The notes below the pieces were generated by a model, which was not told the DNA's origin, did not search any database, and worked only from the letters and a program-made list of their open reading frames with translations. A DNA stretch of 64,000 bases, taken from the NCBI GenBank assembly GCA_036924085.1, contig JAVGWX010000019.1, positions 21,304,293 to 21,368,292 on the forward strand, read 5' to 3'. The stretch is from Ariolimax columbianus (Eukaryota; Mollusca; Gastropoda; Stylommatophora; Arionidae). The translations under genes and the position numbers were made by a program. Position 1 is the first letter of the stretch. Each line of letters begins with the position of its first letter. Below, in pieces: positions 1 through 64,000 of the stretch.

Positions 1-213
1 GTACATTGGAATGTCTTATATGATCACAGCAGTTCATATTTGTCACACATTAGTTGGTAGTCAGCATTGATTGTTGAGAGTACAGAGAAACAAGAAGACC
101 AAAGTAGAGAGAGAGAAAGAGAGAGAGGATGAAGAACAGATATAGAGATATAAATATGTATATTGTTAGATGACTGTTAATTTGTGCAGGTGTTAAAAAC
201 AATTCGAGATAAA
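1..213. other. unit spacer with GA-rich simple repeat
   Basis: No coding signal. A GA-rich tract lies at about 105-128. The same spacer is found at 25118-25330 and 47629-47841 with only a few substitutions. Confidence 0.7.
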
Positions 214-1012
214 TCTTCTTCTTCGTACACTGTCAGACGTTAACTTGAATTTGTTCGAAGAAAGCAGCTGTCATCCTGAGGCTGTCGACACTGCCATAGA
301 GCTTGTCTAGTGCTGCCACTGGTGATGGCCACATCTGCTCTCTCTGGTCCTCGTATGTCGGGCAGTTTTGCAGCAAATGCTCAGCGGCCCTTTTCCCTGT
401 ACCACACGAGCATTCGCCAGTGCCCCTATCTTAAATTTGTTGAATAGGTGGTACCTCCGTCTATTGTGGCCAGTCTGAAGACCACGACCTGTTCTCTTCT
501 GTTCAACTGGTAATAGACATCGTTTTTTGTGTAGCCAATATGTTCTGTTTCCCATTTGGTCCTGTATCTAGCTATAATAAGCCGTTTTGACTCTTCGTAT
601 GTCATACTAGTATCTGGTTGTGGTAGTCTTGCACCCTCTTTTGCCAGTCTGTCTGCATCCATATACCTGTACATTTTTCTAGATACTTCAATTCTTCGTA
701 GCTTGACTTTATGTCCCTCTTTCCCCACCTTGTCAAAGGCCTTCTCTAGATCCACCCAAACCGCCACTGTATGCTTTTTCTCCTGGTAAGCATCGTCTAT
801 TTCCTGCGCTATGAGAGTGATCTGATCCTCAGTGGATCTGTGTTGTCTAAATCCTGCTTTCTGTGGAATTAATATGTGTTTTTCTTCCAAGTACCACATC
901 AGTCTGGTGTTTATCATACGCTCCATCAGTTTACCTACACACCTCAGTAGACTGATAGGCCTGTATCCATTTGGATCTGTTCTATCTTTTTCTTTCTTTG
1001 GTACTGGTATTC
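214..1012 (-). pseudogene. G1 LINE, internally deleted (reverse transcriptase start joined to RNase H end)
   Basis: Minus-strand remnant of the GAA-tailed non-LTR retrotransposon family G1. The 3' end is the TTC run at 214, which is (GAA)n in element sense. Reading in element sense from 1012, the fingers and palm start of the reverse transcriptase is recognisable (NGYRPISLL, GFRQHRSTEDQ, WVDLEKAFDKV). It then jumps near 656-664 straight to the RNase H end (ADRLAKEG). Compared with copy B this removes about 1.4 kb, including the FADD active site. The junction is in frame, giving an open stretch of 166 codons (926 to 426). A 7-base loss further on shifts the frame before the C-terminal zinc-knuckle region. 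The element is dead. The same deletion is in all three units, so it predates their duplication. Confidence 0.85.
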
Positions 1013-1686
1013 GAGGTAAATGATTTTAACATGAAAAGGAAAAGGTAATCCTTTCGCAATCATTGATGTCGAGGTTGAAGTGTTAGAGACTTCACTGTAC
1101 TAGGCCTCAGCTTTTTATGAGGTGGGGTGGCCAACTCCCGTAGTCGCCACATTTCCTTCAATGACATTTAGCGACGTACATGTTTAGTTATTAATGAGAA
1201 TATCATTTGACAGAGTTGAGAGTAAGTAAACCCGATTAGAAATGTGAATGAGTTTCTACAACTACATGAAAATGGTTAGAGTTAGTGTGTGACTTTATCT
1301 ATGCCGAGATAGCATTTCTTGATATCATTCCTCCTGCATAGTTTTTAAGAATGAAATAGCCGATATCCTGACTTCAAAAGCCATAACAGCATGTTGTTGT
1401 TATTGTTGTTGTATTTATTGTTTTTGTAGAATGCCCGTAATATGTAAGATTAATTTTTGGTGCGTCCTGTAAAAGACGTTAAGTGGCGGGCTGCAACAGG
1501 ATGTAAGAATAGCCTTGAGAGTTTGAAAGATTAGTTGGCAGGGGCATAAACTTAAACATAAAGATACACCTAAGTACCTAGGAATTACAATGTATCGCAC
1601 ATTGTCCTACAAAGAACACTGTGATCCGGTGAAACAACAAGTTAGCACAATCATAAAACGTACTGAGTAAGCTAACAAAGACGGCA
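1013..1686. other. unit spacer, no gene seen
   Basis: No recognisable coding or RNA gene. It contains a GTT/ATT-rich tract at about 1392-1425. The short open stretches do not look like proteins. It recurs at 27607-28280 and 48641-49313. Confidence 0.6.
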
Positions 1687-2356
1687 TAACTTAACTTAAC
1701 ATAACGTTTTATATTAGTTTAGAAAACTCATCAGAGTCTGTAGACAACCAGTCCCATTTGCATTATCCTGCTCTAATAACTATGTACATACTATTTATTC
1801 TTAAATGCATTAACTGTCTCTGCCTCCACTATTTCCTGGGGCAAAGCATTCCAAGCATTCACCACTGTCTGAATAATAAAAATGTCCTGTGTCCAATTTG
1901 GACCTTTCGTTAGTTAATTTGTATATGTGCTATCATTTTCTCGTTGGTGGTGGTATTTTGAAAAATTTGTTATAGTCTACTTTAACTTTTCCTGTGATTA
2001 TCTTATCAACTTAGATTAAGTCACGTCTAATTCTTATCTTTTCTAGACACTAGCGGCTGGTTTTTTGAGTCTTTCCTCGTAACTGTAATTCTGGAATCCC
2101 ACTATCAGTTTTGTCGCTCTTATTTGTATCCTTTCCAGCATATTTATATCTCTTCTACGATAAGGACTCCACACCTGTACACAGTGTCCGATCTAGGTCT
2201 AACTAATGCTTTATACAGTTTGTCAATCACCTTATTACTCCTATGTTTAATATTTCTTTTTTTTTTATCATACCTATCGTTGCATTTGACTTATTCACTG
2301 CTACCTGGACTTGCCTGTATGCTCTATTATTACCCCTATGTCCCTTTCGTTATCTA

Positions 2357-2988
2357 TCATTCTAGTATTGTTCTCGCCCATTCTGTAATTTTGTTCCATT
2401 TGGATCTACCCACGTGGAAGATTGTACATTTATCTATATTAAACTCCATTTTCCATTTTACAGACGAGTCTGGAATTTTATCTAAATTCGACCTCAATAT
2501 ATCCACCTCTGCTATAGATGAGACACTCCTACATAGTTTTGTGTCGTCGGCTAATTTTTCAGTCATGGATCCTCTATCAATGTCCATCGTTTATATATAT
2601 ATCAAGAACAAAATCGGTCCCAAAACCGAGCTCTGTGGCACTCCACTTTTTACTTCACACCACTCAGAGTACTCCTTATTGATGCCAATCTCTGTCTTCT
2701 TCCCGTTTACCAACTTTCAATCCATTCGGTAACCTACCCATCTATCCTATGTGATTTTAACTTTTTAAATAATCTTTGATGAGGTACTATATCAAAAGCC
2801 TTTGTAAAATCTAGATAAATAACATCCACTGGTTCTCCCTTATCTATGATTTTAGTAATCACCTCCATGCACTCCAATATATTTCTTAAGCACGGTCTCC
2901 CTCTAGTAAACCCATGCTGACTATTTCTGATTAGATTTAACCTGTCTAGATGCATTACAGTGTTTTCTTTAATTATTGACTCTATCAA
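2357..2988 (-). pseudogene. C1 reverse transcriptase domain remnant
   Basis: Two open blocks of a CR1-like reverse transcriptase. Block 2734-2988 carries NSQHGFTRGRPC and VDVIYLDFTKAFDIVPH, which are motifs 2 and A with the first catalytic Asp. Between the blocks, KSGVPQSSVLGPILFLIYI (motif B) is readable at about 2590-2660, where an (AT)n tract breaks the frame. Block 2357-2587 carries KLADDTKLC, the second catalytic motif (normally FADD), followed by NIDKC. Order and spacing are right for the family. It is not functional because of the frame breaks. Confidence 0.85.
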
Positions 2989-4054
2989 TTTACAGACTAT
3001 GCTCGTTAAACTTACTTAATTAGCTGGATCTGATTTCTTTCCTCTTTTGAATAATGGAATCACTCCTGCATCTTTCCAATCTCTTGGAACAATCCATTTT
3101 GCAAGTGATTGAGAAAATAATATAGCCAATGGTTTTACTAGTTAGTCTATTCTTCAAATAGCATTGATGAATGGATACCGTCTTGATCTGTACATTTATC
3201 CACTTTTAATCCTTACAATCTTTTTTAGAACCATTTCCTCCGTAATACAGAATGATTTTAATCGCACTATATCCATTTGACATTTGAAAATATGTATAGG
3301 CTCTGGTATCTTGGAGGAGTCTTCTTTTGTATAGACTGTGCCAAAGTATCGATTTATGAGATTAGCTATCTCCCGATTTTCTCTGCTTATTGTCACTGTA
3401 CTGCCTATGAGAAAGCCTACCTTGTCTTTATGTCTTTGTTTATTTCTAACATTAGAAAAGAAGCTTTTATCATCAGTCTTGATCCTATTAGTAAGTTTTT
3501 TTCGAAGTCTATTTTTGCTGCTTTATTTATTTTCTGAGCTATGTTTTGCTTGTCCAAATATTTTAAATATATTTCTTTTGATTTACTTGCCTGTATATAC
3601 TTTGTCCAGGCTTTATTTTTAGCTCTTATACATTTAGCTACAAATCTAGTTATCCACTTTTTTATGATTGGTGTTTACCTCCATACATAGAACATATTCG
3701 ACTTTTAGTTGTTCTAAAAGTGTTTTGAAACACTCTCCCTCTTGTTCAACGTCTGTACCTTTGACAATATCTTTCCAGTTTATGTGGCCTGTCTGTATCT
3801 TTCATCTTCTGTACATCTGTCTTAGAGTAGTCGTATGCTCGCGAGTGTATATTTACATTTCTCCTTGCTATACGATCCCAAAGGATGATCTGATGGTCGC
3901 TTGAGCCAAACAGTTCCCCAAAGGATAAAGTTTTCAATCATATTTGTCTATGTAGCAAATATTAGGTCGAGTAAGTTTTTGCCTCTGGTAGCTTCCTCTA
4001 CATGATAAATCAATACAATTATCACTTCACAAAAGGATTAAACTTTGCAAATGC

Positions 4055-4462
4055 TTATGCCATATCCAATTTTATTTCAGGAAAATTGAAATGCCCCATT
4101 AAAAATAATTTCCCAGCACTAGTCTTTTTTATGTTACTAATTAGATCATCATCTTCTTCTTTTGTACTTGAAGAAAATCTGTAGTGTTCTCCAACTATTA
4201 TTTTTTTCCCGCTATTATCTTCTACTCCCCATACACTTTCATGTTTGTTGTCAGATGATTGATCATCTTGTAAAGTTATATTTACTCTATTTGCACAGTA
4301 TAATAAAACGCCCCCTTCACTAGCCTTGTACCTAACTACCCAATCCTTCCTTAACATTGCATATCCCTCTATTTCAAGTTCCCTATCCGCAATGCCCTCA
4401 TATGTCCATGATTCTGTTAATCCTATTAAATCTGACTTTTCTTCATCTACATACATTTCCAA
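4055..4462 (-). pseudogene. C1 endonuclease domain remnant
   Basis: An open stretch of 135 codons matching the first half of an APE-type endonuclease, the enzyme that nicks target DNA to prime reverse transcription. Visible motifs are the catalytic-glutamate block (LIGLTESW) and the strand around LFLMGHFNFPEI. In active relatives the last motif reads GDFN; here the Asp is His, and all three units share this, so the enzyme was already dead before duplication. In-frame codons continue upstream to about 4540 (FYANVRSKVNTREELEM), so the annotated Met is internal. Confidence 0.8.
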
Positions 4463-4690
4463 TTCCTCACGTGTATTTACTTTGCTTCTAACATTTGCAT
4501 AAAATATTGTAAGTACTGTGTTGTTGTTTTTCCCGTTTCTGAATTAGATTTGTTAGTTGAATTACTGACACATCGTTTCCACTGCCACTCATTCCTGAAC
4601 ATTGTAACGATCGTTCCATTCGCTGTTTCTTTATGTTTCTAGTACCACCTCTCCGTCCCCTAGGGTGTGTAGATTGTCATGTCTTGTGTC

Positions 4691-5010
4691 ATGTCCTTGT
4701 GGGACTCCTTGTTACATTTTCATCTTTTTGTTGAGTTGTCCTTTGAGTTGCACTCTTGCTGTCCTGTTATCTAGATAATCACTGATCCTTCTTCTTCTTC
4801 TTACGCTGTCAGACGTCAACCTTATAAACCTGTATTAAGTCACCACGAATTCTTCTCTCTTCTAGACACTGTAGGCCGGTTTTTCCTCATAACTGTAATT
4901 CTGGAATCCCACTATCAGCGTTGTCGCTCTTTTTTGTAATCTTTCCAGCATCTTTGTATCCCCTCTATGATAAGGACTCCACCCCTGTATACATAACTCC
5001 AACCTAGGTC
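4691..5010 (-). mobile_element. composite scar: G2 scrap, LINE 3' tip, second C1-like scrap
   Basis: Four bases (ATGT) at 4691-4694 mark the deletion of 2433 bp that unit 2 keeps. Bases 4695-4793 are the remaining reverse transcriptase edge of the G2 LINE (YLDNRTARVQLKGQL in element sense). A (TTC)4 run with a LINE 3' tip follows at about 4790-4835. From 4836 a second CR1-like C-terminal fragment (MLERLQKRATTLIVGFQ) runs to 5010, where private copy A cuts it. Units 2 and 3 show the uncut version. Confidence 0.75.
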
Positions 5011-7088
5011 TTCTTCTTCTTCTTCTGCGTACACAGTCAGACAGTAACCATTATTTTTTCGAAAAAAGCGGCGGTCATCCTGAGACTCTCGCCACTACCA
5101 TAGAGCTTGTCTTGCAGTTCCACTGGCAATGGCCACATCTGCTCTCTCTGATCCTCGTATGTCGGGCAGTTCTGCAGCAGATGTTCAGTGGTCATTTTAC
5201 CAGTACCGCACGGGCATTCGTCGGTACACCCTATCTTCAATTTGTTGAAGAGGTGGTACCGACCTGCTCTCTTCGGTTCAACTGGTAATAGGCATCGTTT
5301 TTGGTGTAACCAGTATGTTCGGTTTCCCATTTGGTCATGTATCTGGCTTTGATAAGCCGTTTTGACTCTTCGTACGTCATACTGGTATCTGTTTGTGGTA
5401 GCCTTGCACCTTCTTTTGCCAGTCTGTCTGCCTCCTCGTTGCCTTGGATGTTGCAGTGTGACGGAACCTACTGTACCACTACCCTTTTTGGTGCGGACTG
5501 CTGGCACAGTTTTCAGAGTGCTGCTCTTAAGTCATTAAGCTCAGTGTTTTTCTGGCTTTTTAGCGCTGTGACTACGGCGAGATCATCTGTCAGCAGGACT
5601 ATATGGCTCTCATTTTCACTGTGTGTTACCATTTCTTCCACTGCCGCCCTCAGTGCCTCTGCCTCTGCTCTGAAATTGCTTGTGTACTTACCAGTAGCGA
5701 ATGACAGTGTTATTTTTCTGCCATTTGGTAGGTTCAGGAATGCTCCTGCCCCTCCGTTCTGTGTAGTGTTTGTTACAGAACCGTCGGTGTATGCATGGGT
5801 CCAGTCCATGCTTGGGTAGCTTTTCGTTATGAAGCTTAGGGTAGTGTCTCTCCTTTCTTTTTCAGTCTGGCAGTTTTTGTTTGCAATACCTGGTATATTT
5901 TCTACCACCTCTGGAAATATATCCTGCCTCCAAGTAGGTTTTCGTACAGTAGTGATGGGTTTTGGTGTTGTTAGTGCGTTTATGGGATCTTCGTGCATCT
6001 TTGCTTTGGCTATTTCTGCAAAGTTTCTCCGCTTTAGTTTCCCAGTTCCCAAATTGTTTAGCCTCTGGTACATTGGATGGTCCGTCAGTCTTCGGAGTTT
6101 CTCTGACTGCAGCTGGGCTCTGCAGTCTCTTCTGTCGGTCATGGATTGCAGTTTTGTAATCTTTTCAAGTTCTACAATTGGCGTTGACTTCATGCCACCT
6201 GTTATGATTCTCATGGCTTGGTTTTGAAGTTTGTTAACTTTATCGAAGTTCGCCTTCGCTGCTGTTGTCCATGCCGCGATGCCATACTCGAGAACTGGTC
6301 TCACTCTTCCAGTGTACAGTTTCTTTAGTATGCCTTCGTCTGCTCCCCAGCTTGTGTCAGCAAGTTTCCTCATGATCGCCATTCTTTCTCTGGCTTTCAT
6401 TCGGTTTCTCTCAATCTGACTTTTCCATGTCATGCGCCGATCAAATGTGACTCCCAGATAGGTTGGGTTGTCGTTTGGCTGCAGGATTTTGCCATTTAGG
6501 CTTAGTTTGGTACTTTGGGGTTTTAATGAGAGCGAGAATATTGTGCACGTGGTTTTCTCCTCGTTTATTTTGACCAGCCATGAGTTCGCCCACTCTTCCA
6601 GCGATGTTAGGGCCGTTTGCATCCGATTTCTTGCTATGGTGAGATTCTTTTCAGAGGTCCACATAGCCAGATCGTCTGCAAACATTGAGCTATGGACTCT
6701 TCTTGGTATATTCTCTGTAATATCGTTTATATATACCAGGAAGAGTGTGGGTGACAGTACTCCCCCTTGGGGTACTCCCTGCTCGAGTGTCACCTTTTTG
6801 CTCATCTGCCCTTGTACTTGGACTCTGGCCGTTCTTTGTTTGAGGTAGTGGTTGATCCACTTGTACATCTTCCCACAAACATCACTTCTTCTTAGCTTGA
6901 CTCTAAGTCCATCCTTCCAGACTTTGTCAAATGCCTTTTCCAGATCCACCCAAACAGCTACTGTGTGTTTCTGTGCCTGGTAGGCATCTTCTATCTCCTG
7001 GGCTATGAGGATGACCTGGTCCTCAGTGGATCTGTGCTGTCTAAAGCCGGCTTGCTGTGGAATTAGTATTCGTTTTTCTTCCAGATGC
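5011..7088 (-). mobile_element. G1 LINE copy A, 5'-truncated, private to unit 1
   Basis: A minus-strand 3' half of a G1 LINE. Its (GAA)n end abuts GGTC at 5010; in units 2 and 3 this base is followed by TAACTAATG. The 5' truncation falls in the reverse transcriptase at 7088, joined to G3 sequence with a few bases of shared sequence (CAC). Compared with unit 2, 593 bp of target (34033-34625) are missing, and no target duplication was seen. Sequence is very close to copy B, but copy A has a 37-bp deletion near 5261 that shifts the frame in the C-terminal region. Confidence 0.9.
5037..5512 (-). pseudogene. G1 RNase H end and zinc-knuckle tail (copy A)
   Basis: Continuation of the copy A frame after the TGA. 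It reaches a second stop, a TAG in place of a Trp or Arg codon just before VPSHCNIQGNEEADRLAKEG. That block includes the last RNase H Asp. A 37-bp deletion then shifts the frame. The tail still reads CPCGTGKMTTEHLLQNCP, a C-x-C-x7-H-x4-C zinc-knuckle-like motif typical of such LINE C-termini, and ends at TGA 5037-5039. Confidence 0.75.
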
Positions 7089-7126
7089 CACCTGGTCTCG
7101 CCTGGAGAGTTGATGGTAGACATCAT
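5513..7126 (-). CDS. G1 reverse transcriptase / RNase H fragment (copy A)
   Basis: A 537-codon open frame with most of a LINE reverse transcriptase and the first part of an RNase H. Reverse transcriptase motifs: WVDLEKAFDKV, GVPQGGVLSPTLFLVYIND, and FADD at residues 149-152. RNase H: Asp448 (YTDGS), Glu488 (RAEAEAL) and Asp514 (LLTDDLA). Its product would copy LINE RNA into DNA. The first dozen codons (MMSTINSPGE) lie beyond the element edge, in the neighbouring G3 scrap read out of frame, so the start is an accident of insertion. Endonuclease and ORF1 are missing and a TGA at 5513-5515 ends the frame before the last RNase H motif. Expression is unlikely. Confidence 0.75.
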   Translation of the reverse strand: MMSTINSPGETRWHLEEKRILIPQQAGFRQHRSTEDQVILIAQEIEDAYQAQKHTVAVWVDLEKAFDKVWKDGLRVKLRRSDVCGKMYKWINHYLKQRTARVQVQGQMSKKVTLEQGVPQGGVLSPTLFLVYINDITENIPRRVHSSMFADDLAMWTSEKNLTIARNRMQTALTSLEEWANSWLVKINEEKTTCTIFSLSLKPQSTKLSLNGKILQPNDNPTYLGVTFDRRMTWKSQIERNRMKARERMAIMRKLADTSWGADEGILKKLYTGRVRPVLEYGIAAWTTAAKANFDKVNKLQNQAMRIITGGMKSTPIVELEKITKLQSMTDRRDCRAQLQSEKLRRLTDHPMYQRLNNLGTGKLKRRNFAEIAKAKMHEDPINALTTPKPITTVRKPTWRQDIFPEVVENIPGIANKNCQTEKERRDTTLSFITKSYPSMDWTHAYTDGSVTNTTQNGGAGAFLNLPNGRKITLSFATGKYTSNFRAEAEALRAAVEEMVTHSENESHIVLLTDDLAVVTALKSQKNTELNDLRAAL

Positions 7127-7445
7127 TTTCTACGTGGCCAGGGTGATCCTATTTTCCATTTCGCACAGTACGTTGTCCTGATGAATGCTTTAGTTTCATT
7201 GTATGTGATTTCTGTATCACTCTGCTGCAGCATTTCTCGCTCTTTGGCAAGCCTGTCCGCCTCCCCGTTGCCTGGAATGTCGCAGTGGGCTGGTATCCAT
7301 TGGACTGCTTTTTTTTTTGAAGAACTGGGAAATGCGTTCGAGTGAGTCTGCCAAAGCACCGAGTTTATTTTCATTTTAGCTCTTGAGGGCCATTACATTG
7401 CTAGGGCGTCTGTGAAAATGACCACTTGCTTTGCTGTAAATTAGT
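7089..7445 (-). pseudogene. G3 LINE RNase H fragment
   Basis: A fragment of a third RNase H-bearing LINE family. In element sense it reads VVIFTDALAM (third RNase H Asp), then QWIPAHCDIPGNGEADRLAKE (fourth Asp), then a linker resembling G1. The C-terminal zinc-knuckle part and GAA tail, present in units 2 and 3, were lost when copy A inserted. A stop and an indel separate the first block (7375-7445) from the second (7123-7374). Confidence 0.8.
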
Positions 7446-7449
7446 TTGA

Positions 7450-7655
7450 CCACATCAAAAGGTGGGTATGGTGCTTGGAAAGCGGGACTGAAGCAGACCG
7501 AGGAAAAGATGGACACAAGACATCACGGAGGTCCTGACGATGACAACGATAGAGGCGGGACTTCTGACTAGAAATCGAGTTACAGATCGGCTGTTGTGAA
7601 AGTGATTTTCTACAAATGACATGCAACATTATGATGATGATGATGAAGATAATAA
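7450..7655 (+). pseudogene. RTE-like LINE 3' end fragment
   Basis: Plus-strand reading gives RPRKRWTQDITEVLT and a short Arg-rich end, followed by a GATGATGATGATGAAG tract at about 7630-7650. The pattern G/RPRKRW-x-D-I close to the C-terminus, with a GAT-type simple-repeat tail, is typical of RTE-clade LINEs (established family knowledge, recalled). Only the last 50 or so codons remain and the frame is broken. It is the only LINE scrap of this size on the plus strand of the unit, and is repeated at 34987 and 53595. Confidence 0.55.
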
Positions 7656-8488
7656 TGATGATAATGATGAAAGTCAGCGATTTTTCGTGCTATGTAATAA
7701 TGCTTGTTGTATTATACAATAATATATGTGACTTTATTGTTGACGTAGATCTAGCAAATACTATTTTCATTTATAAACATAATTTCAGAAGTGCCGGTTA
7801 TGCTAGCAATCAGCTAGAGGCTAGTGATATTTAAGATAATATATGTGGGTAACTGAGACGCTAGTCCGGTCAAGCATATTGTCCAGGACGTTGCGTCAGG
7901 GTCAATCACAATGGTGTTCGTCCATCACGAACTTTTACTTTTTGCACCTAGCCAGTCCATCCAGTCGAGTATTCTGTAAATCCGCGTTGTGGATGGGTGG
8001 GAAGATGGCTGACGAGTCCGATTTGGGAACTGCATATTCGCAGTCAGTGAAAGCAGAGAAAGTTTGCTTCGCGAGACGGTGATCATGATTGTCAGCAAAT
8101 CCATGTACCTCACCCGCTTTATTGCTCAGCAAGGTGTCCCGCAACTGACGCAGCTTTTTGACTGTAGTTTAGCTTGTCAGCGGACCTACGCTCTCTACTC
8201 GCCCGTTGTCATAGGACTCGACTGTGTTAGTACTGGATACATGAAAAGAGAATGACTTGCGCGATGAATTTCCTTTAAGTGAGAAAGGGTTGCGCAGTTT
8301 GTCGACCTCACTCTCTCGCTCGAGTCCAACTTTAACCAGTGGCAAGACAAGTCAGTACGACTGGATATGAGCTCGGGTGCAGTGGATGACCACGGCTGCT
8401 CAAGTGCCTGGCCGTGTTCTGTGCGATCCACACCGATCAGCACATTTGCTGTCAGGGTAGTGAGATGACGAGTTGCCTGCTTAGCTGG
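7656..8488. other. unrecognised unit DNA
   Basis: An AT-rich trinucleotide-like tract (7625-7680) grades into DNA with short open stretches on both strands. None is family-like and none is supported by codon pattern. The sequence is very similar in all units (35193-36060 and 53801-54641). Units 2 and 3 have CATTG (7 bp with context) near 35315 and 53925 that unit 1 lacks. Confidence 0.5.
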
Positions 8489-8800
8489 CTAGGCTTGAGC
8501 AGGGCAGGGCATTTCTAAAAAAAAAGCTTTCCCTTTTCTTGGCTTCCTACTTTTTCTTTGACCACCTCTCCTGCCCCTTTTCTTTCCGTACGTTTGTTTG
8601 GGTCTCTCACTCACAAGGACTCCGAGGTAGGCAAGACGTCTTGTCACCTCCAGTGGTAACCAGTGACGCCTATACAACTCCGGTCTAAGTGTCATCAAGG
8701 TGCCTCTAGAGTACGTGTGCATTTTTGCTGCACGGCCTAGCGATTTTGGGCTCACGCGTTGTTGGAAATAGGAGACGATAGGTTTAGAGCTCGACCACAA
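8489..8800 (-). CDS. recurrent 103-codon basic ORF, unknown
   Basis: An open frame of 103 codons, identical in unit 3 (54642-54953); unit 2 has it truncated to 94 codons by a length change in the A-run near 36062. The C-terminal half is very basic (KKRGRRGGQRKSRKPRKGK). No domain was recognised. Arg/Gly-rich stretches of this kind occur in the leader of CR1/L2-like LINEs, including C1 here, so it may be a decayed LINE leader. A real small gene is less likely. The start Met was chosen only because it opens the frame. Confidence 0.3.
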   Translation of the reverse strand: MWSSSKPIVSYFQQRVSPKSLGRAAKMHTYSRGTLMTLRPELYRRHWLPLEVTRRLAYLGVLVSERPKQTYGKKRGRRGGQRKSRKPRKGKAFFLEMPCPAQA

Positions 8801-9956
8801 CTAGAATACGGCAAGACATAAGTCAAGGCGACTGGGGTAAATCAGGATGCATGCCAACCTTCAAGACCAGGTGTCGCTTGAAACTTGCGGGATTCGATCG
8901 GCTACCGTTTCCGTTCATCGCGTTGATGCTTCAACTCCTGTGATTAAACGACGGATTGACAATAACCACCTCAGATCTGATGTCACTGTTCGTGTCTACA
9001 TTTCTGAAGTACAGCGGGTGCAGCATCAAGGGAGAATTCTTCTGTTTTTTTTTCCTTTTTACACCTTTAGAAATCACCAATTACATTTGTCAGCTTCAGA
9101 TATCAGGGTCTGGCCTACTTACTGACGTACCTAAAGCTAACCAAGTACTCAAAAAATGACTGCTGAAGTCGGATGTATCGGAACGATAGGTGCAAATATC
9201 CCAGTCAAGCTATAAACTACGACAAAACGCATTCCGTTCTCTGGACAACATTTTGCTACTTAAGCCCTATCAGGGCTTGGTGGTGCAAGATTGAGAACAA
9301 ACGACCCTAGGCCAGCCAGCCATATAATAAAAAAAACAGAATTCAATACTGGAGAAAACACTAAAAAGCGATATTTCTTTTTTTGCCTCGTTTACCTTGG
9401 TTCCTAAGACGCAGCATATTGTTCTGTGTTTTGCACTTTACAGCCTGGTTAAACCATATTCAGCACGAAATGTGAAAGGTGTACGACCCTGTCAGATCAG
9501 GAATCTGAACACAGACATGTTTTGTTTGTGAGCCATCGAAACTTCGCAACCACGTATGAACACTTCTATAAAAGCCTAATACATGCAATTCAAATTCATA
9601 TCTTTTCTATCGTTATCGCTGCTTGTTTCAAATCTATCAATAACATGACCTCCCATAGTGTATTCGGGGTCCCTTACTGAGAATGGTAGAATATAACCGC
9701 CACAGAATACTGTCACAGTAGGTCAAGGGCAAACAATCTTAAGGTGAGCGATGTATGTATTTCTCCTGAGTGGCCAAAACATTCATTGCATGTTGAACGC
9801 GAGGACTAAGAGTTGTCCATGGATTTGGCAATCTCAGAAAGTACAAATTATCGCTACCGTACTGCAAATAACTAGAAAAAGTCTTTCCTAAAAGCTGGTT
9901 ATGGTAAGTCAAATACAAAGCTGGACCTGTGCTTCAACAAAAGGAGATAAGTGATC
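8801..9956. other. unrecognised unit DNA with a short hairpin
   Basis: No gene recognised. Two overlapping plus-strand open stretches (8847-9125 and 8956-9159) merely sit in different frames of the same DNA, and their lengths change between units with a T-run near 9045. A perfect hairpin AAGCCC-TATCA-GGGCTT lies at 9262-9278. The region is repeated at 36346-37501 and 54954-56109 at high identity. Confidence 0.5.
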
Positions 9957-10225
9957 TTGATTTAACTTAACTTAACGTCCAAATACTGGTTTAGAAGACT
10001 GCAGAGTCTGTACGCAAACAGTTTCATTTACATGTCATTGCTCAATAAGCTATGCGCATCCAATTTATTCTTAAATACATTAACTGCCCCTGCTTCCATC
10101 ACTTCCTGTGGAAATGCATTCCAAGCATTCACCACTCTGTCACCACTCTATGACTAAAGAAATATTTCCTAATATCCAATCTTGACCTTTCTTTAGTTAA
10201 TTTAAAGCTATGCCTTCTTGTTCTT
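9957..10225 (-). pseudogene. C1-like LINE 3' end fragment
   Basis: In element sense: RVVNAWNAFPQEVMEAGA then VNVFKNKLD, the standard C-terminal end of CR1-type LINEs. A short 3' region follows, ending in TTAAC repeats at 9961-9980. The protein tail and terminal repeat match the 3' end of C1 (1687-1870), so this is a second, 5'-truncated C1-family copy. Confidence 0.8.
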
Positions 10226-10444
10226 ATTTGATTGATTGAACTCCATGCATGTTTTGAAAGGCGTGACTAAAGAGAGTTGTGCATGAGGATAGCAGCCTCA
10301 TCATGCAAGTAAACTGTTACATAAACTCCTACAGCAAGATCATGCAAAGCTTTTTGATGAAGTCATCTTGATGGAGGTTGACTGTACTTGTACTGATGTG
10401 CTTCGGCTGGCGCGAAAAATGGCAAGATAAGAGATCTTCCTTGT

Positions 10445-10625
10445 TCGTCTTCAGACCTCGAATTCAATTACTCTAACGAATGCAGCAGTTGACTTGAGGG
10501 TCCGAGCACTTCTGTACAGCTACTTGTGGAAGGACACTGGTTGTTGCCAAATACTACTTCTTGTCGGTATACGATGGGCAGGACTGCAAAATGTGTTCTG
10601 ATGTCATGGGGGATATGCCGAGAAG
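10445..10625 (-). pseudogene. G3 LINE 3' end fragment
   Basis: Aligns by eye with the C-terminal region of G3 (34360-34560 in unit 2). It contains the words for the end of the zinc-knuckle region and the 3' tip (TTCGTCTTCAGACCTCGA on the plus strand). It is very decayed, with no open frame. Present in all units (37990 and 56598). Confidence 0.7.
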
Positions 10626-10945
10626 ATAGATGGCCAGCTAGAGTCGTTGCCTTGTGTTTTAAGTCAAGTCAGGTAATCCTCATACTCAACCATTGTCTTT
10701 CGTGTTGATCGTCCACGGTAACGGTTGATGAGTCTCGGGCAGCGTGGAGGACAGACGGAGTAGAATCGAAATGTCTCAGCCAGGTGTTCCGCGGGAGACT
10801 CCATTAGTGGTGAGGTCTTGTATTTCGTATAGTGTAAAGTGCAGAATCTGCAACAAAAGAAATATTATTTGTAAGATTCTGTGTTTACTTTAATCTTAGT
10901 CTTAGTAGACCTGTAATTCTACAAGGGAAGATGACCCTGTGGAGG
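10626..10945. other. unrecognised unit DNA
   Basis: No gene seen. In units 2 and 3 this DNA continues into several hundred more bases (38480-38885 and 57095-57640). Unit 1 has lost about 540 bp of that at the GGTCTC/GACTGG join near 10948. Confidence 0.5.
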
Positions 10946-10964
10946 TCTCGACTGGTGTTCATTT

Positions 10965-11395
10965 CTTCTTCTTCTTTTTCATTCGTCTTCAGACATCAAC
11001 GACAATGACTCTAATGAAGTCATCAGTCGACTCAAGGCTCTGTACGCTTCCGTACAGCTTCTCGTGGAATGACACTAGCTGTTGCCAAATGCTACTTCTT
11101 TTGTCGGTATACTGCGGATATGACTGCAAAATATGTTCTGCCTTCATGGGGGCTATGCCAAAGGCACGAAAGTCTGTAGTACCAATCTTGAACTTATTAA
11201 ACAGATCACATCTCAGACTGTTGTGACCTGTTCGTAGCCGAAGAATCATCATCATGTCTCGCCTGGAGAGTTTATGGTAGGCATCGTTTTCTATGTGACC
11301 AGGGTGGTCGTTTTTTTACATTTTGCACTGTACGTTGCCCTGATGAATGCTTTAGTCTCATTGTATGTAATTTCTGTATCTAACGTAGGTTAGGT
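10965..11395 (-). pseudogene. G3 LINE 3' fragment, second copy
   Basis: Minus-strand G3 tail. It starts at a TTC run (about 10966-10977). Reading in element sense, LRLRTGHNSLRCDL then KFKIGTTDF, AEHILQSYPQYTDKR and WQQLVSFHEKLYGS match the C-terminal zinc-knuckle region of G1 and G3, with the first Cys pair lost. The 88-codon open stretch 11255-10989 is part of it. It is 5'-truncated near 11390, where TATCTAACGTAGG begins. Unit 3 has it at 57658-58075; unit 2 lacks it. Confidence 0.8.
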
Positions 11396-11564
11396 TCTTG
11401 ATTTTGTACCATAGCGGTATTTTAACCATTCCTATCTATTTTTTATACTCCACAGGGGATAAGAGGGAGACTAGAACATGAGGGAACTACGTTTTGAACT
11501 CTCCCAGTTTTACCACTATAATCGCTCAGCAATTTACATAATGTACAGAGCGACACTATGCATT
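11396..11564. other. short spacer before the satellite
   Basis: Low-complexity, AT-rich DNA leading into the satellite, with nothing recognised. Matching DNA is at 38947-39064 and 58076-58264. Confidence 0.5.
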
Positions 11565-11965
11565 CATGTCTGAAATAGTATCTTACTATCCACATGTTAA
11601 CAAACTGACCCTAGACATTACAGTTCTAACTGGTATCTTACGATCCATATTTTAACAAACTTACCCTAGGCATTACAGTCCTAGCTAGTTACTTACTATG
11701 CTACATCAAGTTTTAATGTCCTATATATAGTATTTTACAATCCACAGATTATCATACCAGCATTAAATGTTGATGTCCTACACCGTATCTACCTAAGCAC
11801 ATGGTAACAGTCTTTTATATAATACGTTCTTATATGAATATTAACATACAGACAGAAAACGGTATTGGTCTATAAAGTATCGCACTATCCCCATTAAACA
11901 GATGTTCACTGACTCGAAACTTTACAGTCCTACATTGTAATTTGCTATCTATATATTAACAGACC
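11565..11965. repeat. 55-bp satellite, left part
   Basis: Diverged 55-bp monomers recognised by the recurring words GTATCTTACTATCCACATG and TTAACA followed by a GTCCTACA-type end. Unit 1 has about two copies of the CTGACCCTAGACATTACAG variant; unit 2 has about five in the same place (39080-39360). The array is interrupted at 11965/11966 by LINE copy B. Confidence 0.85.
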
Positions 11966-11994
11966 TTCTTCTTCTTCTTCTTCTGCGTACACAG

Positions 11995-12795
11995 TCAGAC
12001 AGTAACCATTATTTTTTCGAAAAAAGCGGCGGTCATCCTGAGACTCTCGCCACTACCATAGAGCTTGTCTTGCAGTTCCATTGGCAATGGCCACATCTGC
12101 TCTCTCCGATCCTCGTATGTCGGGCAGTTCTGCAGCAGATGTTCAGTGGTCATTTTACCAGTACCGCACGGGCATTCGTCGGTACACCCTATCTTCAATT
12201 TGTTGAATAGGTGGTACCTCAGTCTGTTGTGGCCAGTGCGAAGTCTGAAGACAACGACCTGCTCTCTTCGGTTCAACTGGTAATAGGCATCGTTTTTGGT
12301 GTAACCAGTATGTTCGGTTTCCCATTTGGTCATGTATCTGGCTTTGATAAGCCGTTTTGACTCTTCGTACGTCATACTGGTATCTGTTTGTGGTAGCCTT
12401 GCACCTTCTTTTGCCAGTCTGTCTGCCTCCTCGTTGCCTTGGATGTTGCAGTGTGACGGAACCTACTGTACCACTACCCTTTTTGGTGCGGACTGCTGGC
12501 ACAGTTTTCAGAGTGCTGCTCTTAAGTCATTAAGCTCAGTGTTTTTCTGGCTTTTTAGCGCTGTGACTACGGCGAGATCATCTGTCAGCAGGACTATATG
12601 GCTCTCATTTTCACTGTGTGTTACCATTTCTTCCACTGCCGCCCTCAGTGCCTCTGCCTCCGCTCTGAAATTGCTTGTGTACTTACCAGTAGCGAATGAC
12701 AGTGTTATTTTTCTGCCATTTGGTAGGTTCAGGAATGCTCCTGCCCCTCCGTTCTGTGTAGTGTTTGTTACAGAACCATCGGTGTATGCATGGGT
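11995..12795 (-). pseudogene. G1 ORF2 C-terminus: RNase H and zinc knuckle (copy B)
   Basis: The same frame as ORF2, cut off by TAG 12796-12798. It holds an RNase H (YTDGS, RAEAEAL, LLTDDLA, GNEEADRL) that would remove the RNA strand from the hybrid. A CPCGTGKMTTEHLLQNCP zinc-knuckle-like motif follows (C-x-C-x7-H-x4-C), then an ending at TGA 11995-11997. Two more in-frame stops, TGA 12508-12510 and TAG 12463-12465, are shared with copy A. Without the three stops the ORF2 frame would be 1305 codons, and no frameshift is needed. Confidence 0.85.
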
Positions 12796-15700
12796 CTAGT
12801 CCATGCTTGGGTAGCTTTTCGTTATGAAGCTTAGGGTAGTGTCTCTCCTTTCTTTTTCAGTCTGGCAGTTTTTGTTTGCAATACCTGGTATATTTTCTAC
12901 CACCTCTGGAAATATATCCTGCCTCCAAGTAGGTTTTCGTACAGTAGTGATGGGTTTTGGTGTTGTTAGTGCGTTTATGGGATCTTCGTGCATCTTTGCT
13001 TTGGCTATTTCTGCAAAGTTTCTCCGCTTTAGTTTCCCATTTCCCAGATTGTTTAGTCCCTGGTACATTGGATGGTCCGTCAGTCTTCGGAGTTTCTCTG
13101 ACTGCAGCTGGGCTCTGCAGTCTCTTCTATCGGTCATGGATTGCAGTTTTGTAATCTTTTCAAGTTCTACAATTGGCGTTGACTTCATGCCACCTGTTAT
13201 AATTCTCATGGCTTGGTTTTGAAGTTTGTTAACTTTATCGAAGTTCGCCTTCGCTGCTGTTGTCCATGCCGCAATGCCATACTCGAGAACTGGTCTCACT
13301 CTTCCAGTGTACAGTTTCTTTAGTATGCCTTCGTCTGCTCCCCAGCTTGTGCCAGCAAGTTTCCTCATGATCGCCATTCTTTCTCTGGCTTTCATTCGGT
13401 TTCTCTCAATCTGACTTTTCCATGTCATGCGCCGATCAAATGTGACTCCCAGATAGGTTGGGTTGTCGTTTGGCTGCAGGATTTTGCCATTTAGACTTAA
13501 TTTGGTACTTTGGGGTTTTAATGAGAGCGAGAATATTGTGCACGTGGTTTTCTCCTCGTTTATTTTGACCAGCCATGAGTTCGCCCACTCTTCCAGCGAT
13601 GTTAGGGCCGTCTGCATCCGATTTCTTGCTATGGTGAGATTCTTTTCAGAGGTCCACATAGCCAGATCGTCTGCAAACATTGAGCTATGGACTCTTCTTG
13701 GTATATTCTCTGTAATGTCGTTTATATATACCAGGAAGAGTGTGGGTGACAATACTCCCCCTTGGGGTACTCCCTGCTCGAGTGTCACCTTTTTGCTCAT
13801 CTGCCCTTGTACTTGGACTCTGGCCGTTCTTTGTTTGAGGTAGTGGTTGATCCACTTGTACATCTTCCCACAGACATCACTTCTTCTTAGCTTGACTCTA
13901 AGTCCATCTTTCCAGACTTTGTCAAATGCCTTTTCCAGATCCACCCAAACAGCTACTGTGTGTTTCTGTGCCAGGTAGGCATCTTCTATCTCCTGGGCTA
14001 TGAGGATGACCTGGTCCTCAGTGGATCTGTGCTGTCTAAAGCCGGCTTGCTGTGGAATTAGTATTCGTTTTTCTTCCAGATGCCACATCAGTCTGGTGTT
14101 TATCATCCGTTGCATCAGCTTGCCGACACAGCTCAGTAGGCTGATGGGCCTGTATCCATTTGGATCTGTTTTATCCTTTCCTGTTTTTGGTACTGGTACC
14201 AGTATTGCATCTTTCCATGCCGGGGGTACAATACCCCTTTTCCAGCTTTGGTTCAGGACTGACAGTAGTTTCCTCTTCGCTGTTTGGCCCAGCCCCATCA
14301 GCATTTCGTTTGTTATCCCATCTTTTCCGGGAGATTTCCTTTTCTTTAGTGTTCTCATAGCCTCTTCCATTTCGCGCATTGTAAGTTTGGCCATCATGTG
14401 CTCTTCGGGAGCCGTATTTATGTTTTCGTGTCCCTTTAGCTCTTCGCTAATGTCTGTATGCTTTTCTGCAGGGACCTCGATGTGGTTTGCTCTGGCATAG
14501 TGATCGACAAAGGCGTTTGCGGCTTTCTTACCTGTGATCAAGTTCTCGCCCTGCTTGATAGTAATTTGTTTATTTGACGGGGTTTCGTCGTTCATGGCTC
14601 TGACTAGCTTCCATAGCTTGTTCCCGTCTTTGTCCAGGTTTAGACTTTCCGTTTTATCTTTCCAGCTTTCTCTTGCTGTTTGTTTGAGAGTGTGTTTGTA
14701 TTTCGCCGCAGCGGCTTTGAGGGCGATGTTTGCCTCCATGGATTTTTCTCGCTCTGCCATGTTCCTAGCATTTGTTACTGCATCTTCCACTTTCTGCAAC
14801 TCATCATTCCAGTAGGGCTTATAGTTTTTCCTAGCTCCTCTTGGGATGGTTTCAGGGGCGGCTTGCATTATTGCCTTGCTTAGGCTCTCTACCATGGGCT
14901 TCATTTTGGTGTTTCGTGTGTTGATGGTTTCACACAGCCCATCTGTCAGGATTGCAAATCTGTCCCAGTCGGCTCGTTTGTAATTCCAACGTGGGAGCGG
15001 TTTTGTTTCCTGTGGGCCTACTTCCATGTCAATGGTTAGCCCGATCGGCCTGTGGTCGCTACCTGCCAGTTGGTTTAGCACCTGGCGGTCTATTTTATGG
15101 TGTATGTCCTGTGTGGAGAATGCCAAATCTAGAGTCGAGGTGGTATGCCATGTTCTTGAATAGAAGCTAGGGCTATCCTCCGGCCTATTGATTAGGGAGA
15201 GATTTGCATCTATCTCCCAATCTTCCACTTCGTCACCTCTGCTGTCTGTGTCAGAGTATCCCCATCTCTCCGAGTGGCTGTTGAAATCTCCAACTACTAT
15301 GCAGTTGGAGTCTCTGACCTCCATACTCGAGAGCGATAGGTCTCTGTTTGGTGGTCCGTACAGATTGAAAATGCGGAGCTTTGTCTCTTGAGCCATTATG
15401 TCCACTCCTACAATTTCTGCTTGTCCGGTGTGATTGACAGATACCGCGCTACTCGGTATGCAGTTTCTGGTCAGTATCAGGACCCCTCCTTTGTGGCCTT
15501 CTCTATCTAGACGGAAGGTCTGATATCCTCTGATTGAGAATTTATGGTTATTGTTGAGGTGCGTTTCCTGGATACATGCCACGTCAATCTTACCTTCATG
15601 CAGGTGGTGTGTTAGGGAAAGTTTTTTGTTAATGACTCCCTCCGCATTCCACTGTAGTATTTTGAGGGTCTTGAGGTTTTGGCCAATAGACGTTGCCCCA

Positions 15701-15912
15701 TAGCCATGTGCCTTGACTTCACGACACATGGGTGGGTGACCACCAGTAGTCAAGGGTGGGCCCCTTCGAGGCGTGAGGCCCGGCACTATCGCTGCCTGGC
15801 GGGACTCCGCAGGATGAGCGCCATACGTTTTTCTATTAGGTTGTACTGCCATCATACTGTGATTTACGTTGCACTGTTTTGTTAGGTTGCGGCCCCGTGC
15901 ATCCGATTTCAA
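12796..15912 (-). CDS. G1 ORF2: endonuclease and reverse transcriptase (copy B)
   Basis: A 1038-codon frame. APE-type endonuclease at about residues 83-290: Asn89 (LQWNAEG), Glu116 (CIQETH), Asp209/Asn211 (VVGDFNSH) and SDH at 285-287, all key residues present. Reverse transcriptase at about 525-800: KSPGKDGI, NGYRPISLLS, Asp658 (WVDLEKAFD), GVPQGGVLSPTLFLVYIND, and FADD at 746-749. The product would nick target DNA and copy LINE RNA in place. The frame ends at TAG 12796-12798, where copy A has TGG (Trp) just before the RNase H motif YTDGS. The frame then continues open apart from two more stops. The Met at 15912 may not be the true start, since residues 1-80 look like linker. An endonuclease this intact suggests fairly recent insertion. 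Confidence 0.85.
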   Translation of the reverse strand: MKSDARGRNLTKQCNVNHSMMAVQPNRKTYGAHPAESRQAAIVPGLTPRRGPPLTTGGHPPMCREVKAHGYGATSIGQNLKTLKILQWNAEGVINKKLSLTHHLHEGKIDVACIQETHLNNNHKFSIRGYQTFRLDREGHKGGVLILTRNCIPSSAVSVNHTGQAEIVGVDIMAQETKLRIFNLYGPPNRDLSLSSMEVRDSNCIVVGDFNSHSERWGYSDTDSRGDEVEDWEIDANLSLINRPEDSPSFYSRTWHTTSTLDLAFSTQDIHHKIDRQVLNQLAGSDHRPIGLTIDMEVGPQETKPLPRWNYKRADWDRFAILTDGLCETINTRNTKMKPMVESLSKAIMQAAPETIPRGARKNYKPYWNDELQKVEDAVTNARNMAEREKSMEANIALKAAAAKYKHTLKQTARESWKDKTESLNLDKDGNKLWKLVRAMNDETPSNKQITIKQGENLITGKKAANAFVDHYARANHIEVPAEKHTDISEELKGHENINTAPEEHMMAKLTMREMEEAMRTLKKRKSPGKDGITNEMLMGLGQTAKRKLLSVLNQSWKRGIVPPAWKDAILVPVPKTGKDKTDPNGYRPISLLSCVGKLMQRMINTRLMWHLEEKRILIPQQAGFRQHRSTEDQVILIAQEIEDAYLAQKHTVAVWVDLEKAFDKVWKDGLRVKLRRSDVCGKMYKWINHYLKQRTARVQVQGQMSKKVTLEQGVPQGGVLSPTLFLVYINDITENIPRRVHSSMFADDLAMWTSEKNLTIARNRMQTALTSLEEWANSWLVKINEEKTTCTIFSLSLKPQSTKLSLNGKILQPNDNPTYLGVTFDRRMTWKSQIERNRMKARERMAIMRKLAGTSWGADEGILKKLYTGRVRPVLEYGIAAWTTAAKANFDKVNKLQNQAMRIITGGMKSTPIVELEKITKLQSMTDRRDCRAQLQSEKLRRLTDHPMYQGLNNLGNGKLKRRNFAEIAKAKMHEDPINALTTPKPITTVRKPTWRQDIFPEVVENIPGIANKNCQTEKERRDTTLSFITKSYPSMD

Positions 15913-16049
15913 CAGGCGTTTCTGTAGGGGTGCCCTCCTTAGCCGTTGGCTGTCCCCAGCCTATCTGCAAGGCAGCAGTTGTTTACGATCAGAGTTTTCT
16001 CTCTTATGGAAGTTGTCTTACCAGACTATCGAGTCTTCACTACTCGTGT

Positions 16050-16560
16050 CTATAGGGTGCAATGATGATATGTGATGATATATGAGATGGACTGGTTTAC
16101 CCGGAAGAGAGGCAGTCCAGTGTGTCTGTGTTTCAGGATCGTCACGTCCTGCCAGGAACGTAGCATTTGCATTTGATTGGGGTATCTCTTTTTCCCTTTA
16201 TTTTCTTGGCTTCTATGCAGGGATGGTACGCCTAGCATTCCCCGCCACCTAGGGTGTTGACACAGTGGGGCAGGTGTGCAATGTCCGCTGGTCTGCATCT
16301 CTTCTGCGTCCAGTATGATAGTTATATGGCTGATAACGTACAGAGGTAGATATCGTAGCCGGAGTGCATTCAGCCAGAGGACAAGCCTGGTAATGTCACC
16401 GAGATGTTGTTCGCCTGGTGTGCGGACAACTCTCATGGTCAGTGGTTGAGTCTTGACAGTTCACAGTGAGGTGGCTGCTCTACTGTTTTCGACACCCCGA
16501 CCAGGTACTAAGTCTTTGGTTGGTGGTTTCGCACCCAATCGCCGTTTAGGGTGAGTATCA
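16050..16560 (-). pseudogene. probable decayed ORF1 (gag-like) of G1
   Basis: Upstream of ORF2, where such LINEs carry ORF1. One frame is open for 128 codons (16436-16050) but does not look like a protein. In the neighbouring frame, near 16185-16290, one can read HCVNTLGGGEC, then AYHPCIEAKKIKGK after a stop. This resembles the last CCHC zinc knuckle and lysine-rich end of LINE gag proteins, broken by stops and small indels. The call rests on position and a weak motif. It could equally be untranslated leader. Confidence 0.35.
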
Positions 16561-16565
16561 AGCAG

Positions 16566-16645
16566 TTGTCCGCCCGCTTTGATTGGCGGGCGGCAAGGAC
16601 CTCTTACTGTGGCTCTACCTGATAGGGCTGGGGCGCAAGCCCCAG
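16566..16645. other. two strong hairpins in the G1 leader
   Basis: CCGCCCGC at 16570-16577 pairs perfectly with GCGGGCGG at 16586-16593. CTGGGGC-GCAA-GCCCCAG at 16628-16645 is a 7-bp stem with a four-base loop. Both are GC-rich in a moderate-GC context, so the leader RNA is probably structured. No ribozyme fold was identified. Confidence 0.6.
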
Positions 16646-16866
16646 GTCCCGAGCATGTAAGAGCCTCCCATTGCAGTGGTGCTGAGATTTTAGGCGGGAT
16701 TGCGGCTTACAAGGGTTCGGCCGTAATCCCCCACATGGTAGCCTCGCGCCCTTGGCTTATCAGCCTGGTACGTGAACCAAAGTGTCTGCGGCTCCTCTCG
16801 ATTTGAGCTGGTTTTCCGTAGCAACGCCCTGTCATTTGTAGGGTAAAACTGACCTGTCTTCAGAGA

Positions 16867-17482
16867 ATCTATTTCCAGCACCCGTTCACTATTTAGTCAG
16901 ACGAATTTATTGAGGGCTTTTGTTTGTCAATGACCAGGTATTTGAAATCTGCGGTTTCTGCGGAGTTAAACACGATTTCCGTAGCGTTCTTTCATTTGAG
17001 TGTTTGAGAGCTGACTTGTCATCCGTGAGTCTAATACCAGCGTACGTTCATTATTAGACCCAAACGGCAGTGCTCACGATTTGTCAGTTGTTCTACAGTA
17101 TTGGCGTGTTCAGTCAAATTAAGCCGCAGGTTCCACACCTGGTGGTGCCCTTCCGTCAATTCCCTTAGCGAGACAATCAAGTTTCTTAGGGGGTAGTCCC
17201 AGATTTTTGAGGGTCTAATTCCAGCACATGTTCTCTATTAGACCCCACGAAGGTGTACTTTTTGATAGTCATTCTGCAGTATTGGCGTGTTTAGTTAACT
17301 TAGGTCTCAGGCTCCACTCCTGATAGTGCTCTTCCGTCAATTCCTTTATCAAACACTGGATGCAGACAAAACCGGGCCACAGGGGGCATAACCCCAGATT
17401 TCTGGGGGTCTAAGTCCAGCACCAGTTACATATTAGACCCCAGAAAAGTGGTCTCGGCATGTCAATCATTTCAGTGTTGGCA
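16867..17482 (-). repeat. G1 5' tandem monomers with 18S-derived cores
   Basis: Monomers start at about 17029, 17213 and 17408 (spacing 184 and 195 bp), with a partial fourth near 16867-16905. Each opens on the plus strand with GTCTAAT-CCAGCA and closes a hairpin with ATTAGACCC; the third copy has a stem of about 12 bp. Each then has about 60 bp of TATTGGC-type linker. Copies two and one end in about 62 bp matching 18S rRNA (17106-17168 and 17287-17350, including CCGTCAATTCC). The third leads straight into long 18S at 17483. The cores have diverged from each other and from 18S, so they are older than this insertion. Confidence 0.8.
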
Positions 17483-17504
17483 GTGTTGAGTCAAATTAAG
17501 CCGC

Positions 17505-17542
<38 letters not shown>

Positions 17543-18508
17543 CAAGTTTCAGCTTTGCAACCATACTTCCCCCGGAACCCAAACACTTTGGTTTCCCGGA
17601 AGCTGCCCGCAGAGTCATCGAAGCAACTCCTGCGGATCGCTAGTCGGCATCGTTTATGGTCAGAACTACGACGGTATCTGATCGTCTTCGCGCCTCTGAC
17701 TTTCGTTCTTGATTAATGAAAACATTCTTGACAAATGCTTTCGCAGTAGCTCGTCTTACGGCGATCCAAGAATTTCACCTCTAACGCCGCAATACGAATG
17801 CCCCCGTTTGTCCCTGTTAATCATTACCTCCAGTTCCGAAAACTAACAAAATAGAACCGAGGTCCTATTCCATTATTCCATGCACCATTATTCAGGCAGC
17901 CGAGGCCTGCTTTGAACACTCTAATTTTTTCAAAGTAAACGCGCCGGCCACATAGGACGCTCAGCGAAGAGCACCCGTGGGAGAGAACCAACAGACGGTA
18001 GGGCAGGAAACAACGGGCAGTGAACCGGCGCGAGCCGGACCGCCCGCCTGCGCCTGAGATCCAACTACGAGCTTTTTAACTGCAACAACTTTAATATACG
18101 CTATTGGAGCTGGAATTACCGCGGCTGCTGGCACCAGACTTGCCCTCCAATAGATCCTCGTTAAAGGGTTTAAAGTGTACTCATTCAAATTACGGGGCCT
18201 CGAAAGAGTCCCGTATTGTTATTTTTCGTCACTACCTCCCCGTGCCGGGAGTGGGTAAGTTGCGCGCCTGCTGCCTTCCTTGGATGTGGTAGCCGTTTCT
18301 CATGCTCTCTCTCCGGAATCGAACCCTGATTCCCCGTTACCCGTTACAAACATGGTAGGCATGTCACGTACCATCGACATTTGATAGGGCAGACATTTGA
18401 AAGATGCGTCGCCGGCACATGAGGCCATGCGATCAGCACAAAGTTATCCAGAGTCACCAGTGGGGACGCCGTACCCCGCGAGGGGAAACGACGATTGGTT
18501 TTGAACTA
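17483..18508 (-). rRNA. partial 18S rRNA gene (about 1.0 kb, pseudogene)
   Basis: The plus strand is the reverse complement of a eukaryotic 18S rRNA. Landmarks: CCGTCAATTCCTT at about 17530, GAATTTCACCTCTAACGCCG at 17771-17790, ACCGCGGCTGCTGGCACCAG at 18118-18137 (530 loop), and the GC-rich V4 insert at 17940-18060. It spans roughly 18S bases 165-1190 of about 1800 (estimate from memory). The high-coordinate end is lost at AATAATATCTTAC, which also fits the satellite. The other end stops after ACTCAACAC in rRNA sense, exactly where LINE monomers begin. It lies in the same sense as LINE copy B. It is truncated at both ends, so it is not a working rRNA gene. The V4 region looks molluscan. Confidence 0.9.
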
Positions 18509-18842
18509 ATAATATCTTACTATCCACATGTCAACAGGCCAACACAGAGCTTGAATGTCCTACAGAGTATTTTACTATCCACATGCCAACAGGCCAACAC
18601 ATAGCTTGAATGTCCTACATAGTATCTTACTATCCACATGTCAACACATAGCTTGAATGTCCTACAGAGTATCTTACTATTCACAAGTCAACTGGCCAAC
18701 ACAGAGCTTGAATGCCGTACATAATATCTTACTATCCACATGTTAACAGGCAGACACCAAGCTTTACTGTTAAAAATAATATCTTACTATCCACGTGTTA
18801 ACAGACCGAGAGTAAGTTTTAATGTTCTACACAATATCTTAC

Positions 18843-18898
18843 TTCTTCTTCTTCTTCAACAAATTCACGTTGATGTCTGACAGCGTACGTCGAAGAAG
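18843..18898 (+). mobile_element. 56-bp LINE 3' tip with target duplication
   Basis: Plus-strand LINE 3' end: AACAAATTCACGTTGATGTC, then TGACAGCGTACGTCGAAGAAG. It matches, in the opposite orientation, the last 45 bp of G1 copies (214-260). It is flanked by ATATCTTAC at 18834-18842 and 18899-18907, a 9-bp target-site duplication. It is an extremely 5'-truncated insertion and is repeated in all units, so it predates their duplication. Confidence 0.85.
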
Positions 18899-19174
18899 AT
18901 ATCTTACTGTACCCATGTCATCAGCCCGACTCTGAGCTTTGCTATCCTACATGATATTGTACAATTCACATGTTTTAATGTCATTCATAGTATTTTACAG
19001 TCTCCATGTCAACAGACCAACACCAAGCTGTAATGTCCTAATATCAAATCTTTCTTTCTAAATGTTAACAGACCCAATATCAAGCTGTAATGTACTACAT
19101 AAAATTTTACTATCTAAATGTTAACAGACCGATGCTATTCGCTAATATCCTAAATATTATCTTACTGTCACCAT

Positions 19175-19430
19175 GGGGACGGTGTGGCCTAGTGGTTAAG
19201 TGGCACGGCTCAAAACCCGAAGGTGCTGGGTTAAATCCCCATCACAACACCGGCCGCTACCCCGGGGAAGCGAATCCTTAGAAAATGCAAGAGGAAGCAG
19301 ACCCTTACATAAAATGCATGCTGAAGTTGGAAGCACTTGGCCGACAGGCGCAAAATAAAAACCCGAGTACAATGTACACCACTTAGGGGATTAGAGAAAT
19401 AAGGCGAACTCAAAAAAAACAAAAAAACAA
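19175..19430 (+). mobile_element. tRNA-derived SINE
   Basis: The head has a tRNA-like internal promoter: a box A region (GTGGCCTAGTGGTTAAGTGG) and box B (GGGTTAAATCC here, GGGTTCAATCC in the other units). A central region unrelated to tRNA follows, then an A-rich end. It is flanked by CTGTCACCAT at 19165-19174 and 19431-19440, a perfect 10-bp target duplication inside a satellite monomer. RNA polymerase III would have transcribed it and a LINE would have moved it. The box B of this copy is mutated. SINEs with tRNA heads are common in molluscs. Confidence 0.9.
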
Positions 19431-21439
19431 CTGTCACCATTTCAACAGAATTACACTAAGCTTCAGTGTCCTATATATTATCTTAATGTCCTCATGTAAC
19501 CAACCGATTCTGAGATTTAATGCGATACATAGCATCTTACTGTCTACATATTAGCATACTATCTGAGTATCCCAACAGTAACATACACGAACAGTCACCT
19601 AACTTTACTGTCCTGCATAGCATCTTACAATCCCTATGTTAACAAACCTACCTAAAAGCATTAGTGTGCTACATAATATTTTACTGACTCGACTTTAACA
19701 GATCTAAACTGAGCTTAATGGTCCTATAAAGTATCTCACTGACGCCACTTTAACAGACCAACTCTGATTTTTAATCACATATATAGTATCTTAGTATCAG
19801 CATGACAAAAGATGATGGCTAACACTGAGCTTTAAGGTCCTATGTAGTATCTTACTGTCTGTATATTAACAGATGGACACCAAGATAATTGTCCTGTAAA
19901 GTATCATACTATCCCTATCTTAGCAGGCCAACAACAAGCTGTAATGTCCTACATAGTACATTACTAATTTGCATGTTAATAGCCGAACACCGAGCTTTTG
20001 GCATAGATGACGTGCATAGTTTCTTATTACACATTTGTTAGCAGACAGACACTGAGTTTTATTCTCCTATGTAGTATATATAAACTGTTTGCATGTTTAC
20101 AAACCATTCCCATTTGTTAATGTCCTACATGTAATCTTACTGTCCAGAAGTTAACATACTGACACAGAGCTTAAATGACCTACTTTTTATCTTTCTGTCT
20201 CAAAAATAGCAGTCTGACACAAATCTTTAATGTCCTACCTATTGTTTTACTATCCACACGTTCTAACATAATGAAAGCAAGCTTCACTCTTTTACATAAC
20301 ATCAAACTATCCACTTCTTAACACACAGACAGTGAACTTTCATTTCCTACTTATTTTCTTAATATCCACATGCTAATATTCATCAACTGAGAAATAATGT
20401 TGTATATATTTTCTCACTATCCACATGAAAACAGACCAACCTCATGAATAGGTGTCCTACATAGTATATTTTTTCCCCCAGGTAAACAGACCAAAACTGA
20501 GCAGTAATGTCCTACACAGTATCTTACTCTCCGCTTGTTAACAGATCAACACCGATCTATAATGTCCTTTATAGTATCTTACTATCCCCAGGTCAACATA
20601 CCAACACAGAGCAAAAATGTCCTACATAGTATCTTACTATCTGCGTGTTAACAGAATGACAGCTAGCATTACTTTCCCTCATAGTATTGTACTATCCATT
20701 TGTTAGCAAACGAACAGTGAGCTTTCATGTTTTACATATTTTCTTAATATTCAAATGTTAACGCATAACAACCGGGATGTAAGGTTATATATATTATCTT
20801 TCCCCTTGATCAAACATCAACACTGAGCTGTAATGTCATGCATAATATCTTGCTAATCATCATGTTTACAGACCAACACAGAGAACACATGTCCTACACA
20901 ATATCTTACATTTCACATGTATTAACTGACCATCACTGAGCTTTTCTGTCCTATACAGTGTGTTACCTTCCATTTGTTAACAAACAGACACCAAGAATAA
21001 ATGTCCTAAACAGCATCCTGCTGTCCCCATGTCAATAGACCAACAACGAGCTGTAATGTTCTAAATAAATTTTTACTATCAATACATTAACAAACCCACA
21101 CTGAGCCTTATCGCCAAAATAAAAGTATCTTCCTTTCCACACAAAAGAGACGCAATAGACTTAATAATGTTATCTGACTATCACCGTGCAAACAGAATGA
21201 CACCATGGTTCAATGTCCTTTATATTATCTTGATATTCACAGGACAAAAGAAGTAGACCGACAACAAACTCTACTGTCCCACATAGTATCTTACTTTTCA
21301 CCTCTCAACAAACTGACCATGTCCGTTAATGTTGTACATATTATACTACTAGTCACATGTTAATAGATCCACAATCTGCTTCAATGCCCTACATTTTATC
21401 TTTGAATCCCCATATCAGAAAAACACTTAGCTTTACTGT

Positions 21440-21835
21440 TATACACACTATTTTACCATCCACATGTTAACAGACCAGCACCAAGATTTGCTACCCTAAA
21501 TATTATCTTACCATCCACATGTTAACAGACCAGCACCAAGATTTGCTACCCTAAATATTATCTTACCATCCACATGTTAACAGACCAGCACCAAGATTTG
21601 ATACCCTAAATATTATTTTATTATCCACATCTTAACAGACCAGCACCGAGATTTGATACCCTACATATTATCTTACCACCCACATGTTAACAGACCAGCA
21701 CCAAGATTTGATACCCTAAATATTATCTTACCATTCACATGTTAACAGACGAGAACCGAGATTTGATACCCTACATATTATCTTACCCTTTACATGTTAA
21801 CAGACCAGCATCAAGATTTGATACCCTAAATATCA
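21440..21835. repeat. satellite sub-array, ACCAGCACCAAGATTTG variant
   Basis: Seven or so fairly uniform 55-bp monomers with CCACATGTTAACAGACCAGC and TACCCTAAATATTATCTTAC. It shows a local expansion of one monomer type. The same block is at 43485-43815 and 62500-62840 with a slightly different copy number. Confidence 0.85.
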
Positions 21836-22129
21836 TGATTACTGGCCTGCAGATATAACATGACCAAATGATCCTGCACGCAAAGAGGAAAGAAGAATTT
21901 TCGCACGCTAGAGGACTAAAATTGAGTTTTAATTTCCCACATATTATCTCTTTATCTACATATTAACAGATAGACACTAAGATTTAATGGTGTACATATT
22001 ATCTTACTATCCACATGTTAGGAGTCAGATACTGAGCTTTAATTTCTTACATAAGGTCTTACTATTTACAAATCGACAGATGCAAAGCAACTTGGAGAAT
22101 TACTGTCTTGAAAATATCTTACTATCCAC

Positions 22130-22520
22130 ATGTTAGTAGACTAACACTCAGCTTTAATGTCCTACATAGTATCTCACTATCAACAAATTAGCAGATTAAC
22201 ACCAAGTTTTAATCTTAGACATGATCTTTTACTATTCACATGTCAGCACACCAACCGCAAGCTTGTTAGCAGTCTAACGCAGAGCTTTTATGTCCTACAT
22301 TGTATCACAGTATCAACATATTAGCAGATTGACACCAAGTTTTAATCCTCTATATGATATTTTACTATTCACATGTTAGCACACCAACCGCAAGCTTGTT
22401 AGCAGTCTAACGCAGAGCTTTAATGTCCTACATAGTTTCTCACTATCAACATTTTAACAGACTGACATAAATCGTTAATCTTCTACACAGTATCTTACTA
22501 TCCACATGTTAACACACACA
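22130..22520. repeat. 133-bp higher-order satellite repeat (about 2 copies)
   Basis: A longer unit with AACCGCAAGCTTGTTAGCAG followed by TCTAACGCA. It consists of two 55-bp-like monomers plus an extra 23-bp piece. The copy number is about 2 here, 4 in unit 2 (44400-44970), and at least 4 in unit 3 (63430-64000). Confidence 0.8.
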
Positions 22521-22560
22521 CAGCAATATTTACGTTCGTACATATAATCATACTGAACAC

Positions 22561-25117
22561 ATGTTAACCATAATAGCATTATCAACTCTCAAACCCTTCG
22601 ACGGTTTGCACACACTGGCATTTTCAAACAAGCTAAACTCATACTGTGTATGTATTTGCTTAATGGCTGAATCAACAACAACAGAACCAAACAAAGGTGT
22701 TTTGCAATCAATTCTAGAGCTGCATTTATAATGCCAGTAGGAACAGTACGTAATAAGTAGTTTTGGAAATCTGTCAATACTGTAGGGTTTTACACAGTTG
22801 TACACACACGCACACACACACGTAAAGAAATATTTGCATTCTTACAAAAAATGTATGTTTAAAATAATAATATATGTATTACTACCATGCTTTCAATTTG
22901 GTGTATGTTAATAGTGCCAGTATTCTAATATATCATATATACAAAGAGTGAAAGCAAAGAGCAATTTTATCAATAGCTGGGCTTTAGGAATGTGTACTTT
23001 AATGTATGTTTGTTTACATTCGTTAATATGACAACTTATGTGTCTTATGAAATAAAGAAATAAACAAGAAACAAACACACACTGGAATAAGGTTCAATTT
23101 AATGTTTACGTATTACTTATGCCACATTATGAATATTATGTCCTAATATATTCAGCAAGAAGTAAACATGCTAGATTCCATATGGCTAGTGTTATTAAAA
23201 TGATGGTAATGGGTGTGCTGTTCTAAAAAAATGTACAGTTTAAAATTTGGATATGCACAATGAGATTATCAGTCTACAGATGGTATTTTAGAGAAATGTA
23301 TAACAAAAAAGTCTACATACATTTTCTTCCATATCTTTAAATCCAAGCTTGAACAATTTAAAAGTAGCACACACGGAATATAAGCACGCTTAACCATAAA
23401 TAACTTTCAGCACAGGATCTTTGATTAGCTAGAAAACAGTTTCACGTCCTAGTAGTGAACTGTATTTACACGGACAATGATTACTTCGTCATAAGGGCAA
23501 TGTATTCAAAAGAAAGGGATGTAATAAATGCACTCCAATAATATATATCATTTAATAATTACATGAAAATAAAGCAAATACTTATAATAGTTAAGGTTGC
23601 GTTTAATGGAGCATACCATACGAAATTTACCTTTTTGGAAATTTCTAACATTTATTTGCATTTTATGAATTTTATTAAATTCATTTTAAAAACAATACGC
23701 GAGTCGCTGTTACCACAACAGAGCTAACTAAAACTGGCATCAGCATATAAGCTAACTCTAACCTTACTATTAACAGCTACAGGAGCAGCCAGTGTTGTCT
23801 TCTGCCAGTTACTTGTCTAGTTCGCTCCATGACTTCGACGCCGGTCAAGGTTCAAGGTTCAGCTCTTGTGATAAGCACGGCTTTGCTGTCACAATCGTCG
23901 CCGACGAGCGCCCGGGGTCGCGAGCTGTTCCTCCCCATATGTCGTGCACGAGGACGACAACAAGCGTGAGAAATTTGGTCGGGTGGATAATTAACACCTA
24001 TCGCCTTCAGTGTACAGATGCCAATGTACACGTCCATGTGGTTCTGGTGTAGGGCCATAGCTCACTCGTTCTAAGGTTTGTAACCTGGATAAAGAGGGGA
24101 GACGCCCAAGCCAGAACCTCTCACGCAAATTTTTTATGATGGGATAACTCTTAATTATATATTTTTTGTATTTGTTGTATTATGTCCCCTGCTATGTTTA
24201 AAGAAACACTGAATTTCAACAACATCGGCAACGAAGATGGCACACGACATAAAACTACACCCCCTCCCACGCCTTCTAACGACACAAGTTGATAGAAGAT
24301 GATGATGATGATAATCATGACAATAATAATAACAAACATTGGTCATTGACCTACAATAGAACAATTAGATAGATGTTTAAGCATACAACCATAAAAGAAT
24401 GATTATTCCGTGAGATAAGCAGAAGAAAAAGTGTGATTAATGTTATAAGAGGAAACATAAGACCACACTATATGTACATGTAGACCGTAGGATACAACGT
24501 TGGTAGAGTGGCTGCTTCTTTCCGGCTGCAATTTGTTCCAGCCAACCTAGCTGTAAACGAGTACCCGATTTACTGTAAGGAGAAATGAAAGAGGAACAGG
24601 AATTGGTTTTCACAAAACCTGAAGTTTTTGGTTTGATCAGAGGTTTCAATTTCTGGATTCTGTAACGAAGACTTGCCCTTTTCTACCACAGACCGTTGTC
24701 CTTTGTACGGTATCATGTCGTATTGACCAGTTCATGGATTCGCGTGTGTATCAGAACAATGAAGATTCTAGTACCTTATCCCTGGCGGTAATAAAATAAA
24801 TGTATATATCAGTGATATTGTAAGCCAAGACATCGAGGAAGGGAGCTGGCTACCCCCATCTGATAAAAGCTGAAACCTCTTATAGAGAAGTTTCTACCAC
24901 AGCATCCCCGACTACAGTATATTTGTATTACTTGATGTATCCATGAATGTAAACAGCAAGTTGGCTGTGTTTGTATTCTGACATTCTGTCCTTAACATAA
25001 TCAACAGTTTGTTGGGCGGATTGTCGCTGCGGTTGGCACGTTCTCAATGCATGTTTTTGTTCATGAGCTTCACTCCCTTTTGTATTTTGTGTTGGCCTTT
25101 AACTGGTAGTGGGCGGT
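22561..25117. other. AT-rich unit spacer
   Basis: No gene recognised. The short open stretches (for example 22548-22817 on the minus strand) lack any family resemblance. A GAT/AAT simple-repeat tract lies at about 24298-24345, with a different length in unit 2. A GC-richer block inside is listed separately. Confidence 0.6.
23761..24170. other. GC-richer block identical in units 1 and 2
   Basis: About 410 bp with no difference by eye between unit 1 and unit 2 (46281-46690), while flanking lines carry several substitutions and indels. It holds an 86-codon plus-strand ORF (23792-24052), which may be chance, and a GC-rich core (GCCGACGAGCGCCCGGGGTC). It could be a selected element, such as a promoter or exon, or a recent conversion tract. 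No known motif was recognised. Confidence 0.4.
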
Positions 25118-25330
25118 GTACATTGGAATGTCTTATATGATCACAGCAGTTTATATTTGTCACACATTAGTTGGTAGTCAGCATTGATTGTTGAGAGTAC
25201 AGAGAAACAAGAAGACCAAAGTAGAGAGAGAGAAAGAGAGAGAGGATGAAGAACAGATATAGAGATAGAAATATGTATATTGTTAGATGACTGTTAATTT
25301 GTGCAGGTGTTAAAAACAATTCGAGATAAA

Positions 25331-26794
25331 TCTTCTTCTTCGTACACTGTCAGACGTTAACTTGAATTTGTTCGAAGAAAGCAGCTGTCATCCTGAGGCT
25401 GTCGACACTGCCATAGAGCTTGTCTAGTGCTGCCACTGGTGATGGCCACATCTGCTCTCTCTGGTCCTCGTATGTCGGGCAGTTTTGCAGCAAATGCTCA
25501 GCGGCCCTTTTCCCTGTACCACACGAGCATTCGCCAGTGCCCCTATCTTAAATTTGTTTAATAGATGGTACCTCAGTCTGTGGCCTGTGCGGAGTCTGAA
25601 GACCACGACCTGCTCTCTTCTGTTCAACTGATAGTAGGCATCATTTTTTTGTGTAGCCAGAAAGCTCTGTTTCCCATTTGGCCATGTATCTGGCCCTAAT
25701 AAACCTTTTTGACTCTTCGTAGGCCACACTAGAATCTGGTTGTGGTAACCTTGCACCTTCTTTAGCCAGTCTGTCTGCTTCCTCGTTGCCTTGAAGGTTA
25801 CAGTGGGATGGAACCCTCTGTACCACTACTCTTTTTGGTGCGGACTGCTAGCATAGTTGACAGAGTACTTCTCTTAAATCATTAAGTTCTGTATTATTCT
25901 GGCTTTTTAGTGGTGTAACCACGGACAGGGCTTCTGTAAACAGGACTATCTGGCTTTCACTACTTTCCCCTGTTCAGCATTGCTTATACTGCAGCCTTCC
26001 ATAACTCTGCCTCTGCTCTGAAATTGCTTGAGAATTTTCCAGTTGCCACTGACAGTGTTATTTTTCTACCGTTTGTTAGGGTCAGGAATACCCCTCACCC
26101 TCCCTTCTGTGTTGTGTTTATTACAGAACCGTCGGTGTATGCATGGCTCCAGTATATGCTTGGGTAGTTTTTTGCTATGTACTTCAGGGTTATGTCTCCT
26201 CTTTCTTTTTAAGTCTGGCTGCTGCTCTTTCCAATGCCTGGTATATTTTCCACCGCCTCTGGAACGATATGCTGCTTCCAGGTGAGTTTGCGTACAGTAG
26301 GGAATATCGTACATGTTGTTTTTTCTTCATTTACTTTGACCCATTTACTTTGACCAGCCATGATTTCGCCCACTACTCCAGCGATGTTATGGCCTGAAAC
26401 ATCCGATTGTTTGCTATGGTGAGTTTTTTTTCAGAGGTCCACAAAGCCAGATCGTCTGCAAACATGGAGCTGTGGACTCTTCTTGATATATTCTCTATTA
26501 TGTTGTTTATATACACCAGAAAAAGTGTGGGTGACAGTACTCCCCCTAGGGTACTCATTGATCCAGTGTCACATTTTTGCTCATCTTCTCTTGTACTTGA
26601 ACTCTGGCTGTTCTGTTTTTGAGGTAGTGGCTGATAAATTTGTACATTTTTCCAGATACTTCACATCTTCGTAGCTTGACTTTAAGTTCCTCTTTCCCCA
26701 CCTTGTCAAATGCCTTGTTTAGATCAACCCAAACCGCTACTGTGTGCTTTTTCTCCTTGTAAGCATCCTCTATTTCCTGCGCTTTGAGGGTGAT
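25331..26794 (-). pseudogene. G1 LINE copy E, internally deleted (unit 2 only)
   Basis: First of two adjacent G1 copies. In element sense it reads QITLI-type reverse transcriptase from about 26790, the GGVLSPTLFLVYIN block and FADD (SSMFADDLALWTSEKK, 26373-26558), then skips about 0.6 kb near 26300 to the RNase H start. QRVPSHCNLQGNEEADRLAK follows at 25641-25826, and a GAA tail at 25331. A CATTTACTTTGACC word is duplicated at about 26328-26356. Stops occur throughout. Units 1 and 3 retain only its last 220 bp. Confidence 0.85.
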
Positions 26795-27606
26795 CTTCCT
26801 CTTCTTCTTCTTCTTCTTCTTACGCTGTCAGCCGTTAACTTGAATTTGTTCGAAGAAAGCAGCTGTCACCCTGAGGCTGTCGACACTGCCATAGAGCTTG
26901 TCTAGTGCTGCCACTGGTGATGGCCACATCTGCTCTCTCTGATCCTCGTATGTCGGGCAGTTTAGCAGCAAATGCTCAGCGGTCCTTTTCCCTGTACCAC
27001 ACGAGCATTCGCCAGTGCCCCGTCTTCAATTTGTTGAATAGGTGGTACCTCCGTCTATTGTGGCCAGTCTGAAGACCACGACCTGCTCTCTTCTGTTCAA
27101 CTGGTAATAGACATCGTTTTTTGTGTAGCCAATATGTTCTGTTTCCCATTTGGTCCTGTATCTAGCTATAATAAGCCGTTTTGACTCTTCGTATGTCATA
27201 CTAGTATCTGGTTGTGATAGTCTTGCACCCTCTTTTGCCAGTCTGTCTGCATCCATATACCTGTACATTTTTCTAGATACTTCAATTCTTCGTAGCTTGA
27301 CTTTATGTCCCTCTTTCCCCACCTTGTCAAATGCCTTCTCTAGATCCACCCAAACCGCCACTGTATGCTTTTTCTCCTGGTAAGCATCGTCTATTTCCTG
27401 CGCTATGAGAGTGATCTGATCCTCAGTGGATCTGTGTTGTCTAAATCCTGCCTTCTGTGAATTAATATGTGTTTTTCTTCCAGGTACCACATTAGTCTGG
27501 TGTTTATCATACGCTCCATCAGTTTACCTACACACCTCAGAAGACTGGTAGGCCTGTATCCATTTGGATCTGTTCTATCTTTTTCTTTCTTTGGTACTGG
27601 TATTCG
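26795..27606 (-). pseudogene. G1 LINE, internally deleted copy (unit 2 version)
   Basis: Equivalent to 214-1012 in unit 1, but complete to its own long GAA tail (TTC run at about 26798-26820). It has the same in-frame reverse transcriptase to RNase H junction (YRYMDADRLAKEG). The open stretch is 154 codons (27490-27026); a one-base loss near 27463 alters the start compared with units 1 and 3. Confidence 0.85.
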
Positions 27607-28280
27607 AGGTAAATGATTTTAACATGAAAAGGAAAAGGTAATCCTTTCGCAATCATTGATGTCGAGGTTGAAGTGTTAGAGACTTCACTGTACTAGGCCT
27701 CAGCTTTTTATGAGGTGGGGTGGCCAACTCCCGTAGTCGCCACATTTCCTTCAATGAGATTTAGCGACGTACAGGTTTAATTATTAATGAGAATATCATT
27801 TGACAGAGTTTAGAGTAAGTAAACACGATTAGAAATGTGAATGAGTTTCTACAACTACATGAAAATGGTTAGAGTTAGTGTGTAACTTTATCTATGCCGA
27901 GATAGCATTTCTTGATATCATTCCTCCTGCATAGTTTTTAAGAATGAAATAGCCGATATCCTGACTTCAAAAGCCATAACAGCATGTTGTTGTTATTGTT
28001 GTTGTATTTATTGTTTTTGTAGAATGCTCGTAATATGTAAGATTAATTTTTGGTGCGTCCTGTAAAAGACGTAAAGTGGCGGGCTGCAACATGATGTAAG
28101 AATAGCCTTGAGAGTTTGAAAGATTAGTTGGCAGGGGCATAAACTTAAACATAAAGATACACCTAAGTACCTAGGAATTACAATGTATCGCACATTGTCC
28201 TACAAAGAACACTGTGATCCGGTGAAACAACAAGTTAGCACAATCATAAAACGTACTGAGTAAGCTAACAAAGACGGCAT
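27607..28280. other. unit spacer, no gene seen
   Basis: Copy of 1013-1686 with a handful of substitutions. Nothing recognised beyond the GTT-rich tract. Confidence 0.6.
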
Positions 28281-28893
28281 AACTTAACTTAACATAACGT
28301 TTTATATTAGTTTAGAAAACTCATCAGAGTCTGTAGACAACCTGTCCCATTTGCATTATCCTGCTCTAATAACGATGTACATACTATTTATTCTTAAATG
28401 CATTAACTGTCTCTGCCTCCACTATTTCCTGGGGCAAAGCATTCCAAGCATTCACCACTGTCTGAATAATAAAAATGTCCTGTGTCCAATTTGGACCTTT
28501 CGTTAGTTAATTTGTATATGTGCTATCATTTTCTCGTTGGTGGTGGTATTTTGAAAAATTTGTTATAGTCTACTTTAACTTTTCCTGTGATTATCTTTTC
28601 AACTTAGATTAAGTCACGTCTAATTCTTATCTTTTCTAGACACTAGCGGCCGTTTTTTGAGTCTTTCCTCGTAACTGTAATTCTGGAATCCCACTATCAG
28701 TTTTGTCGCTCTTATTTGTATCCTTTCCAGCATATTTATATCTCTTCTACGATAAGGACTCCACACCTGTACACAGTACTCCGATCTAGGTCTAACTAAT
28801 GCTTTATACAGTTTGTCAATCACCTCATTACTCCTATGTTTAATATTTCTTTTTTTTTTATCATACCTATCGTTGCATTTGACTTATTCACTG

Positions 28894-29582
28894 CTACCTG
28901 GACTTGCCTGTATGCTCTATTATTACCCCTATGTCCCTTTCGTTATCTATCATTCTAGTATTGTTTTCGCTCATTCTGTAATTTTGTTCCCTATTGGATC
29001 TACCCACGTGGAAGATTGTACATTTATCTATATTAAACTCCATTTGCCATTTTACAGACGAGTCTGGAATTTTATCTAAATTCGATCTCAATATATCCAC
29101 CTCTGCTATAGATGAGACACTCCTACATAGTTTTGTGTCGTCGGCTAATTTTTCAGTCATGGATCCTCTATCAATGTCCATCGTTTATATATATATCAAG
29201 AACAAAATCGGTCCCAAAACCGAGCTCTGTGGCACTCCACTTTTTACTTCACACCACTCAGAGTACTCCTTATTGATGCCAATCTCTGTCTTCTTCCCGT
29301 TTACCAACTTTCAATCCATTCGGTAACCTACCCATCTATCTTATGCGATTTTAACTTTTTAAATAATCTTTGATGAGGTACTATATCAAAAGCCTTTGTA
29401 AAATCTAGATAAATAACATCCACTGGTTCTCCCTTATCTATGATTTTAGTAATCACCTCCATGCACTCCAATTTATTTCTTAAGCACGGTCTCCCTCTAG
29501 TAAACCCATGCTGACTATTTCTGATTAGATTTAACCTGTCTAGATGCATTACAGTGTTTTCTTTAATTATTGACTCTAACAA
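28894..29582 (-). pseudogene. C1 reverse transcriptase remnant, unit 2
   Basis: Motif A block (VDVIYLDFTKAFDIVPH) at 29328-29582; motif B is readable between blocks; KLADDTKLC lies in 28894-29181. One extra base compared with unit 1 near 28990 lets the open stretch run further (HVGRSNREQNYRMSEN), closer to the family pattern. The AT tract still breaks the frame. Confidence 0.8.
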
Positions 29583-30647
29583 TTTACAGACTATGCTCGT
29601 TAAACTTACTTAATTAGCTGGATCTGATTTCTTTCCTCTTTTGAATAATGGAATCACTCCTGCATCTTTCCAATCTCTTGGAACAATCCATTTTGCAAGT
29701 GATTGAGAAAATAATATAGCCAATGGTTTTACTAGTTAGTCTATTCTTCAAATAGCATTGATGAATGGATACCGTCTTGATCTGTACATTTATCCACTTT
29801 TAATCCTTACAATCTTTTTTAGAACCATTTCCTCCGTAATACAGAATGATATTAATCGCACTATATCCATTTGACATTTGAAAATATGTATAGGCTCTGG
29901 TATCTTGGAGGAGTCTTCTTTTGTATAGACTGTGCCAAAGTATCGATTTATGAGATTAGCTATCTCCCGATTTTCTCTGCTTATTGTCACTGTACTGCCT
30001 ATGAGAAAGCCTACCTTGTCTTTATGTCTTTGTTTATCTCTAAAATTAGAAAAGAAGCTTTTATCATCAGTCTTGATCCTATTAGTAAGTTTTTTTCGAA
30101 GTCTATTTTTGCTGCTTTATTTATTTTCTGAGCTATGTTTTGCTTGTCCAAATATTTTAAATATATTTCTTTTGATTTACTTGCCTTTATATACTTTGTC
30201 CAGGCTTTATTTTGAGCTCTTATACATTTAGCTACAAATCTAGTTATCCACTTTTTATGATTGGTGTTTACCTCCATACATAGAACATATTCGACTTTTA
30301 GTAGTTCTAAAAGTGTTTGGAAACACTCTCCCTCTTGTTCAACGTGTGTACCTTTGACAATATCTTTCCAGTTTATGTGGCCTGTCTGTATCTTTCATCT
30401 TCTGTACATCTGTCTTAGAGTAGTCGTATGCTTGCGAGTGTATATTTACATTTCTCCTTGCTATACGATCCCAAAGGATGATCTGATGGTCGCTTGAGCC
30501 AAACAGTTCCCCAAAGGATAAAGTTTTCAATCATATTTGTCTATGTAGCAAATATTAGGTCGAGTAAGTTTTTGCCTCTGGTAGCTTCCTCTACATGATA
30601 AATCAATACAATTATCACTTCACAAAAGGATTAAACTTTGCAAATGC

Positions 30648-31055
30648 TTATGCCATATCCCATTTTATTTCAGGAAAATTGAAATGCCCCATTAAAAATA
30701 ATTTCCCAGCCCTAGTCTTTTTTATGTTACTAATTAGATCATCATCTTCTTCTTTTGTACTTGAAGAAAATCTGTAGTGTTCTCCAACTATTGTTTTTTT
30801 CCCGCTATTATCTTCTACTCCCCATACACTTTCATGTTTGTTGTCAGATGATAGATCATCTTGTAAAGTTATATTTACTCTATTTGCACAGTATAATAAA
30901 ACGCCCCCTTCACTAGCCTTGTACCTAACTACCCAATCCTTCCTTAACATTGCATATCCCTCTATTTCAAGTTCCCTATCCGCAATGCCCTCATGTGTCC
31001 ATGATTCTGTTAATCCTATTAAATCTGACTTTTCTTCCTCTACATACATTTCCAA
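30648..31055 (-). pseudogene. C1 endonuclease remnant, unit 2
   Basis: 135 codons, with a handful of amino-acid changes from unit 1. It has LIGLTESW and the same GHFN in place of GDFN. Confidence 0.8.
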
Positions 31056-31283
31056 TTCCTCACGTTTATTTACTTTGCTTCTAGCATTTGCATAAAATAT
31101 TGTAAGTACTGTGTTGTTGTTTCTCCCGTTTCTGAATTAGATTTGTTAGTTGAATTACTGACACATCGTTTCCACTGCCACTCATTCCTGAACATTGTAA
31201 CGATCGTTCCATTCGCTGTTTCTTTATGTTTCTAGTACCACCTCTCCGTCCCCTAGGGTGTGTAGATTGTCATGTCTTGTGTC

Positions 31284-32069
31284 CACTGTGTGGGGGGCAT
31301 CACCAACGGTATTAAACATCGGCCCCCGCATTAGACATTTCTGATGCAGAACACGTCTCGCCTGTATGGAACGAGTCAGCTCACACGAGACTCGTCCATG
31401 TGACAGTACATCAGGCATGTCCCATTGTTACAGGATGCCTTAAGCCAACACTAAAGCGATAAGTTGATGTAATCGCTGACATCGCACAACCAGAAATCAG
31501 GAGATGCTATGCGAAATAGAAAAGCAGTCCTGTGATCAGAGACACAACCCCACCACCCCTTTTCTCAATAATCCAGAAGAGGAGCGACTGAAATTAAGGA
31601 GCAGTTTACTTCACAGTGTACAGTTTACAGACCAGGAGCCTGAGCAAAACCGCACCGTAATATGGCGTCAAAGATATGGAGAGGAATGGATGGAGATCAA
31701 AGAAGAACTGACGGAGTATAATATGTCATTCCCTGTGTGGAAATCTCTGAACAAACTACGAAAAGAAGTATCCAGGTGCAGATCGAACTTGAACAAATGG
31801 GGACATGCGGACGACGATGTATACCAACGGAGAACCATCCACAACCCCGGCATCTGTATAACTGTATAACACACATTTAACTGTCCAAAAATGAAAATGC
31901 AAGAACCATGTATTTTTTTCCGGTCTCATGACAGCCAATGAAAACGCTTCCAATGCAGTTGTTTTCTGACCCAATACTTTCGGAAGTTGTTGGACACGAA
32001 AAGTAAGACACGGAAAGTAAGTAAGTAAGAGTTTGAGAGAAAGCTCAAGAAACAATATCCAGTATATAT
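31284..32069. other. unit 2-specific segment before G2
   Basis: DNA absent from units 1 and 3, where it lies inside the 2433-bp deletion. It contains a LINE C-terminal fragment (31504-31869); the rest is unrecognised, including the palindrome-rich start around ACGAGTCAGCTCACACGAGACTCG at 31367-31390. Confidence 0.5.
31504..31869 (+). pseudogene. C-terminal fragment of another LINE (plus strand)
   Basis: 121 open codons. The stretch WKSLNKLRKEVSRCRSNLNK followed by WGHADDDVYQ resembles the W-x-x-LNRLRTG-x-GRC-x-x-NL-x-KWG block, found just before the CxCG zinc-knuckle at the C-terminus of many LINE and jockey-like polyproteins (recalled family pattern). The zinc-knuckle is not recognisable, because the frame shifts after YQRR. 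The N-terminal part is charged and helix-like. It is unlikely to be an independent gene. Confidence 0.5.
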
Positions 32070-32503
32070 TCGTCTTCTTCTGCGTTCATCCTCAGATCAA
32101 GGTTCTGGTTTCTCTTACAAAGGGCACCGTTGTGTGTAAGGCTGTTTCATCTCCATACAGTTTTTGTTTAATATCTGTTTCACGAGGCCAGTATTGTTCT
32201 CTCTTTTCCTGCGTGAGCGTGCAGCTTTGCAGGATGTGTTCCACAGTCATGATATGTTCCCCACATGGGCAAATGTCATCTGTCCCAATCCTGATTTTGG
32301 TCTAAATATGATCCTTGAGTCTGCTATGCCCAGTTCCTAGTCTGAAGATGATGACTTGCTCTTCTCTAGTTAAGTTATAGTAGCTGTCTTCTTTTCGGAA
32401 GTTGGGTGTTGATCAGCCCATTTTACCCTTAAGTTAAACATGATCGTGGCATCATTATATGTGATGCTCAGGTCTGTTTGTGGGGATGCTCCTCCACTCT
32501 TTG

Positions 32504-32986
32504 CTAGTTTGTCTGCTGCTTCATTGCTTTCAATAATGCATTCGGATGGGATCCACTGTTTGACCAATCTTGGGTGTTCTGCTGAGAGCTGTCAGGGAGA
32601 ACATATTGCTCGAGATCTTCATCTTTGTGTTTTTTTAGTGCTGCTATTACTGACGCGGCAACAGTCAGGAATACAATGTTTTCTTGTTGGATATCTGTAT
32701 TTTGGATGACAAACTCAGCTGCGGCCTTCAGTGCTTCAGCTTCTGCACCGAAATTATTGGAATATGTTCCCGATGTTAATACTCGTGTTTTGTCTTCTCC
32801 ATTCCTTAGTCTGTAACAGACCCCTCCACCTCCATTAGATGTGGCTTTGTTAGATGAGCCATCTGTATATACGTGTGTCCATGTTTCTGGGGGGTATACT
32901 CTAATAAGATATTCCTCTGTGATAAATGTCCTTTCTGAATCTGTCTGAGTTTCCTTTTTCCCTATTCCCTCTATGATTTCTACCAT
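32504..32986 (-). pseudogene. G2 RNase H fragment
   Basis: 160 open codons with YTDGSSNKATSNGGGG (first Asp) and NNFGAEAEALKAAAEF (Glu). The third motif reads FLTVAASV, where relatives have an Asp, so a catalytic residue is lost. The last motif (QWIPSECIIESNEAADKLAK) is in another frame at 32370-32567, so an indel separates the two. It would remove the RNA strand during LINE copying if intact. Confidence 0.8.
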
Positions 32987-33255
32987 CTTTGGTCTGCTCT
33001 TGCCAAGTTCTTTTGTTTTTTTATATGAAATGGTTTATCTTTAATCTCCCTCTTCCCATGCGATTTATCCGGTCATGTATTGGGTGATCAGGGATTCGTT
33101 TGAACTTCTTCCCCTGTTGGAATGTTTTTTGGTCTCTTCGCGTCTCCAAACTTTCGAATCGTGTGATGTTTTCCATTGCTAATATTGGTGTTGTTCTCAT
33201 AGCTCCAGTGATGATACGTATAACTTGCTTTTGGGTTGTATTTATTTTGTGAAAG

Positions 33256-33717
33256 TTATTCTTTGTTTCTGTGGACCATGCTGCTATCTAGTATTCTAGC
33301 ACTGGTCTCACATAACCTATGTACAGTTTCTTTAGGGTGCCCGTGTCCGCTCCCCATGTTGAGCCTGATATCTCCCTCATAATCGCCATTCTGTTCTAAG
33401 CTTTCTTGGTGCCTATCAAAGAGTAGAGTCTGGCCATTTACTTTCAGGATTACTTCTTGTGGCTTGGGAGATAGAGAGAAGAGTGTGTACGTGGTTTTAG
33501 ATTCGTTTGTAGCGATTTGCAATTTTTGTGTCCATATCTCAATATTATTTAGTGCCTCCTGCATTTGGTTTCTAACTACAGGTGTAGACTCTTCGGATGT
33601 CCACAGTGCCAAATCATCTGCATATAATGCACTGTGTACTCTTTTAGGGATTTCTGAGATTATATCCTTGATATATATATATATATATGAGGGACAGCAT
33701 GGGTGAGAGTATTCCAC
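33256..33717 (-). pseudogene. G2 reverse transcriptase fragment
   Basis: 153 open codons covering the active-site half: KDIISEIPKRVHSALYADDL (YADD), then TTYTLFSLSPKPQEV. The YIYIYIY stretch just before is an (AT)n expansion replacing the usual LFLVYIND. The C-terminal third is frame-shifted compared with G1. Confidence 0.8.
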
Positions 33718-33808
33718 CTTGTGGGACTCCTTGTTACATTTTCATCTTTTTGTTGAGTTGTCCTTTGAGTTGCACTCTTGCTGTCCTGTTATCTAGATAA
33801 TCACTGAT

Positions 33809-34290
33809 CCTTCTTCTTCTTCTTACGCTGTCAGACGTCAACCTTATAAACCTGTATTAAGTCACCACGAATTCTTCTCTCTTCTACACATTGTAGGCCG
33901 GTTTTTCCTCATAACTGTAATTCTGGAATCCCACTATCAGCGTTGTCGCTCTTTTTTGTAATCTTTCCAGCATCTTTGTATCCCCTCTATGAAAAGGACT
34001 CCACCCCTGTATACATAACTCCAACCTAGGTCTAACTAATGCTTTTTAAAGTTTGACTATCACTTCCTTGCTCCTATGTTTAATATTTCTTGTTATCATA
34101 CCTAACATTGCATTTGCCTTTTTCACTGCTACCTGAACTTACTCACGCACCTTACCTGTATGATCTAGTATAACTTCTAATATTGTTCTCTCCCATTCTG
34201 TAATTATGTTTCATATTGGATCTACCCATGTGGCTGACTGTACATTTATCTACATTAAACTCCATTTGCGATCTTACAAACCACTTAATA
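33809..34290 (-). pseudogene. LINE 3' tip plus second C1-like fragment
   Basis: A (TTC)n-ACGCTGTCAGACG tip (33809-33846) abuts a CR1-like C-terminal half. In element sense: MEFNVDKCTV, HVGRSNMKHNYRMGENN, ALVRPRLELCIQGWSPY and MLERLQKRATTLIVGFQ. Unit 1 keeps only the part to 5010. Confidence 0.75.
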
Positions 34291-34340
34291 TCAAGCAAAA
34301 TTGATTAGTAAACAACATCTTGTCTCGAAAGCTAAAATAG

Positions 34341-34982
34341 TTTCTTCTTCTTCTTCGTTCGTCTTCAGACCTCAACTTCAATGATTTTAACGAAGGCAGC
34401 AATCGACTCAAGGCTCTGTAGGCTTCCGGACAACTTCTCGTGGAAGGACACTGGCTGTTGCCAATTGTTACTTCTTTTGTCGGTATACAGCGGACAGGAC
34501 TGCAAAATATATTATGCCTTCATTGGAGCTGTGACGCAGGCACAAATGTCTGTAGTGCCAATCTTGAACTTGTTGTACAGATGGCATCTGAGTCTGTTGT
34601 GACCTGTGCGTAGCCGGAAAATGATCACCTGGTCTCGCCTGGAGAGTTGATGGTAGACATCATTTTCTATGTGGCCAGGGTGATCCTATTTTCCATTTCG
34701 CACAGTACGTTGTCCCGATGAATGCTTTAGTTTCATTGTATGTGATTTCTGTATCACTCTGCTGCAGCATTTCTCGCTCTTTGGCAAGCCTGTCCGCCTC
34801 CCCGTTGCCTGGAATGTCGCAGTGGGCTGGTATCCATTGGACTGCTTTTTTTTTTGAAGCACTGGGAAATGCGTTCGAGTGAGTCTGCCAAAGCACCGAG
34901 TTTATTTTCATTTTAGCTCTTGAGGGCCATTACATTGCTAGGGCGTCTGTGAAAATGACCACTTGCTTTGTTGTAAAATAGT
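34341..34982 (-). pseudogene. G3 LINE 3' part, unit 2
   Basis: The complete local version of the G3 remnant: GAA tail at 34341, C-terminal region with KFKIGTTDICA and AEYILQSCPLYTDKR, then NETKAFIGTTYCAKW, QWIPAHCDIPGNGEADRLAK (34660-34911) and VVIFTDALAM. It is 5'-truncated near 34982. Confidence 0.8.
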
Positions 34983-34986
34983 TTGA

Positions 34987-35192
34987 CCACATCAAAAGGT
35001 GGGTTTGGTGCTTGGAAAGCGGGACTGTAGCATACCGAGGAAAAGATGGACACAAGACATCACGGAGGTCCTGACGATGACAACGATAGAGGCGGGACTT
35101 CTGACTAGAGATCGAGTTACAGATCGGCTGTTGTGAAAGTGATTTTCTACAAATGACATGCAACATTATGATGATGATGATGAAGATAATAA
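34987..35192 (+). pseudogene. RTE-like LINE 3' end, unit 2
   Basis: Copy of 7450-7655, reading PRKRWTQDITEVL and followed by the GATGATGATGATGAAG tail. Confidence 0.55.
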
Positions 35193-36060
35193 TGATGATT
35201 ATGATGAAAGTGAGCGATTTTTCGTGCTATGTAATAATGCTTGTTGTATTATACAATAATATATGTGACTTTATTGTTGACGTAGATCTAGCAAATACTA
35301 TTTTCATTTATAAACATCATTGCATAATTTCAGAAGTGCCGGTTATGCTAGCAATCAGCTAGAGGTTAGTGATATTTAAGATAATATATGTGGGTAACTG
35401 AGACGCTAGTCCGGTCAAGCATATTGTCCAGGACGTTGCGTCAGGGTCAATCACAATGGTGTTCGTCCATCACGAACTTTTACTTTTTGCACCTAGCCAG
35501 TCCATCCAGTCGAGTATTCTGTAAATCCGCGTTGTGGATGGGTGGGAAGATGGCTGACGAGTCCGATTTTGGGAACTGCATATTCGCAGTCAGTGAAAGC
35601 AGAAAAAGTTTGCTTCGCGAGACGGTGATCATGATTGTCAGCAAATCCATGTACCTCACCCGCTTTATTGCTCAGCAAGGTGTCCCGCAACTGACGCAGC
35701 TTTTTGACTATAGTTTAGCTTGTCAGCGGACCTACGCTCTCTACTCGCCCGTCGTCATAGGACTCGACTGTGTTAGTACTGGATACATGAAAAGAGAATG
35801 ACTTGCGCGATGAATTTCCTTTAAGTGAGAAAGGGTTGCGCAGTTTGTCGACCTCACTCTCTCGCTCGAGTCCAACTTTAACCAGTGGCAAGACAATTCA
35901 GTACGACTGGATATGAGCTCGGGTGCAGTGGATGACCACGGCTGCTCAAGTGCCTGGCCGTGTTCTGTGCGATCCACACCGATCAGCACATTTGCTGTCA
36001 GGGTAGTGAGATGACGAGTTGCCTGCTTAGCTGGCTAGGCTTGAGCAGGGCAGGGCATTT
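35193..36060. other. unrecognised unit DNA
   Basis: Copy of 7656-8488. A longer open stretch here (35388-35801) comes from a one-base difference and is not supported by any family pattern. Confidence 0.5.
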
Positions 36061-36345
36061 CTAAAAAAAAGCTTTCCCTTTTCTTGGCTTCCTACTTTTT
36101 CTTTGACCACCTCTCCTGCCCCTTTTCTTTCCGTACGTTTGTTTGGGTCTCTCACTCACAAGGACTCCGAGGTAGGCAAGACGTCTTGTCACCTGCAGTG
36201 GTAACCAGTGACGCCTATACAACTCCGGTCTAAGTGTCATCAAGGTGCCTCTAGAGTACGTGTGCATTTTTGCTGCACGGCCTAGCGATTTTGGGCTCAC
36301 GCGTTGTTGGAAATAGGAGACGATAGGTTTAGAGCTCGACCACAA
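36061..36345 (-). CDS. recurrent basic ORF, shortened in unit 2
   Basis: 94 codons of the unknown basic ORF (compare 8489-8800). One A fewer in the A-run ends it early after GKAFF. A length change tolerated in a homopolymer argues against a maintained protein. Confidence 0.25.
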   Translation of the reverse strand: MWSSSKPIVSYFQQRVSPKSLGRAAKMHTYSRGTLMTLRPELYRRHWLPLQVTRRLAYLGVLVSERPKQTYGKKRGRRGGQRKSRKPRKGKAFF

Positions 36346-37501
36346 CTAGAATACGTCAAGACATAAGTCAAGGCGACTGGGGTAAATCAGGATGCATGCC
36401 AACCTTCAAGACCAGGTGTCGCTTGAAACTTGCGGGATTCGATCGGCTACCGTTTCCGTTCATCCAGTTGATGCTTCAACTCCTGTGATTAAACGACGGA
36501 TTGACAATAACCACCTCAGATCTGATGTCACTGTTCGTGTCTACATTTCTGAAGTACAGCGGGTGCAGCATCAAGGGAGAATTCTTCTGTTTTTTTCCCT
36601 CTTTACACCTTTAGAAATCACCAATTACATTTGTCAGCTTCAGATATCAGGGTCTGACCTACTTACTGACGTACCTAAAGCTAACCAAGTACTCAAAAAA
36701 TGACTGCTGAAGTCGGATGTATCGGAACGATAGGTGCAAATATCCCAGTCAAGCTATAAACTACGACAAAACGCATTCCGTTCTCTGGACAACATTTTGC
36801 TACTTAAGCCCTATCAGGGCTTGGTGGTGCAAGATTGAGAACAAACGACCCTAGGCCAGCCAGCCATATAATTAAAAAAAACAGAATTCAATACTGGAGA
36901 AAACACTAAAAAGCTATATTTCTTTTTTTGCCTCGTTTACCTTGGTTCCTAAGACGCAGCATATTGTTCTGTGTTTTGCACTTTACAGCCTGGTTAAACC
37001 ATATTCAGCACGAAATGTAATAGGTGTACGACCCTGTCAGATCAGGAATCTGAACACAGACATGTTTTGTTTGTGAGCCATCGAAACTTCGCAACCACGT
37101 ATGAACACTTCTATAAAAGCCTAATACATGCAATTCAAATTCATATCTTTTCTATCGTTATCGCTGCTTGTTTCAAATCTATCAATAACATGACCTCCCA
37201 TAGTGTTTTCGGGGTCCCTTACTGAGAATGGTAGAATATAACCGCCACAGAAACCTGTCACAGTAGGTCAAGGGCAAACAATCTTAAGGTGAGCGATGTA
37301 TGTATTTCTCCTGAGTGGCCAAAACATTCATTGCATGTTGAACGCGAGGACTAAGAGTTGTCCATGGATTTGGCAATCTCAAAAAGTACAAATTATCGCT
37401 ACCGTACTGCAAATAACTAGAAAAAATCTTTCATAAAAGCTGGTTAAGGTAAGTCAAATACAAAGCTGGACCTGTGCTTCAACAAAAAGAGATGAGTGAT
37501 C
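36346..37501. other. unrecognised unit DNA
   Basis: Copy of 8801-9956 with scattered substitutions and A/T-run length changes. Nothing recognised. Confidence 0.5.
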
Positions 37502-37770
37502 TTGATTTAACTTAACTTAACGTCCAAATACTGGTTTAGAAGACTGCAGAGTCTGTACGCAAACAGTTTCATTTACATGTCATTGCTCAATAAGCTATGC
37601 GCATCCAATTTATTCTTAAATACATTAACTGCCCCTGCTTCCATCACTTCCTGTGGAAATGCATTCCAAGCATTCACCACTCTGTCACCACTCTATGACT
37701 AAAGAAATATTTCCTAATATCCAATCTTGACATTTCTTTAGTTAATTTAAAGCTATGCCTTCTTGTTCTT
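37502..37770 (-). pseudogene. C1-like LINE 3' end, unit 2
   Basis: Copy of 9957-10225: VVNAWNAFPQEVMEAGAVN and the TTAAC terminal repeats. Confidence 0.8.
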
Positions 37771-37989
37771 ATTTGATTGATTGAACTCTATGCATGTATT
37801 GAAAGGCGTGACAAAAGAGAGTTGTGCATGAGGATAGCAACCTCATCATGCAAGTAAACTGTTACATAAACTCCTACAGCAAGATCATGCAAAGCTTTTT
37901 GATGAAGTCATCTTGATGGAGGTTGACTGTACTTGTACTGATGTGCTTCGGTTGGCCCGAAAAATGTCAAGATAAGAGATCTTCCTTGT

Positions 37990-38170
37990 TCGTCTTCAGA
38001 CCTCGAATTCAATTACTCTAACGAATGCAGCAGTTGACTTGAGGGTCCGAGCACTTCTGTACAGCTACTTGTGGAAGGACACTGGTTGTTGCCAAATACT
38101 ACTTCTTGTCGGTATACGATGGGCAGGACTGCAAAATGTGTTCTGATGTCATGGGGGATATGCCGAGAAG
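37990..38170 (-). pseudogene. G3 LINE 3' end fragment, unit 2
   Basis: Copy of 10445-10625, decayed, with no open frame. Confidence 0.7.
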
Positions 38171-38885
38171 ATAGATGGCCAGCTAGAGTCGTTGCCTTGT
38201 GTTTTAAGTCAAGTCAGGTAATCCTCATACTCAACCATTGTCTTTCGTGTTGATCGTCCACGGTAACGGTTGATGAGTCTCGGGCAGCGTGGAGGACAGA
38301 CGGAGTAGAATCGAAATGTCTCAGCCAGGTGTTCCGCGGGAGACTCCATTAGTGGTGAGGTCTTGTATTTCGTATAGTGTAAAGTGCAGAATCTGCAACA
38401 AAAGAAATATTATTTGTAAGATTCTGTGTTTACTTTAATCTTAGTCTTAGTAGACCTGTAATTCTACAAGGGAAGATGACCCTGTGGAGGTCTCAGCTGT
38501 GGTTTTAGCTGGATAAAAGAGGGGTGATGATTTCCTGCTTAGCGTGTTAGGCTCGAGCAGCTTATTATTCTGCTGTGTTAAGACAAGTGCCAAGAAGTTT
38601 GGTTAATAGATCTGCGAGTGCATCTTAAAAGACTCAAACACTAGACCAACTTGACCCGCAGCATGTTAGGCGCCATCTATGCTGCTCTTAACAAACCAAC
38701 TAAGCATGGCCGGTGTTGTGCCATGTCACACAGTTAGTCGCCTCTTATGACATGCTCTATGTAGGGCAGTGGTGCTATTCTTGTCATTGCCATACCAACA
38801 GATCCAGAATCATTCGGGATGTTTACTGTAGTACGCCGCCCATACAGAGGGTTAGAGGACATATGTTGCTTATACAGAGAATAGT
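38171..38885. other. unrecognised unit DNA
   Basis: The part after 38480 is shared with unit 3 but lost from unit 1. It includes TTAGTCGCCTCTTATGACAT at 38732-38751, a word that recalls a repeat dispersed in many invertebrate genomes (memory only). No gene seen. Confidence 0.45.
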
Positions 38886-38946
38886 AGATATGTAGGATAT
38901 TAGCGAATAGCATCGGTCTGTTAACATTTAGATAGTAAAATTTTAT
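38886..38946 (-). repeat. single inverted satellite monomer
   Basis: Reverse complement of the satellite stretch at about 19099-19157. The words TAGCGAATAGCATCGGTCTG and TTAACATTTAGATAGTAAAA are exact complements. It lies outside the array and takes the place of the G3 fragment present in units 1 and 3. It carries the GCTAAT variant of unit 1, not the TCTAAT of units 2 and 3. Confidence 0.85.
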
Positions 38947-39849
38947 TTTTATACTCCACAGGCGATAAGAGGGAGACTAGAACATAAGGGAACTACGTTT
39001 TGAACTCTCCCAGTTTTACCACTATAATCGCTCAACAATTTATATAATTTACAGAGCGACACTATGCATTCATGTCTGAAATAGTATCTTACTATCCACA
39101 TGTTAACAAACTGACCCTAGACATTACAGTTCTAACTAGTATCTTACTATCCATATTTTAACAAACTGACCCTAGACATTACAGTTCTAACTAGTATCTT
39201 ACTATCCATATTTTAACAAACTGACCCTAGGCATTACAGTTCTAACTAGTATCTTACTATGCACATGTTAACAAACTGACCCTAGACATTACAGTTCTAA
39301 CTAGTATCTTACTATCCATATTTTAACAAACTTACCCTAGGCATTACAGTCCTAGCTAGTAACTTACTATGCTACATCAAGTTTTAATGTCCTATATATA
39401 GTATTTTACTATCCACAGATTATCATACCAGCATTAAATTTTGATGTCCTACACAGTATCTACCTAAGCACATGGTAACAGTCTTTTATATAATACATTC
39501 TTATATGAATATTAACATACAGACAATAAACGGTATTGGTCTATAAAGTATCGCACTATCCCCATTAAACAGATGTTCACTGACTCGAAACTTTACAGTC
39601 CTACATTGTAATTTGCTATCTATATATTAACAGACCAATACCAAGTTTTATTGTTCTTCAAAGTATTGTACAATCCCAATGCCATCAGACTGTCTGAGAG
39701 CTTTAATGTCTTACACAGGATCTTACAATCCACACATTAACAAACCAACTCTAGATTCAATGCACTGCACAGTATCCACTACCCAGATGTTAGACTTACC
39801 CAAAACATTGATATCCTACATAGTTCTTTAATGCCACCATGTTAATAGG

Positions 39850-40750
39850 CCAACACAGAGCTTGAATGTCTCACAGAGTATCTTACTATCCACATGTTAA
39901 CAGGCCAAGACAGAGCTTGAATGTCATACAGAGTATCTTACTATCCACATGTTAACAGGCCAAGACAGAGCTTGAATGTCATACAGAGTATCTTACTATT
40001 CACATGTCAACAGGCCAAGACAGAGCTTGAATGTCTCACAGAGTATCTTACTATCCACATGTCAACAGGCCAAGACAGAGCTTGAATGTCATACAGAGTA
40101 TCTTACTATTCACATGTCAACAGGCCAAGACAGAGCTTGAATGTCTCACAGAGTATCTTACTATCCACATGTCAACAGGCCAAGACAGAGCTTGAATGTC
40201 ATACAGAGTATCTTACTATCCACATGTCAACAGGCCAAGACAGAGCTTGAATGTCATACAGAGTATCTTACTATTCACATGTTAACAGGCCAACACAGAG
40301 CTTGAATGTCATACAGAGTATCTTACTATCCACATGTCAACAGGCCAAGACAGAGCTTGAATGTCTCACAGAGTATCTTACTATCCACATGTCAACAGGC
40401 CAAGACAGAGCTTGAATGTCATACAGAGTATCTCACTATTCACATGTTAACAGGCCAACACAGAGCTTGAATGTCCTACAGAGTATCTTACTATCCACAT
40501 GACAACAGGCCAACACATAGCTTGAATGTCCTACAGAGTATCTTACTATCCACATGTCAACAGGCCAACACATAGCTTGAATGTCCTACAGAGTATCTTA
40601 CTATTCACAAGTCAACTGGCCAACACATAGCTTGAATGTCCTACAGAGTATCTTACTATCCGCATGTCAACAGGCCAACACAGAGCTTGAATGTCCTACA
40701 GAGTATCTTACTATTCACAAGTCAACTGGCCAACACAGAGCTTGAATGCC
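39850..40750. repeat. recent satellite block with dimer pattern
   Basis: About 16 monomers of exactly 55 bp (CAACAGGCCAAGACAGAGCT core). In the first part the monomers largely alternate between GTCTCACA and GTCATACA ends, and between TATCC and TATTC, giving a 110-bp dimer. Later monomers have GTCCTACA. Unit 3 has the same block at 58865-59770 with a different order. Confidence 0.85.
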
Positions 40751-40876
40751 GTACATAATATCTTACTATCCACATGTTAACAGGCAGACACCAAGCTTTA
40801 CTGTTAAAAATAATATCTTACTATCCACGTGTTAACAGACCGAGAGTAAGTTTTAATGTTCTACACAATATCTTAC

Positions 40877-40932
40877 TTCTTCTTCTTCTTCAACAAATTC
40901 ACATTGATGTCTGACAGCGTACGTCGAAGAAG
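40877..40932 (+). mobile_element. 56-bp LINE 3' tip, unit 2
   Basis: Same insertion as 18843-18898, with ATATCTTAC duplicated at 40868-40876 and 40933-40941. One base differs (ACATTG for ACGTTG). Confidence 0.85.
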
Positions 40933-41208
40933 ATATCTTACTGTACCCATGTCATCAGCCCGACTCTGAGCTTTGCTATCCTACATGATATTGTACAATT
41001 CACATGTTTTAATGTCATTCATAGCATTTTACAGTCTCCATGTCAACAGACCAACACCAAGCTGTAATGTCCTAATATCAAATCTTTCTTTCTAAATGTT
41101 AACAGACCTAATATCAAGCTGTAATGTACTACATAAAATTTTACTATCTAAATGTTAACAGACCGATGCTATTCTCTAATATCCTAAATATTATCTTACT
41201 GTCACCAT

Positions 41209-41468
41209 GGGGACGGCGTGGCCTAGTGGTTAAGTCGCACGGCTCAAAAACCCGAAGGTGCTGGGTTCAATCCCCATCACAACACCGGCCACTACCCCGG
41301 GGAAGTGAATCCTTAGAAAATGCAAGAGGAAGCAGACCCTTACATAATATGCATGCTGAAGTTGGAAGCACTTGGCCGACAGGCGCAAAATAAAAACCCG
41401 AGTACAATGTACACCACTTAGGGGATTAGAGAAATAAGGTGAACTAAAAAAAAACAACAAGAAAACAA
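41209..41468 (+). mobile_element. tRNA-derived SINE, unit 2
   Basis: Same insertion as 19175-19430, with CTGTCACCAT at 41199-41208 and 41469-41478. Box B is the regular GGGTTCAATCC. The A-rich end is interrupted by C and G. Confidence 0.9.
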
Positions 41469-44399
41469 CTGTCACCATTTCAACAGAATTAAACTAAGCT
41501 TCAGTGTCCTATATATTATCTTAATGTCCTCATGTAACCAACCGATTCTGAGATTTAATGCGATACATAGCATCTTACTGTCTACATATTAGCATACTAT
41601 CTGAGTATCCCAACAGTAACATACACGAACAGTCACCTAACTTTACTGTCCTGCATAGCATCTTACAATCCCTATGTTAACAAACCTACCTAAAAGCATT
41701 AGTGTGCTACATAATATTTTACTGACTCAACTTTAACAGATCTAAACTGAGCTTGATGGTCCTATAAAGTATCTCACTGACGCCACTTTAACAGACCAAC
41801 TCTGATTTTTAATCACATATATAGTATCTTAGTATCAGCATGACAAAAGATGATGGCTAACACTGAGCTTTAAGGTCCTATGTAGTATCTTACTGTCTGT
41901 ATATTAACAGATGGACACCAAGATAATTGTCCTGTAAAGTATCATACTATCCCTATCTTAGCAGGCCAACAACAAGCTGTAATGTCCTACATAGTACATT
42001 ACTAATTTGCATGTTAATAGCCGAACACCGAGCTTTTGGCATAGATGACGTGCATAGTTTCTTATTACACATTTGTTAGCAGACAGACACTGAGTTTTAT
42101 TCTCCTATGTAGTATTAAACTGTTTGCATGTTTACAAACCATTCCCATTTGTTAATGTCCTACATGTAATCTTACTGTCCAGAAGTTAACATACTGACAC
42201 AGAGCTTAAATGACCTACTTTTTATCTTTCTGTCTCAAAAATAGCAGTCTGACACAAATCTTTAATGTCCTACCTATTGTTTTACTATCCACACGTTCTA
42301 ACAGAATGAAAGCAAGCTTCACTCTTTTACATAACATCAAACTATCCACTTCTTAACACACAGACAGTGAACTTTCATTTCCTACTTATTTTCTTAATAT
42401 CCACATGTTAATATACATCAACTGAGAAATAATGTTGTATATATTTTCTCACTATCCACATGAAAACAGACCAACCTCATGAATAGGTGTCCTACATAGT
42501 ATATTTTTTCCCCCAAGTAAACAGACTAAAACTGAGCAGTAATGTCCTACACAGTATCTTACTCTCCGCTTGTTAACAGATCAACACCGATCTATAATGT
42601 CCTTTATAGTATCTTACTATCCCCAGGTCAACATACCAACACAGAGCAAAAATATCCTACATAGTATCTTACTATCTGCGTGTTAACAGAATGACAGCTA
42701 GCATTACTTTCCCTCATAGTATTGTACTATCCACTTGTTAGCAAACGAACAGTGAGCTTTCATGTTTTACATATTTTCTTAATATTCAAATGTTAACGCA
42801 TAACAACCGGGATGTAAGGTTATATATATTATCTTTCCCCTTGATCAAACATCAACACTGAGCTGTAATGTCATGCATAATATCTTGCTAATCATCATGT
42901 TTACAGACCAACACAGAGAACACATATCCTACACAATATCTTACATTTCACATGTATTAACTGACCATCACTGAGCTTTTCTGTCCTATACAGTGGGTTA
43001 CCTTCCATTTGTTAACAAACAGACACCAAGAATAAATGTCCTAAACAGCATCCTGCTGTCCCCATGTCAATAGACCAACAACGAGCTGTAATGTTCTAAA
43101 TAAATTTTTACTATCAATACATTAACAAACCCACACTGAGCCTTATCGCCAAAATAAAAGTATCTTCCTTTCCACAAAAAAGAGACGCAATAGACTTAAT
43201 AATGTTATCTGACTATCACCGTGCAAACAGAATGACACCGTGGTTCAATGCCCTTTATATTATCTTGATATTCACAGGAGAAAAGAGGTAGACCGACAAC
43301 AAACTCTACTGTCCCACATAGTATCTTACTTTTCACCTCTCAACAAACTGACCATGTCCGTTAATGTTGTACATATTATACTACTAGTCACATGTTAATA
43401 GATCCACAATCTGCTTCAATGCCCTACATTTTATCTTTGAATCCCCATACCAGAAAAACACTTAGCTTTACTGTTATACACACTATCTTACCATCCACAT
43501 ATTAACAGACCAGCACCAAGATTTGCTACCCTAAATATTATCTTACCATCCACATGTTAACAGACCAGCACCAAGATTTGATACCCTAAATATTATTTTA
43601 TTATCCACATGTTAACAGACCAGCACCGAGATTTGATACCCTACATATTATCTTACCACCCACATGTTAACAGACCAGCACCAAGATTTGATACCCTAAA
43701 TATTATCTTACCATTCACATGTTAACAGACGAGAACCGAGATTTGATACCCTACATATTATCTTACCCTCCACATGTTAACAGACCAGCATCAAGATTTG
43801 ATACCCTAAATATTATCTTACAATCCATTTGATAACTGACCAATACTAAGATTGGATACCTTATATATTACTTTACTATCCACATGGCAACAGATGTAGA
43901 CCGTCATGTAATTTTACAGTCTTACGTAATAACTACAATCCATAAATTAACAGACCAACACCAAAATGTGTGTTCTACATAGCATTTTACTTTCACCGTG
44001 TTTTAGTGAAATGAGATACCAAAGGATGAAGAGCTGAGGCAAAAGCTATGGTGCAGCCACTATGTCTTGGTAAAGATTATGGACTGCATAATGATTACTG
44101 GCCTGCAGATATAACATGACCAAATGATCCTGAACGCAAAGAGGAAAGACGAATTTTCGCACGCTAGAGGACTAAAATTGAGTTTTAATTTCCCACATAT
44201 TATCTCTTTATCTACATATTAACAGATAGACACTAAGATTTAATGGTGTACATATTATCTTACTATCCACATGTTAGGAGTCAGATACTGAGCTTTAATT
44301 TCTTACATAAGGTCTTACTATTTACAAATCGACAGATGCAAAGCAACTTGGAGAATTACTGTCTTGAAAATATCTTACTATCCACATGTTAGTAGACTA

Positions 44400-44970
44400 A
44401 CACTCAGCTTTAATGTCCTACATAGTATCTCACTATCAACAAATTAGCAGATTGACACCAAGTTTTAATCTTAGTTATGATATTTTACTATTCACATGTT
44501 AGCACACCAACCGCAAGCTTGTTAGCAGTCTAACGCACAGCTTTTATGTCCTACATAGTATCTCAGTATCAACATATTAGCAGATTGACACCAAGCTTTA
44601 ATCCTCTATATGATATTTTACTATTCACATGTTAGCACACCAACCGCAAGCTTGTTAGCAGTCTAACGCACAGCTTTTATGTCCTACATAGTATCTCAGT
44701 ATCAACATATTAGCAGATTGCCCTAAGCTTTAATCCTCTATATGATATTTTACTATTCACATGTTAGCACACCAACCGCAAGCTTGTTAGCAGTCTAACG
44801 CAGAGCTTTAATGTCCTACATAGTATCTCAGTATCAACATATTAGCAGATTGACACCAAGCTTTAATCCTCTATATGATATTTTACTATTCACATGTTAG
44901 CACACCAACCGCAAGCTTGTTAGCAGTCTAACACAGAGCTTTAATGTCCTACATAGTTTCTCACTATCAA
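44400..44970. repeat. 133-bp higher-order repeat, unit 2 (about 4 copies)
   Basis: The words TCTCAGTATCAACATATTAG recur with a 133-bp step (for example 44561 and 44694). Copies are more alike than ordinary monomers, which shows recent local amplification. Confidence 0.85.
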
Positions 44971-45070
44971 CATTTTAACAGACTGACATAAATCGTTAAT
45001 CTTCTACACAGTATCTTACTATCCACATGTTAACACACACACAGCAATATTTACGTTCGTACATATAATC

Positions 45071-47628
45071 ATACTGAACACATGTTAACCATAATAGCAT
45101 TATCAACTCTCAAACCCTTCGACGGTTTGCACACACTGGCATTTTCAAACAAGCTAAACTCATACTGTGTATGTATTTGCTTAATGGCTGAATCAACAAC
45201 AACAGAACCAAACAAAGGTGTTTTGCAATCAATTCTAGAGCTGCATTTATAATGCCAGTAGGAACAGTACGTAATAAGTAGTTTTGGAAATCTGTCAATA
45301 CTGTAGGGTTTTACACAGTTGTACACACACGCACACACAAACGTAAAGAAATATTTGGATTCGTACAAAAAATGTATGTTTAAAATAATAATATATGTAT
45401 TACTACCATGCTTTCAATTTGGTGTATGTTAATAGTGCCAGTATTCTAATATATCATATATACAAAGAGTGACAGCAAAGAGCAATTTTATCAATAGCTG
45501 GGCTTTAGGAATGTGTACTTTAATGTATGTTTGTTTACATTCGTTAATATGGCAACTTATGCGTCTTATGAAATAAAGAAATAAACAAGAAACAAACACA
45601 CACTGGAATAAGGTTCAATTTAATGTTTACGTATTTCTTATGCCACATTATGAATATTATGTCCTAATATATTCAGCAAGAAGTAAACATGCAAGATTCC
45701 ATATGGCTAGTGTTATTAAAATGATGGTAATGGGTGTGCTGTTCTAAAAAAATGTACAGTTTAAAATTTGGATATGCACAATGAGATTATCAGTCTACAG
45801 ATGGTATTTTAGAGAAATGTATAACAAAAAGGTCTACATACATTTTCTTCCATATCTTTAAATCCAAGCTTGAACAATTTAAAAGCAGTACACGCGGAAT
45901 ATAAGCACGCTTAACCATAAATAACTTTCAGCACATGATCTTTGATTAGCTAGAAAACAGTTTCACGTCCTAGTAGTGAACTGTATTTACACGGACAATG
46001 ATTACTTCGTCATAAGGGCAATGTATTCAAAAGAAAGGGATGTAATAAATGCACTCCAATAATATACATCATTTAATAATTACATGAAAAAAAGCAAATA
46101 CTTATAATAGTTAAGGTTGCGTTTAATGGAGCATACCATACGAAATTTACCTTTTTGGAAATTTCTAACATTTATTTGCATTTTATGAATTTTATTAAAT
46201 TCATTTTAAAAACAATATGCGAGTCGCTGTTACCACAACAGAGCTAACTTAAACAGGCATCAGCATATATGCTAACTCTAACCTTACTATTAACAGCTAC
46301 AGGAGCAGCCAGTGTTGTCTTCTGCCAGTTACTTGTCTAGTTCGCTCCATGACTTCGACGCCGGTCAAGGTTCAAGGTTCAGCTCTTGTGATAAGCACGG
46401 CTTTGCTGTCACAATCGTCGCCGACGAGCGCCCGGGGTCGCGAGCTGTTCCTCCCCATATGTCGTGCACGAGGACGACAACAAGCGTGAGAAATTTGGTC
46501 GGGTGGATAATTAACACCTATCGCCTTCAGTGTACAGATGCCAATGTACACGTCCATGTGGTTCTGGTGTAGGGCCATAGCTCACTCGTTCTAAGGTTTG
46601 TAACCTGGATAAAGAGGGGAGACGCCCAAGCCAGAACCTCTCACGCAAATTTTTTATGATGGGATAACTCTTAATTATATATTTTTTGTATTTGTTTGGT
46701 TATGTCCCCTGCTATGTTTAAAGAAACACTGAATGTCAACAACATCGGCAACGAAGATGGCACACGACATAAAACTACACCCCCTCCCACGCCTTCTAAC
46801 GACACAAGTTGATAGAAGATGATGATAATCATGACAATAATAATAACAAAACATTGGTCATTGACCTACAATAGAACAATTAGATAGATGTTTAAGCATA
46901 CAACCATAAAGGAATGATTATTCCGTGAGATAAGCAGAAGAAAAAGTGTGATTAATGTTATTAGAGGAAATATAAGACCACACTATATGTACATGTAGAG
47001 CGTAGGATACAACGTTGGTAGAGTGGCTGCTTCTTTCCGACTGCAATTTGTTCCAGCCAACCCAGCTGTAAACGAGTACCCGATTTACTGTAAGGAGAAA
47101 TGATAGAGGAACAGGAATTGGTTTTCACAAAACCTGAAGTTTTTGATTTGATCAGAGGTTTCAATTTCTGGATTCTGTAACGAAGACTTGCCCTTTTCTA
47201 CCACAGACCGTTGTCCTTTGTACGGTATCATGTCGTATTGACCATTTCATAGATTCGCGTGTGTATCAGAACAATGAAGATTCTAGTACCTTATCCCTGG
47301 CGGTAATAAAATAAATGTATATATCAGTGATATTGTAAGCCAAGACATAGAGGAAGGGAACTGGCTACCCCCATCTGATAAAAGCTGAAACCTCTTATAG
47401 AGAAGTTTCTACCACAGCATCCCCGACTACAGTATATTTGTAATACTTGATGTATCCTTGATGTATCCAAGTTGGCTGTGTTTGTATTCTGACATTCTCT
47501 CCTTAACATAATCAAAAGTTTGTTGGGCGGATTGTCGCTGCGGTTGGCACGTTCTCAATGCATGTTTTTGTTCATGAGCTTCACTCCCTTTTGTATTTTG
47601 TGTTGGCCTTTAACTGGTAGTGGGCGGG
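45071..47628. other. AT-rich unit spacer, unit 2
   Basis: Copy of 22561-25117. It has a shorter GAT tract near 46820 and about 10 bp less near 47460, where GATGTATCC words are rearranged. It contains the identical block 46281-46690. No gene recognised. Confidence 0.6.
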
Positions 47629-47841
47629 GTACATTGGAATGTCTTATATGATCACAGCAGTTCATATTTGTCACACATTAGTTGGTAGTCAGCATTGATT
47701 GTTGAGAGTACAGAGAAACAAGAAGACCAAAGTAGAGAGAGAGAAAGAGAGAGAGGATGAAGAACAGATATAGAGATATAAATATGTATATTGTTAGATG
47801 ACTGTTAATTTGTGCAGGTGTTAAAAACAATTCGAGATAAA
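47629..47841. other. unit spacer, unit 3
   Basis: Copy of 1-213, essentially identical to unit 1, with the GA-rich tract. No gene. Confidence 0.6.
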
Positions 47842-48640
47842 TCTTCTTCTTCGTACACTGTCAGACGTTAACTTGAATTTGTTCGAAGAAAGCAGCTGTC
47901 ATCCTGAGGCTGTCGACACTGCCATAGAGCTTGTCTAGTGCTGCCACTGGTGATGGCCACATCTGCTCTCTCTGGTCCTCGTATGTCGGGCAGTTTTGCA
48001 GCAAATGCTCAGCGGCCCTTTTCCCTGTACCACACGAGCATTCGCCAGTGCCCCTATCTTAAATTTGTTGAATAGGTGGTACCTCCGTCTATTGTGGCCA
48101 GTCTGAAGACCACGACCTGCTCTCTTCTGTTCAACTGGTAATAGACATCGTTTTTTGTGTAGCCAATATGTTCTGTTTCCCATTTGGTCCTGTATCTAGC
48201 TATAATAAGCCGTTTTGACTCTTCGTATGTCATACTAGTATCTGGTTGTGGTAGTCTTGCACCCTCTTTTGCCAGTCTGTCTGCATCCATATACCTGTAC
48301 ATTTTTCTAGATACTTCAATTCTTCGTAGCTTGGCTTTATGTCCCTCTTTCCCCACCTTGTCAAAGGCCTTCTCTAGATCCACCCAAACCGCCACTGTAT
48401 GCTTTTTCTCCTGGTAAGCATCGTCTATTTCCTGCGCTATGAGAGTGATCTGATCCTCAGTGGATCTGTGTTGTCTAAATCCTGCTTTCTGTGGAATTAA
48501 TATGTGTTTTTCTTCCAAGTACCACATCAGTCTGGTGTTTATCATACGCTCCATCAGTTTACCTACACACCTCAGTAGACTGATAGGCCTGTATCCATTT
48601 GGATCTGTTCTATCTTTTTCTTTCTTTGGTACTGGTATTC
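47842..48640 (-). pseudogene. G1 LINE, internally deleted, unit 3
   Basis: Nearly identical to unit 1 (214-1012), including the recombination join near 48062-48069 and the 166-codon fused frame (48554-48054). One codon changes Val to Ala (KAKLRR). Confidence 0.85.
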
Positions 48641-49313
48641 GAGGTAAATGATTTTAACATGAAAAGGAAAAGGTAATCCTTTCGCAATCATTGATGTCGA
48701 GGTTGAAGTGTTAGAGACTTCACTGTACTAGGCCTCAGCTTTTTATGAGGTGGGGTGGCCAACTCCCGTAGTCGCCACATTTCCTTCAATGACATTTAGC
48801 GACGTACATGTTTAGTTATTAATGAGAATATCATTTGACAGAGTTGAGAGTAAGTAAACCCGATTAGAAATGTGAATGAGTTTCTACAACTACATGAAAA
48901 TGGTTAGAGTTAGTGTGTGACTTTATCTATGCCGAGATAGCATTTCTTCATATCATTCCTCCTGCATAGTTTTTAAGAATGAAATAGCCGATATCCTGAC
49001 TTCAAAAGCCATAACAGCATGTTGTTGTTATTGTTGTTGTATTTATTGTTTTTGTAGAATGCCCGTAATATGTAAGATTAATTTTGGTGCGTCCTGTAAA
49101 AGACGTTAAGTGGCGGGCTGCAACAGGATGTAAGAATAGCCTTGAGAGTTTGAAAGATTAGTTGGCAGGGGCATAAACTTAAACATAAAGATACACCTAA
49201 GTACCTAGGAATTACAATGTATCGCACATTGTCCTACAAAGAACACTGTGATCCGGTGAAACAACAAGTTAGCACAATCATAAAACGTACTGAGTAAGCT
49301 AACAAAGACGGCA
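48641..49313. other. unit spacer, no gene seen
   Basis: Copy of 1013-1686. Confidence 0.6.
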
Positions 49314-49984
49314 TAACTTAACTTAACATAACGTTTTATATTAGTTTAGAAAACTCATCAGAGTCTGTAGACAACCAGTCCCATTTGCATTATCCTGCTC
49401 TAATGACTATGTACATACTATTTATTCTTAAATGCATTAACTGTCTCTGCCTCCACTATTTCCTGGGGCAAAGCATTCCAAGCATTCACCACTGTCTGAA
49501 TAATAAAAATGTCCTGTGTCCAATTTGGACCTTTCGTTAGTTAATTTGTATATGTGCTATCATTTTCTCGTTGGTGGTGGTATTTTGAAAAAATTTGTTA
49601 TAGTCTACTTTAACTTTTCCTGTGATTATCTTATCAACTTAGATTAAGTCACGTCTAATTCTTATCTTTTCTAGACACTAGCGGCTGGTTTTTTGAGTCT
49701 TTCCTCGTAACTGTAATTCTGGAATCCCACTATCAGTTTTGTCGCTCTTATTTGTATCCTTTCCAGCATATTTATATCTCTTCTACGATAAGGACTCCAC
49801 ACCTGTACACAGTGTCCGATCTAGGTCTAACTAATGCTTTATACAGTTTGTCAATCACCTCATTACTCCTATGTTTAATATTTCTTTTTTTTTTATCATA
49901 CCTATCGTTGCATTTGACTTATTCACTGCTACCTGGACTTGCCTGTATGCTCTATTATTACCCCTATGTCCCTTTCGTTATCTA

Positions 49985-50618
49985 TCATTCTAGTATTGTT
50001 CTCGCCCATTCTGTAATTTTGTTCCATTTGGATCTACCCACGTGGAAGATTGTACATTTATCTATATTAAACTCCATTTTCCATTTTACAGACGAGTCTG
50101 GAATTTTATCTAAATTCGACCTCAATATATCCACCTCTGCTATAGATGAGACACTCCTACATAGTTTTGTGTCGTCGGCTAATTTTTCAGTCATGGATCC
50201 TCTATCAATGTCCATCGTTTATATATATATATCAAGAACAAAATCGGTCCCAAAACCGAGCTCTGTGGCACTCCACTTTTTACTTCACACCACTCAGAGT
50301 ACTCCTTATTGATGCCAATCTCTGTCTTCTTCCCGTTTACCAACTTTCAATCCATTCGGTAACCTACCCATCTATCCTATGTGATTTTAACTTTTTAAAT
50401 AATCTTTGATGAGGTACTATATCAAAAGCCTTTGTAAAATCTAGATAAATAACATCCACTGGTTCTCCCTTATCTATGATTTTAGTAATCACCTCCATGC
50501 ACTCCAATATATTTCTTAAGCACGGTCTCCCTCTAGTAAACCCATGCTGACTATTTCTGATTAGATTTAACCTGTCTAGATGCATTACAGTGTTTTCTTT
50601 AATTATTGACTCTAACAA
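49985..50618 (-). pseudogene. C1 reverse transcriptase remnant, unit 3
   Basis: YLDFTKAFDIVPH block at 50364-50618 and KLADDTKLC block at 49985-50215, separated by the expanded AT tract that breaks the frame after GVPQSSVLGPILFLIYI. Confidence 0.8.
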
Positions 50619-51684
50619 TTTACAGACTATGCTCGTTAAACTTACTTAATTAGCTGGATCTGATTTCTTTCCTCTTTTGAATAATGGAATCACTCCTGCA
50701 TCTTTCCAATCTCTTGGAACAATCCATTTTGCAAGTGATTGAGAAAATAATATAGCCAATGGTTTTACTAGTTAGTCTATTCTTCAAATAGCATTGATGA
50801 ATGGATACCGTCTTGATCTGTACATTTATCCACTTTTAATCCTTACAATCTTTTTTAGAACCATTTCCTCCGTAATACAGAATGATTTTAATCGCACTAT
50901 ATCCATTTGACATTTGAAAATATGTATAGGCTCTGGTATCTTGGAGGAGTCTTCTTTTGTATAGACTGTGCCAAAGTATCGATTTATGAGATTAGCTATC
51001 TCCCGATTTTCTCTGCTTATTGTCACTGTACTGCCTATGAGAAAGCCTACCTTGTCTTTATGTCTTTGTTTATTTCTAACATTAGAAAAGAAGCTTTTAT
51101 CATCAGTCTTGATCCTATTAGTAAGTTTTTTTCGAAGTCTATTTTTGCTGCTTTATTTATTTTCTGAGCTATGTTTTGCTTGTCCAAATATTTTAAATAA
51201 ATTTCTTTTGATTTACTTGCCTGTATATACTTTGTCCAGGCTTTATTTTTAGCTCTTATACATTTAGCTACAAATCTAGTTATCCACTTTTTTATGATTG
51301 GTGTTTACCTCCATACATAGAACATATTCGACTTTTAGTTGTTCTAAAAGTGTTTTGAAACACTCTCCCTCTTGTTCAACGTCTGTACCTTTGACAATAT
51401 CTTTCCAGTTTATGTGGCCTGTCTGTATCTTTCATCTTCTGTACATCTGTCTTAGAGTAGTCGTATGCTCGCGAGTGTATATTTACATTTCTCCTTGCTA
51501 TACGATCCCAAAGGATGATCTGATGGTCGCTTGAGCCAAACAGTTCCCCAAAGGATAAAGTTTTCAATCATATTTGTCTATGTAGCAAATATTAGGTCGA
51601 GTAAGTTTTTGCCTCTGGTAGCTTCCTCTACATGATAAATCAATACAATTATCACTTCACAAAAGGATTAAACTTTGCAAATGC

Positions 51685-52092
51685 TTATGCCATATCCAAT
51701 TTTATTTCAGGAAAATTGAAATGCCCCATTAAAAATAATTTCCCAGCACTAGTCTTTTTTATGTTACTAATTAGATCATCATCTTCTTCTTTTGTACTTG
51801 AAGAAAATCTGTAGTGTTCTCCAACTATTGTTTTTTTCCCGCTATTATCTTCTACTCCCCATACACTTTCATGTTTGTTGTCAGATGATTGATCATCTTG
51901 TAAAGTTATATTTACTCTATTTGCACAGTATAATAAAACGCCCCCTTCACTAGCCTTGTACCTAACTACCCAATCCTTCCTTAACATTACATATCCCTCT
52001 ATTTCAAGTTCCCTATCCGCAATGCCCTCATATGTCCATGATTCTGTTAATCCTATTAAATCTGACTTTTCTTCATCTACATACATTTCCAA
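51685..52092 (-). pseudogene. C1 endonuclease remnant, unit 3
   Basis: 135 codons with the same GHFN change as the other units. One codon differs from unit 1 at EGYVML (Ala to Val). Confidence 0.8.
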
Positions 52093-52320
52093 TTCCTCAC
52101 GTGTATTTACTTTGCTTCTAACATTTGCATAAAATATTGTAAGTATTGTGTTGTTGTTTTTCCCGTTTCTGAATTAGATTTGTTAGTTGAATTACTGACA
52201 CATCGTTTCCACTGCCACTCATTCCTGAACATTGTAACGATCGTTCCATTCGCTGTTTCTTTATGTTTCTAGTACCACCTCTCCGTCCCCTAGGGTGTGT
52301 AGATTGTCATGTCTTGTGTC

Positions 52321-52905
52321 ATGTCCTTGTGGGACTCCTTGTTACATTTTCATCTTTTTGTTGAGTTGTCCTTTGAGTTGCACTCTTGCTGTCCTGTTAT
52401 CTAGATAATCACTGATCCTTCTTCTTCTTCTTACGCTGTCAGACGTCAACCTTATAAACCTGTATTAAGTCACCACGAATTCTTCTCTCTTCTAGACACT
52501 GTAGGCCGGTTTTTCCTCATAACTGTAATTCTGGAATCCCACTATCAGCGTTGTCGCTCTTTTTTGTAATCTTTCCAGCATCTTTGTATCCCCTCTATGA
52601 TAAGGACTCCACCCCTGTATACATAACTCCAACCTAGGTCTAACTAATGCTTTTTAAAGTTTGACTATCACTTCCTTGCTCCAATGTTTAATATTTCTTG
52701 TTATCATACCTAACATTGCATTTGCCTTTTTCACTGCTACCTGAACTTACTCACGCACCTTACCTGTATGATCTAGTATAACTTCTAATATTGTTCTCTC
52801 CCATTCTGTAATTATGTTTCATATTGGATCTACCCATGTGGCTGACTGTACATTTATCTACATTAAACTCCATTTGCGAGCTTACAAACCACTTAATATC
52901 AAGCA
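52321..52905 (-). mobile_element. composite scar: G2 scrap, LINE tip, second C1-like fragment
   Basis: Shares the ATGT filler (52321-52324) and the 2.4-kb deletion with unit 1. Unlike unit 1, the C1-like fragment continues uncut to about 52905. Confidence 0.75.
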
Positions 52906-52948
52906 AAATTGATTAGTAAACAACATCTTGTCTCGAAAGCTAAAATAG

Positions 52949-53590
52949 TTTCTTCTGCTTCTTCGTTCGTCTTCAGACCTCAACTTCAATGATTTTAACG
53001 AAGGCAGCAATCGACTCAAGGCTCTGTAGGCTTCCGGACAGCTTCTCGTGGAAGGACACTGGCTGTTGCCAATTGTTACTTCTTTTGTCGGTATACAGCG
53101 GACAGGACTGCAAAATATATTATGCCTTCATTGGAGCTGTGACGCAGGCACAAATGTCTGTAGTGCCAATCTTGAACTTGTTGTACAGATGGCATCTGAG
53201 TCTGTTGTGACCTGTGCGTAGCCGGAAAATGTACACCTGGTCTCGCCTGGAGAGTTGATGGTAGACATCATTTTCTACGTGGCCAGGGTGATCCTATTTT
53301 CCATTTCGCACAGTACGTTGTCCTGATGAATGCTTTAGTTTCATTGTATGTGATTTCTGTATCACTCTGCTGCAGCATTTCTCGCTCTTTGGCAAGCCTG
53401 TCCGCCTCCCCGTTGCCTGGAATGTCGCAGTGGGCTGGTATCCATTGGACTGCTTTTTTTTTTGAAGCACTGGGAAATGCGTTCGAGTGAGTCTGCCAAA
53501 GCACCGAGTTTATTTTCATTTTAGCTCTTGAGGGCCATTACATTGCTAGGGCGTCTGTGAAAATGACCACTTGCTTTGCTGTAAATTAGT
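52949..53590 (-). pseudogene. G3 LINE 3' part, unit 3
   Basis: As 34341-34982. The GAA tail is interrupted once (TTCTTCTGCTTCTTC). The RNase H block QWIPAHCDIPGNGEADRLAK is at 53268-53519. Confidence 0.8.
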
Positions 53591-53594
53591 TTGA

Positions 53595-53800
53595 CCACAT
53601 CAAAAGGTGGGTATGGTGCTTGGAAAGCGGGACTGAAGCAGACCGAGGAAAAGATGGACACAAGACATCACGGAGGTCCTGACGATGACAACGATAGAGG
53701 CGGGACTTCTGACTAGAAATCGAGTTACAGATCGGCTGTTGTGAAAGTGATTTTCTACAAATGACATGCAACATTATGATGATGATGATGAAGATAATAA
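53595..53800 (+). pseudogene. RTE-like LINE 3' end, unit 3
   Basis: Copy of 7450-7655, with the same RPRKRWTQDI reading and GAT tail. Confidence 0.55.
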
Positions 53801-54641
53801 TGATGATAATGATGAAAGTCAGCGATTTTTCGTGCTATGTAATAATGCTTGTTGTATTATACAATAATATATGTGACTTTATTGTTGACGTGGATCTAGC
53901 AAATACTATTTTCATTTATAAACATCATTGCATAATTTCAGAAGTGCCGGTTATGCTAGCAATCAGCTAGAGGTTAGTGATATTTAAGATAATATATGTG
54001 GGTAACTGAGACGCTAGTCCGGTCAAGCATATTGTCCAGGACGTTGCGTCAGGGTCAATCACAATGGTGTTCGTCCATCACGAACTTTTACTTTTTGCAC
54101 CTAGCCAGTCCATCCAGTCGAGTATTCTGTAAATCCGCGTTGTGGATGGGTGGGAAGATGGCTGACGAGTCCGATTTGGGAACTGCATATTCGCAGTCAG
54201 TGAAAGCAGAGAAAGTTTGCTTCGCGAGACGGTGATCATGATTGTCAGCAAATCCATGTACCTCACCCGCTTTATTGCTCAGCAAGGTGTCCCGCAACTG
54301 ACGCAGCTTTTTGACTGTAGTTTAGCTTGTCAGCGGACCTACGCTCTCTACTCGCCCGTCGTCATAGGACTCGACTGTGTTAGTACTGGATACATGAAAA
54401 GAGAACGACTTGCGCGATGAATTTCCTTTAAGTGAGAAAGGGTTGCGCAGTTTGTCGACCTCACTCTCTCGCTCGAGTCCAACTTTAACCAGTGGCAAGA
54501 CAAGTCAGTACGACTGGATATGAGCTCGGGTGCAGTGGATGACCACGGCTGCTCAAGTGCCTGGCCGTGTTCTGTGCGATCCACACCGATCAGCACATTT
54601 GCTGTCAGGGTAGTGAGATGACGAGTTGCCTGCTTAGCTGG
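53801..54641. other. unrecognised unit DNA
   Basis: Copy of 7656-8488. Nothing recognised. Confidence 0.5.
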
Positions 54642-54953
54642 CTAGGCTTGAGCAGGGCAGGGCATTTCTAAAAAAAAAGCTTTCCCTTTTCTTGGCTTCC
54701 TACTTTTTCTTTGACCACCTCTCCTGCCCCTTTTCTTTCCGTACGTTTGTTTGGGTCTCTCACTCACAAGGACTCCGAGGTAGGCAAGACGTCTTGTCAC
54801 CTCCAGTGGTAACCAGTGACGCCTATACAACTCCGGTCTAAGTGTCATCAAGGTGCCTCTAGAGTACGTGTGCATTTTTGCTGCACGGCCTAGCGATTTT
54901 GGGCTCACGCGTTGTTGGAAATAGGAGACGATAGGTTTAGAGCTCGACCACAA
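54642..54953 (-). CDS. recurrent 103-codon basic ORF, unit 3
   Basis: Same protein as 8489-8800, residue for residue. Function unknown; possibly a decayed LINE leader. Confidence 0.3.
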   Translation of the reverse strand: MWSSSKPIVSYFQQRVSPKSLGRAAKMHTYSRGTLMTLRPELYRRHWLPLEVTRRLAYLGVLVSERPKQTYGKKRGRRGGQRKSRKPRKGKAFFLEMPCPAQA

Positions 54954-56109
54954 CTAGAATACGGCAAGACATAAGTCAAGGCGACTGGGGTAAATCAGGA
55001 TGCATGCCAACCTTCAAGACCAGGTGTCGCTTGAAACTTGCGGGATTCGATCGGCTACCGTTTCCGTTCATCGCGTTGATGCTTCAACTCCTGTGATTAA
55101 ACGACGGATTGACAATAACCACCTCAGATCTGATGTCACTGTTCGTGTCTACATTTCTGAAGTACAGCGGGTGCAGCATCAAGGGAGAATTCTTCTGTTT
55201 TTTTCCCTCTTTACACCTTTAGAAATCACCAATTACATTTGTCAGCTTCAGATATCAGGGTATGGCCTACTTACTGACGTACCTAAAGCTAACCAAGTAC
55301 TCAAAAAATGACTGCTGAAGTCGGATGTATCGGAACGATAGGTGCAAATATCCCAGTCAAGCTATAAACTACGACAAAACGCATTCCGTTCTCTGGACAA
55401 CATTTTGCTACTTAAGCCCTATCAGGGCTTGGTGGTGCAAGATTGAGAACAAACGACCCTAGGCCAGCCAGCCATATAATTAAAAAAACAGAATTCAATA
55501 CTGGAGAAAACACTAAAAAGCTAATATTTCTTTTTTTGCCTCGTTTACCTTGGTTCCTAAGACGCAGCATATTGTTCTGTGTTTTGCACTTTACAGCCTG
55601 GTTAAACCATATTCAGCACGAAATGTAATAGGTGTACGACCCTGTCAGATCAGGAATCTGAACACAGACATGTTTTGTTTGTGAGCCATCGAAACTTCGC
55701 AACCACGTATGAACACTTCTATAAAAGCCTAATACATGCAATTCAAATTCATATCTTTTCTATCGTTATCGCTGCTTGTTTCAAATCTATCAATAACATG
55801 ACCTCCCATAGTGTATTCGGGGTCCCTTACTGAGAATGGTAGAATATAACCGCCACAGAATACTGTCACAGTAGGTCAAGGGCAAACAATCTTAAGGTGA
55901 GCGATGTATGTATTTCTCCTGAGTGGCCAAAACATTCATTGCATGTTGAACGCGAGGACTAAGAGTTGTCCATGGATTTGGCAATCTCAAAAAGTACAAA
56001 TTATCGCTACCGTACTGCAAATAACTAGAAAAAGTCTTTCCTAAAAGCTGGTTATGGTAAGTCAAATACAAAGCTGGACCTGTGCTTCAACAAAAAGAGA
56101 TGAGTGATC
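54954..56109. other. unrecognised unit DNA
   Basis: Copy of 8801-9956. An extra T near 55525 opens a short ORF (55443-55628) not open in the others. No gene. Confidence 0.5.
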
Positions 56110-56380
56110 TTGATTTAACTTAACTTAACGTCCAAATACTGGTTTAGAAGACTGCAGAGTCTGTACGCAAACAGTTTCATTTTCATGTCATTGCTCAATA
56201 AGCTATGCGCATCCAATTTATTCTTAAATACATTAACTGCCCCTGCTTCCATCACTTCCTGTGGAAATGCATTCCAAGCATTCACCACTCTGTCACCACT
56301 CTATGACTAAAGAAATATTTCCTAATATCCAATCTTGACATTTCTTTAGTTAATTTAAAGCTATGCCTTCTTATTCTTAT
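56110..56380 (-). pseudogene. C1-like LINE 3' end, unit 3
   Basis: Copy of 9957-10225, with the same NAWNAFPQEV tail and TTAAC repeats. Confidence 0.8.
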
Positions 56381-56597
56381 TTGATTGATTGAACTCTATG
56401 CATGTATTGAAAGGCGTGACAAAAGAGAGTTGTGCATGAGGATAGCAACCTCATCATGCAAGTAAACTGTTACATAAACTCCTACAGCAAGATCATGCAA
56501 AGCTTTTTGATGAAGTCATCTTGATGGAGGTTGACTGTACTTGTACTGATGTGCTTCGGCTGGCGCGAAAAATGTCAAGATAAGAGATCTTCCTTGT

Positions 56598-56778
56598 TCG
56601 TCTTCAGACCTCGAATTCAATTACTCTAACGAATGCAGCAGTTGACTTGAGGGTCCGAGCACTTGTGTACAGCTACTTGTGGAAGGACACTGGTTGTTGC
56701 CAAATACTACTTCTTGTCGGTATACGATGGGCAGGACTGCAAAATGTGTTCTGATGTCATGGGGGATATGCCGAGAAG
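56598..56778 (-). pseudogene. G3 LINE 3' end fragment, unit 3
   Basis: Copy of 10445-10625. Confidence 0.7.
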
Positions 56779-57657
56779 ATAGATGGCCAGCTAGAGTCGT
56801 TGCCTTGTGTTTTAAGTCAAGTCAGGTAATCCTCATACTCAACCATTGTCTTTCGTGTTGATCGTCCACGGTAACGATTGATGAGTCTCGGGCAGCGTGG
56901 AGGACAGACGCAGTAGAATCGAAATGTCTCAGCCAGGTGTTCCGCGGGAGACTCCATTAGTGGTGAGGTCTTGTATTTCGTATAGTGTAAAGTGCAGAAT
57001 CTGCAACAAAAGAAATATTATTTATAAGATTCTGTGTTTACTTTAATCTTAGTCTTAGTAGACCTGTAATTCTACAAGGGAAGATGACCCTGTGGAGGTC
57101 TCAGCGGTGGTTTTAGCTGGATAAAAGAGGGGTGATGATTTCCTGCTTAGCGTGTTAGGCTCGAGCAGCTTATTATTCCGCTGTGTTAAGACAAGTGCCA
57201 AGAAGTTTGGTTAATAGATCTGCGAGTGCATCTTAAAAGACTCAAACACTAGACCAACTTGACCCGCAGCATGTTAGGCGCCATCTATGCTGCTCTTAAC
57301 AAACCAACTAAGCATGGCCGGTGTTGTGCCATGTCACACAGTTAGTCGCCTCTTATGACATGCTCTATGTAGGGCAGTGGTGCTATTCTTGTCATTGCCA
57401 TACCCACAGATCCAGAATCATTCGGGATGTTTACTGTAGTACGCCGCCCATACAGAGGGTTAGAGGACATATATTGCTTATACAGAGAATACTAGTTGTT
57501 TTTGCTTGTGAATGCACATATCGACAAAGGGATATGTTGCTACTCAGATATTAAGCTCGCAATATCGCTAGACCTATAAACGAATAATGTGAAGCAAAAT
57601 GTAAACATACAATTCCCTAGTAGTGGATCCAACGGGAAGCTTCGACTGGGGTTTATT
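56779..57657. other. unrecognised unit DNA
   Basis: The fullest version of this spacer. Bases 57490-57640 are seen only here, because unit 2 has an inverted monomer and unit 1 has a deletion at this place. No gene recognised. Confidence 0.5.
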
Positions 57658-58075
57658 TCTTCTTCTTCTTTTTCATTCGTCTTCAGACATCAAATGCAAT
57701 GACTCTAATGAAGTCATCAGTCGACTCAAGGCTCTGTACGCTTCCGTACAGCTTCTCGTGGAATGACACTAGCTGTTGCCAAATGCTACTTCTTTTGTCG
57801 GTATACTGCGGATATGACTGCAAAATATGTTCTGCCTTCATGGGGGCTGTGCCGAAGGCACGAAAGTCTGTAGTACCAATCTTGAACTTGTTATACAGAT
57901 CACATCTCAGACTGTTGTGACCTGTGCGTAGCCGGAGAATCATCATCATGTCTCGCCTGGAGGGTTTATGGTAGGCATCGTTTTCTATGTGACCAGGGTG
58001 GTCGTTTTTTTACATTTTGCACTGTACGTTGCCCTGATGAATGCTTTAGTCTCATTGTATGTAATTTCTGTATCT
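57658..58075 (-). pseudogene. G3 LINE 3' fragment, second copy, unit 3
   Basis: Copy of 10965-11395: TTC run at 57659, LRLRTGHNSLRCDLYNKFKI, AEHILQSYPQYTDKR. 5'-truncated near 58073. Confidence 0.8.
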
Positions 58076-59899
58076 AACGTAGGTTAGGTTCTTGATTTTG
58101 TACCATAGCGGTATTTTAACCCTTCCTATCTATTTTTTATACTCCACAGGCGATAAGAGGGAGACTAGAACATGAGGGAACTACGTTTTGAACTCTCCCA
58201 GTTTTACCACTATAATCGCTCAGCAATTTATATAATGTACAGAGCGACACTATGCATTCATGTCTGAAATAGTATCTTACTATCCACATGTTAACAAACT
58301 GACCCTAGACATTACAGTTCTAACTAGTATCTTACTATCCATATTTTAACAAACTTACCCTAGGCATTACAGTCCTAGCTAGTAACTTACTATGCTACAT
58401 CAAGTTTTAATGTCCTATATATAGTATTTTACTATCCACAGATTATCATACCAGCATTAAATTTTGATGTCCTACACAGTATCTACCTAAGCACATGGTA
58501 ACAGTCTTTTATATAATACGTTCTTATATGAATATTAACATACAGACAATAAACGGTATTGGTCTATAAAGTATCGCACTATCCCCATTAAACAGATGTT
58601 CACTGACTCGAAACTTTACAGTCCTTCATTGTAATTTGCTATCTATATATTAACAGACCAATACCAAGTTTTATTGTTCTTCAAAGTATTGTACAATCCC
58701 AATGCCATCAGACTGTCTGAGAGCTTTAATGTCTTACACAGGATCTTACAATCCACACATTAACAAACCAACTCTAGATTCAATGCACTGCACAGTATCC
58801 ACTATCCAGATGTTAGACTTACCCAAAACATTGATATCCTACATAGTTCTTTAATGCCACCATGTTAATAGGCCAACACAGAGCTTGAATGTCTCACAGA
58901 GTATCTTACTATCCACATGTTAACAGGCCCAGACAGAGCTTGAATGTCATACAGAGTATCTTACTATCCACATGTTAACAGGCCAAGACAGAGCTTGAAT
59001 GTCTCACAGAGTATCTTACTATCCACATGTCAACAGGCCAAGACAGAGCTTGAATGTCATACAGAGTATCTTACTATTCACATGTCAACAGGCCAAGACA
59101 GAGCTTGAATGTCTCACAGAGTATCTTACTATCCACATGTCAACAGGCCAAGACAGAGCTTGAATGTCATACAGAGTATCTTACTATCCACATGTCAACA
59201 GGCCAAGACAGAGCTTGAATGTCATACAGAGTATCTTACTATTCACATGTTAACAGGCCAACACAGAGCTTGAATGTCATACAGAGTATCTTACTATCCA
59301 CATGTCAACAGGCCAAGACAGAGCTTGAATGTCTCACAGAGTATCTTACTATCCACATGTCAACAGGCCAAGACAGAGCTTGAATGTCATACAGAGTATC
59401 TCACTATTCACATGTTAACAGGCCAACACAGAGCTTGAATGTCCTACAGAGTATCTTACTATACACATGACAACAGGCAAACACATAGCTTGATTGTCCT
59501 ACAGAGTATCTTACTATCCACATGTCAACAGGCCAACACAGAGCTTGAATGTCCTACAGAGTATCTTACTATCCACATGACAACAGGCCAACACATAGCT
59601 TGAATGTCCTACAGAGTATCTTACTATCCACATGTCAACAGGCCAACACATAGCTTGAATGTCCTACAGAGTATCTTACTATCCACATGTCAACAGGCCA
59701 ACACAGAGCTTGAATGTCCTACAGAGTATCTTACTATTCACAAGTCAACTGGCCAACACAGAGCTTGAATGCCGTACATAATATCTTACTATCCACATGT
59801 TAACAGGCAGACACCAAGCTTTACTGTTAAAAATAATATCTTACTATCCACGTGTTAACAGACCGAGAGTAAGTTTTAATGTTCTACACAATATCTTAC

Positions 59900-59955
59900 T
59901 TCTTCTTCTTCTTCAACAAATTCACATTGATGTCTGACAGCGTACGTCGAAGAAG
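59900..59955 (+). mobile_element. 56-bp LINE 3' tip, unit 3
   Basis: Same insertion as in units 1 and 2, with ATATCTTAC at 59891-59899 and 59956-59964. Confidence 0.85.
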
Positions 59956-60231
59956 ATATCTTACTGTACCCATGTCATCAACCCGACTCTGAGCTTTGCT
60001 ATCCTACATGATATTGTACAATTCACATGTTTTAATGTCATTCATAGCATTTTACAGTCTCCATGTCAACAGACCAACACCAAGCTGTAATGTCCTAATA
60101 TCAAATCTTTCTTTCTAAATGTTAACAGACCTAATATCAAGCTGTAATGTACTACATAAAATTTTTCTATCTAAATGTTAACAGACCGATGCTATTCTCT
60201 AATATCCTACATATTATCTTACTGTCACCAT

Positions 60232-60490
60232 GGGGACGGTGTGGCCTAGTGGTTAAGTGGCACGGCTCAAAACCCGAAGGTGCTGGGTTCAATCCCCATC
60301 ACAACACCGGCCACTACCCCGGGGAAGTTAATCCTTAGAAAATGCAAGAGGAAGCAGACCCTTACATAAAATGCATGCTGAAGTTGGAAGCACTTGGCCG
60401 ACAGGCGCAAAATAAAAACCCGAGTACAATGTACACCACTTAGGGGATTAGAGAAATAAGGCGAACTAAAAAAAAACAACAAAAAAACAA
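60232..60490 (+). mobile_element. tRNA-derived SINE, unit 3
   Basis: Same insertion, with CTGTCACCAT at 60222-60231 and 60491-60500. Box A and box B are both regular in this copy. Confidence 0.9.
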
Positions 60491-63429
60491 CTGTCACCAT
60501 TTCAACAGAATTAAACTAAGCTTCAGTGTCCTATATATTATCTTAATGTCCTCATGTAACCAACCGATTCTGAGATTTAATGCGATACATAGCATCTTAC
60601 TGTCTACATATTAGCATACTATCTGAGTATCCCAACAGTAACATACACGAACAGTCACCTAACTTTACTGTCCTGCATAGCATCTTACAATCCCTATGTT
60701 AACAAACCTACCTAAACGCATTAGTGTGCTACATAATATTTTACTGACTCAACTTTAACAGATCTAAACTGAGCTTGATGGTCCTATAAAGTATCTCACT
60801 GACGCCACTTTAACAGGCCAACTCTGATTTTTAATCACATATATAGTATCTTAGTATCAGCATGACAAAAGATGATGGCTAACACTGAGCTTTAAAGTCC
60901 TATGTAGTATCTTACTGTCTGTATATTAACAGATGGACACCAAGATAATTGTCCTGTAAAGTATCATACTATCCCTATCTTAGCAGGCCAACAACAAGCT
61001 GTAATGTCCTACATAGTACATTACTAATTTGCATGTTAATAGCCGAACACCGAGCTTTTGGCATAGATGACGTACATAGTTTCTTATTACACATTTGTTA
61101 GCAGACAGACACTGAGTTTTATTCTCCTATGTAGTATTAAACTGTTTGCATGTTTACAAACCATTCCCATTTATTAATGTCCTACATGTAATCTTACTGT
61201 CCAGAAGTTAACATACTGACACAGAGCTTAAATGACCTACTTTTTATCTTTCTGTCTCAAAAATAGCAGTCTGACACAAATCTTTAATGTCCTACCTATT
61301 GTTTTACTATCCACACGTTCTAACAGAATGAAAGCAAGCTTCACTCTTTTACATAACATCAAACTATCCACTTCTTAACACACAGACAGTGAACTTTCAT
61401 TTCCTATTAATTTTCTTATTATCCACATGTTAATATACATCAACTGAGAAATAATGTTGTATATATTTTCTCACTATCCACATGAAAACAGACCAACCTC
61501 ATGAATAGGTGTCCTACATAGTATATTTTTTTTCCCAAGTAAACAGACCAAAACTGAGCAATAATGTCCTACACAGTATCTTACTCTCCGCTTGTTAACA
61601 GATCAACACCGATCTATAATGTCCTTTATAGTATCTTACTATCCCCAGGTCAACATACCAACACAGAGCAAAAATGTCCTACATAGTATCTTACTATCTG
61701 CGTGTTAACAGAATGACAGCTAGCATTACTTTCCCTCATAGTATTGTACTATCCACTTGTTAGCAAACGAACAGTGAGCTTTCATGTTTTACATATTTTC
61801 CTAATATTCAAATGTTAACGCATAACAACCGGGATGTAAGGTTATATATATTATCTTTCCCCTTGATCAAACATCAACACTGAGCTGTAATGTCATGCAT
61901 AATATCTTGCTAATCATCATGTTTACAGACCAACACAGAGAACACATGTCCTACACAATATCTTACATTTCACATGTATTAACTGACCATCACTGAGCTT
62001 TTCTGTCCTATACAGTGGGTTACCTTCCATTTGTTAACAAACAGACACCAAGAATAAATGTCCTAAACAGCATCCTGCTGTCCCCATGTCAATAGACCAA
62101 CAACGAGCTGTAATGTTCTAAATAAATTTTTACTATCAATACATTAACAAACCCACACTGAGCCTTATCGCCAAAATAAAAGTATCTTCCTTTCCACAAA
62201 AAAGAGATGCAATAGACTTAATAATGTTATCTGACTATCACCGTGCAAACAGAATGACACCGTGGTTCAATGTCCTTTATATTATCTTGATATTCACAGG
62301 ACAAAAGAAGTAGACCGACAACAAACTCTACTGTCCCACATAGTATCTTACTTTTCACCTCTCAACAAACTGACCATGTCCGTTAATGTTGTACATATTA
62401 TACTACTAGTCATATGTTAATAGATCCACAATCTGCTTCAATGCTCTACATTTTATCTTTGAATCCCCATACCAGAAAAACACTTAGCTTTACTGTTATA
62501 CACACTATCTTACCATCCACATGTTAACAGACCAGCACCAAGATTTGCTACCCTAAATATTATCTTACCATCCACATGTTAACAGACCAGCACCAAGATT
62601 TGATACCCTAAATATTATTTTATTATCCACATGTTAACAGACCAGCACCGAGATTTGATACCCTACATATTATCTTACCACCCACATGTTAACAGACCAG
62701 CACCAAGATTTGATACCCTAAATATTATCTTACCATTCACATGTTAACAGACGAGAACCGAGATTTGATACCCTACATATTATCTTACCCTCCACATGTT
62801 AACAGACCAGCATCAAGATTTGATACCCTAAATATTATCTTACAATCCATTTGATAACTGACCAATACTAAGATTGGATACCTTATATATTACTTTACTA
62901 TCCACATGGCAACAGATGTAGACCGTCATGTAATTTTACAGTCTTACGTAATACCTACAATCCATAAATTAACAGACCAACACCAAAATGTGTGTTCTAC
63001 ATAGCATTTTACTTTCACCGTGTTTTAGTGAAATGAGATACCAAAGGATGAAGAGCTGAGGCAAAAGCTATGGTGCAGCCACTATGTCTTGGTAAAGATT
63101 ATGGACTGCATAATGATTACTGGCCTGCAGATATAACATGACCAAATGATCCTGAACGCAAAGAGGAAAGAAGAATTTTCGCACGCTAGAGGACTAAAAT
63201 TGAGTTTTAATTTCCCACATATTATCTCTTTATCTACATATTAACAGATAGACACTAAGATTTAATGGTGTACATATTATCTTACTATCCACATGTTAGG
63301 AGTCAGATACTGAGCTTTAATTTCTTACATAATGTCTTACTATTTACAAATCGACAGATGCAAAGCAACTTGGAGAATTACTGTCTTGAAAATATCTTAC
63401 TATACACATGTTAGTAGACTAACACTCAG

Positions 63430-64000
63430 CTTTAATGTCCTACATAGTATCTCACTATCAACAAATTAGCAGATTGACACCAAGTTTTAATCTTAGTTAT
63501 GATATTTTACTATTCACATGTTAGCACACCAACCGCAAGCTTGTTAGCAGTCTAACGCACAGCTTTTATGTCCTACATAGTATCTCAGTATCAACATATT
63601 AGCAGATCTACACCAAGCTTTAATCCTCTATATGATATTTTACTATTCACATGATAGCACACCAACCGCAAGCTTGTTAGCAGTCTAACGCACAGCTTTT
63701 ATGTCCTACATAGTATCTCAGTATCAACATATTAGCAGATTGACACCAAGCTTTAATCCTCTATATGATATTTTACTATTTACATGTTAGCACACCAACC
63801 GCAAGCTTGTTAGCAGTCTAACGCACAGCTTTTATGTCCTACATAGTATCTCAGTATCAACATATTAGCAGATTGACACCAAGCTTTAATTCTCTATATG
63901 ATATTTTACTATTCACATGTTAGCACACCAACCGCAAGCTTGTTAGCAGTCTAACGCAGAGCTTTTATGTCCTACATAGTATCTCAGTATCAACATATTA
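63430..64000. repeat. 133-bp higher-order repeat, unit 3 (at least 4 copies)
   Basis: CCGCAAGCTTGTTAGCAGTC recurs at 133-bp steps to the end of the window, so the true copy number is unknown. Confidence 0.85.

What the first reader, a model, noticed from the sequence alone, without database searches (positions are those of the whole stretch)
11966..18508. A LINE fused at its 5' side to about 1 kb of 18S rRNA, in the same sense, inside a satellite
Seen: the G1 LINE copy B, its 5' monomers and 18S sequence are collinear and same-sense. Unit 2 shows the empty site on the LINE 3' side. The 18S part stops in the satellite at a short overlap (AATAATATCTTAC). Known: R-type LINEs (R7 and R8 for 18S) insert into rRNA genes and are co-transcribed, and target-primed reverse transcription copies from the RNA 3' end. 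Inference: a read-through RNA starting in 18S and continuing into a LINE lodged after ACTCAACAC was copied into the satellite, with the 5' part of 18S lost by truncation. This would be a LINE with APE endonuclease and RNase H that lives in 18S genes of this species.
Basis: partly seen in the sequence, partly recalled or inferred. Interest (0 to 1): 0.85.

Follow-up and report, generated by a model that had tools for sequence, protein, structure and literature searches.

The report
LINE transcribed from inside rRNA genes
A jumping gene (LINE) that sits inside 18S ribosomal RNA genes of this animal, probably a snail, appears to be switched on by the ribosomal promoter and to paste copies around the genome that still carry the first 1.9 kb of the ribosomal transcript.

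Summary
The window copy is one 5'-truncated member of a dispersed family. Longer copies continue through the whole 5' part of 18S and a ~0.6-kb 5'ETS; 15 of 20 fetched copies start at one nucleotide, (A)TCTGGGG. In rDNA array units read here that nucleotide follows directly on array spacer (promoter); all 40 scored matches to that spacer lie on two array contigs. The 18S leaders of 18 copies match a real rDNA unit at 99.91% (21/22,282), although LINE bodies differ by a median 1.8%.

Other dispersed copies show inserts at a second 18S nucleotide (1396; five different element 5' ends), and one shows the matching 3' junction, (GAA)n–ATAGTTCGCC–rest of 18S–ITS1, giving a 10–12-bp target-site duplication.

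Best reading: an APE/RT/RNase H LINE, and a short non-autonomous partner, live in 18S genes, are co-transcribed by RNA polymerase I, keep the rRNA leader, and insert genome-wide. This is a new variant of the R-element way of life. Not shown: RNA, the resident's 3' junction, clade, species.

The parts
17483..18508 (-). 18S rRNA sense sequence, about nt 210-1238, joined to the LINE 5' end at 17483; 5'-truncated in the satellite at 18508
   Evidence: 12 mismatches of 1026 to a real rDNA unit
15961..17482 (-). LINE 5' UTR with monomers, downstream of the rRNA leader
   Evidence: pieces 74-91% similar to the non-autonomous type B (copies L014 and L015)
17286..17348 (-). diverged copy of 18S nt 1177-1239 inside a 5' UTR monomer
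   Evidence: 85.7% identity, measured in copy L014; window place by offset; repeat family D4
17104..17174 (-). second diverged copy of 18S nt 1177-1247 inside a 5' UTR monomer
   Evidence: 90.1% identity, measured in copy L014; window place by offset; D4
16428..16830 (-). 28S 3'-end-like stretch inside the LINE 5' UTR
   Evidence: Rfam RF02543, 67.6 bits, model 3005-3399/3401; 61.3 bits in the local search; also in L014, not reported for type B copy L015
12796..15960 (-). ORF with APE-type endonuclease and reverse transcriptase (1054 aa, stop to stop)
   Evidence: Pfam PF03372/PF14529, PF00078; homologs
12508..12795 (-). RNase H domain in a separate frame of this copy
   Evidence: Pfam PF00075 2.4e-08
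11995..12462 (-). C-terminal coding remnant with a Cys/His motif
   Evidence: no Pfam hit; motif judged by eye, name recalled
11966..11983 (-). (GAA)6 3' tail
   Evidence: GAA-repeat tails at the 3' ends of 11 type A and 8 type B copies

Best explanation
An APE/RT/RNase H LINE (type A, ~5.5 kb without leader) and a non-autonomous relative (type B, little more than the 5' UTR plus tail) reside in 18S genes of the rDNA arrays. RNA polymerase I starts at the normal pre-rRNA start, reads through 5'ETS and 18S, and continues into the element. The RNA keeps this ~1.85-kb rRNA leader and is reverse-transcribed from its (GAA)n tail at weakly A/T-rich sites across the genome, mostly leaving 6-14-bp target-site duplications. 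Full reverse transcription gives copies that begin at the Pol I start; incomplete reverse transcription gives copies such as the one in the window. Dispersed copies read here lack the array promoter and are probably dead ends unless they land in rDNA. Shown from sequence: a resident unit, the common start, TSDs, a second 18S site with TSD, conserved leader against diverged bodies. Inferred: that the start is Pol I +1, that the RNA exists, that the elements need no promoter of their own, that type B also resides in rDNA, that dispersed copies are inactive.
For: (1) Resident copy in an array unit: promoter-ETS-18S(1-1240)-LINE contiguous. (2) 15 of 20 fetched copies start at (A)TCTGGGG; the same nucleotide follows the spacer in two C50 units and in the C67 unit; all 40 scored matches to 400 bp of that spacer are on C50 (24) and C67 (16) (141 candidates, 40 scored), and none of the 40 junction matches is on those contigs. 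(3) 18S leader of 18 of the 20 copies (L020 and L022 left out): 21/22,282 mismatches to a real unit; ETS 144/9,807; pairwise medians among 11 type A copies (10 for ETS): 18S 0.32%, ETS 1.55%, 5'UTR 2.5%, ORF 1.8%. (4) Second-order copies: of 11 non-array loci read, 7 have the element joined at 18S nt 1396, with five different element 5' ends; the outer 5' end is at the start nucleotide in 8 of the 11 and within 2 nt in one more. (5) Locus L072: LINE-(GAA)6-18S nt 1386-1848-ITS1-second LINE tail. (6) TSDs in 13 genomic cases listed, 8-14 bp in 12 and 6 bp in one.
Against: No RNA data. Only one resident was seen, and its 3' junction is in withheld sequence; of the two other odd-spaced C67 units checked, one is intact across nt 1238 as far as readable and one was not readable. 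No type B resident was seen. The pattern search for a 3' junction at nt 1238 did not complete. The resident differs from every compared copy by at least 1.2% (601-bp coding piece) and 5% with gaps (698-bp 5' UTR piece), so it is not their parent. Array ETS (608 nt) differs from the leaders by ~1.5% plus 0-40 gap positions, so the source units are not the assembled ones. Five of 20 copies do not start at the common point (L010, L013, L017, L019, L022). No clear TSD was seen for L010, L013, L021, L025, L027 and L036; L022 is unclear, and the flank of L031 is itself a short repeat. Some copies are not independent (L015/L016/L028 share a satellite flank; L010/L019 share a 5' flank). An internal promoter was not tested for.
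Confidence: 0.87

Rival explanations
1. One-time capture: a LINE once gained ETS+18S as a new 5' UTR and now spreads from dispersed copies with that leader inherited, perhaps using a promoter inside it.
For: The copies whose leader reaches the junction share the same nt 1238 junction in both types; older 18S and 28S pieces in the 5' UTR show rRNA can become part of the element.
Against: Leader 18S is 0.09% from the living 18S while bodies differ by a median 1.8%; a resident copy sits behind the array promoter; second-order copies carry an additional outer ETS-18S up to nt 1396, 1670 or 1739, mostly from the same start.
Confidence: 0.07
2. Template switching: reverse transcriptase copied the LINE RNA and then jumped onto free pre-rRNA.
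For: The 28S-like piece in the 5' UTR matches the model to 3399/3401, the very 3' end of 28S, as an old jump would. Pre-rRNA is abundant (general knowledge).
Against: Junctions recur at the same 18S nucleotide with five different element ends; the reciprocal (GAA)n-18S junction with a 10-12-bp duplication exists; a resident copy exists in an array unit.
Confidence: 0.05
3. Assembly error or chance juxtaposition at 17483.
For: None found.
Against: 40 scored matches to the junction on 18 contigs; the 20 read in full have mostly different flanks and many have their own TSDs.
Confidence: 0.01

Closest known systems
R1, melanogaster-type (Drosophila; PMC2718515, passages seen)
   Same: LINE resident in rRNA genes; RNA inferred to carry upstream rRNA; full-length copies outside rDNA keep a piece of it.
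   Different: There the retained 28S is 7-28 bp; here it is the transcript from the presumed Pol I start, ~1.85 kb of ETS+18S; host gene is 18S. The paper notes that R1 has been suggested to have its own promoter.
R2 (PMC2718515 and PMC5035012, passages seen; PMC3414825, start of abstract in the listing)
   Same: Thought to be co-transcribed with the rRNA gene and to lack its own promoter.
   Different: R2 makes its 5' end by a ribozyme that cuts off the rRNA and targets one 28S site; this element keeps the leader, has an APE-type endonuclease and is found genome-wide.
R7 and R8, 18S elements (R8: PMC5035012 passages; R7 recalled)
   Same: Insertion in 18S.
   Different: R8 is an R2-lineage element; its site was not compared with nt 1238/1396 here. 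This element has APE+RT+RNase H.
Non-site-specific R2-like elements of Blattella germanica (PMC7650587, abstract and one passage seen)
   Same: Relatives of an rDNA element spread at random in the genome.
   Different: R2-related; the terms 'rRNA sequence' and 'outside the rDNA' did not occur in the text.
Ingi / Nimbus LINEs of gastropods (PMC11203168, passages seen)
   Same: Non-LTR elements reported from many gastropods; the named homologs of our ORF in the list are gastropod proteins.
   Different: '18S' does not occur in that paper's text; the clade of our element was not determined by a tree.
R2/R1 internally deleted non-autonomous elements (PMC3414825, title and start of abstract in the listing)
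   Same: Short partners derived from an autonomous rDNA element, like type B.
   Different: Type B keeps the 5' UTR, the rRNA leader and the (GAA)n tail.

Membership tests
APE-type LINE of the I group | APE endonuclease, RT, RNase H in that order | tested here: met
   Pfam; the best homologs (~1280 aa) carry all three
APE-type LINE of the I group | Clade placement (R1, Ingi, I, Nimb ...) by RT tree | not tested
   No named reference set was aligned
rDNA R-element (R1/R2/R7/R8 kind) | Copy inserted in an rRNA gene inside an rDNA array | tested here: met
   One C67 unit
rDNA R-element (R1/R2/R7/R8 kind) | One exact target site in the rRNA gene | tested here: inconclusive
   nt 1396 used repeatedly with TSD; nt 1238 in the resident and the leaders; nt 1670, nt 1739 and the 5.8S/ITS2 region once each
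rDNA R-element (R1/R2/R7/R8 kind) | Insertions confined, or nearly, to rDNA | tested here: not met
   None of 40 scored junction matches is on C50 or C67; weakly A/T-rich target sites elsewhere
rDNA R-element (R1/R2/R7/R8 kind) | Co-transcription with rRNA | tested here: inconclusive
   Strong inference from copy 5' ends and leaders; no RNA seen
R2 | 5' ribozyme that removes the rRNA leader | tested here: not met
   Leader retained in dispersed copies; no ribozyme family among the Rfam matches of the window, L014 and L015
R2 | Restriction-like endonuclease instead of APE | tested here: not met
   APE domain found; the R2 feature is recalled

The most novel reading that the evidence does not exclude
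A LINE family defined by its source, not its target: it inserts all over a 2.3-Gb genome, but only copies that happen to sit in rRNA genes are transcribed, by RNA polymerase I, so the whole dispersed family is dead-on-arrival progeny of rDNA residents. Any resident with a (GAA)n tail, even 5'-truncated or without ORF, is mobilised with the pre-rRNA upstream of it, which scatters pre-rRNA retrocopies. A retained leader identical to 18S could also guide re-insertion into 18S by homology.
Probability: 0.5. Interest if true: 0.85.

Novelty: new variant of a known kind. Interest (0 to 1): 0.74.

Why it matters
In the Drosophila R1 work seen here, transcription through the host rRNA gene is inferred from 7–28 bp of retained rRNA. 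Here dispersed genomic copies record the whole 5' part of the template RNA, down to a single start nucleotide, and so give a natural map of the presumed Pol I start, of rRNA genes that were transcribed despite an insert, and of insertion sites within 18S. It offers a testable case of Pol I-made RNA serving as LINE message and template, and a source of rRNA pseudogenes that could disturb 18S assemblies and metabarcoding (inference).

Tried and rejected
Assembly error: rejected. The 18S stop at 18508 as a meaningful boundary: rejected, other copies read on. Template switching as the main cause: rejected on the recurrent nt 1396 junction, the reciprocal 3' junction and the resident unit. The C67 resident as direct parent of the sampled copies: rejected. 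Deriving the resident's 3' boundary from unit spacing (excess 6.4 kb against ~5.5 kb of LINE): ambiguous, because unit length also varies by ~1 kb. The idea that the 18S pieces from nt 1177 in the monomers reflect an old long TSD or collapsed tandem insertions was not tested. Literature: term searches of the open PMC library listed no report of a LINE family carrying 5'ETS+18S; most subscription papers are not covered. Structure prediction and the viral and prokaryote collections were not used; a sequence search of solved structures gave LINE-1 ORF2p and other RTs and one R1-clade endonuclease (TRAS1; clade recalled), of no help for the clade.
Full report
What is in the window. On the minus strand, 18S rRNA sequence in the sense direction (18508→17483) runs straight into a LINE that ends in (GAA)6 at 11966. 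The LINE has an APE-type endonuclease and reverse transcriptase in one 1054-aa frame and an RNase H domain in another. Left-flank satellite recurs without the LINE at 39437–39636 and 58460–58659.

It is a family, not an accident. The junction query (window 17400–18508) has 40 scored matches, nearly all full length at 98–100%, on 18 contigs (1985 first-look candidates, only 40 scored). One is the window; one, L002, is a 99.4% duplicate of the window locus including flank. I fetched 20 of the other 38. They fall into an autonomous type A (11 copies: L009, L010, L012–L014, L021–L025, L027; about 7.4 kb with a full leader), a type A copy interrupted by other sequence (L011), and a non-autonomous type B (8 copies: L015–L020, L026, L028; about 3.5 kb), which has the same leader, a related 5' UTR and a (GAA)n tail; L015, the one examined for frames, has no long LINE frame.

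The leader. In these copies the 18S does not stop where the window copy stops. It continues towards 18S nt 1 and through about 610–640 nt of 5'ETS. In 15 of 20 the leader begins at one nucleotide, (A)TCTGGGG. Notes on these 15: L009 has a small deletion just after it; L020 has an insertion in the ETS; in L021 the sequence just before it is another ETS piece; for L028 this is the inner start, inside 18S. The other five start at positions 18 (L017), 222 (L010, L019), 260 (L013) and 688 (L022) of the leader. L015 and L016 share a flank, as do L010 and L019, so there are fewer independent events than copies. An even spread of starts over the leader would not give such a cluster (which treats copies as independent).

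What the start is. Two units of contig C50 continue upstream of that nucleotide with the same spacer...GGAATGTATATT(A)TCTGGGG. A search with 400 bp of this spacer gave 40 scored matches at 100%, all on C50 (24) and C67 (16), often spaced ~12.2 kb: these are the rDNA arrays (141 candidates, so 101 were not scored). I infer that (A)TCTGGGG is the Pol I start; a processing site very near it is not excluded.

Leaders are fresh, bodies are old. Against a real unit on C50 the 18S of 18 of the 20 leaders (L020 and L022 were left out) has 21 mismatches in 22,282 positions, and the ETS 144 in 9,807 plus 0–40 gap positions per copy. Among 11 type A copies pairwise medians are 0.32% for 18S, 1.55% for ETS (10 copies), 2.5% for 5' UTR and 1.8% for the coding body. 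If leader and body had travelled together from one capture, 18S should be as diverged as the body. The window copy itself is older (12 of 1026).

A resident copy. Three array units on C67 with unusual spacing were checked. One reads promoter (100% over 454 bp), ETS (608/608), 18S nt 1–937 (99.8%) and 938–1240 (100%), then the LINE...ACTCAACACGG|CCAACACTGAAATG; 601 bp of its body match type A at 97.8%. Its 3' junction lies in withheld sequence. Of the other two units one is intact across nt 1238 as far as it could be read, and one could not be read. The resident differs from every compared copy by at least 1.2% in the coding piece and 5% with gaps in the 5' UTR piece, so it is a member of the resident class but not their parent.

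Second-order copies. A query of 18S nt 1239–1396, which the leader lacks, gave 40 scored matches (394 candidates). I read 12 of them plus L028 itself. L029 and L030 are array units, intact over the part read. Of the 11 others, seven have the element joined at nt 1396 (L028, L031, L032, L034, L035, L036, L039), L037 at nt 1670, L033 at nt 1739; L038 reads 18S–ITS1–5.8S and then, within its last few dozen bases, passes into a truncated leader with LINE; L040 showed no junction in the part read. At nt 1396 the element begins at its full start (three copies) or at four different truncation points, so at least five separate insertions hit the same 18S nucleotide. The outer 5' end is the same start nucleotide in 8 of 11, within 2 nt in L031, truncated in L035 and not found for L040. 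TSDs bracket the composite in L034 (GCATCTTCAACC), L028 (satellite), L032 and L037, probably in L031 (flank itself repetitive), and were not clear in L036; the 3' ends of L033, L038 and L040 were not read, and the tail of L039 was not found in the two stretches tried.

The reciprocal junction. A pattern search for (GAA)n near 18S nt 1400 found one place. L072 reads LINE–(GAA)6–ATAGTTCGCC–18S to nt 1848–ITS1–second LINE 3' piece–(GAA)5–flank; it is 5'-truncated within the first LINE piece. With the 5' junction after ...AATAGTTCGCC this gives a 10–12-bp TSD in 18S, the size seen at dispersed sites (8–14 bp in 12, 6 bp in one). The simplest reading is an RNA that ran through one LINE, the rest of 18S and ITS1 into a second LINE and was copied from the latter's tail.

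Mechanism. Shown by sequence: residence in 18S (one unit), a common copy 5' end, retention of the leader, TPRT-like insertion with TSDs at weakly A/T-rich sites, and copies made from truncated and ORF-less elements joined to rRNA. Inferred: transcription by Pol I, mobilisation of type B in trans, silence of dispersed copies. How an uncapped Pol I RNA is translated is open. The 5' UTR has two diverged 18S pieces, both starting at nt 1177 (85.7 and 90.1% in L014; one, 88.9%, in L015), and a 28S 3'-end-like stretch in type A (not reported for L015), so rRNA has probably entered this element before.

Comparison. Drosophila R1 of the melanogaster type keeps 7–28 bp of 28S in full-length copies outside rDNA (PMC2718515, passages); R2 is thought to be co-transcribed and uses a ribozyme (passages in PMC5035012 and PMC2718515; abstract start of PMC3414825). 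The present element shares the way of life but retains the 5' part of the transcript and is found mostly dispersed. The literature searches listed no such family; they cover open-access papers only. The host is probably a gastropod, since the named homologs in the listed 120 are from Batillaria, Littorina and Bradybaena; this was not verified.

Noticed in passing
window 5009-7091 (-): Second copy of the same LINE, 5'-truncated, about 99% identical to the last ~2.1 kb of the element, with a ~36-bp internal gap.
   Followed up: partly
window 26800-27254 (-): Diverged (84.5%) 3' end of a related LINE.
   Followed up: no
window 18842-18901: Short piece between TTC and GAA repeats with a GACAGCGTACG motif like the LINE tail, in the satellite; a similar inverted tail lies at the 5' end of L017 (by eye).
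   Followed up: no
window ~19174-19400: Looks like a tRNA-derived SINE (GGTGTGGCCTAGTGGTTAAG...GGGTTAAATCCCC), judged by eye.
   Followed up: no
L028/L043 (C38), L015, L016 (C27): The same satellite flank carries a first-order copy (L015, L016) and a second-order copy (L028), which suggests collapse by recombination between two ETS-18S repeats.
   Followed up: partly
rDNA arrays C50, C67: Unit spacing varies: some gaps exceed the norm by about 4-6 kb and some fall short by 966 bp, suggesting other inserts and spacer length variants.
   Followed up: partly
L010 and L019 (C9, 12 kb apart): Same 5' junction and 5' flank but type A body in one and type B body in the other.
   Followed up: no
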